From a virus: a stretch of DNA of 33,447 nt. The translations under genes were made by a program, and so were the position numbers. The DNA lies in the IMG/VR virus record IMGVR_UViG_3300042868_004815, positions 1-33,447 of that record, one strand, 5' to 3'. This document shows, piece after piece, positions 1-33,447 of the stretch. Positions within the stretch are counted from its first letter, which is position 1. The number at the start of each line of letters is the position of its first letter. The notes under the pieces are model-generated. The model was given only the letters and a program-made list of their open reading frames with translations. It was not told where the DNA came from and searched no databases.

Positions 1-1238
1 GACAACAACGCATTGATCCGCATCTGGTGATCTATCCATTGCTCCATGACGGGGCGCGGATAGTAACTGGGGTCGCTGGAACCGTCGCGTACTGGGACCA
101 GTGGAATCGTGTTCCACATAAGGGGTGAGGGTCCGAACACGACTTCATCGCCAACGACCACCATCTGCAAGCCTTCGGGCAGCACATCGGGGTGCGGCTG
201 GAGATAGACCGTGAACCGTTCCGTCACATCCTCATCCCGCAACCGCTGGCCTTCGCCAATCGTGGTCTGCGAGAGGACCCATGCGCCAATCCCTTCACTG
301 CCGCTGTATGTCGGGCCGTTGCTGGTAGACAGCATCGTATTAGCGGCGTCCAATCCCGTCACGCCATACCGATACGCCGCCTCACTCCGAGAAATCACCT
401 CACGAATGATGACCCAGTGCGGGCGTTGGGTCGCGGTCGCGTTCGGCGAGACACGAACCTGCTCCACCCGAAGCGTTTGACAGCCAATATCGCCCATGGG
501 CTTCTTCTGCCCAGCAAGATCGCCCATGCGCTCGTCCCACGGTCCACGATTCGGGTCCCAGTACTCGTGCCAGAAGGAAATGCCGTCCGTTTGCGCCCAG
601 AAACTGGCTTCCCTCGCCATACGCTGCATCTCTTGCTGCTCATACTGGTACTCCAGCGCCATCTGTTGGGCTTGCGCCTTCCGACGATCTTCGGGGTCTT
701 GCGTGACGGGCGTGACGGAGAAGCCGGGCTTCTGATCCATCAGAATCTGCAACCGCTGATCCAACGCTTTATCGACCATGTTGTACACCACACGAGCCGC
801 ATCACGCGGACGGGCAGGTTCCCGCCACGGACCCATGCCGTTGGCCGAAATCCACTGCTGCCCTGCACGGAACAGGCGGTTGCGTTCGACGAGGTGGAGA
901 TGCATCTGCACCGCATCACGCCGACCCTCCCACAAGCCACGGCACCACGACGACCACGCAGACGGGTCGATGTCGTCGTGCCCATCCGCGCCGGGGAAGT
1001 CGTACCCGTACAACGCCCGCTGCAAGCTGGCATCGTTTTCGGCGGCAGTGCTGGTGTTGTTCGACGGCGGGTTGGGCGCAACCTTCTCGTTCGGGCCAAG
1101 CGGATTGTTCGACAACCCTTCCATCGCCCGAAGCATCTCCGTTTCGAAGATCGGGCCGTCGAGGGAGGGGACGGTCGCGGTGCCGTCAGCCAACAACCCC
1201 ATCGGGTCGTTGTCGTCAAAGAACATCGGTCCCGTCAT
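1..1238 (-). CDS. Portal protein, C-terminally truncated by the window edge
   Basis: This frame is open from an ATG at 1238 to the left edge, about 412 residues with no stop. I translated it by hand. The portal is the dodecameric ring at the head vertex through which DNA is packaged and ejected. The N-terminal 60 residues look disordered. They are followed by a helical region with RNRLFRAGQQW near residue 120, ARVVYNMVDKALDQRL near 150, and a Q-rich helix around QAQQMALEYQYEQQEMQ, an arrangement typical of podovirus/P22-like portals of environmental phages. The start overlaps the stop of the upstream small membrane gene by 4 nt. The gene lies downstream of the terminases, as expected for a head module. 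The missing part should be roughly 200-300 residues. The family call is by recognition, not by search. Confidence 0.85.
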   Translation of the reverse strand, partial: MTGPMFFDDNDPMGLLADGTATVPSLDGPIFETEMLRAMEGLSNNPLGPNEKVAPNPPSNNTSTAAENDASLQRALYGYDFPGADGHDDIDPSAWSSWCRGLWEGRRDAVQMHLHLVERNRLFRAGQQWISANGMGPWREPARPRDAARVVYNMVDKALDQRLQILMDQKPGFSVTPVTQDPEDRRKAQAQQMALEYQYEQQEMQRMAREASFWAQTDGISFWHEYWDPNRGPWDERMGDLAGQKKPMGDIGCQTLRVEQVRVSPNATATQRPHWVIIREVISRSEAAYRYGVTGLDAANTMLSTSNGPTYSGSEGIGAWVLSQTTIGEGQRLRDEDVTERFTVYLQPHPDVLPEGLQMVVVGDEVVFGPSPLMWNTIPLVPVRDGSSDPSYYPRPVMEQWIDHQMRINALL

Positions 1239-1519
1239 GCGTCAATCCTCCCCACGCCAAAGGCACTTCTGACCGCGTTCCAGTCCCGCAACGTGGCGTA
1301 CTTTTCACGGATAGACTTCATCACATCTTCTTGCGCCCAGCTATCGGTGTACTGCAACACGACGGCGACCAAATCTTCAGGTACATGGACCGTATAGGGA
1401 TCTTCTTCCACCGGACTTGTATCCCGATACGGGGCAAAGAGCTTGACCGTTGCACAGCACTGATAAATGCCGTAGACCAGCACCAGCGGCCACAGGATAC
1501 GAAGCAGAAATTCGGTCAC
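1235..1519 (-). CDS. Small membrane protein upstream of portal
   Basis: About 94 residues from a GTG at 1519 that overlaps the preceding stop as GTGA; its own stop overlaps the portal ATG. A longer form from another GTG at 1573 is possible but would overlap the previous gene by 58 nt. Residues 4-24 (LLRILWPLVLVYGIYQCCATV) form one hydrophobic segment, followed by a soluble acidic/helical tail. No family was recognised. The tight coupling suggests co-translation with the portal in the late operon. A role as a membrane-associated assembly or lysis accessory is only a guess. Confidence 0.6.
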   Translation of the reverse strand: MTEFLLRILWPLVLVYGIYQCCATVKLFAPYRDTSPVEEDPYTVHVPEDLVAVVLQYTDSWAQEDVMKSIREKYATLRDWNAVRSAFGVGRIDA

Positions 1520-1842
1520 GATCCGACGTAGCGGACGGTCAGGACGGGCGAGCCAGAAGTGTAGGCCGAACACCGTGCCCGAATCGCCGCATACCCGCCA
1601 GAGGATACTGTAAAGGCACCCGCTGCTGTGGCGGTTGAGGCCGCTGTCCCGCTGTTGCTGGGGAGGCAGTTAAGGGCAACGTAGTTGGTGCCATCCACGG
1701 TGGCCTCAAACGTGATCGTCGCGGAGAAGGTGCCCGTCACTTGGATGCCGACCGATCCTACACTGGGCAAACCCGAGATGGTGGCAGCGTCTTGTGCAGC
1801 GGCAACGGTCGTCGTGCTTTTAAGCAAGTTTCCAACAGACAT
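1516..1842 (-). CDS. Beta-rich small virion protein
   Basis: 108 residues, ATG start preceded by a clear GGAGAG ribosome binding site. The sequence is rich in Ser/Thr/Ala/Gly/Val with alternating beta pattern (VTGTFSATITFEATVDGTNY, then SGGYAAIRARCSAYTSG). This resembles the small beta-sandwich decoration or fibre-associated proteins common in phage head/tail modules. It has almost no charged residues and no signal peptide. It lies two genes upstream of the portal. I infer a structural role from composition and context; the exact position in the virion is unknown. Confidence 0.65.
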   Translation of the reverse strand: MSVGNLLKSTTTVAAAQDAATISGLPSVGSVGIQVTGTFSATITFEATVDGTNYVALNCLPSNSGTAASTATAAGAFTVSSGGYAAIRARCSAYTSGSPVLTVRYVGS

Positions 1843-1853
1843 ATGCTCTCCGG

Positions 1854-2726
1854 TTACCGAATAATGCTTTTCAGCGGGTGATTTTTGTAGATCGGGTTCC
1901 CTTTCAACAAATCAAGAACAATTGCGCCAGCGCCGGGAGTGTTGCCTTCATACCGTCCAATCTTGTTGCGAAAGTCTGTGGTATCGTTTGCCGTTTCAGA
2001 CAAGAACCCAGCCGCGTTTGTATATGCCTGAGCAAGCGCCTCGTTTGGGTCAGTCTCTAAAAATTCTCCGCCAAACATAGACCTCATCCCACCTAATGCG
2101 TAGTACCGATCTAGCGCTTCAATTGCTGTTTTTTCTGGTTGACTTATTGTGCGGTCTACGTCCTTGCTCCCAAACATACCAAAGTACTTAGGTTTGTTTT
2201 TTTCTGTTACTACGTTTTTGTTTAAGTCAAATTCTTTATCATCTACAACTCGACCTTTTTGCCGCTGCCAAATATTTATTTTGTCAAGTGGCTGTTTCCC
2301 CACATAAGAGAAGTTTTCGTCAGCCGCCAAATTCTTTGTTATGTTCGGGCGATTTACTGCAAAATATGACGGGAACTTATCTTCCTTGTTTGTTAAGGAA
2401 TGTGCGCCTTCATGTGTTAGTACGCTTTTAGCTGTAAAACTGCCAGCAGGCGTTTGCTGTGGGTCTTCGGCATCAGGAGCCCTTCTTGTATTTACAAAGA
2501 TACGGTCTTTAGATGGAGTGTAGTAAGCATTTGCACCGCGGCCTTCGTAGTCTTCGTCAACTGGCGAAGTAACTCCTAGTGTATCCCTAAAGTATGGGCT
2601 TTCCGCTACGCGCCTATAAGCCATAAGGTTGTCATACATACTAGGCGGTTTGGGCGGCACACTTTTTTGCTTAACCGCAAGTTTCCGTGAAGGAGCTTTA
2701 GCGGGGGGCTGCGGTGTTTTTGCCAT
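1854..2726 (-). CDS. Zincin-like HExxH metalloprotease-type protein, AT-rich
   Basis: 290 residues. A Lys/Pro-rich, probably disordered N-terminus (1-30) precedes a folded part with an HEGAH motif at residues 105-109, in the context SVLTHEGAHSLTN, which fits a zinc-binding HExxH helix. A later DPNEALAQAY segment could supply a third glutamate ligand (Glu229). The gene is visibly richer in A/T than its neighbours (runs of T/A around 2190-2260), suggesting later acquisition. An AGGGGG sequence lies 8 nt before the ATG. It is inserted between packaging and portal genes. It could be a virion-borne protease or an effector domain delivered with DNA. Catalytic activity is inferred from one motif only. 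Confidence 0.6.
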   Translation of the reverse strand: MAKTPQPPAKAPSRKLAVKQKSVPPKPPSMYDNLMAYRRVAESPYFRDTLGVTSPVDEDYEGRGANAYYTPSKDRIFVNTRRAPDAEDPQQTPAGSFTAKSVLTHEGAHSLTNKEDKFPSYFAVNRPNITKNLAADENFSYVGKQPLDKINIWQRQKGRVVDDKEFDLNKNVVTEKNKPKYFGMFGSKDVDRTISQPEKTAIEALDRYYALGGMRSMFGGEFLETDPNEALAQAYTNAAGFLSETANDTTDFRNKIGRYEGNTPGAGAIVLDLLKGNPIYKNHPLKSIIR

Positions 2727-2740
2727 ACGGATGCCCCCTG

Positions 2741-3010
2741 TTAGTTACAGTCCCACGCACGAAGTGACTTGTTAATCCGCGAATCTGGGTCACGGGCCGT
2801 TGCTGCACTGGTCAGCTTGGCTTTCATCCCCTTCATCCGCTTACAAAACGCGATCCGTCGTTTGGCAGACGTTGGGCTTTTGGCCGCTTCCGCTGCTTTG
2901 ACAGGCGGTTTGATATCTTTGCCAGCCGCCCGCAGCGAAGCGCGACCGGCGGCGTTAAGTCCCCCGTCTGGGTTTTGCCCTTCCTTCCGCTGCCACGCCG
3001 GGGAGGCCAT
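2741..3010 (-). CDS. Small basic phage protein (LNAAGR motif family)
   Basis: 89 residues, strongly basic. The N-terminus MASPAWQRKEGQNPDGGLNA followed by AGRASLRAAG matches a family of short hypothetical proteins I have often seen beside terminase/portal genes (I believe the DUF6321 type, unverified). The C-terminal half is Lys/Arg/Ala-rich with RRIAFCKRMKGMKAKLT, which could bind nucleic acid. No enzymatic motif is seen. The ribosome binding site is weak and a 4-nt gap separates it from the upstream holin-like gene. A role in head assembly or packaging is inferred from position only. Confidence 0.7.
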   Translation of the reverse strand: MASPAWQRKEGQNPDGGLNAAGRASLRAAGKDIKPPVKAAEAAKSPTSAKRRIAFCKRMKGMKAKLTSAATARDPDSRINKSLRAWDCN

Positions 3011-3014
3011 GTGA

Positions 3015-3320
3015 CTACTTGGCCTTCTTCAACTGCTTGTGCTGCTTGATGGCAATGGCGAGGAAGCCTGCGACCATCGCCTTCACGACTTCGCCGTCCC
3101 ATGCCGCCAGATCAGCGGGGACATCTACGCCCAACGTGGTCGTCAGGACCGTGCCAAGCGAAGCGATGGCAATGGCAAGACCCTGCTTGGCATAGGTCGG
3201 AGCCTTATCGACCAACGCTACACTCCGTTTGACAGCATCAACCGCGAACGGGGTGGCAAACCCGACCACAATCGGGGACACCATCTTGATCGCCAACGTG
3301 ATGGCTGGATTCTCAAGCAT
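3015..3320 (-). CDS. Holin-like small membrane protein
   Basis: 101 residues with three hydrophobic stretches, approximately 7-27, 44-65 and 78-93, and a short basic tail (KQHKQLKKAK). This is the layout of a class I holin, which makes holes in the inner membrane to release the endolysin. The ATG overlaps the previous stop as TGATG and follows a GGAGG sequence by 7 nt. Some podoviruses keep a holin beside the large terminase, which fits. A second candidate holin sits next to the endolysin at 18332-18601, so the assignment between the two is open. Confidence 0.55.
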   Translation of the reverse strand: MLENPAITLAIKMVSPIVVGFATPFAVDAVKRSVALVDKAPTYAKQGLAIAIASLGTVLTTTLGVDVPADLAAWDGEVVKAMVAGFLAIAIKQHKQLKKAK

Positions 3321-3688
3321 CAGTCTTCCTCCTCCATGTCGGATTCGTCTTCGTCTTCCATCTCGTCATCGTCTTCTTCCTTCATGCCCATCTTTTCTTC
3401 GATGGCGTCTAGCCGTTCCATCAGCGCATCGAGTTTGGCCGACAGTCCTTCGGGGCTGGTTTCTGTGACCATCTCCTCGTCGTCGCCACCTTCCTCGTCC
3501 ATCGGATAGCCCTTCTCATCCCGCTTGGCAAACGCGCCCTTCTCGCCCTTCTTGCCCATCGGTTTGCCAAGGCCAATCACCACGGTCATGCCGGGGGGAC
3601 GGAGCGGCTCGCTAGTGGTCAGCCCTTTCCGCTTCAGCATGGGCTTGCGGCCTAGCTTCTTGCTTAACTTTGCCAGTACGGCGTCCAT
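3320..3688 (-). CDS. Acidic coiled-coil protein after large terminase
   Basis: About 122 residues from ATG 3688, chosen because AGAGG lies 6 nt upstream; an ATG 15 nt earlier (3703) has no ribosome binding site. The N-terminus is basic (LSKKLGRKPMLKRKG). The middle holds a heptad-like helix (LSAKLDALMERLDAIEEKMG), and the last 25 residues are almost all Asp/Glu. The charge split suggests an assembly or scaffold-type helper or DNA-mimic-like tail. No family was recognised. It sits directly downstream of the large terminase gene and is coupled to the holin-like gene. Confidence 0.6.
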   Translation of the reverse strand: MDAVLAKLSKKLGRKPMLKRKGLTTSEPLRPPGMTVVIGLGKPMGKKGEKGAFAKRDEKGYPMDEEGGDDEEMVTETSPEGLSAKLDALMERLDAIEEKMGMKEEDDDEMEDEDESDMEEED

Positions 3689-3709
3689 TCCGGTCCTCTC
3701 CATGTGCGA

Positions 3710-5041
3710 TTACCAGCCCGATCCGGGCAGTTGCGATTGGAAGTCTCCAGCAGGCTGAAACAGCCGTGTTTCTCCAGCTTCGGGAGAAACATAGGGGTCG
3801 TCCACAATTTTCCGCAATCCCACTGGCGCTTCAGGCACCGCTCCCTGCACCCGATCCCACCCGTGCAGTGCCAATGCCACGGCCATCACGCCGTCATCGT
3901 GGAACCCAGACGGCGCTTCATAGCGAACGCCGGTGGCCGTGTAGGTAAACTCAAACGCCTCCATCTCGGAGGTCAGCCATCGGGCGTCTTCGGAATCTGG
4001 CAAGGTGAGTTCCTTGCCTTGAAACGCGGCAACCATGCGTTGCATGAGGCGGAGCTTGGAACTCTGCGTAAAGACGTGCGGGGTGACGTTGACCCCCATG
4101 ACTTGCAGGTCGGCCACAATCGCATCACCAACCCCCGTTGCATCAGCCACAACGGGCGTGTCCCCTACCCTACCCCTTATCCGTGCCTTTGTCGTGGCCC
4201 ACGGAGCCTGCCAGCGGTCCAGAAAGGCCACTCTGCGGTAGGCGTCAAACCCCACCAGCACGGTAAAGTCCATGCTTCGGGCCAAATCGACGCCATAGAC
4301 CACCACGGGCTGGTCGGATAGCGGCCCAAGGCTGGCACGGATGGCTTCCAAGCCAAAGGGGTTTGCGCCATCGTCGGTCGGGATGCCTTCAAATTCTTGG
4401 GCAAACACTTCGGGCGGCAGCTCTCGACGGGCGGCTTCCACCTCTTCGGCGGGGATGTACGGGTTTTCTAGCGTTGAGGCACGGAAGCTGGCCCAATCGG
4501 GGTCGTCCCCAAGTCCACGGTTAAACAGCACCACAAACCCGTGTCTGCGGCCCTTTGGGGTACCTAAGATCAGTGCCCGACCCTTGAGATCGACCAGTGT
4601 CGGGCGGATCGCGGACTGCCACACTTCCAGCAAATCCCGTGTAATGCCCGCCTCGTCGATCACCACCAGCGCATATTTACGGCCTCGGGCAGGATCGGGG
4701 GTATCCAGCGTCCACACCTCAATAATCCCGCCCGTCACCAGTTCCAGCCGCTTATCCTGCTCGTTCATGCGGGAAGTCACTGGAGCAAGACGGTCTACCA
4801 ACTCCCGCCACGCTTCCAGCGCCAGTTTGTAGGACGGGGCAAACCACCCTACCGGCTGCCCTGCCAGCGCCACATCGCAGGCTTCTCGAATGCCACAGGC
4901 TGACTTCCCCCACCGCCGTCCACACATGACCACCCGGAATCTGGCGTCATGGGTTGCAATCTTTACCTGCCCCGGGTGACGACGGTGCAGACGGATCTCT
5001 ACCGTATCGGCCCCTCTATGCTTCCCTTTCGCGCTTGCCAT
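3710..5041 (-). CDS. terL: Terminase large subunit (ATPase-nuclease)
   Basis: 443 residues, a normal length for this family. TerL pumps DNA into the prohead and cuts the concatemer. The N-terminal ATPase has a Walker A motif CGRRWGKS at 40-47, Walker B ALVVIDE at 124-130 and the coupling motif ILGTPKG near 158. The C-terminal RNase H-like nuclease has acidic residues in GVDLARSMD (Asp252), VADATG (Asp300) and FHDDGVMAVA (Asp382/383). A GGAGAAGG ribosome binding site abuts the ATG. It lies downstream of the small subunit, but about 200 nt apart with a promoter-like sequence between them, so it may be transcribed separately at a higher level. High confidence from all motifs together. Confidence 0.95.
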   Translation of the reverse strand: MASAKGKHRGADTVEIRLHRRHPGQVKIATHDARFRVVMCGRRWGKSACGIREACDVALAGQPVGWFAPSYKLALEAWRELVDRLAPVTSRMNEQDKRLELVTGGIIEVWTLDTPDPARGRKYALVVIDEAGITRDLLEVWQSAIRPTLVDLKGRALILGTPKGRRHGFVVLFNRGLGDDPDWASFRASTLENPYIPAEEVEAARRELPPEVFAQEFEGIPTDDGANPFGLEAIRASLGPLSDQPVVVYGVDLARSMDFTVLVGFDAYRRVAFLDRWQAPWATTKARIRGRVGDTPVVADATGVGDAIVADLQVMGVNVTPHVFTQSSKLRLMQRMVAAFQGKELTLPDSEDARWLTSEMEAFEFTYTATGVRYEAPSGFHDDGVMAVALALHGWDRVQGAVPEAPVGLRKIVDDPYVSPEAGETRLFQPAGDFQSQLPGSGW

Positions 5042-5165
5042 CCTTCTCCCGTACTCGTCGTGTTCGCGCTACGCATCGGATGCTTCGCTTTGGTTCGCTT
5101 CGCTCACGTCGCTCAACGCATCCTCTGCTGCGCTCACTCTCCTCGTACGCCCCCTATGATCCCCC
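5042..5165 (-). other. Repeat-rich leader of the terL transcript
   Basis: Between the inter-terminase promoter and the terL start the minus strand repeats GCGAAGC/GAGCG words many times. It contains a perfect interrupted inverted repeat GCATC-G-GATGC (5073-5083) and a longer pair GGATGC (5078-5083)/GCATCC (5118-5123), which are alternatives to each other. The transcript leader could therefore fold in two ways. No open reading frame with a ribosome binding site is seen. Function unknown; a structured 5' leader or processing site is the simplest reading. Confidence 0.4.
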
Positions 5166-5195
5166 AACCTAAGCGCAGCCCAAAATTTGTGTCAA
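5166..5195 (-). promoter_or_regulatory. Sigma70-like promoter for terL and the head genes
   Basis: Minus strand: a perfect -35 TTGACA (5190-5195), an 18-nt spacer and a -10-like TAGGTT (5166-5171, about half consensus). It lies about 125 nt upstream of the terL ATG in a non-coding gap. Three 11-bp repeats lie immediately upstream, which would suit an activator compensating for the weak -10. No transcript data; moderate confidence. Confidence 0.5.
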
Positions 5196-5218
5196 GTGGC
5201 TCCGCTCGAAAGTTACAG

Positions 5219-5251
5219 AAACTTAATGCAATCTTAATCGAATCTTAATCT
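5219..5251. repeat. Three tandem 11-bp repeats, PhoB-family-like box
   Basis: Plus strand: three consecutive 11-bp units with a constant CTTAAT core (5222, 5233, 5244), the 5-nt remainder between cores being mostly [TC][GC]AAT. The last unit overlaps the terS stop codon. Eight-base words spaced by three bases, repeated three times, are the layout of PhoB/PhoP-family boxes, notably the cyanobacterial PHO box (consensus YTTAAYYW). The array starts 24 nt upstream of the TTGACA at 5190-5195. In relation to that promoter the words read in the opposite direction, which weakens the analogy. Confidence 0.5.
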
Positions 5252-5802
5252 TCGTCATCTTTTTGACGTGGAATTGCCAGCATATGTGGGAATACGCCAC
5301 TTATCATCGTACCCACCAGCGCATCCTTCCCGGCAGCATTCAGCGCATGAATATTCCTCACCGGCGCATCATCTTCGACAATCTTCACCGATAACGTCTG
5401 CGAGCCTTGATGCTCCACCGTCTGCTTTTCCCCATACTCCACCGGGTTGGCCTTGGCTGCCGACCACTTCAACGTCTCGATCAGCACCCGGTCCATCGCT
5501 GTGGTGCTGGTGGTGCTTTCCCGTGCAATTCGAAGGGCTTCCTCCGCAAACGCCTGCCCCAGCATCCGCTTCATCCGCTGATACTGCACAAACTGCCCTT
5601 CATCCTCCGCAATCCACCGCCGTACCCGTCCCGCCGTAATCACCTCCGCTCCCGTTTTCCCCGCCTTCCGCTCTGCCCGCGCCATCTCTGCCACGCTCTC
5701 TGCCAGCGTTTTCCCCTCCGCCATCCCATCGAGCACCCGCTCCACCATTTCTGTATTTTTTGCCACCACGCCTCCCTTATCGTTGATATGCACCAGCACC
5801 AT
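5245..5802 (-). CDS. terS: Terminase small subunit (Sf6/P22-type)
   Basis: 185 residues from ATG 5802. TerS recognises the packaging site and hands DNA to TerL. The N-terminal part is helical with a helix-turn-helix-like region (TLAESVAEMARAERKAG, then VITAGRVRRWIAED, residues 32-70). The C-terminal half has RVLIETLKWSAAKANPVEYG, a signature of Sf6-like small terminases. A strong AAGGGAGG sits inside the first codons, just before GTG codons at 5769 and 5766, so the protein may really start there. The extra N-terminus comes from a duplicated leader segment. It overlaps an 11-bp repeat array at its stop codon. Confidence 0.85.
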   Translation of the reverse strand: MVLVHINDKGGVVAKNTEMVERVLDGMAEGKTLAESVAEMARAERKAGKTGAEVITAGRVRRWIAEDEGQFVQYQRMKRMLGQAFAEEALRIARESTTSTTAMDRVLIETLKWSAAKANPVEYGEKQTVEHQGSQTLSVKIVEDDAPVRNIHALNAAGKDALVGTMISGVFPHMLAIPRQKDDED

Positions 5803-5857
5803 GCTCTGTAATCTATGGCATCATACCACGCAGCCTTATCGTTGACAAGTACCATGC
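5765..5857. repeat. Imperfect direct duplication at the terS start
   Basis: Two related segments, 5765-5804 and 5825-5857, share ACCACGC, then an exact CCTTATCGTTGA (5775-5786 and 5834-5845), then ACCATGC, with a 7-nt length difference. One copy carries the terS ribosome binding site and the ATG; the other lies upstream. It may be a duplicated translation leader, a TerS/packaging-site element or a regulator site. Confidence 0.55.
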
Positions 5858-5904
5858 CACGCTGACCGAGTGATGGTGGTGCTACGTAGAGTAGGCCCGC
5901 GCTC

Positions 5905-5920
5905 GGGGGTACCCCCCCCC
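5905..5920. repeat. 12-bp perfect palindrome with C9 run
   Basis: GGGGGTACCCCC at 5905-5916 is a perfect palindrome, followed by more C residues so that C runs from 5912 to 5920. It is an unusual word even in a GC-rich region. It could be a protein binding site or a slippage-prone tract where length heterogeneity would be expected in reads. Confidence 0.45.
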
Positions 5921-6036
5921 ACGGCACCCACCCGCGCTACCCGCGCCCCGCGCTCGCGTTCTACGCCACCGCGACCGGCGGGCATCCGCGCCGCTCCGCC
6001 CCGCGTCCCATCCGCCCCGAGCCGCGCCACGCCGGG

Positions 6037-6064
6037 CCGTTTGTCTGGCCCCGTTTGTCTGGCC
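6037..6064. repeat. 14-bp tandem repeat
   Basis: CCGTTTGTCTGGCC occurs twice with no spacer, at 6037-6050 and 6051-6064. It is non-coding and the only T-rich island in a C-rich stretch. It may be an iteron-like or regulator site, or a simple duplication. Confidence 0.6.
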
Positions 6065-6255
6065 GCCTTCAATGAGACGTGCGCGGGCGCGAGGACACCG
6101 GACGGCTTGGCGAGAGGATCTCGCGCACCACCCGCCCCGCGTTCCCCGCGTTCCCCGTGCCACCCCGCCACCCCGCGACAACATCGGGGGCGACATCGAC
6201 CACCCGCGAGATCCCGGCACCCGCCCCGGCGTCCCCGTGCTCGAGCCTTGCCGGC

Positions 6256-6343
6256 TTGCTCTTGCCACCCTCGCCGGCTATGGGACATTTCATCCCCCCG
6301 CGTTCATTAGCTTTGTGTAACAGTCGCTGCTTTTGCTCTTGAC
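6256..6343 (+). repeat. Paired TTGCTCTTGMC motifs, left flank of plus module
   Basis: TTGCTCTTGCC (6256-6266) and TTGCTCTTGAC (6333-6343), each followed by ACCCTCGC, lie 77 nt apart just upstream of the plus-strand genes. Two further copies lie just downstream of the module at 9550 and 9584. The second copy contains a perfect TTGACA, so they may be -35 regions of related promoters. Confidence 0.5.
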
Positions 6344-6366
6344 ACCCTCGCACCCGTCCCCATGTT
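6339..6366 (+). promoter_or_regulatory. Candidate promoter of the plus-strand module
   Basis: TTGACA at 6339-6344 is a perfect -35. The best -10 at a 16-nt spacing is CATGTT (6361-6366), only half consensus. The first gene begins 58 nt later. The very C-rich leader between them lacks a ribosome binding site. Plausible but weak. Confidence 0.35.
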
Positions 6367-6424
6367 GGGAGGGTTCCACCCGCACCACCCCCCGCGCCAC
6401 CCACCCACCACCAAGACCCCCGCC

Positions 6425-6652
6425 ATGCTTCTAGACATCGACAGCACCCAGCCCACCGACCGAATCTTGAAGATCACCCGCACCGTCTACGTTCGTGCCG
6501 AGGACGCGGACGACGAACGCCGCGCCTTCAATACCTACTGGTTCGAAGAAGCCCCGGCGATGATGATCGAGGCCGAGAAGGTAGAGGAAGGCACCGTGGA
6601 TTCCTTTGAACTGAACTGCTTCTTCCCGCTTGCCGAGGATCCCGCCGTATGA
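6425..6652 (+). CDS. Small acidic protein, first gene of plus module
   Basis: 75 residues from ATG 6425; an earlier in-frame ATG at 6362 would add a His/Pro-rich translation of the C-rich leader and is not credible. The protein is acidic with a TRTVYVRAEDADDE strand-helix segment and an EEAPAMMIEAEKVEEGTVDSFEL segment, suggesting one small alpha/beta domain. No family was recognised. Its stop overlaps the start of the AAA+ ATPase gene as ATGA, so it is probably co-translated with it and could be an adaptor or substrate. There is no Shine-Dalgarno sequence before its start. Confidence 0.65.
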   Translation: MLLDIDSTQPTDRILKITRTVYVRAEDADDERRAFNTYWFEEAPAMMIEAEKVEEGTVDSFELNCFFPLAEDPAV

Positions 6653-8037
6653 GTACCCCCCTAGACCGCCGCCCCCTCGACACCCTCGACGGGCTCGAAG
6701 TCGGGCGGCAGGTGAAGCTAGGCGCAGCCATCCCGGACGCCCGCCAACTCATCCCCGCCGTTTCCCCGTCTGTTTTTGATATTGAAGCCGCCGGGTATCG
6801 CGGCACGATTGACCAACTCCTTACAGCCTCGTCCCGGTTCGCTGTCACCATCCCGGACGGCACACGGGGAATTGTGTTGCACCACGGGGGAGGCGTGACC
6901 GCCGTCGCCTTTGTTTGGAAGACGCCCAAGTCGGAGAAGATCACCGCCGCCGTCTGTTGGATTCATGCCCACCACCTAGTTAACCACCGGGGAGCGCCAC
7001 CGCTTCCCGGCGAGAAACCCAAGACCACCCCAGCAGATCCCACCACCACCCCAGCCCCCGCCACCGTGGAACCGTCCTCGATGTTTCAGACCTTGACCGC
7101 CACCACCCCTGCTCCACCCGCCCCGATGGCTGCACCGGCACCCGTCGCCGGGAGTCTGGATGCCATGCTTGCCGCCATCGTAGACGCCCGCGTCGGTGCC
7201 CGCGTGTCGGCACTGGAGGCCGAGCTAGCGAACCGGCCCGCCGGTACGTCGGTGCATCATGTACGGATCAACAACGCCGACCCGGTGGCGTTGACTGCCC
7301 GCCCGCACGTTCGCCTGCCCCACGTTCTCGCCCGCGCCTCGATGCGGAAGGGGAACGGGGGTCGGTTCAATGTGCTCATGGTCGGCGACGCCGGGACCGG
7401 CAAGAGCACGATAGCGGCCCACGTGGCGGAGGCGCTGGGGTTGTCCTTCCGCGCTATCTGCTGCTCCGGGGGGCTGACTGAGGGCGCGCTAGTGGGCCGA
7501 CTCACCCCGAATCTGACAACCGGCGAACTTGTCTACACCCCCGGCCCGCTGGTCGAAGCGTTCCGCGACGGTGGCGTCTTTCTCCTCGATGAACTCGACG
7601 CCGCCGACGAGAACGTTCTTCTTGCAATCAACGCCATGATTGACGCCCCGGTATGGCATACGCCGACCGGCGAAGAGATCCCCCGCTCGCCTAGCTTTGT
7701 TCTACTGGGCGGCGCGAACACTTACGGTACGGGCGCTTCCCGGATCTACAACGGGCGCACCCAGCTAGACGGCGCGTTCCTGAACCGTTGGTTCAACGTG
7801 CCGGTCGACTATGACACCGAGCTAGAACGGACGTTGTGCGCGTGTCTGGAGATCGCCGACCGCATCCAGAAGGCCCGGGCCGTTATCCGCACCCGCAACC
7901 TTCGGCGGTGGCTGACCACCCGCGACATCCTCAAGGCTGACGCGCTGGTAGGGCAACTGGGCGTGACTGTGGCCGACGCGCTCCGGGAGATCACCGAAGG
8001 GTGGACCGACGAGGACCGCGCCCTTCTTTCGCTTTGA
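6649..8037 (+). CDS. MoxR/CobS-type AAA+ ATPase
   Basis: 462 residues. MoxR-family AAA+ proteins form hexamers that remodel or insert metal into partners, usually with a VWA protein encoded next door. Here residues 1-115 form an unknown N-domain. Residues 120-170 are a Pro/Thr/Ala-rich linker. The ATPase core follows with Walker A GDAGTGKS (246-253), CSGGLTEGALVGR (272-284), Walker B FLLDELD (311-317), sensor-1 Asn in LLGGANT (near 357) and an FLNRW arginine (380). These features match CobS/MoxR-type phage ATPases. The start overlaps the previous gene's stop; the VWA-like partner follows 11 nt after the stop. The N-domain makes it longer than minimal MoxR proteins. Confidence 0.88.
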   Translation: MSTPLDRRPLDTLDGLEVGRQVKLGAAIPDARQLIPAVSPSVFDIEAAGYRGTIDQLLTASSRFAVTIPDGTRGIVLHHGGGVTAVAFVWKTPKSEKITAAVCWIHAHHLVNHRGAPPLPGEKPKTTPADPTTTPAPATVEPSSMFQTLTATTPAPPAPMAAPAPVAGSLDAMLAAIVDARVGARVSALEAELANRPAGTSVHHVRINNADPVALTARPHVRLPHVLARASMRKGNGGRFNVLMVGDAGTGKSTIAAHVAEALGLSFRAICCSGGLTEGALVGRLTPNLTTGELVYTPGPLVEAFRDGGVFLLDELDAADENVLLAINAMIDAPVWHTPTGEEIPRSPSFVLLGGANTYGTGASRIYNGRTQLDGAFLNRWFNVPVDYDTELERTLCACLEIADRIQKARAVIRTRNLRRWLTTRDILKADALVGQLGVTVADALREITEGWTDEDRALLSL

Positions 8038-8048
8038 GGGCCGCCGTC

Positions 8049-8951
8049 ATGTTCCGCATGCATACCGACACCCCTTCCACCACGTCCATCGTATCCGGGA
8101 GCGTAGCCGATATGGCCGCGCTTCTCGATATCGCCAACATCCCGGAGCACAACCACGACCGATGGCAGAGCAACGTTAACGATCTCGCAAACGCCTACGG
8201 ATCCATGCGGAAGGATTCGTTCGGCGGGCTGTCCTCGATCACCGAGGCAAAGGAAATCTTTGAGCGGCAGGGGTGGCAAGAGGGAGCAGACCGCGCCCGC
8301 GCCGAGATCCCTTCGCTAAATCTTGGCGACTTCGCCCCGGAGGCCGTTGCCATAAAGCGCCGCCGCACCTTCGCAGACGCGGGCGACACGCTCCGCGTTG
8401 AAGCGGCGCTGTCTGGGAACTGGGATCAAGCCTACGAGACGCGGACAAAGAGGGCCACGCGCCAGCCGGTCACGTTGTCGGTGGGCTGCGCCTTCGGTGG
8501 CCCCGGCGAGATCACTCACGAAGAAATGTTCTGGACCGGGCTACAGATGGCCGCGTTATGCGATGTGTTGGAGGGGGCCGGGTGGCGTATCGAACTCCGC
8601 GCCTTGAAGGCCAACAACTTCGGGAGCACCGGCAAGGTCCACGCGCAGGATTGGACCGTGAAGCAGTCCGACCAACCCCTGCGCCTCGACACCACCCTAG
8701 CCCTCTTCGGCCACGCGGGCGTGTACCGTTCGCACGGCTGGGCCGCACTCAGCGCAAGCAGCTACAAGAACCCCGGCAACGGGGGGCACGTTCAACGCGG
8801 AACCGTGCTGGTGGAGACGTTCCGACGCCTAGCCGCCGCCTCGATCATCCCGCCGCTTTCCCTCATCATCCCGCAAGCGTACAGCCGAGACGAGGCCGTC
8901 CGCAATCTCACCGCCGCACTCAAGGCCGTAAAAGATCCGGGGGTCGCATGA
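8049..8951 (+). CDS. VWA-like partner of the ATPase, metal site degenerate
   Basis: 300 residues from ATG 8049, with GAGGG 8 nt upstream. An upstream in-frame start overlapping the ATPase gene is less likely. Residues 50-85 contain SFGGLSSITEAKEIFERQGW followed by QEGA. Residues 139-190 read PVTLSVGCAFGGPGEITHEE, then a helix and AGWRIELRAL, which is the order of the first strand, loop, helix and second strand of a von Willebrand A fold. The usual metal-binding DxSxS is absent (VGCAF instead). I place it with VWA-like phage proteins (DUF7192/CobT-like) by pattern and by its position after a MoxR ATPase. The partnership is inferred. Confidence 0.65.
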   Translation: MFRMHTDTPSTTSIVSGSVADMAALLDIANIPEHNHDRWQSNVNDLANAYGSMRKDSFGGLSSITEAKEIFERQGWQEGADRARAEIPSLNLGDFAPEAVAIKRRRTFADAGDTLRVEAALSGNWDQAYETRTKRATRQPVTLSVGCAFGGPGEITHEEMFWTGLQMAALCDVLEGAGWRIELRALKANNFGSTGKVHAQDWTVKQSDQPLRLDTTLALFGHAGVYRSHGWAALSASSYKNPGNGGHVQRGTVLVETFRRLAAASIIPPLSLIIPQAYSRDEAVRNLTAALKAVKDPGVA

Positions 8952-9040
8952 CAACGCCCCCGGACGTTGTACCCGATGCCGTGATCTATGCCGCCGTCGT
9001 TGTCCTCGCCGTGCTTGTTACCCGCTGTTCCCTCCCCTAA
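8948..9040 (+). CDS. 30-residue single-pass membrane peptide
   Basis: The frame starts with an ATG overlapping the VWA-like gene's stop (ATGA) and encodes 30 residues. A short polar N-terminus (MTTPPDVVPD) is followed by one hydrophobic helix (AVIYAAVVVLAVLVT) and RCSLP. A GGGGG run lies 4-8 nt before the start. The 4-nt coupling and a clean transmembrane segment argue that it is real. If so, it could anchor or regulate the ATPase/VWA pair at the membrane. It might instead be fortuitous; there is no homology evidence. Confidence 0.45.
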   Translation: MTTPPDVVPDAVIYAAVVVLAVLVTRCSLP

Positions 9041-9053
9041 CCGGATCCCCACC

Positions 9054-9452
9054 ATGCTCAACGCCTATCTGATCGACTCGACCCGCGCCGAAGCCGTCAC
9101 CCACCCGCTCACGCTTGCCGCCATGCAAGACACCGTAGGGGGCTACATCGCCCCGGCGTTCACCGTCCCCAGCCCGACCCGCCCCGGCTTCGCCGTGACC
9201 GGCTACGTCAACGACGAGGGAATCTTAATGGACCTTCCCCTTACACTGGTGCATACCGAAAGCGAGGACCCGTTATTCGGCCCCGTGCTGATTTGCGGCC
9301 TCGATGAAGAAACCGGCGACACAACCCCGCTCGATGCTGACGAACTGGCGTGGATCAAGAGCCGCCTTCGCTTGCTGGCCTCGATGGGATCCTTCAGCCC
9401 GGAGGGAGGCACCAAGACCCGCGCCGTCCACGGATTGTACCTAACCGCGTAG
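9054..9452 (+). CDS. DUF3846-like protein
   Basis: 132 residues from ATG 9054. The order LNAYLIDSTRAEAVTHPLTL, then LAAMQDTVGGYIAPAFTV, then VNDEGILMDLPLTLV, then FGPVLICGLD is the DUF3846 pattern (short strand, helix, VGG-x-I, NEEG/NDEG, then G-P-hydrophobic strand). These small proteins are common in phage and plasmid accessory regions and have no settled function. It is the last gene of the plus module, 13 nt after the small membrane peptide. The ribosome binding site is poor. Translation would enter a C-rich, G-poor stretch after the stop. Confidence 0.75.
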   Translation: MLNAYLIDSTRAEAVTHPLTLAAMQDTVGGYIAPAFTVPSPTRPGFAVTGYVNDEGILMDLPLTLVHTESEDPLFGPVLICGLDEETGDTTPLDADELAWIKSRLRLLASMGSFSPEGGTKTRAVHGLYLTA

Positions 9453-9549
9453 CCCGCTAGGTTTCTGGTGCCTAGTCCTCTGGCGGGGGCTTGCACCGCT
9501 GGCCCCTCCGTTGCTTCGGCAGCGGGGGGGCTAGTTTGTTTGCCGCCCC

Positions 9550-9594
9550 TTGCTCTTGACGAGCACCGCCGCCCCGCCGCCGGTTGCTCTTGCC
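9550..9594 (+). repeat. Paired TTGCTCTTGMC motifs, right flank of plus module
   Basis: TTGCTCTTGAC at 9550-9560 and TTGCTCTTGCC at 9584-9594, 34 nt apart. They are the same two variants found upstream of the module at 6256 and 6333, in reversed order. Confidence 0.5.
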
Positions 9595-9629
9595 TAGACA
9601 AACAGGCCGCCACCCGCCAGCCGCCACCA

Positions 9630-9652
9630 CCCACCCACCCGCCACCCGCCCC
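9630..9652. other. C-tract array (G-quadruplex motif on minus strand)
   Basis: Five C-tracts of three or four bases (9630-32, 9634-36, 9638-40, 9645-47, 9649-52) with loops of 1, 1, 4 and 1 nt. The minus strand therefore fits the G3N1-7 quadruplex pattern. As plus-strand RNA it is a C-rich, G-poor segment of the type bound by Rho. Confidence 0.5.
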
Positions 9653-9670
9653 GACATCAGCCCACCCGCA

Positions 9671-9714
9671 ATAAAACTGCCCACCGCCTCGCGGGAAATG
9701 CACGACGGTGGGCA
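9671..9714 (-). terminator. Rho-independent terminator of the early leftward operon
   Basis: A perfect 9-bp inverted repeat, TGCCCACCG (9678-9686) and CGGTGGGCA (9706-9714), has a 19-nt loop. Read on the minus strand the hairpin is followed by GTTTTATT. It lies 69 nt past the stop of the last minus-strand gene of the early block, so it should stop leftward transcription before the plus module. Confidence 0.7.
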
Positions 9715-9718
9715 AGGT

Positions 9719-9761
9719 GGGACGGCTCGCGGCTCGGGATAAGTCGGGACGGCTCGCGGCT
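9719..9761. repeat. 16-bp direct repeat, period 27
   Basis: GGGACGGCTCGCGGCT occurs at 9719-9734 and 9746-9761. It lies between the stop of the last early gene and the terminator. Function unknown. Confidence 0.6.
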
Positions 9762-9782
9762 TCTCCTAAACCAGTTGTTCTA

Positions 9783-10157
9783 TCAGCCTCCCCGTGTGGT
9801 CCCGTCTCTGCCCATCCACCTCAGGGGCGAGCCAACTCTCCGAATCGTCGGTCGGGCTGGAGGAGATTGGTAGGGGTGCTCCCATGTCGAGCCACTGTCT
9901 GCCCGTTCCTTCCGCTGCTTCCCCTCCTTCCCCTTGTGCATATCACGGAAGCAGTGGCCCAGCGAGGTCCAGACAATCGTGCGGTTATTCTCGACGGGTG
10001 AAACCGACTTGATGTTATCGGTGACAAGAACTCGATCCCCCCGCATGGTCTTGACCACAAACCGCATATGGGGGTCATCCCATCGACACGATACGGTGTC
10101 CCCGCTTGCCAATCGGACACGGTAGCGGTCGTTGTGAGTCAGGTACAGTCTAGTCAT
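9783..10157 (-). CDS. Hypothetical protein, last gene of early operon
   Basis: 124 residues. The first 65 residues look like a small beta-rich domain (MTRLYLTHNDRYRVRLASGD, then RFVVKTMRGDRVLVTDNIKSV) that could be an SH3- or Tudor-like barrel. The rest is basic, proline-rich and low in predicted structure, so the tail may not be conserved. The ATG overlaps the upstream gene's stop by 4 nt. No family was recognised. It ends 69 nt before a terminator hairpin. Confidence 0.6.
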   Translation of the reverse strand: MTRLYLTHNDRYRVRLASGDTVSCRWDDPHMRFVVKTMRGDRVLVTDNIKSVSPVENNRTIVWTSLGHCFRDMHKGKEGKQRKERADSGSTWEHPYQSPPARPTIRRVGSPLRWMGRDGTTRGG

Positions 10158-10414
10158 GGGTTCCCCTTTGCTGCTGCTTTACGGACAGCGGCGTTGAAGT
10201 GTTTGATGATCGCCCGTTCGCACTCCTTCACATACTCGGCTTCCGCCTTGATGTCTTTGCGGCGAGCGGCGATCCCTTCGATGACGGCACAGGCACGGAT
10301 AGCACCCAGCCGTTCTGCATGAACCGCCAGCGCCCGTGCTGCACTCGCTACGTCTTGTCTGATCGTGTTGATAGTCCGAGGAGACTTCTTCAGCGTGTCA
10401 AATGTTATGTCCAT
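10154..10414 (-). CDS. Small helical basic protein
   Basis: 86 residues, almost entirely helical and rich in Ala, Arg and Lys (TINTIRQDVASAARALAVHA, then ECERAIIKHFNAAVRKAAAK). No motif or family was recognised. The start lies 2 nt after the previous stop and the ribosome binding site is weak, so translation is probably coupled. Helical basic proteins of this size in early phage operons are often host-takeover factors, but nothing specific supports that here. Confidence 0.6.
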   Translation of the reverse strand: MDITFDTLKKSPRTINTIRQDVASAARALAVHAERLGAIRACAVIEGIAARRKDIKAEAEYVKECERAIIKHFNAAVRKAAAKGNP

Positions 10415-10416
10415 GT

Positions 10417-10632
10417 CTATGCAGCGGCTTCTGCGGCTAAGAGGGTGGCAACGGCTACGCGGAGTTCATCTTCCCACTCCTTTACTATCTTCTTCATGTA
10501 CTTCTCTGCCATATCCTTTGGGTAAGAGTTGTACATCTTCAGCGATTCGACGAACGCGACGGCACGATCTAACACCAACTGCTCGGCCTCCTGCACCTTG
10601 CTTTCGTCGCGGGGCATTTCCTTGTCCGTCAT
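10417..10632 (-). CDS. Small charged helical protein
   Basis: 71 residues from ATG 10632, chosen because it overlaps the stop of the small membrane gene upstream as ATGA. A longer in-frame opening is only the shadow of neighbours. It is strongly helical and charged, with EMPRDESKVQEAEQLVLDRA, AEKYMKKIVKEWEDELRVAV and an Ala-rich end. It may form a coiled coil. No family was recognised. Confidence 0.6.
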   Translation of the reverse strand: MTDKEMPRDESKVQEAEQLVLDRAVAFVESLKMYNSYPKDMAEKYMKKIVKEWEDELRVAVATLLAAEAAA

Positions 10633-10745
10633 CGGAGTTTCTGCATGATGTGGTGCGCCATCTCTTCGATAGCAAACACGGCATGAACCAGCCCGACCAT
10701 CGCCAAGCACCCCAACGGCCACAAATACATAACGGGGATCGTCAT
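10629..10745 (-). CDS. 38-residue single-pass membrane protein
   Basis: ATG 10745 overlaps the preceding gene's stop (ATGA) and the stop at 10629 overlaps the next ATG the same way. The 38 residues carry a hydrophobic helix (VMYLWPLGCLAMVGLVHAVF, residues 5-24) and a short amphipathic tail EEMAHHIMQKLR. Filling the gap exactly between two coupled genes is good evidence that it is real. Function unknown; phage early membrane peptides often act in superinfection exclusion or host physiology. Confidence 0.6.
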   Translation of the reverse strand: MTIPVMYLWPLGCLAMVGLVHAVFAIEEMAHHIMQKLR

Positions 10746-11227
10746 GGCTGCGCCCCCGCGTCGGCGGTGCGGGCGGCGAATGCAGCGTTGTAGTCACGCA
10801 CCACACCGCATAGCAGTAGGTACTCGTCGTATTGGTACGACCTCCCTTGTGACCCGATGTAGTCCTCAATGCTGTCGGCTAACGTCGCCGCATCCTGCAC
10901 CGCCGCGTCGCGCTCGGCGCGGAGTGCGTCCCACTCTACTCGCGACACGGCTGGAGCATCCCAAAATTCACTGTTACGCACTTGCAGCGCATCGCGCTCA
11001 TCTCGCAGCCTCCGCACCTCAGCGATCAACGCTGGCACATCGACACGGGCAGCGGCAATGAACGCCCCGTCTGCGTCCATCTGGCACTCCGCGACCTCCA
11101 TGCCCATGCCATACACCGACACCGCTGATAACGACGCCGTTGGCACGTAAGTGCCATCCACGATCCACGGCTCTCGCGTAGCGGCGTTTGCCCTGCTCTC
11201 TATCGCTGCTAACTCTTGCTTGGTCAT
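10742..11227 (-). CDS. Ead/Ea22-like phage protein
   Basis: 161 residues. It carries the familiar order IESRANAATREPWIVDG near the N-terminus, then GAFIAAARVDVPALIAEVRR, a 4-residue gap and a long charged helix RDALQVRNSE. This is the signature of the Ead/Ea22-like family found in many phage early regions, whose function is unsettled. The second half is a coiled-coil-like helix. Both ends overlap neighbours by 4 nt, placing it firmly in the coupled operon. Confidence 0.75.
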   Translation of the reverse strand: MTKQELAAIESRANAATREPWIVDGTYVPTASLSAVSVYGMGMEVAECQMDADGAFIAAARVDVPALIAEVRRLRDERDALQVRNSEFWDAPAVSRVEWDALRAERDAAVQDAATLADSIEDYIGSQGRSYQYDEYLLLCGVVRDYNAAFAARTADAGAQP

Positions 11228-11400
11228 GCCTCTCCCTCCTCTTCGTCTGCCCCAAACTCGGGCAGCGGGTCTAGCTGCTCCCCCGTGTCGCGGTCCTCGG
11301 ATGCTTGCGCCTTGGCGTGACGTTTGACAGCGGCATCATACGCCCTCTCGTAGTCCAGCCCATCGTCATCGCTCTGGATGTCCCAGTCATCGTAACTCAT
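11224..11400 (-). CDS. 58-residue acidic protein
   Basis: Translated by hand from ATG 11400 to a stop at 11224; both ends overlap neighbours as ATGA. The sequence is very acidic (MSYDDWDIQSDDDGLDYERA at the start, GADEEEGEA at the end) with one central helix AYDAAVKRHAKAQA. No family was recognised. It could be a DNA-mimic or an inhibitor by composition, but this is speculation. The double overlap supports it as a real gene. Confidence 0.65.
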   Translation of the reverse strand: MSYDDWDIQSDDDGLDYERAYDAAVKRHAKAQASEDRDTGEQLDPLPEFGADEEEGEA

Positions 11401-11669
11401 GGCGTGATATCCTCGACACGTTCGTATGTGGCGGCAAAGATGTCAGGCTTGCAAGGGTAGAACTCGCCCTTCACGCCACGGATCAACCAGTCGCCATGCT
11501 CGCCGCGCATCAGGCCCTCAAGCGTGTGTATCTCGATGTATCCGTCCTGCTCCGCAGGGCACCGAAACACGATCTCGTTGCGGGTCACGGCATCCCATGC
11601 CGCATCAGGCCAAGGGTCCACGCCGATCTGGATTGCCTCAATCACGACAGGCTTCTTGCGAAATTTCAT
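11397..11669 (-). CDS. Conserved phage protein (KFRKKPVVIEA family)
   Basis: 90 residues. The N-terminus MKFRKKPVVIEAIQIG, the middle IHTLEGLMRGEHGDWLIRGV and the end KGEFYPCKPDIFAATYE are highly recognisable; this family is widespread in phages of many hosts with unknown function. Length is normal. GGAG lies 8 nt before the ATG. The start overlaps the previous stop and the stop overlaps the next gene, so translation is coupled. Confidence 0.85.
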   Translation of the reverse strand: MKFRKKPVVIEAIQIGVDPWPDAAWDAVTRNEIVFRCPAEQDGYIEIHTLEGLMRGEHGDWLIRGVKGEFYPCKPDIFAATYERVEDITP

Positions 11670-11944
11670 GGCGTAATCTCCTCTGGTGTGGGCCAGTGCA
11701 GTCGAAGCAACTCGTCTGCAAGCTCTGCAATTCTCTTTCTTTGCCCCTCTTCAGCTGCCCTCATCCTCCCCGCAAACACCACACTTGCCGCCGCCCGATC
11801 CAGCACTTCGTTGCGAGCGCGGATTGCTTTGTCACGCTGACCTTTTAGTTCCACGATGCAATCGTACAAAGTCTCATGCTCTCCGTCCGCGCCCATCTCA
11901 CCGTCCCATCCTCCGCAGCAGTCACACTGATCTTCTTTACTCAT
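11666..11944 (-). CDS. Small protein with N-terminal Cys cluster and coiled coil
   Basis: 92 residues. It begins MSKEDQCDCCGGWDGEMGAD with three clustered cysteines, then a long charged helix (residues 26-82) containing KGQRDKAIRARNEVLDRA. It ends PTPEEITP, the same kind of ending as the next gene's DITP, because the two junctions share a nearly identical ribosome-binding/stop/start cassette. Cys-rich start plus coiled coil suggests a small metal- or nucleic-acid-binding adaptor. No family is assigned. Confidence 0.65.
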   Translation of the reverse strand: MSKEDQCDCCGGWDGEMGADGEHETLYDCIVELKGQRDKAIRARNEVLDRAAASVVFAGRMRAAEEGQRKRIAELADELLRLHWPTPEEITP

Positions 11945-12060
11945 CGCCCCATCTCCTCATCCCGCTCTGCGCCGACGCTTCGAGCCTTTGTGTCCCAGTA
12001 CACGCCCCGCGCTATCGCTACTACGGCAATCACAACCATCCCCCAGAACGTCCACGTCAT
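11941..12060 (-). CDS. 39-residue membrane protein with strong RBS
   Basis: ATG 12060 is preceded by TGGAGG at a 5-nt spacing, one of the best ribosome binding sites in the operon. Its stop overlaps the next ATG. Residues 2-18 (TWTFWGMVVIAVVAIAR) make one membrane helix, followed by a charged tail. It lies inside the 3' end of the RusA-like gene in another frame. A Rz1-like or exclusion role is possible; nothing in the sequence decides. Confidence 0.65.
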   Translation of the reverse strand: MTWTFWGMVVIAVVAIARGVYWDTKARSVGAERDEEMGR

Positions 12061-12421
12061 CGAGCCTCCAGATTGTAATGATGGCACCCGCCGTCTTTCC
12101 TTTCTCAGCAGGTTGAAACGCCCACCGCTCATCTCGCACTTGCCGATCATCCACCCAGACCCCGCCGACATCCGTGATCCCGTCCTTCAGGTTCTTCGAG
12201 AAGTTGAGATCACGGCGGCGGCGGTCAGGCTCTCGGACCAGAACGTACAACCCCAAGTCAACGTCAACAAGAGGCCAGCCAAAGATTTTTGCAGATTTCT
12301 TGGCAAGGGTGCCGATCACCAGCTTGGCTTCACGGTACTGGTCGGACAGGATGTAGCGGTACTTAAACTTGCGGTTGTCGCTACAGAGGGCGGCCCACGG
12401 GACGGTAAATGTGAGGATCAA
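11957..12421 (-). CDS. RusA-like Holliday junction resolvase, TTG start
   Basis: 154 residues if it starts at TTG 12421, which overlaps the primase-helicase stop as TTGA and has AAGGAG 5 nt upstream; no good ATG exists nearby. RusA dimers cut four-way junctions to resolve replication and recombination intermediates before packaging. The catalytic segment reads RRRRDLNFSKNLKDGITDVG then VWVDDRQV (residues 67-95). It gives Asp71, Asn73, Lys76, Asp80 and Asp91/92, which line up with the acidic and lysine residues of RusA. The C-terminal 35 residues overlap the small membrane gene in another frame and may be longer than the core needs. Confidence 0.8.
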   Translation of the reverse strand: MILTFTVPWAALCSDNRKFKYRYILSDQYREAKLVIGTLAKKSAKIFGWPLVDVDLGLYVLVREPDRRRRDLNFSKNLKDGITDVGGVWVDDRQVRDERWAFQPAEKGKTAGAIITIWRLDDVDVLGDGCDCRSSDSAGRVLGHKGSKRRRRAG

Positions 12422-14169
12422 TTCCGCTCCTTCCACTTGGGGATCATCGGGCCATGCTTTTCTTCCTGCTCCTTGATACTCGGCGTCCGCTGAGTCAACC
12501 GGAGGGTGCGGAAGTCCCACTGCACGGGGATGTCACACGACCCACCCACACGGTTCTTATCGACGATCAACCATGTGTCGGCCAAGTTGCCAGAGCGGGT
12601 GAAGCGGGAGTGATCGAACAGCAGGACTTGGTGGCTGTCATTCTCAATCGCAGACCCACCCATCAGCCCCTGACTGATCGGGCGTTCGGCACGGTTGGCC
12701 GAGGTTTGTCTGTTGAACTGACTCAGCGTGACCATGCGGACGTTCAGCGTCTGCGCCAACTCACGGAGTTCATGCGAGACGGCTTCGATGCGGTCGTGGA
12801 TGTTATTCATGTTGCTGACGCTGGCGAGTTGGATGTAGTCCATGATGAAGTACTTGCTGCCACTCACCTCGGCGTGATGCTTAATGCAGGCCGACACATC
12901 AGACATCCTCGACAGCGGACGACGGTTGACTAACACATGACCGCCCGTGCGTTCACGGGTTTCGTTCAGCATCCGTGCCGCTCGTCCGTACACCGCTTGA
13001 TCGAACATCGGCCCTTGCTCTAGCAGCACCACACTCTCGTTGCTGACCACCGACAGCAGGCGTGTAGCGAGTTCGCTCCGCCCCATCTCCAGCGAGACGA
13101 AGGTGACCGTCTCGCCATGTTCGATGGCACGGGCGGCGAGGTTAATGCCGATCAGACTCTTGCCCGTGCCCGTGTTCGCACCAACCGTAATCAGCCAACT
13201 CTTTGCCAAGCCCACGCCACCACCGCTTGATCCACACACACGGTTCCACGCCTCTAACGGCGTTGGCACGGCGTCCACTGGGGCCAGCTTCTCGGTCAAC
13301 ATCTGATCCAACGTGTCGCCCGTGATCGAATCAAAGGCGACGGCTGGCGGCTCTGCGCCGATGGGTGTGGTGGTGCCAAGGATCCCCTGCCACACCGTTG
13401 CCCAGTCATCGCCGTGTGACTGCACCGACTGGTGCAAGTCGCACAGGTCTTTCATGGGCTGACCGTGGTGCTTCACATCCCGCAGGATACGGGCTTTCGG
13501 CAGCGAGGGAGAGATCGCCGCCACCATCGTTGCGCCCCCTTCGTCAGGCTCCTGCCACACGATCACCTCACGGCCCGACAAGAGGCTGGCATACTCGGGC
13601 TTCCACTGACTCGCACCGGGCAAGCCGACCACCGTGACCCCGCGTTGCCAGCCCGCATGGCAATCACTCTCGCCCTCGACGATCAACACAGGGCCAACAG
13701 AAGACTTTGCCAAGACATCCTGCCCGTACAGCGGGGTGCCCTCTCCGTCTCTGTCCCAGAACGTGCCCTTGCGGGTGCGGCACTTGGTACGGATGACGCT
13801 GCCATCAGCACGACGGTACGGCATGGCGACAATCGCATCGCCAAACTTGCCTACCCGTTCGACCACCCCCGCTTTTGCCAGCCCTGCCAGCGACAACCCC
13901 TTCCGCTCGGCGTACTCCCCCAACGTCAGCCCACTTGACGCCTTCGCGTCGTCAGGCAGGGTGACCCCCAGCACATCAGCCAGTGTCGCCAGTGGCTCCG
14001 TAAAGCCACAGGCCGAGCATCCCCACGCATGATCGCCCAGCCACGCACTACTGGTGCTGTCGTTGTGCCGTACACAGCGGAAGGCTATGGCCTTGCCTGT
14101 CTTCTTTGCATGATGCCCTCCACGGAGTAGGGCGGACTTCAACAGGCCGTGCGCGTCAAGGGAGTTCAC
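12418..14169 (-). CDS. Bifunctional primase-helicase (T7 gp4-like)
   Basis: 583 residues from GTG 14169, which overlaps the previous stop as GTGA with GGAG 8 nt upstream. It makes RNA primers and unwinds DNA at the phage fork. A zinc ribbon occupies residues 32-54 (Cys32, His35, Cys51, Cys54). The TOPRIM primase core has VLIVEGESD (161-169) and Asp209 in WQEPDEGG. The DnaB-type helicase has Walker A GANTGTGKS (330-338), Walker B FIMDYIQL (441-448), LSQFNRQ (482-488) and VDKNRVGG (536-543). The Zn-TOPRIM-RecA order matches T7 gp4. No polymerase is encoded alongside, so host polymerase must be recruited. Confidence 0.92.
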   Translation of the reverse strand: MNSLDAHGLLKSALLRGGHHAKKTGKAIAFRCVRHNDSTSSAWLGDHAWGCSACGFTEPLATLADVLGVTLPDDAKASSGLTLGEYAERKGLSLAGLAKAGVVERVGKFGDAIVAMPYRRADGSVIRTKCRTRKGTFWDRDGEGTPLYGQDVLAKSSVGPVLIVEGESDCHAGWQRGVTVVGLPGASQWKPEYASLLSGREVIVWQEPDEGGATMVAAISPSLPKARILRDVKHHGQPMKDLCDLHQSVQSHGDDWATVWQGILGTTTPIGAEPPAVAFDSITGDTLDQMLTEKLAPVDAVPTPLEAWNRVCGSSGGGVGLAKSWLITVGANTGTGKSLIGINLAARAIEHGETVTFVSLEMGRSELATRLLSVVSNESVVLLEQGPMFDQAVYGRAARMLNETRERTGGHVLVNRRPLSRMSDVSACIKHHAEVSGSKYFIMDYIQLASVSNMNNIHDRIEAVSHELRELAQTLNVRMVTLSQFNRQTSANRAERPISQGLMGGSAIENDSHQVLLFDHSRFTRSGNLADTWLIVDKNRVGGSCDIPVQWDFRTLRLTQRTPSIKEQEEKHGPMIPKWKERN

Positions 14170-14405
14170 TCGGCAGACTCCAGCTCCAGAAACAGCGCCA
14201 CAAGGCACCCGTTAATTGGCGGGCACCAGCGGTTCGGCTTTACCGATGCCTTGAGGTGCGATTCAATCCGCACACACATCGTACGGTAGGTGAAGTTGTC
14301 AATGTTCCGATCTAAATACAGGTCGTAGGCGCGCAGCCACAGGGAATAATCCGCTTGCACCGCATACTGCTCCGCGATTGCTCGCCATGCTTGGCTCTCG
14401 TTCAT
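14166..14405 (-). CDS. Small hypothetical protein
   Basis: 79 residues from ATG 14405, overlapping the previous stop as ATGA and the next GTG start as GTGA. A longer frame upstream is only a shadow. It is aromatic-rich and helical (QYAVQADYSLWLRAYDLYLD, then TYRTMCVRIESHLKAS) and ends with a hydrophobic strand GCLVALFLELE. No family was recognised. It sits directly before the primase-helicase and may be a replication accessory. Confidence 0.6.
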   Translation of the reverse strand: MNESQAWRAIAEQYAVQADYSLWLRAYDLYLDRNIDNFTYRTMCVRIESHLKASVKPNRWCPPINGCLVALFLELESAE

Positions 14406-14959
14406 TCGGCATACCAGACAATCGACTGCCGCTTGATCGGCGGGATGCCGTCGATGTGGGTGAAGCTGCTGTCTTCGATCAACACGCGGTCTTGCGGCAA
14501 GAGCATCAACGCCCGATCCGCTTCTCTCTCCACGATCCACAAGTGCTTGTGCTGCTCTGGTGCCATGCTGTACCCGTCGCCCATGTGGTCGATACAGAAC
14601 CAGAGGGTGCCCCTGCCTATCGCCCGCTTGTGATCCTCGCTCAGAATGGCACAGGCAAGCCCAGACAGGACTTCTGGCTGCCATGCCTCGGCACTCCACC
14701 CGAAACAGTCCCACGACACCAGTGCTGGCAGAGCAAGCGGGGCGTACTCGACCATCTCCCCCCGCAACGCATGAAGCGGGACATCCACCACCAGCGCCCC
14801 GTTCTCCAGTAGGACGTGACATCCGAGCGCCCGACCCGGCGTAACACTCACGCCGACCCACATCGCAGGGATCAGCGCCGTCCGCAGCGGGTCACGCAGG
14901 ACGAAGCTGGGGACAACGTAGACGTAGCGGTGGGTGGGCAAGCTGACATTATGCGACAT
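14402..14959 (-). CDS. Conserved phage protein of unknown function
   Basis: 185 residues from ATG 14959, with AGGTG 6 nt upstream. The pattern LPTHRYVYVVPSFVLRDP, then AMWVGVSVTPGRALGCHVLL, WDCFGW, SMAPEQHKHLWIV and LLPQDRVL recurs in hypothetical proteins of phages from proteobacteria and soil/freshwater metagenomes. It is beta-rich and has no nuclease or NTPase motif that I can see. It overlaps the initiator gene by 11 nt, so the two are likely coupled in replication or host takeover. Function unknown. Confidence 0.7.
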   Translation of the reverse strand: MSHNVSLPTHRYVYVVPSFVLRDPLRTALIPAMWVGVSVTPGRALGCHVLLENGALVVDVPLHALRGEMVEYAPLALPALVSWDCFGWSAEAWQPEVLSGLACAILSEDHKRAIGRGTLWFCIDHMGDGYSMAPEQHKHLWIVEREADRALMLLPQDRVLIEDSSFTHIDGIPPIKRQSIVWYAE

Positions 14960-15668
14960 GTGGTTCACCTGTGTAGGAGAGAGAAAGTCGATCAAACTCG
15001 GCCACATCTTGCCCAGACCGTGCCCACTCCTCGCGGGTGCGCCCATGCACCAGCACTAACTGGGTGTAGTGTTCCCATGCGCCATCTGCAAAGAATTTGT
15101 GGATCGTCTTCACATAGCGGGGGTCGATCTGCTTGCGACGGACTTCATCCGCGTACAGGAACGCCGCTGAGATCAGACGGTTGGGTTCTGCGCCGTCGTC
15201 AATGCACCCAGCAACGGCGCGGACAGCAGGCGGGTAGAGGTGTGGCGTATCCCGCTTGGGGTAGAAATCCCAGATTGAACCACATACTTCTCGCGCAATG
15301 CTTTTGCTATCGTTCTTCTTATCGTTCTTCTTATCGTTAGGGTGACTCAGTTGAGTCTGGGGTGGGGTGACTCCCGTGACGGGGGTGGGTGACTGTGGTG
15401 TCAGGGGTTCCAGCGCAATTTCATACACCGTCGTGCGCCCCGGACGCTCAACGGAGTGCAGATACCCGCGCTCGATCAGCTTCGGGATCGCACGTTGCAC
15501 GGTGCGAGGAGATAGCGCACAGCCCTTCGCCATAGTCTGAACGCTGGCCCATACATTCCCGCCGAGGCGGTTGCTGAACGTCCCAATAGCGCATAGCACA
15601 CGGATCTGCGTGTCACTAAGTTCTGGGTCAGCAACCGCATGGGCGGGGATAATCGAAAGGTTTGGCAT
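14949..15668 (-). CDS. Winged-helix replication initiation protein (DnaD-like)
   Basis: 239 residues. Residues 16-85 form a helix-turn-helix of the replication-protein type (LSDTQIRVLCAIGTFSNRLG, then SVQTMAKGCALSPRTVQRAI and LIERGYLHSVERPGRTTVYE). A linker of about 40 residues contains NDKKNDKK from a 12-bp tandem repeat. The C-terminal part (IWDFYPKRDTPHLYPPAVRA, then RYVKTIHKFFADGAWEHY) resembles phage replisome organisers that load the helicase. Its place upstream of the primase-helicase supports origin binding. The origin itself is not identified. Confidence 0.78.
   Translation of the reverse strand: MPNLSIIPAHAVADPELSDTQIRVLCAIGTFSNRLGGNVWASVQTMAKGCALSPRTVQRAIPKLIERGYLHSVERPGRTTVYEIALEPLTPQSPTPVTGVTPPQTQLSHPNDKKNDKKNDSKSIAREVCGSIWDFYPKRDTPHLYPPAVRAVAGCIDDGAEPNRLISAAFLYADEVRRKQIDPRYVKTIHKFFADGAWEHYTQLVLVHGRTREEWARSGQDVAEFDRLSLSYTGEPHVA
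15309..15338. repeat. 12-bp tandem repeat in initiator linker
   Basis: ATCGTTCTTCTT is present at 15309-15320 and 15321-15332 and half again to 15338, encoding the Asn-Asp-Lys-Lys repeat between the two domains of the initiator. Such repeats vary in copy number by slippage and would change linker length. Confidence 0.75.
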
Positions 15669-15685
15669 AGTCCTGTTGGCGGGGG

Positions 15686-15901
15686 TTATTTCTTGTGTCT
15701 GCTGTGTCCTCCGGTATTCCCACCCGGAGGTCTGCGAGGGATGTTCATGCGAGTCAACATTGACTGCACGGCTTGCGGGGTCACCCCAACCATCTCGGCA
15801 ATGGCTCGGAGCGACATCCCGCCTTGATACATTGACGACACCGCTTGCCGTCGATCTTCGTTAGGCTTGCGCCCCGTGTGCAGAAACCTCTGACGCTTCA
15901 C
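15686..15901 (-). CDS. Small helix-turn-helix DNA-binding protein
   Basis: 71 residues from GTG 15901, which overlaps the nuclease stop and has AAGGAGG 7 nt upstream, the strongest ribosome binding site in the early operon. Residues 15-50 read RRQAVSSMYQGGMSLRAIAE then MVGVTPQAVQSMLTRMNI, a resolvase/sigma-like helix-turn-helix. N- and C-termini are basic. With no other domain it is probably a transcription regulator or helper of origin recognition. It lies between nuclease and initiator genes. Confidence 0.75.
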   Translation of the reverse strand: MKRQRFLHTGRKPNEDRRQAVSSMYQGGMSLRAIAEMVGVTPQAVQSMLTRMNIPRRPPGGNTGGHSRHKK

Positions 15902-16734
15902 GACGACGCCTCCTTGCGCTGGGAGCAAAACTCCCGAACCTCACAGTAATGTTCGCACCGCTTGTACTCGCCAGCCCGAGTCTCGACCGTGTACTCTGCC
16001 GGGTCCGCGAGATCAAAGTCAGACCGAATGCTGCTGACTTTGGTCGCCCGCTTGGCCCCGTGCTTCATCAGCGCATAGCTGTTGCCGCTGAACCAGCGTT
16101 CTTCGTCCGTACAGGGGGCTGATTCCCCCCGGCTGGCGGCTTGGTGCATGTACACCCGCTCGGTGATGTACTCTTCGGCGTCTTCCAGACTCCACAACGG
16201 CACCGGAATCGCCATAATGGCCGCTTGCGGGTAGTTAGGGTTCCGCTCGGCTTCCGTTTTGCGCCAGTCTCGGAAGATGCCGATGACTTCTAGTTGATTG
16301 ATCTCATGCCCGTTCTGGTGCGCCAGCCAGCGGAGAACGTTCAACTGTCGGGTCCACCCGTCGCTGCCGTTTTTCTTGTACACGGTCGTGACTTTGTAGT
16401 CCGACAGTTTGCCCAAGTCACAGTGCATCCGGTCTACTTGGCCGCTGACTTGCCAACCGTTGACCTCGGCATACAGTCGTTCTTCCACGACCATGCCATC
16501 CTCCCGCAGCCCAGCCCGTTCCAGAATCGTGTGGACCGCCTGCCCCAGCAGCGCCCACACCCGCTCGGAGACATCGACGGAGATCTCGTCCTTGTGCTTG
16601 CCCCCCAGCACCCGAATCTGGGGAGAGTCAATCAACTTCGTCGTGGAGATGTCACCACCGCCGACGTAGGGGTCGTTCTGCACAGCCGCAACGATAGCGG
16701 CTGGCAGATTGTGCATGTTGGTGATCTTGCCCAT
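15898..16734 (-). CDS. PD-(D/E)XK nuclease with putative Fe-S cysteines
   Basis: 278 residues. RecB/Cas4-type exonucleases process DNA ends for recombination or degrade host DNA. Motifs in order: LLGQAVHTILE (His68), SGQVDRM (Asp101), SDYKVTT (Asp112, Lys114) and a glutamine in TRQLNVL (Gln130), the canonical H-D-DxK-Q set. Cysteines at 208 and at 260, 264 and 270 (PCTDEERW, then KRCEHYCEVREFC) match the layout that holds a 4Fe-4S cluster in Cas4/AddB-like nucleases. The ATG overlaps the previous stop as TGATG. A phage recombination exonuclease is the best guess. Confidence 0.85.
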   Translation of the reverse strand: MGKITNMHNLPAAIVAAVQNDPYVGGGDISTTKLIDSPQIRVLGGKHKDEISVDVSERVWALLGQAVHTILERAGLREDGMVVEERLYAEVNGWQVSGQVDRMHCDLGKLSDYKVTTVYKKNGSDGWTRQLNVLRWLAHQNGHEINQLEVIGIFRDWRKTEAERNPNYPQAAIMAIPVPLWSLEDAEEYITERVYMHQAASRGESAPCTDEERWFSGNSYALMKHGAKRATKVSSIRSDFDLADPAEYTVETRAGEYKRCEHYCEVREFCSQRKEASS

Positions 16735-16988
16735 CAGCTTACGATCTGAATCTTGGGTGCGACAGGGCCAGATTGCCCGTCCATCACATCGCGGGTGATG
16801 GATTGCAGCAGGTCCACGATTTCCTTAGCAACCGGCTCCATGTCGGGGTCAGACAGCATCGTGGCAAACCCCTGCGCGACTTCTTGATCGTTCTGCATGA
16901 CGGCGATAGCCAACCCCGTCAAGCCAGTCAGCACCGCGAACATTTCGGGCGACAGGTTGATCGTGACGTATTTTTTGCTGCTGTCCAT
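16734..16988 (-). CDS. Small hypothetical protein
   Basis: 84 residues. A short N-terminal strand (KKYVTINLSPEMFAVL) is followed by a hydrophobic helix (TGLTGLAIAVMQN) and an acidic helical C-terminal part (EPVAKEIVDLLQSITRDVMD). No motif was recognised. It is coupled at both ends by 1-nt stop/start overlaps between an OB-fold-like protein and the nuclease, so it may belong to a recombination module. It is not a membrane protein by length of the hydrophobic part. Confidence 0.6.
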   Translation of the reverse strand: MDSSKKYVTINLSPEMFAVLTGLTGLAIAVMQNDQEVAQGFATMLSDPDMEPVAKEIVDLLQSITRDVMDGQSGPVAPKIQIVS

Positions 16989-17461
16989 TATCGGGTTGCC
17001 TTGATAAAGATGGTGGCAGCAGCGGCCTGCAAGGCAGCGGCGTCATACGGCACCCCAGCTTCTTCGCACTTCACGCCCAGCGTTGCCATCGCAATGCTGA
17101 AGCACTCGCTGTACAGCACGGCTAGGGCCGCAAGATCAACGGGAGCCTTCGGGGCAACAGGCACAGCCAGATGTGCAACCGGAGCAGGCGTTGCCACCGT
17201 CGTGCCTTCGCCAGCGAGGAGGATGTTGGTGTACGTTTTCCCGTCTTTCTTGATCTGCTCGAAATGCAACGTTTGCCCAATGGCGGACTCTGCCGTCAGG
17301 TTAATGCGAGCCAACTGCTTGGTGGCAGACAGCTCCGAGATAAAGACGGCCACATCGTTGTCGCCATTGAAGCAGACCTGCGGGCCAAAGTTTCCTTCGG
17401 TGTTCTGGATAGACGCAATCGTCAACGTGATCGGTCCGTTCGCGAGCTTGTGGATTGCCAT
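16988..17461 (-). CDS. Possible ssDNA-binding (OB-fold-like) protein
   Basis: 157 residues, GGAG 6 nt before the ATG. The first 85 residues are beta-rich (NGPITLTIASIQNTEGNFGP, then DVAVFIS, ARINLT, LHFEQIKKDGKTYTNILLAG), as in an OB fold. A Pro/Ala-rich linker follows near 90-108, then a helical C-terminus. Its position directly before a recombination nuclease suggests a single-strand binding or annealing role. No signature motif is seen, so the call is tentative; the alternative is an unrelated beta-barrel protein. Confidence 0.45.
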   Translation of the reverse strand: MAIHKLANGPITLTIASIQNTEGNFGPQVCFNGDNDVAVFISELSATKQLARINLTAESAIGQTLHFEQIKKDGKTYTNILLAGEGTTVATPAPVAHLAVPVAPKAPVDLAALAVLYSECFSIAMATLGVKCEEAGVPYDAAALQAAAATIFIKATR

Positions 17462-17472
17462 GATAACTCCGG

Positions 17473-17676
17473 TTACTGGATTTGAGAGGAGAACTGCGTT
17501 TCGTGCAGCGGGAACGCGGCGGTCGCTTCTTCCACTAATGACGCCAACTCTTCAGCGGATCTCGCTTGTACTTGCACCATCATCGTAAGAACCTGTATTG
17601 CAATGATTACTGCTGCCAACTCAGCTTCAACGTTTGAGAGGCGATCTTCAAGAGGGGACACTGGCGGGTCGGTCAT
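17473..17676 (-). CDS. Small coiled-coil protein, first early gene
   Basis: 67 residues, with GGAG 7 nt before the ATG. A single long helix (EDRLSNVEAELAAVIIAIQV, then ARSAEELASLVEEA) with heptad hydrophobics points to a coiled coil. It is the first gene after the early promoter, 38-46 nt downstream of the expected transcription start, so it should be among the first products in infection. No family was recognised. First early genes often encode regulators or host-takeover peptides; here this is inference only. Confidence 0.65.
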   Translation of the reverse strand: MTDPPVSPLEDRLSNVEAELAAVIIAIQVLTMMVQVQARSAEELASLVEEATAAFPLHETQFSSQIQ

Positions 17677-17719
17677 CGCTTGCTCCGTGAGATGTTGTCG
17701 TTGATACTAGCGGGTGGAG

Positions 17720-17732
17720 ACATTATGAATGT
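17720..17732. promoter_or_regulatory. Candidate operator: palindrome over the early -10 box
   Basis: ACATTCATAATGT (minus strand) is a 5-3-5 perfect inverted repeat that contains the whole -10 element of the early promoter. A bound dimeric repressor would block RNA polymerase. No matching second site was found nearby. Confidence 0.4.
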
Positions 17733-17750
17733 TCTTTACTTATTCCGCAA
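17722..17750 (-). promoter_or_regulatory. Sigma70-like promoter of the early leftward operon
   Basis: Minus strand: -35 TTGCGG (17745-17750), a 17-nt A/T-rich spacer and -10 CATAAT (17722-17727, five of six consensus). It lies in the only non-coding gap upstream of the early block, right after a terminator and about 45 nt before the first start codon. Confidence 0.65.
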
Positions 17751-17758
17751 GGGGGTTG

Positions 17759-17792
17759 CAAAAGAAAATCCCCCGCAGATTAGTGCAGGGGA
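17759..17792 (-). terminator. Rho-independent terminator of the late operon
   Basis: Minus strand: a 9-bp stem (17784-17792 with 17769-17777, one G-T pair) has a 6-nt loop CTAATC. It is followed by TTTTCTTTTGC. It lies 31 nt after the endolysin stop and just upstream of the early promoter, insulating the two units. Confidence 0.88.
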
Positions 17793-17822
17793 CTCCCGAT
17801 TCCTTGTGGTGGGCGTAGAACG

Positions 17823-18335
17823 TTACATGGCGCTGACCACAGCCCAGACAGAGACTAGGCCGCCTTTCGCCCGTACTGCAAGCGCATTGGAGGAGGGGCT
17901 TCTCCGCATAGCGCCCCACTGGATATGTGGGCGGTCCATGAATTTCTCGTCAGTGATGGACCAATCACCATTCCAGTCCCCTCCCCAGACCAACCCATGC
18001 CGTCTGGCGCTGGTGCCAAGAACGTGCCAGAAGTCAGGAGCAGCAGACCATTTGCGTCGAGTGCAAATAATGTCCACGGCCAACCCGTAGCCGTGCCATG
18101 TGTCGTCTGCCGTTGCGCTATGGGTGACAATGCCCCGCCCGTCGTCGTAATCCCTCCCAAAGCCATACAAGAACGCCTGCCGCTCGTTCGTCCGCATTGC
18201 CTCAAAGACTTGCGGAGTGTAGCCCCACGCCTTCATGTCGTCGAGGACACGATCAACAGCATCACGGAAGTGTGGGGCAAGTATCGCCACGTCGGACTGC
18301 ACAGGGACTTCAGCAGGAGGGAGGGGCAGCTTCAC
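17823..18335 (-). CDS. Endolysin, M15 peptidase family (VanY-like)
   Basis: 170 residues. M15 peptidases cut the peptide part of peptidoglycan with a bound zinc. Residues 43-63 (VFEAMRTNERQAFLYGFGRD) match the conserved Arg/Gln region. TWHGYGLAVDI gives zinc ligands His81 and Asp88, and MDRPHIQW gives His137. There is no signal peptide, so a holin is needed for release. It is the last gene of the late unit, directly followed by a terminator, and its ATG overlaps the stop of the holin-like gene. The usual Ser in SxHxxG is replaced, a minor variation. Confidence 0.9.
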   Translation of the reverse strand: MKLPLPPAEVPVQSDVAILAPHFRDAVDRVLDDMKAWGYTPQVFEAMRTNERQAFLYGFGRDYDDGRGIVTHSATADDTWHGYGLAVDIICTRRKWSAAPDFWHVLGTSARRHGLVWGGDWNGDWSITDEKFMDRPHIQWGAMRRSPSSNALAVRAKGGLVSVWAVVSAM

Positions 18336-18601
18336 TTCTCTGCCCTCCCTTCCATTTTGCTAACCCGATCACTGATGTCCCGGGTCAGCATATAGATGTC
18401 TCGGATATCGTGATGCATGGATGCCACATCCCGCTCCACGGTTTTGACTGTCACCCGCATCATCCCCCACGACACCGCCACGCCGACCACCCCAGAGATC
18501 AGGGCAATCGGTACGCCGCCCAACGGACTTGACTGTGCCGCCGCCGTGCCAGCAGCGGAGGCTGCGCCGATCAGGAGGGCGGTACTTGTTTCAGCGGTCA
18601 T
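18332..18601 (-). CDS. Holin-like/lysis membrane protein with coiled-coil tail
   Basis: 89 residues. A small-residue N-terminal stretch (TALLIGAASAAGTAAAQ, 7-23) and a hydrophobic segment (GGVPIALISGVVGVAVSWGM, about 28-47) precede a charged helix (DVASMHHDIRDIYMLTRDIS then DRVSKMEG). This layout resembles XhlA-type lysis proteins or one-helix holins. It is translationally coupled to the endolysin (ATGA), which is the main argument. The other candidate holin is at 3015-3320; one may be an antiholin or pinholin partner. Confidence 0.65.
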   Translation of the reverse strand: MTAETSTALLIGAASAAGTAAAQSSPLGGVPIALISGVVGVAVSWGMMRVTVKTVERDVASMHHDIRDIYMLTRDISDRVSKMEGRAEK

Positions 18602-21600
18602 CGCTTGGGGACTCCGATTAAGGCTTCTGACAGTGCTTGCCCGCGCTCGCGAAGAATCTCTAGCGCGATCTTTCGGTCTTCAGGAGAATAGCTGTTGTCT
18701 TTGCGGATCTTTGTTCGGAGACGGGACAGCTTTTCAAGCTCTGTTTCTAGCGGCTGAATCCGCTTGGCTAAGTCTAAGTCATCCATGTGCTTCTCCGCAA
18801 AGTCGAGCAGCTTTTCGCGATCTCCTATCCGCTTTAGCTCTTTGTAGTCTACCTCGATCTGCGTCAACTCACGCAACCGCTCACGGGCCATCGCCTCCGG
18901 GTCAGTCTGCCCCTTCGTGCTAGTCGAGAACCGCTCCGCAAACCGCCCAATAACCGGGATGCGGGCCTGACCGGCAGGAGGCTCAGACGCTGGGACACCC
19001 TCCTCCCGCGCCACAACATCTATGAACTTCGATGCTTCAGCCCCCGCCGTGCCAAAGGCGTTGCGGATGAAGAAGTCCGTCTTCTCAGGGCTAACGCCAG
19101 CCTTTGCCAAAGCGCGGGCAATAGCGGAAGACTCGTCGGTAATCTGCAACTCTGGGGAAAGCTGTGGCCGCGACACAATCGGCCTGTTCCTGAACACGTC
19201 CTTATTCATATAAAGCTGGGCGGGGAGCGAAAGCACTTCAGGGACAGGCAGCGTCCCCTCAAGCGTTGCAGTCCCGATGTCCGCCGCAGAACGCTTCAAT
19301 GCGCGCCCCGGCTCTGCTACCTGCGGGCTGGCGCTCTGGATCTCTCCAAAGAACGGGAGGTCTAACCCAGCCTGCGTGGCATAGTCCAGCGCCCGTTCAG
19401 GCAGGGAGGCAAACAGGAACCCCAACTCGAAAGGCTTTGGGATACGCCAGAATCCTTTTTCACCTTCAGCCCCCACCGCACTCTTCGGGACCAACCAGAA
19501 CAAGTTGCGCTCGTATATCGGGCGCTCCCAGTATTCCGGGTTGTCCTTGTTAATCGACCAGAGCGCGAGACTGGGCGCAGTCAGCATACCAACCGCCAGC
19601 GGATACGTCTTCGGGTCTTTCATCATGCGGGCGAGCTTGTCCCAGCCCTGCACCTTTGCGTTCCAGAACGGGGTCATCGCCGCAAGGTTTTTGACAGACT
19701 TGCTCCCGCCGCTGCTTGCAAACCGCAATGTCCGGTCCTGCGCGAAAAGCGCGGCTTCTGCCCCAGACATCCCGGCGTCAGTGGCTTGCCGAAACGCCGC
19801 AACGCGAGTGGCCTGCTCGCCAATGCTGCCGATCTTACGGAGCGTTTGCCACCAGTTTGTCGGGATAATAATGTCGCTGACCGAAAACCCCGGACCCTTT
19901 TCTAAGTCCTTGAGAATCTTTGCCGCATCATTAGCGTTGCGGACAGCAAACCCTTCAGTCGATCCACCGTTTGCCAAAAACTCCCGGAAGATTTGTTCGT
20001 TGAACATGATTTGCTTAACGGCACCCAATGTTTGCGCGAGTGGGCGCGCATATAACCCCACGCCGACGCCAAGCCCTGCCCCGGTCATAAACCGTTTGAC
20101 AGCACTTTCCTCAGAGTCGGCAGTCACGGCTCCCGTTGTTCCGCCAACAAGCGCGCCCAGACCGCCCTCACGCGCAGCGCGCCCGAGGTCTAAACGCTGG
20201 ACCCCAGACATTGCCACGTCTCGGATTACGTTTGCGGCGGCAAAATCTGGCAACACCGTAATGCCAGCCGTTTGCACGTTTTTCATTAAGCTGGCAAACT
20301 TGACAATCGCATTTGCCGATACATCGTCTTGGCTGGACAGCGCATCCATCAAGTCTTTGTCGTTAACGCGGTAGGTGTACAGCTTGCCCCCACGGACCTG
20401 TTGTATGATGTCCGGTCCCTTCGGAGGGGACATCGGATCAGCCTGTATCCGTTCAATAAGCGGAAGCCCGTTTGGGCCAACCATTTTGTTTGCATCGGCA
20501 ATGCTGAAGATCACGTTGGATGCGCGCTGCTTTGACACGTCACGATACGTCCGTGCTGCGTCGGAAATGACCATCTCCAACGGGTCCGCCGTCTTCTCAA
20601 ACGCCTCGGCGGTGCGGTCCATCTTGCGGACGCCAGAGCTAAACACGTTGAACTTCCCAGACCGTGCCCCCGGCGTGGTGCGGACGGGGCCAGCATCTTG
20701 GACAATCTCGCGGTAGAGCGGCGTGTAGAAGTCATCGCTCTTTATGATCGCATCATACGCTTCGTCGGTCAGCAGCCCCGCTTTGTACCGCATCTCCAGC
20801 AACTCACGGTGCATCTCGGTAATGCGGTCTGCAACACCAGCAATCTTTGGGTTCGCGTTGCCCGCAGCTACCCCACGTTCAAGCACGTCCGTTGGGACAT
20901 CAGACTTTGCGGCTCCCCCAAGCTGACGGATCTGCAAATCACGCCGCGACTTGAGCAGCCCGCGAACAGATTGCTTCTCTTCTTTGGAAAGCGTCCGAAG
21001 CAGCGGAGAAAGGTTGTCTTGCAAATACCCTTCAGCCGCACGGCCAGACCCTTGCTTTTGAGCAACAAGACCCGGAAGCTCTTTCCCCTGCTCGGGACTC
21101 CCAAACCGTCGGGCAGCTTCCTCAAGCGGGTACGTCTCAGACACCAGCTTGCCGTACAACCGCTGTGCTCTGGTCAGCATCCCCGGGACTTCTTCAGCAC
21201 CCGCACGTTTCCCGGTGTTGATGGTCCCCATGATTGCCGAGAGTTCGGGGATAGACGGCGCGACTGCCCCGCCCTTCCCCCGCATGGCGCGGCCAATCCC
21301 GACCCCACCGGCAGCCCCAGCCGCCCCGTACAGCAACGCTCGCTGCAAAGGGGACATCCCGCCTTCTTCGTCAGTCGCAACGCCAGCCGTTGCTCCAGCC
21401 CCGAACCCGCCAAGCCCCTGAACCAACGCCGGGTTCGCAAACCCAGACGGAGGAGGACGCTTGAGTCTCTTCAGTTCGGCAGCGTTCTCTTTGTCTAACG
21501 CCTGTTGTTCGGCCTTTTTCGCAGTGGCTTCTGCTGACGCTCCCTTGGCTGGGGTTACTGGCTCTGGCATAAGCTCACCTTCAATCTTGCCAGACCGTAC

Positions 21601-23484
21601 CCCCTCGTTGAAGCGCCGAACGTATTCTTTTTGCGCCAAGTACTCTGACTTTCGCAACGGGTTCAGCACAAGGCGCGCCTTATCAACGGCACGTTTCTGG
21701 TCAAAGTAGTCATCACGATCTGCAAACCCAGCTTCTTCAAGTCGAGCCAAGTTTTCGTCGCTGATCCCCCGCTCGCGGGCGTTCTTCTCAGCAGCCGTCT
21801 CAATCAACTCGCCAGTAACAGGGTTTCTTACCGCCTTCTCGCGGGTCGCCTTTGCCCGCATCCCCGGCGTCAGGTTTGGGGAACGTGTCTTGCCCTTAAA
21901 GCTTTCGATCACGCCGCCAACCCGCTCGTCCCAGCTATTTACCAGAGACTCAAGCTCGGCAATTTTCATCGCGCGGTTGTTGAGAATCTCCTCAAGCTGG
22001 GTATCCGACGCTTTGGCAAGATTGATCTTCTTGTTGCTCTCCGCTGCAATCTTCTCCCACGGCATATCCCGGAACGCTTCAGGGGCTTCTGCGCCAACCA
22101 CTGACGCTTCTCCCAAAACTTCCTGCGCGGCTTGCTCCATCGCGCTGTCTGGCGTCCGCTCTAAGTCTGGAGCGTTCTCTGCCCTCCCGCCAATGATGCC
22201 AGTCTTGCGGAGTCGTTCCCGCAACTCGCTTGGCGATCCGATGCCTTCTCGGATGTTAATGTCACGCAGCTTCCTCGCTTCTTCGGCGCTCGCAAATGCC
22301 TGCTCGATAGGGGTGCGAGCAACCCTTGCTCCCCCAACAGACTTGCCAGCCGTGTATGCGCCAACTTCTGCGGGTTCCGCCGTGAGGGCCGCAGGCATCT
22401 CAAACTCTGGGCGCTTGGCAAGGACTTCAGCCGCCGTGCGCCGACCAGTTCTCTGTACCACGGCAGGAGCTTCTGCCCCAGCCGCTTCCGGTATAGGCGG
22501 CATCCTAAACAACGGTTGCGCCGACCCTGCCTGCGCCTTCGGGGCAAGCAAGCGATTGATCTGCGTTTCTGCGGCAGCCCGTGGGACGTACCCATCTTTT
22601 CTGGACAACGACGGGACGACGGACTCAGCGGCTTCGGGCGCTCCCTCGCGGATGCCTTGCGTGAAGGCATCGCCAAGCTCGTCGCCAACACGCCCCAGCT
22701 TTCGGACCGACCGCACGGCTCTTGGAGTAGCCATCAACCCGGGGATGGCCAAGTCAAATGCGGCATCAGCTAACGCTCGGGTTAGCGGGTCGTCAATGTT
22801 TCGTCCTACGGTGCTGAACTCTTTGCCCGCCGCTGACTCTACACCGGAACGGAGTGCGCCCATCGCAATCCCAGACGGGATAAACGCCCCCATCTCTGCC
22901 CCAGCGCGGAGCAGGTTGATTGGCAGTTTATCAACGCCCACCGCTTTGGCTAAGGACTTTGGCAACGGGATTGTGACTTCCCCAAACCCAGTTTGCGGGG
23001 CGGTGCTCTCTTCAATCTCTCGCGTCTGCTCGGCCAGTCGCTCGGCACGGGGATCGTTGCGGAGTCGAGCAATGCCCGTGGCGGTACGATACAGTGTCCG
23101 CGCAGGCTGACCCGCAATAGATCGCCCGATGTCTTCTGCAACAGCAACGGCCCCCTTTGCGCGGGCAAGTTGAAGCGCCTGCTCCTTTGTTAGCTCCGAC
23201 TCGTCGCCAAACGGGGCCGTTTTCTTTGTACCCTGTGCAACAGCGCGGGCAAGTCGCTTCTCAAACTCTTTTGGAGCAGGGGCAGACGTGACGACTGGAG
23301 CCACCCCAGCGCCAATGCCAATGCGGGGGCCAGCACCAGCCGTTATCCGCCCTGCCTTCGGGAACGGATCTTCCAGCAAAGGCGACAGTGCAGAATCTTT
23401 GATCGCGGTTTCTGCATCACTGGTGCGGAACGGGTTCCCCTTAGACGTAACGGCAGTCGTTGCCTGCTTAAAGGGGTTACCCAT
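18598..23484 (-). CDS. Giant internal/ejection protein with LPD38-type region
   Basis: 1628 residues, the largest gene here. Residues 1-700 are Ala/Glu/Lys-rich and probably elongated. Near 700-750 a Gly/Ala-rich stretch (GGFGAGATAGVATDEEG, then ALLYGAAGAAGGVGIGRAMR) looks membrane-active. Residues about 1060-1420 contain VLPDFAAANVIRDVAMSGVQ, TPFWNAKVQGWDKLARMM and ERPIYERNLFWLVP, which I recognise as the large polyvalent protein type 38 pattern. The C-terminus is a charged helix. Such proteins are packaged inside podovirus heads and injected with DNA. It lies downstream of two other Gly-rich virion genes and before the lysis genes. Confidence 0.75.
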   Translation of the reverse strand: MGNPFKQATTAVTSKGNPFRTSDAETAIKDSALSPLLEDPFPKAGRITAGAGPRIGIGAGVAPVVTSAPAPKEFEKRLARAVAQGTKKTAPFGDESELTKEQALQLARAKGAVAVAEDIGRSIAGQPARTLYRTATGIARLRNDPRAERLAEQTREIEESTAPQTGFGEVTIPLPKSLAKAVGVDKLPINLLRAGAEMGAFIPSGIAMGALRSGVESAAGKEFSTVGRNIDDPLTRALADAAFDLAIPGLMATPRAVRSVRKLGRVGDELGDAFTQGIREGAPEAAESVVPSLSRKDGYVPRAAAETQINRLLAPKAQAGSAQPLFRMPPIPEAAGAEAPAVVQRTGRRTAAEVLAKRPEFEMPAALTAEPAEVGAYTAGKSVGGARVARTPIEQAFASAEEARKLRDINIREGIGSPSELRERLRKTGIIGGRAENAPDLERTPDSAMEQAAQEVLGEASVVGAEAPEAFRDMPWEKIAAESNKKINLAKASDTQLEEILNNRAMKIAELESLVNSWDERVGGVIESFKGKTRSPNLTPGMRAKATREKAVRNPVTGELIETAAEKNARERGISDENLARLEEAGFADRDDYFDQKRAVDKARLVLNPLRKSEYLAQKEYVRRFNEGVRSGKIEGELMPEPVTPAKGASAEATAKKAEQQALDKENAAELKRLKRPPPSGFANPALVQGLGGFGAGATAGVATDEEGGMSPLQRALLYGAAGAAGGVGIGRAMRGKGGAVAPSIPELSAIMGTINTGKRAGAEEVPGMLTRAQRLYGKLVSETYPLEEAARRFGSPEQGKELPGLVAQKQGSGRAAEGYLQDNLSPLLRTLSKEEKQSVRGLLKSRRDLQIRQLGGAAKSDVPTDVLERGVAAGNANPKIAGVADRITEMHRELLEMRYKAGLLTDEAYDAIIKSDDFYTPLYREIVQDAGPVRTTPGARSGKFNVFSSGVRKMDRTAEAFEKTADPLEMVISDAARTYRDVSKQRASNVIFSIADANKMVGPNGLPLIERIQADPMSPPKGPDIIQQVRGGKLYTYRVNDKDLMDALSSQDDVSANAIVKFASLMKNVQTAGITVLPDFAAANVIRDVAMSGVQRLDLGRAAREGGLGALVGGTTGAVTADSEESAVKRFMTGAGLGVGVGLYARPLAQTLGAVKQIMFNEQIFREFLANGGSTEGFAVRNANDAAKILKDLEKGPGFSVSDIIIPTNWWQTLRKIGSIGEQATRVAAFRQATDAGMSGAEAALFAQDRTLRFASSGGSKSVKNLAAMTPFWNAKVQGWDKLARMMKDPKTYPLAVGMLTAPSLALWSINKDNPEYWERPIYERNLFWLVPKSAVGAEGEKGFWRIPKPFELGFLFASLPERALDYATQAGLDLPFFGEIQSASPQVAEPGRALKRSAADIGTATLEGTLPVPEVLSLPAQLYMNKDVFRNRPIVSRPQLSPELQITDESSAIARALAKAGVSPEKTDFFIRNAFGTAGAEASKFIDVVAREEGVPASEPPAGQARIPVIGRFAERFSTSTKGQTDPEAMARERLRELTQIEVDYKELKRIGDREKLLDFAEKHMDDLDLAKRIQPLETELEKLSRLRTKIRKDNSYSPEDRKIALEILRERGQALSEALIGVPKR

Positions 23485-24437
23485 TACGGGATTCTCCGCA
23501 TGACCTGAGCCGTGATGTCAGCGTCAGAGAGTGTGGGGTTGCTTGCTTTGATGGATTCCCAAAGATCGGCGCGCTGAGATTGCTTGTATGCGGCGTCAGA
23601 ACTAGTAGCAGGCGCAGGGGTCGACGCTTGCGGTGCAGGCGACGGCGTGACAGTCTTGACAGGCGTGGCCCCTTTTGCTTTTGCAGCCTTACGCGCTGCC
23701 GCTTCTTCGCGAAGCTGGCGATCATACCTTTCTGACTCAGACTCAGACGACTTAGGAGCCGTGTATCCTTTCCCAGCTCCAATCTTCGTGACAACTTTTG
23801 ACATCATAATGTCATACGCAGCAAGCGCCGAGTCTTCAGCCAACTCAGGCTCGTTGGCAAACGTGGTCTGCAACGCCGCCATCAGCGCAGGGTTCCGCGC
23901 TTGAGATGCCAAGTACTGATTGCCAAGCCTCCGCTTCTCTGCGTCAGACGGCTCTGGCTTGCCTGCTCTTTCAGCGGGCTTTTTAGGCGTGAAGCCCTTG
24001 GGGTATGGCTGGAATGTTGATGTTCCGTCCCTAGGGTTGAACACGCTGATCCCTGTCTCCCCTTCTGTGTAGCGAAGGGGAAGATTGGCAGCGGGCTTTA
24101 ACGACGCATCAAGCCGCTTGGATCGGGTCTTTGCCTGCTCGTCCTGTACGTCCTCCATGTGCTTCATCTGACGCGGAGACATGGATCGCGTAAACTTGCG
24201 GGTGCCCACCATCTGCGTGTCAAACGGAGTACGAGGGGTAGCCCCCGGCATATCCTGACTGAACCCCTCTGGATCGTAGCCAGCGTTCAAGAGCGATATG
24301 GTGTCAAGCATCTGGGTACGTGCCGCCGCATCCGCCATCCGCTTCCGCTCCTCCTCCGCCGCCCGCTTCTGGGCTAACCCTTCTAGCCCACCAACGGCCC
24401 CACCCAGCACATAGTCTAAAAATCCTCTTCGCGCCAT
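23484..24437 (-). CDS. Internal virion/ejection-type protein
   Basis: 317 residues with GGAGAG 3 nt before the ATG. The N-terminus MARRGFLDYVLGGAVGGLEG then LAQKRAAEEERKRMADAAAR combines a short Gly-rich membrane-binding helix with a charged helix, typical of podovirus ejection proteins. The middle has KPAANLPLRYTEGETGISVF and a Lys/Pro-rich linker. The C-terminal half is helical, then Thr/Pro/Ala-rich. Its stop overlaps the giant gene's start (TAATG). I assign it to the ejectosome by composition and neighbours; no enzyme motif is seen. Confidence 0.6.
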   Translation of the reverse strand: MARRGFLDYVLGGAVGGLEGLAQKRAAEEERKRMADAAARTQMLDTISLLNAGYDPEGFSQDMPGATPRTPFDTQMVGTRKFTRSMSPRQMKHMEDVQDEQAKTRSKRLDASLKPAANLPLRYTEGETGISVFNPRDGTSTFQPYPKGFTPKKPAERAGKPEPSDAEKRRLGNQYLASQARNPALMAALQTTFANEPELAEDSALAAYDIMMSKVVTKIGAGKGYTAPKSSESESERYDRQLREEAAARKAAKAKGATPVKTVTPSPAPQASTPAPATSSDAAYKQSQRADLWESIKASNPTLSDADITAQVMRRIP

Positions 24438-24466
24438 CTTCTCTCCGTGCTATGGTGTCAGGTGGG

Positions 24467-27208
24467 TCAGAATCCCGTGTACTGCTCCCACTGGTAGTCA
24501 CCAGCGTTCCAGCGGTAATTGCCGACGACTTCATTATCAAAAGCTCCGGGTCGGTTGGGGCGTCCTGTCAAACCACCGGGGCCACCGGGCGTACCGGAGC
24601 CGCGCTTTGCTGCTGCTAATGCCTCGTCGGCTTCCCTTTGCTTATCTTCTGCGGCCTTATCTTCTGCGGCCTTATCTTCCTTAGCCTTGTCTTCCTTGGC
24701 TTTGTCTTCCTTAGCCTTGTCTGTTGCGGCCTTGTCTTCCTTGGCTGCTGGCTTGAGGCTCACAAAGTCAGCAGGTTTAAGGCCCAGCGCCCGCAAGGTG
24801 GCTTCCCACGCTTCTGCTGGAACTCGGCCTGCGTAGATGTCGGAAAGCAATTGATTCACGGCAATTCCTTGCTGTAGAGTCAGTTGACCCTGCTGAACCT
24901 TATCAAGCAGATCGTTCTTGCGCTTGTCTTCTGCCTGCTGGTCGCCTTGTAACTTCTCTCCAGCCAACCCACTCCGCTTCCGTTCGGCCAACTCAAGCGT
25001 TGCTTGGCTTTCCCCCGCAAGATTCCGACGCCGTGTTTCGCCCAACTCGTCCGTGCTAAGGGCCAACTGGCCCATCTGATACTCGGAGGTTGCCTGATCC
25101 CGTGCCTGCTGCAAGTCGAGCGAACGGCCTTCCAGCGCTGCCCGTTGCTGCAACTCTGCCGCACGGAGGTTGATGGTAGCCGTGACCTCCTTCGACCGGA
25201 CATTGGCCTCAAACGTGCCGATGTCCTGCGTTCCGGTGGTCTGGGCAAACTGCTGCATGGTGTTCAAGTACTGGGCACGATCCCGTGCTTCAGCCTCCGC
25301 TTGCTGCCCAAGCAGTTCCGCATCCAGCGTTCCCAAGGCACGGGCCTGCTGACCCGCCAGATCGCCGTAGCGACCCCCACCAATCGTGGACGCCGACAAC
25401 CCTCGGGCTGCGAGTTCTTCTTCGAGCTTGCTGCGTTCTGCGCCGTACTTTGCGCCCAACTCAGCTTGCCGTGCCGCCCGTAGTGCCTCGTAGGACTGTC
25501 CCTGAATCTTGGTCGGGCCACTGCCTAACTCTGCCAACCGCGCCTGCAACGCATCCCGCAACGCCTGTGACTGAGCAGACAAGGAGAACTGCCCAGCGCC
25601 TTCCGTGGCCGCTGTGTAGGTTGGGATGGCTGCCGCTGCTGGGGTAGCCGCCCCGCCGCCTGCTACTGGGGGCGGCGTGTAGGCCACTCGCGGAGGAGTA
25701 GCCGCTGTCGCTGGGGTACCGCCACCTGTCGGGGCACCGCCCGTTGTCACCGGCGTCCCGCCACCTGTCGGCGGTGCTGCCGCTGGAGGTGTTGCTGGAG
25801 GAGTACCCGTTGTTCCCGGCGTCCCGCCGCCCGTGGGAGGGGGGAGAATAGGAATTGGCGGCTTATCACGCGGCGGCAACGGCTGATTGCTGTCTGTTAG
25901 CTCAGGCCCACCTTCAGCCGGTCCTCCGGGGCCAGCACCACCGGGGTTAGACACGCCACCCGCAAGACCGCCAAAGGTCCGCAGGAGGTTGGTGGTGCCA
26001 CTTGCCTGCGCCAACCGCAAGTCGTTGGCAGGGCTGTCATACAATGCCTTGCCACCATACGGCTGATAGCCTGCGGCTACCATCTCCTCATACGACTTCT
26101 TGCGGAGACGAGGGCCACCCTCGCTCGCTGGCACATAGGCGTAGTTGTACGGAACAGAGTCAACCTTGTTCTCTTTCTTCCACGCCTGTTCTTCGGCATT
26201 GGTATCGACATCCCGCTTGGTGCCAAAGTTTGTGTTGGCAGGCTGGGAGGCGATGTAGCTCTTAAGTTGCTCAACCGTCTTCCCTGCCTGCTGCGCCAGC
26301 GTGGCAAACTCCGCTTCCGAAGTAGGCGTCCCGTATTTACGGAGGAACTGGTACAGCCCTGACCCTTGACCCGGCTCAGAGCTAAGGGTTCCACCAAATC
26401 CCGCCGCCCCACTTGGGAGGTTGGCTTGCGTTTGTGCGGCCAACTCTGGGGGAGTCAGCGCGGCATAGCCCGTGGGCATCGCAACGCCAGCCCGTGCTTC
26501 TGCGCCCCACACGCCACCCCGCTTCGTCCATGTGACGCCGCTGCTCGACACAAACGTCGAGCCGTTCGGGGCGGTCGGAGGCGGCACCGTCCCAGCCTTG
26601 TACTGTGGCGCGTTTGACACGGGCACTTCAACGTTCGTGTACGTCGCCGTGCCGGTGTCCTTGTCAATCGTCGGCGTTCCGGTAATCCCACCCGTGGCGC
26701 TGTATCCCATCGTCGGCGGGGGCGGCGGCGGAGGGGGAGGAGGTGTACCACCGCCACCGCCAACATTGCCAATCCCACCAGACCCACCAGCCCCGTCACC
26801 AAGCACAAATTCGCCAGCGTCAGGCGCGGCCATACCAGACAACGACTGCTGCAACTGCCCAAGCATCGGCACGGCCTGTGGCCCAGCCATCGGCGCAGCA
26901 TCCGCTTGATCCGGTGCAGCCTCAGGAAGCCGTTCCTGCAACTGCGACAACATCGGCGTCATAGCCGCTGCGTCAAACTCAGGTGAGACGGCAGACGTAT
27001 CCCGAGGGGCTGGCCGTGCCACACCCTGCTTCTGCAAGTCGGCAAACGTGTTCGTTGGCGGAGGGGCTGCTGCCGTCTTTTCGGTCGTAGACCCCGGCGC
27101 AAACCCCTTGGTGTAATCGTCGTCGTCGTCCCCACCCATCGGCGCATTGCCAAACAGGTCTTTCTTGGGGCTTGGCAACGAGCCAAACGCGGTGTTGAAC
27201 GTTGCCAT
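24467..27208 (-). CDS. Large low-complexity virion protein with coiled coil
   Basis: 913 residues, AGGGGG 7 nt before the ATG. Order: acidic run GGDDDDDY (25-32); Gly-rich then a run of ten prolines (about 155-170); a folded stretch with GSGLYQFLRKYGTPTSEAEF; Thr/Pro/Gly repeats GGGTP (about 455-535); a long coiled coil (550-820) with RQAELGAKYGAERSKLEEEL; seven AxxDK pentapeptides (822-856); a Gly/Pro-rich end closing in GNYRWNAGDYQWEQYTGF. It lies among ejection-type genes of the late unit. A long flexible internal virion or tail protein fits; no family was recognised. Confidence 0.6.
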   Translation of the reverse strand: MATFNTAFGSLPSPKKDLFGNAPMGGDDDDDYTKGFAPGSTTEKTAAAPPPTNTFADLQKQGVARPAPRDTSAVSPEFDAAAMTPMLSQLQERLPEAAPDQADAAPMAGPQAVPMLGQLQQSLSGMAAPDAGEFVLGDGAGGSGGIGNVGGGGGTPPPPPPPPPPTMGYSATGGITGTPTIDKDTGTATYTNVEVPVSNAPQYKAGTVPPPTAPNGSTFVSSSGVTWTKRGGVWGAEARAGVAMPTGYAALTPPELAAQTQANLPSGAAGFGGTLSSEPGQGSGLYQFLRKYGTPTSEAEFATLAQQAGKTVEQLKSYIASQPANTNFGTKRDVDTNAEEQAWKKENKVDSVPYNYAYVPASEGGPRLRKKSYEEMVAAGYQPYGGKALYDSPANDLRLAQASGTTNLLRTFGGLAGGVSNPGGAGPGGPAEGGPELTDSNQPLPPRDKPPIPILPPPTGGGTPGTTGTPPATPPAAAPPTGGGTPVTTGGAPTGGGTPATAATPPRVAYTPPPVAGGGAATPAAAAIPTYTAATEGAGQFSLSAQSQALRDALQARLAELGSGPTKIQGQSYEALRAARQAELGAKYGAERSKLEEELAARGLSASTIGGGRYGDLAGQQARALGTLDAELLGQQAEAEARDRAQYLNTMQQFAQTTGTQDIGTFEANVRSKEVTATINLRAAELQQRAALEGRSLDLQQARDQATSEYQMGQLALSTDELGETRRRNLAGESQATLELAERKRSGLAGEKLQGDQQAEDKRKNDLLDKVQQGQLTLQQGIAVNQLLSDIYAGRVPAEAWEATLRALGLKPADFVSLKPAAKEDKAATDKAKEDKAKEDKAKEDKAAEDKAAEDKQREADEALAAAKRGSGTPGGPGGLTGRPNRPGAFDNEVVGNYRWNAGDYQWEQYTGF
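24641..24745. repeat. Seven 15-bp repeats encoding AxxDK pentapeptides
   Basis: Seven consecutive 15-nt units (consensus on plus strand CTTRTCTTCCTTRGC, two units exactly identical) encode Ala-Lys/Ala-Glu/Thr-Asp-Lys five-residue blocks in the large low-complexity virion protein. Copy number is likely to vary among relatives. Confidence 0.9.
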
Positions 27209-27870
27209 TACATGCCCCCTGTCAAAAGCGCCCGCAGTCTGGCACGGTTGGCGTTCAACTCGTCAAACTGCTGCTTGTCCATCATGGCCGTCTGGTCAAG
27301 GTTCCCCTGCTGACGAACCCGCAGCTTTTGCTGCTCGTCAAACATACGGGCGGTTTCTTCCCGTGTCAGCCGCGCCTGTTCGTCGGCTCGGGCGTCTTTC
27401 CGTTCTGCTTGGATACCACCCGCAACCTTGCCAAGAATATCTTCGTTCTCTTTAATAAACCGAGCGCCACTCCCAATCGCTTGACCAACTTTATAGCTGC
27501 TCGGCACCCCACCAGCCATCTGCCCGCCGCCATAAATCACATCGGGGGAAAGACCACCCGGCATGATGGACGTAGCACTGGGGAGTTTGGGGATACCGCC
27601 ACCCGTAAACATATTGCCAAGCCCGCCCTTGGCCGCTTGGCCTAGCTTGGCACCAGCGTAACCACTGACGCCGCCCTTAATAGCGCCGCCCGTGTTAAAC
27701 CCCTTGAAGTACCCCTTGCCTTCCGTGTCGCCGCCCAATGCTGCGCCAAGACCAGCGCCGATCAGCGGACCAACACCGGGGATAAACCCTGCGGCAATTG
27801 GGGCAATCGTCTTGATGAGCTTCTTGTTGCGGTCGTAAATGCCTGCCAACCCACCACGCTTCCGTGCCAT
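27208..27870 (-). CDS. Gly-rich ejection-type virion protein
   Basis: 220 residues, AAGGGGG 8 nt before the ATG. A basic N-terminus (MARKRGGLAGIYDRNKKLIK) precedes a hydrophobic Gly/Ala/Pro stretch (TIAPIAAGFIPGVGPLIGAG, then LGAALGG; residues 21-48) that could cross or disturb a membrane. The C-terminal third is a charged helix (GGIQAERKDARADEQARLTR). This two-part layout is typical of small podovirus DNA-ejection proteins such as P22 gp7/gp20-type. The next gene's start overlaps its stop (TAATG). The role is inferred from composition and order. Confidence 0.65.
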   Translation of the reverse strand: MARKRGGLAGIYDRNKKLIKTIAPIAAGFIPGVGPLIGAGLGAALGGDTEGKGYFKGFNTGGAIKGGVSGYAGAKLGQAAKGGLGNMFTGGGIPKLPSATSIMPGGLSPDVIYGGGQMAGGVPSSYKVGQAIGSGARFIKENEDILGKVAGGIQAERKDARADEQARLTREETARMFDEQQKLRVRQQGNLDQTAMMDKQQFDELNANRARLRALLTGGM

Positions 27871-27872
27871 GT

Positions 27873-28349
27873 CTAGTTCCCCCTTGTACGTTGAGTCCGT
27901 TGAGTCCGCGCTACGGCGGCGTTGTCTACCAGAATGTGCTCATAAGAGCCGTTCTTCTCCAAATAGCCAATGGCGCTTGCAAGAATCCTTGACGATTCTT
28001 TAGCCATGCCTAAAAGAGAATTGCATCTTAGGCACAGTATGCCACGAAACTTTCCTGTTTCGTGATTGTGGTCAATGGCATACCCTCTGCGGCGGTTTGC
28101 GTACTGCATAAGGTCTGGTAGTTCATCAAAGCATATAGAGCATTCCCCGCTTTGGGCGGTCCATGCGCTGATAAATTCTTGATGAGTGACCCCGTACTTG
28201 TACTTCAAATGCTGCTCTAGTCGCTTTTTAGGAGAGCGACTGTTCCAGCGGGATTTCTGCCGATCTTTAGAGCAAACAACACAGAGCGACTGTGATTTCC
28301 AGAACTCTGACTCGTCTTTGTGTGTTGAGCATCCGTTGCAGTGCTTCAC
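27873..28349 (-). CDS. HNH homing-type endonuclease (endonuclease VII fold)
   Basis: 158 residues from GTG 28349 (GTGA overlap, GGGAG just upstream). N-terminal Cys pairs (HCNGCSTHKDESEFW, then LCVVCSKDR) form one zinc knuckle. The core has ECSICFDEL (about 70-78), YAIDHNHETG and FRGILCLRCNSLLG, the ββα-Me/endonuclease VII signature with its catalytic His in DHNHE. Such genes spread as selfish elements between phage genomes. It is more A/T-rich than its neighbours and separates two virion genes. The last residues encode a tandem Arg-Thr-Gln repeat from a 9-bp duplication. Confidence 0.88.
   Translation of the reverse strand: MKHCNGCSTHKDESEFWKSQSLCVVCSKDRQKSRWNSRSPKKRLEQHLKYKYGVTHQEFISAWTAQSGECSICFDELPDLMQYANRRRGYAIDHNHETGKFRGILCLRCNSLLGMAKESSRILASAIGYLEKNGSYEHILVDNAAVARTQRTQRTRGN
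27890..27907. repeat. 9-bp tandem duplication at HNH gene 3' end
   Basis: GTTGAGTCC occurs at 27890-27898 and 27899-27907, giving the repeated TQR at the C-terminus of the HNH protein. It may mark the boundary of an insertion. Confidence 0.6.
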
Positions 28350-28519
28350 TTGCTCCCCTTCATGGCGGCTACGGAATCCACCAGATTCGGGTACGGTCGT
28401 CCAGCCGCCTTGGCTCGGGCCTTGGCTTGCGCCTTCTGACTGTCAGTCAGTGTGGTCGGCTTGTCCCCTTTCGGGGCAGGCTTCTTCCAGAACGCAACCT
28501 TTCGCTTCGATCCCATCAT
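28346..28519 (-). CDS. Small basic virion-associated protein
   Basis: 57 residues from ATG 28519, which overlaps the previous stop (ATGA). It is basic, with MMGSKRKVAFWKKPAPKGDK and then DSQKAQAKARAKAAGRPYPN followed by LVDSVAAMKG. The second segment is a recognisable short motif seen in small proteins next to phage tail genes. No function is assigned. It precedes the HNH gene, whose GTG overlaps its stop, so it may be the original neighbour of the ejection gene before HNH insertion. Confidence 0.65.
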   Translation of the reverse strand: MMGSKRKVAFWKKPAPKGDKPTTLTDSQKAQAKARAKAAGRPYPNLVDSVAAMKGSK

Positions 28520-28785
28520 AGCACCTGACTCCACGACCCGCCGGTAAAAATGTACATGAGCAACGTGTCCGTCCCGACGTACACACTCCCCTCCGTCGCC
28601 GTCACGGGCCGCAACGCCAACGTGCCCGACTGGATATGGATCGACGTATCGGCGTCATGCGCGTTGAAGGCGGCACCCGCGATGTTGTCGTTGGTCCGTA
28701 CCGTGTTGGCATCGACCGTGCCAGTCCCGTTGAGGACGGGCGAGGCGAAGGTCTTGATCGGGTGGAGAGGAAGGAGGACGGCCAT
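28516..28785 (-). CDS. Small fibre-related protein, paralogue of the fibre N-terminus
   Basis: 89 residues. HPIKTFASPVLNGTGTVDAN and then HDADTSIHIQSGTLALRPV align with the first 90 residues of the tail fibre at 30144-31472 (FTSPVNGD, HDIDSGIHVQSSLLAARPA), including the closing aromatic turn (FTGGSWSQVL against FDTGAAWEEI). It thus looks like a stand-alone copy of the fibre's attachment domain. It is in the tail gene block, beta-rich and without a signal peptide. Role inferred: a tail tip or fibre-anchoring accessory. Confidence 0.7.
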   Translation of the reverse strand: MAVLLPLHPIKTFASPVLNGTGTVDANTVRTNDNIAGAAFNAHDADTSIHIQSGTLALRPVTATEGSVYVGTDTLLMYIFTGGSWSQVL

Positions 28786-28788
28786 CGG

Positions 28789-29292
28789 TTACGCCTGTGG
28801 CGGGATAGGCCACGCTGGCGGATTAAACGGGTCGATCACCGTGCCCATATAATCCCGCAACTGCTGGCGATACGTCACCCACTCGTCCCGCTTCTCAGTC
28901 GTCAGCGGCACGTCGGGCAACTGCGTGTAATCGCAGGCTTGCAGCTTCGTATCACGGGTCCGGCGTAGGGCAGCTAACGCATTCTGCTTGGCCTGCTCCA
29001 TCTCGGCTGGCGTGAACGGCGTGTTGATCCATGTGTTGCTGTACGCATCCGTCGCCTCGACCCACACAATCGGCCCGTCGTTCGTGTTCTCAAACTGGAC
29101 TGGCGCAGGCTGCTCAACGTACTTGAACACCGCGTAGCCGAAGTCCACCAAGAAACTGTTGTCGGGCAGATCGGGGAAGCTGGTCTGCGGGAACAGCATA
29201 CGGAAGTTGCTATACGTCAGCGGGTAGTTAACGGGTGCGCCGTCTTGTACCTGAATGACTAGCAAGTCGCTATCAGAAATGGTGAGTCCCAT
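28789..29292 (-). CDS. Tail fibre assembly/chaperone-type protein
   Basis: 167 residues. The C-terminal half has LAALRRTRDTKLQACDYTQL, then PDVPLTTEKRDEWVTYRQQL followed by RDYMGTV and PAWPIPP. This R-x-x-RD...CD-x-TQL-PDVP...W-x-x-YRQ-x-LRD layout is the hallmark of phage tail assembly chaperone-like proteins encoded beside tail fibres. The N-terminal half is an unrecognised beta-rich part. An AAGAGAGA sequence precedes the ATG. The product may help fibre folding or be part of the baseplate. Confidence 0.75.
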   Translation of the reverse strand: MGLTISDSDLLVIQVQDGAPVNYPLTYSNFRMLFPQTSFPDLPDNSFLVDFGYAVFKYVEQPAPVQFENTNDGPIVWVEATDAYSNTWINTPFTPAEMEQAKQNALAALRRTRDTKLQACDYTQLPDVPLTTEKRDEWVTYRQQLRDYMGTVIDPFNPPAWPIPPQA

Positions 29293-29314
29293 GTTTTATC
29301 TCTCTTTCTCTTAG

Positions 29315-30142
29315 TTAGGCGTCCGCTGCGTTTGACGGATAGGATCGACCAGCGCCCCACATGATGCGGACAGCGCCGCCCGCTCCGTAACCGCCCAGAG
29401 ACCCTGAAGTAATACCGCCGATGGATAGGTCTTCAACATACTGCCCGCTTCCGCCACCGCCACCATATGATGCGCCACTACCGGGCGAACCGCCCGATGT
29501 GCCGCCAGAACCCCCGCCGCCGCCCCCGCCTCCTCCGGTATTAAATGCTCCGCCCGCTCCATTTGCCCCAGCTCCAAGGAGGCCAACGCCGCCGCCACCG
29601 CCGCCCGGGTAAGATAGAATTAAATTTGGGTTTCCAAGATATGGATTAACGGTATCTCCGCCACCTCCGCCTCCACCTCCACCGCCGGTGCCTGCTTGCC
29701 CATTACCACTTGAACCGGCCCCACCTGCCCCGCTATAACCAGCGGCTCCACCTCCACCTCGGTCAAAGCCGCTCCCACCAGCTTGCCCAGCTGGGGTGGT
29801 TGTGCCTCCAGAATCTCCACCCGCAGCCACAACAATAGTGCCGCCAAAACTTGAGTTGCTGCCGAATCCTCTGTTCCCGCTTACTGGATTCCCAGCACTT
29901 CCACCTGCGCCAACAACCACGGAATAAGAACCGCCCGGCGTAACAGAGTAATTGTTTCGGTAAGTAAGGTCTCCCCCGCTGCCTGATCCAGAATCTCCGC
30001 CTGCTCCGCCTCCAACACACAACACCGATATATCCGTAATCCCACTTGGAACTGTAAACGTGTACGTTCCCGGAGTAGTGTAGGCAACCTGACTTGGCCC
30101 TGTCGTCTTAGTCGTTGCCATCATCATACGATTGGCTAGCAT
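29315..30142 (-). CDS. Glycine-rich receptor-binding adhesin
   Basis: 275 residues, more than a third glycine. A beta N-terminal part (SQVAYTTPGTYTFTVPSGIT, then ISVLCVGGGAGG) is followed by Gly-rich runs (up to ten in a row) resembling polyglycine-II bundles of T-even gp38/S16 adhesins. It ends GAVRIMWGAGRSYPSN, a C-terminal tag common in marine and freshwater phage tip proteins. It lies directly after the fibre gene with 1 nt between. It probably caps the fibre and binds the host surface; the variable loops between Gly runs would set host range. Confidence 0.8.
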   Translation of the reverse strand: MLANRMMMATTKTTGPSQVAYTTPGTYTFTVPSGITDISVLCVGGGAGGDSGSGSGGDLTYRNNYSVTPGGSYSVVVGAGGSAGNPVSGNRGFGSNSSFGGTIVVAAGGDSGGTTTPAGQAGGSGFDRGGGGAAGYSGAGGAGSSGNGQAGTGGGGGGGGGGDTVNPYLGNPNLILSYPGGGGGGVGLLGAGANGAGGAFNTGGGGGGGGGSGGTSGGSPGSGASYGGGGGSGQYVEDLSIGGITSGSLGGYGAGGAVRIMWGAGRSYPSNAADA

Positions 30143-30143
30143 C

Positions 30144-31472
30144 TTAGGTCGTCACAAAGTTTTGCGCGACAGTCATCGCGTACCATGTTGTGCCCGCGTT
30201 GTTGGTGTAGAACACGAACATATCGGATCGGCCAGACGTGGTTGTAATTGTCGGCGCAGTCCCCGCAGGCCACTTCACCGCCGCTGGATACGTCACCGTA
30301 TAGCTCGTCCCGTTGGCGTCAAAGATCAGCGTAAACGAACAGGCATTGCCCGTGCCTGACGGGTTGCTAATCGTCAACGTTGAGATGTTGGCGTTGCGAG
30401 AGACGCGGAACACGTTACCGTTCTCAATGTTGAGCGTCAGCGTTCCGCTGCTAATTGCTGGCGTGGTGTACGTCTCGGCGTAGTCCGTGAACCGTGGACG
30501 GCCTATCACGTTGTCGGCCATCGACACGGTGCCTCCCATCGTCAGCGCGGTCAACGTCCCGACGCTAGTCAAACTTGACGCAGCAACGGCAGACCCAAGC
30601 GTTGTGGCGCTCAGGGTGTCTACGCCGTTCACCTTGTAGGTCGATCCAGTGGAAACATTGGCGTTGCCGCCAACATCCAGCGTGTAGGCTGGCGATGCGT
30701 TGACTACGCCCACCCGATTGTTCGTGCTGTCTACTTTGAGGGTGCTGGTGTCCACCGTCAGATCGCCGGTAACGGCAAGACTGGTTAGCGTTCCCACGCT
30801 GGTGAGGCTTGAGGCAAGAACATTGGATGCCAGTGTTGCGCCAGTCAGCGTACTGGCATCTGCCGCAGCAGCTGGGAGCGTGATGTTGGCGGTGCCGTCA
30901 AATGCCACGCCATTAATGTTCCGTGCTGTCTGCAACGCCGTTGCCGTAGCCGCATTGCCCGTTGTGCTGCCACTTGACCCCGTGACGCTGCCTGTAATCG
31001 GCGCAGTCACGGTTAGTCCGCTCAACGTGCCAACGCTTGTTAAGCTTGAGGCCAACACGTTAGAGGCTAACGTTGCGCCAGTAACCGTTCCTGCCGCAGC
31101 CGTCACCGTGATGTTAGCAGTCCCGTCAAACGCCACGCCGTTAATGTTGCGCGGAGTTTGCAATGCGGTTGCGGTTGCCGCATTTCCACCAACAGACGGG
31201 ACATAGGCAATCTCTTCCCACGCTGCACCCGTATCAAACCACAAGCTCACATCGCCTGTGTCCGTCGTCATCCACTTCCGCCCAACCGTGCCCGCCGCAG
31301 GACGAGCGGCTAACAGCGACGACTGCACATGGATGCCACTGTCGATGTCGTGATCGACGTAGGCACTACGGGTAGTGTTGTCGTTGCTTAAGACGACCGT
31401 TGCGTTGAGTAGGTCGCCATTGACCGGACTGGTAAAGGCGGCAACGCCATGCTGACCGATTGTTTGCGCCAC
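30144..31472 (-). CDS. Tail fibre with repeated shaft
   Basis: 442 residues from GTG 31472 (TAGTG overlap, GGGAGG 5 nt upstream). Residues 1-92 are an attachment domain with a paralogue at 28516-28785. Residues 97-240 contain two repeats (NAATATALQT-x-RNINGVAFD, then GATLASNVLASSLTSVGTL) and a third partial copy near 292-310. Residues 325-442 form a knob (TPAISSGTLTLNIENGNVFR, then SDMFVFYTNNAGTTWYAMTV) seen in many phage fibres. It mediates host contact, with the Gly-rich adhesin next to it as the likely tip. Confidence 0.88.
   Translation of the reverse strand: MAQTIGQHGVAAFTSPVNGDLLNATVVLSNDNTTRSAYVDHDIDSGIHVQSSLLAARPAAGTVGRKWMTTDTGDVSLWFDTGAAWEEIAYVPSVGGNAATATALQTPRNINGVAFDGTANITVTAAAGTVTGATLASNVLASSLTSVGTLSGLTVTAPITGSVTGSSGSTTGNAATATALQTARNINGVAFDGTANITLPAAAADASTLTGATLASNVLASSLTSVGTLTSLAVTGDLTVDTSTLKVDSTNNRVGVVNASPAYTLDVGGNANVSTGSTYKVNGVDTLSATTLGSAVAASSLTSVGTLTALTMGGTVSMADNVIGRPRFTDYAETYTTPAISSGTLTLNIENGNVFRVSRNANISTLTISNPSGTGNACSFTLIFDANGTSYTVTYPAAVKWPAGTAPTITTTSGRSDMFVFYTNNAGTTWYAMTVAQNFVTT
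30783..31184. repeat. Internal duplication in tail fibre gene
   Basis: Two blocks of about 160-170 nt, 31023-31184 and 30783-30956, encode nearly identical residues (NAATATAL to TSVGTL), with a shorter third block lower down. They are shaft repeats and candidates for recombination that changes fibre length. Confidence 0.8.
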
Positions 31473-33001
31473 TAGCGCCTCCCAAGAGCAAAAGTTTCTA
31501 TTTGAAAACGGCCAAAGATAGGGGTGGTTTGGCCTGCGTCGATGATAGAGACGTCGATGTAATACCCCGTGCCGCTCAACTGCACACGGTAATTGCTGCT
31601 ATTGGAACTCCCCCACAGCCCGTACCCCCAAATGCCAGTGCCCCATCGACTTGAGACGAAAGTGGTCGGCAGCGTATAGGTGTCCGAGGTGGAGTCTGTT
31701 ACCCACTTCACAATAGTTGACGAAGAACTGTCCAGTGACGCCGTGATGTAGCCAAAACGGAGCGACTTCGCCAGCGCGTCGTCCCCGCAATACATCCGGT
31801 GCATCTGGATGGTCATGGTATACGGAGTCCCACCCGTGCCATCAGACAGTTGGTTATCAACGACCACGCCCGTCTCATCGCAGGTTGTGACATACCCATC
31901 CTCATCACCCCGAAGCAAGGCAGGCAGTCCATCCGAATCAATGCTATCAAACAAGGTGGTCGTGGCAGGGTCCAAGAACCCAGAATCCCACGGCCCAGAC
32001 CATGCCCGAAGCACGGTATGATAGACGTACACGCCGTACACCGGCACGTTCACCCACAACTCACGGGTTGCACGGTTGAACGTTGCGCTGATATTTGCCA
32101 CCTGTGCCGAGGTCAGATTCCGAATGACTGGCAAGAGGGGGTCAGGCGTTTCTACCGTACCGACTGCCGACACTTCTGATTCGTTGCAGGAGTACAGCCC
32201 CCGCTCAGACACGAAGAACCCCAGATTGCCAATGCTGACAATGGATCGTGGAGCAATGGTGCCAACGTCTGCGGTCAAACCTTGCGGGGCAACGGTGATG
32301 TCGTCCTGCCCGTAGCCTGTCAAACGGCTAATGCCGCGACGATGGAAGATCAACAGCGAGGTGTTGATTGACGCAAGCCCGACAACCGTTTCATCGGAGA
32401 AGGTGCGGACGATGATCTGCCCACCACCCGCTGACCCGTTGGCAAACGTGTCGCCGTTGTTCAGCGCCGAATAGAAAATAGAATCGGGGAACGTTGCATT
32501 GCCGCATCCCCACAGCCGCTGGTTATGGACCGCAAGATTGGTGACCGCAAGCGTCCCAGCAATGTTGGTCGTCAGCGCGGTGCCGTTCCACACGTTGAGG
32601 AGGCCACCGTCCGCGATGTAGACCACATCTGCCGTGGCATCACGGAATTGCACAAAGGACGGAGTGACCGTCGTAGACAACGCGCCAGCTTGAGCGGTCC
32701 ATGTCCACGGGTAGGTAGACAAATAGGTGGACGTATGCAGCAGCCCGTTGCAGACAATCATCAACTCTTGCGTCCCACCATCCTTCCGCCATGTGTATCC
32801 ATTCAGGATACTGGCAGCGGCAATGGGAGAGGCGGTCGTCCGCTTCGTCCCACCCCGCTTGGTGACCGCGCCGTAGTCTGTCAGACGCGCATTGTCCGCC
32901 CTCCGCATCTGGTTGGGCAGCACGCTCGCATCATCGGACACGCTGTTCAGCCCACCATCAAACTTGGGCTGCTGGTCTACGACCTTCTCACGGCCTGCCA
33001 T
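31472..33001 (-). CDS. Beta-propeller-like tail/stabilisation protein
   Basis: 509 residues. The start MAGREKVVDQQPKFDGGLNS then LPNQMRRADNARLTDYGAVT followed by KRGGTKR matches the N-terminus of phage tail-nozzle/packaged-DNA stabilisation proteins (P22 gp10 or T7 gp12-like). The body has recurring strands with small turns (DVVYIADGGLLNVWNGTALT, NLGFFVSERGLYSCNE, VYVYHTVLRAWSGPW) typical of propeller blades. It follows the adaptor gene with a 1-nt overlap, which is the P22 gene order. It likely forms the tail tube below the adaptor ring. Confidence 0.78.
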   Translation of the reverse strand: MAGREKVVDQQPKFDGGLNSVSDDASVLPNQMRRADNARLTDYGAVTKRGGTKRTTASPIAAASILNGYTWRKDGGTQELMIVCNGLLHTSTYLSTYPWTWTAQAGALSTTVTPSFVQFRDATADVVYIADGGLLNVWNGTALTTNIAGTLAVTNLAVHNQRLWGCGNATFPDSIFYSALNNGDTFANGSAGGGQIIVRTFSDETVVGLASINTSLLIFHRRGISRLTGYGQDDITVAPQGLTADVGTIAPRSIVSIGNLGFFVSERGLYSCNESEVSAVGTVETPDPLLPVIRNLTSAQVANISATFNRATRELWVNVPVYGVYVYHTVLRAWSGPWDSGFLDPATTTLFDSIDSDGLPALLRGDEDGYVTTCDETGVVVDNQLSDGTGGTPYTMTIQMHRMYCGDDALAKSLRFGYITASLDSSSSTIVKWVTDSTSDTYTLPTTFVSSRWGTGIWGYGLWGSSNSSNYRVQLSGTGYYIDVSIIDAGQTTPIFGRFQIETFALGRR

Positions 33002-33447
33002 TAACCGCCACTCCAGTCATACTTCACATCTGGATAGGCCATCATCGTCGGGTTGATCGTCATGCGACGGATGTCGTCGAGGAGCGACTTGCGGTCATCG
33101 TCGGCCATCGCCTTTAGGTTGGCTGCTGCCGCCGCTTCCGTGCCACCCTTGAGGAGGAGGAGAGCAGCCGCCTGCCACACCAACACCAGATGCGCGTTGG
33201 CAGGATAGTCGATGATACTGGCATCACCCACCAGATCAGCAATAGCCGTGGGCTTGTAGTTCACGCCGACATACAGCCCCAGCGCCGACGACACGGGCAA
33301 CGCCTGTACCGCCTGCCCCGCGATGTAATACAGGCGGGGGTAGGTCGGCAGGTAGTTGCTCGTCGTCGCTAGCGGCACATCTTGATACCGTGTCTGCCCG
33401 TACAGCACGTTGCCGTCGCTGACGGACAGCATACGGTAGAAGTTCTG
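33001..33447 (-). CDS. Head-tail adaptor, gp4-like, cut by right edge
   Basis: The frame is open to the right edge; the codons before ATG 33432 read QNFYR, so the true start lies outside. At least 149 residues. NFYRMLSVSDGNVLYGQTRY and the helical part (VLVWQAAALLLLKGGTEAAA, then DDDRKSLLDDIRRMTINPTM) resemble P22 gp4-type tail accessory/adaptor proteins that close the portal after packaging. It lies directly before the stabilisation protein gene, as in P22. The missing N-terminus is probably short. Confidence 0.75.
   Translation of the reverse strand, partial: QNFYRMLSVSDGNVLYGQTRYQDVPLATTSNYLPTYPRLYYIAGQAVQALPVSSALGLYVGVNYKPTAIADLVGDASIIDYPANAHLVLVWQAAALLLLKGGTEAAAAANLKAMADDDRKSLLDDIRRMTINPTMMAYPDVKYDWSGG

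Follow-up and report, generated by a model that had tools for sequence, protein, structure and literature searches.

The MoxR-type AAA+ ATPase and the DUF7192 protein encoded side by side in IMG/VR record IMGVR_UViG_3300042868_004815 belong to a conserved phage unit, in which the two genes are paired far beyond chance. We propose, with a probability of about 0.7, that this pair is a remodelling ATPase of the NorQD type working with a VWA-like partner, and that it most likely acts on a host protein or complex.

Organization of the plus-strand module

The window, that is, the whole stretch of DNA analysed here, is the entire record of 33,447 bases. An earlier note, made from the sequence alone, described a lone plus-strand module in an otherwise leftward genome. 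This description holds: the five plus-strand ORFs and the two ATGA stop/start overlaps that it listed are seen in the sequence, spanning positions 6425-9452, and every gene recognised by PHROGs elsewhere in the window is on the minus strand (TerS, TerL, portal, primase-helicase, replication initiation, exonuclease, and tail genes). The module begins with a 75-residue acidic protein (6425-6652, +), the ORF of which overlaps the ATPase gene (6649-8037, +; 462 residues) at 6649-6652. The DUF7192 gene follows (8049-8951, +; 300 residues) and overlaps, at 8948-8951, a hydrophobic ORF of 30 residues (8948-9040, +) that is unproven as a gene, and a DUF3846 protein of 132 residues (9054-9452, +) ends the module. 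GC content by codon position supports the 75-residue, ATPase, DUF7192, and DUF3846 ORFs as coding but says little about the 30-residue ORF, for which the evidence is the start/stop overlap and hydrophobicity alone. The ATPase/DUF7192 pair adjoins the terminase genes and is oriented opposite to the structural genes. No DNA match to the module was found in cultured phages, and the closest cultured-virus match of the window TerL, at about 35% identity at best, is that of Halorubrum phage Hardycor1.

Several other features of the window were recorded. Between the terminase small subunit gene and the module is a GC-rich gap of 620 bp (5803-6424) with several short direct repeats, in which the ORFs are not coding-like by codon-position GC. 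The sequence TTGCTCTTG occurs on the plus strand at 6256-6264, 6333-6341, 9550-9558, and 9584-9592, twice on each side of the module and in the same orientation, and five times in the window in all, against 0.24 expected. Two of these copies read TTGCTCTTGAC, with a -35-like TTGAC(A); the copies could be promoters or repeats flanking a cassette. No clear Shine-Dalgarno stretch was found upstream of any of the plus-strand gene starts (6425-9054), which may hint at a host independent of such sites. On the minus strand, a gene at 14405-15046 in the replication region matches PHROG 3704, labelled ferredoxin, and a protein of 1628 residues (18598-23484) has as its sole match PHROG 9854, a group for which the function is not known.

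The AAA+ ATPase

The 462-residue protein is an AAA_5/MoxR-type ATPase of the CbbQ/NorQ/CobS group. It matches PF07728 (AAA_5) at 1.3e-19, with a score of 71 bits against a cut-off of 22, and phrog_249 at 2.6e-38, and it consists of an N-terminal domain, a proline-rich linker, and an AAA+ module starting at about residue 238. The Walker A motif GDAGTGKS is at residues 246-253, just where the earlier note had placed it in calling the protein MoxR-type. Walker B follows at 310-315, sensor-1 is N357, and the arginine finger is R380; G251, K252, D314, E315, N357, and R380 are invariant in a 55-sequence alignment of the ATPase family. By alignment, the helix-2-insert region is LVGRLTPNLTTGELVYTPGPL, which contains a GR motif. 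PF08406, the CbbQ/NirQ/NorQ C-terminal domain, is absent from the Pfam matches of the window ATPase. In a sequence-profile comparison, its nearest solved relatives include midasin, CobS, NorQ, and CbbQ, all of which partner VWA domains. The structural model, confident from about residue 200 and of low confidence over the first 140 residues, has as its best PDB match the NorQ chain 9qhd_A (E 1e-17); ranks 1-16 of this search are NorQ chains, and ranks 1-21 are all NorQ or CbbQ. Phage relatives of the ATPase carry the labels CobS or porphyrin biosynthesis, and hundreds of staphylococcal phage records contain the ATPase.

The DUF7192 partner

The 300-residue protein matches PF23822 at 1.3e-20, scoring 74.4 bits against a gathering cut-off of 27. 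An AlphaFold2 model built from 61 sequences (pLDDT 86.8, pTM 0.82) retrieved four confident PDB matches, all of them VWA chains of NorD: 9qhd_G (3.2e-4), 9qh6_G, 9qh8_G, and 9qhe_G. These matches have E values of 3e-4 to 6e-3 and probabilities of 0.97-1.00, only NorD chains exceed a probability of 0.9, and the next match drops to E 0.3. Because the TM-scores are low (0.28-0.38, with large rmsd), the predicted likeness to NorD is to be read at the level of the fold only. Sequence comparisons did not extend it: none of 61 DUF7192 members matched VWA family models at E values up to 1, a sequence-profile search of PDB chains gave only matches at chance level, and the DUF7192 profile scored three CobT-like proteins within the range of 300 decoy ORFs. 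A motif likeness before strand 1 (GxLDxxKL in comparison with GDEVDxDRL) was dropped following this negative CobT-like profile test.

The MIDAS motif DxSxS-T-D is lost from the window protein, which has A148, G150, and P152 instead, and it is eroded across the family: of 61 members, 2 retain the strict DxSxS at the end of strand 1 and 10 have a relaxed form. Residue R227 is conserved in 58 of these members. In NorD, the MIDAS is needed for the client but is dispensable for NorQ binding (PMC9976466). Its loss is therefore no argument against a complex with the ATPase, while it does argue for a different mode of holding the client. The earlier designation of the protein as VWA-like may hold for the fold, where NorD VWA chains are the top matches but at TM-scores of about 0.3; it does not hold for the sequence, which matches no VWA model and has no MIDAS.

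Conservation of the pair across phages

Scans of viral contigs with the single window proteins returned almost nothing, so family alignments were needed. In annotated phages of Acinetobacter, Sinorhizobium, Mycobacterium, Staphylococcus, and Rhizobium, the ATPase gene is followed by one for a protein of 280-390 residues, which the family profile and the Pfam model identify as DUF7192; phages of Listeria and Gordonia and a crAss-like phage also carry the pair, and in an Enterococcus phage the partner is upstream of the ATPase. The co-occurrence of the two genes elsewhere, which had been set beforehand as a test of the proposal, was found from both directions. When viral loci were picked by the ATPase alone, DUF7192 was beside it on the same strand in 76 of 80, and in the other four the sequence stops within about 320 bp of the ATPase. 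PF23822 run over whole viral records picked for the ATPase detected DUF7192 in 47 of 50, the three exceptions being contig-edge cases among these four truncated loci. When loci were instead picked by DUF7192 alone, the ATPase was present in 19 of 19, in one of them 4 kb away. All of 107 pairs are co-oriented, the ATPase is first in 102, and the median gap is 6 bp; these pairs are not independent events, as some loci are near-duplicates and the two scans overlap in part. PF23822 also had matches in 11 of the 13 named phages whose records were examined, and the pair was found at 8 of 12 loci in bacterial genomes. The one bacterial locus that was looked at individually, in a 2-Mb Planctomycetota contig, is probably a prophage, since the pair lies there among phage-type replication genes and a terminase. 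Pairwise distances of the ATPase and DUF7192 across 52 loci correlate with r = 0.80, uncorrected for shared phage ancestry (at most 0.13 in 5000 permutations), suggesting that the two proteins have diverged together.

The surroundings of the pair are variable. It is found among replication and repair genes in the crAss-like phage cr115_1 and among small genes near the genome end in Sephiroth and Aegeus. Clustering of flanking ORFs from 53 loci revealed no widespread third gene, with at most five loci per cluster once the two largest clusters had been set aside as apparent antisense ORFs of the two genes themselves. In Rhizobium phage P106B (L008:3105-6351), the pair, set between the head and the tail genes, is also counter-oriented, and the ATPase is separated from DUF7192 by two small ORFs, one having a hydrophobic N-terminus. 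Some genomes have two DUF7192 genes: those at L084:6965-8727 are in tandem, and Mycobacterium phage GuuelaD has copies at 67980-68804 and 71854-72693, separated by 3 kb. In phiM5, the annotated ORF 65 (L004:1349-1546) is nested out of frame within the ATPase gene; it is noted as found in the phage particle proteome, and its peptides may merit re-assignment.

The system is therefore one of two genes, the ATPase and DUF7192, and not the four-gene set that had been suggested, which is rejected because the tiny proteins are without relatives elsewhere. The 75-residue protein has no relative in phages or among the ORFs of related loci, the 30-residue protein has none among those ORFs, and neither has a Pfam or PHROGs match. 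A neighbourhood search for the ATPase, the VWA-like gene, and the 75-residue protein together, as the earlier note had envisaged, recovered the first two but not the third. The identification of DUF3846 was borne out (PF12957, 7.5e-14), its membership of the set was not: it was detected in 4 of 50 pair-bearing records, each time on the strand of DUF7192 and some 1-1.5 kb away from it, and also in phiM5, and is an occasional, optional satellite, downstream in the window and outside the core.

Proposed mechanism and alternatives

In the NorQD complex, the VWA domain inserts a finger into the pore of NorQ, where it contacts the helix-2 inserts, and the C-terminus of NorD meets the post-sensor-1 loop; rotation of the VWA domain has been proposed to result from ATP turnover (PMC13036017). 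Finger insertion has been proposed to be general for MoxR/VWA couples (PMC9976466). From the pairing, co-divergence, fold resemblance, intact ATPase motifs, and MIDAS loss observed for the phage pair, we infer a machine of similar design. The AAA+ protein would form a ring, probably a hexamer, with DUF7192 seated on it as a dedicated VWA-like partner. A finger of DUF7192 would enter the central pore and contact the helix-2 inserts, and as ATP is hydrolysed around the ring the partner would be twisted, deforming the client protein bound to it. With the MIDAS on which NorD depends for its client absent, the client would be held in a metal-independent manner. Since the pair has no conserved third gene next to it, this client would most likely be a host protein or complex found in many bacteria; a virion component that each phage encodes at another site is less likely. 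The variable neighbours together with the broad range of hosts would favour a host client. The strongest single argument for this mechanism is that the models of the two proteins, predicted separately, each match one half of NorQD. Together with the two-way adjacency of the genes, these independent structure searches, which lead to the same NorQD complexes, support the original comparison of the pair with NorQD. More tentatively, the pair may represent a phage-specific branch of MoxR/VWA systems, common to unrelated tailed phages of many bacterial phyla, in which a VWA partner devoid of a metal site remodels a widely conserved host complex during infection.

Other functions can be considered for the pair. 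It is unlikely, though deserving of attention, that it is a chaperone of virion assembly that matures a capsid or tail complex, as ATV p618/p892 may in extracellular tail development. The MoxR protein p618 binds the VWA protein p892 and virion proteins (PMC4124505), and the pair is beside terminase genes in the window and between head and tail genes in P106B. However, no structural gene recurs widely at the pair, its neighbours differ by locus, replication and repair genes surround it in cr115_1, small genes near the genome end do so in Sephiroth and Aegeus, and in the window it runs counter to the structural genes. We likewise doubt that the pair is a counter-defence machine dismantling one kind of bacterial defence complex. 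Its presence in very different phages with variable neighbourhoods would fit such an accessory trait, but no defence or anti-defence gene recurs beside it, and in hundreds of staphylococcal phage records the ATPase appears more core-like than sporadic. PADLOC matches were weak and confined to the ATPase domain (mad8, 9e-4; IetA, 7e-3), with none for DUF7192 and nothing beyond a generic P-loop.

A viral cobaltochelatase of the kind suggested for haloviruses and cyanophages, in which a CobS/CobT pair joins host CobN and raises cobalamin production, is highly improbable. The CobS and porphyrin labels of the phage relatives and the place of CobS among the nearest solved relatives of the ATPase would agree with such a function, and in the proposal of Liu et al. 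viral CobST takes over the CobN of the host (PMC8651126). The ATPase, however, scores 22.5 bits with the CobS equivalog model TIGR01650, for which the cut-off is 558.55, and its partner is DUF7192 and not CobT, with no match to TIGR01651 and without the MIDAS motif; the cyanophages with cobS lack DUF7192 and have another partner, in which a DWSGSM motif is intact. The hosts also argue against it, as the pair is found in phages of staphylococci and of Listeria. Nine staphylococcal species do not require B12 and are without B12-dependent enzymes (PMC8123684), and Listeria is described as having an anaerobic B12 pathway (PMC8123684), where the cobalt chelatase is not CobNST. Ribonucleotide reductase (PF02867) was found in just 4 of 21 pair-bearing records tested. 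With the CobS model failed, the MIDAS lost, and the pair in phages of staphylococci without B12, identity with CobS/CobT is argued against.

Relation to known systems

The remodelling pair proposed here unites two poorly annotated families, an ATPase labelled porphyrin biosynthesis and the hypothetical protein DUF7192, as a single testable machine. The pair occurs in such well-studied phages as staphylococcal phage K and mycobacteriophages, and the CobS/porphyrin label common for the ATPase clade is argued to be misleading. If the client is indeed a host complex, this would be a new phage way of remodelling host machinery. In the literature searched, which was confined to main texts available without subscription, DUF7192 is not mentioned, nor are a DUF7192 branch, its NorD-like fold, the reciprocal linkage to the ATPase, or the spread over unrelated phages. 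Viral MoxR/VWA pairs as such are already known, from ATV (p618/p892), haloviral and cyanophage cobST, Hardycor1, and 0305phi8-36, so that the earlier suggestion of an undescribed phage system does not hold in the strict sense, and Liu et al. may have counted some ATPase/DUF7192 pairs as cobST.

NorQ/NorD, the chaperone pair of nitric oxide reductase (PDB 9qhd, 9qh6; PMC13036017), shares with the window pair adjacent genes in one operon and a helix-2-insert region with a GR motif in the ATPase, and it provides the best PDB match of the ATPase and the only confident one, the NorD VWA chain, of DUF7192. NorD differs in having an intact MIDAS, a large N-terminal domain, and a linker, and the window locus has no NOR client and a DUF7192 protein lacking sequence similarity to VWA models. 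Viral cobST (haloviruses of the Druskaviridae and Saparoviridae, cyanophages; PMC8651126) is similarly a two-gene combination of a MoxR-type ATPase and a VWA-type partner, but the partner in the cyanophages examined has 711-740 residues and an intact DxSxS, compared with 300 residues and no motif in the window DUF7192, and their records hold no DUF7192. The p618/p892 pair of Acidianus two-tailed virus also combines a viral MoxR ATPase with a VWA protein, for which interaction and stimulation of the ATPase were shown experimentally (PMC4124505); in this case the virus is an archaeal spindle virus, the proteins are larger, and the ATPase is virion-borne and modelled on RavA. Linked genes for a MoxR-type ATPase and a partner are found in two further tailed viruses, as aaa/vwa in Hardycor1 (PMC7911831), which has the TerL nearest to that of the window but a partner of 711 residues with a vWA-MIDAS, and as orf66/orf63 in Bacillus phage 0305phi8-36 (PMC2147016).
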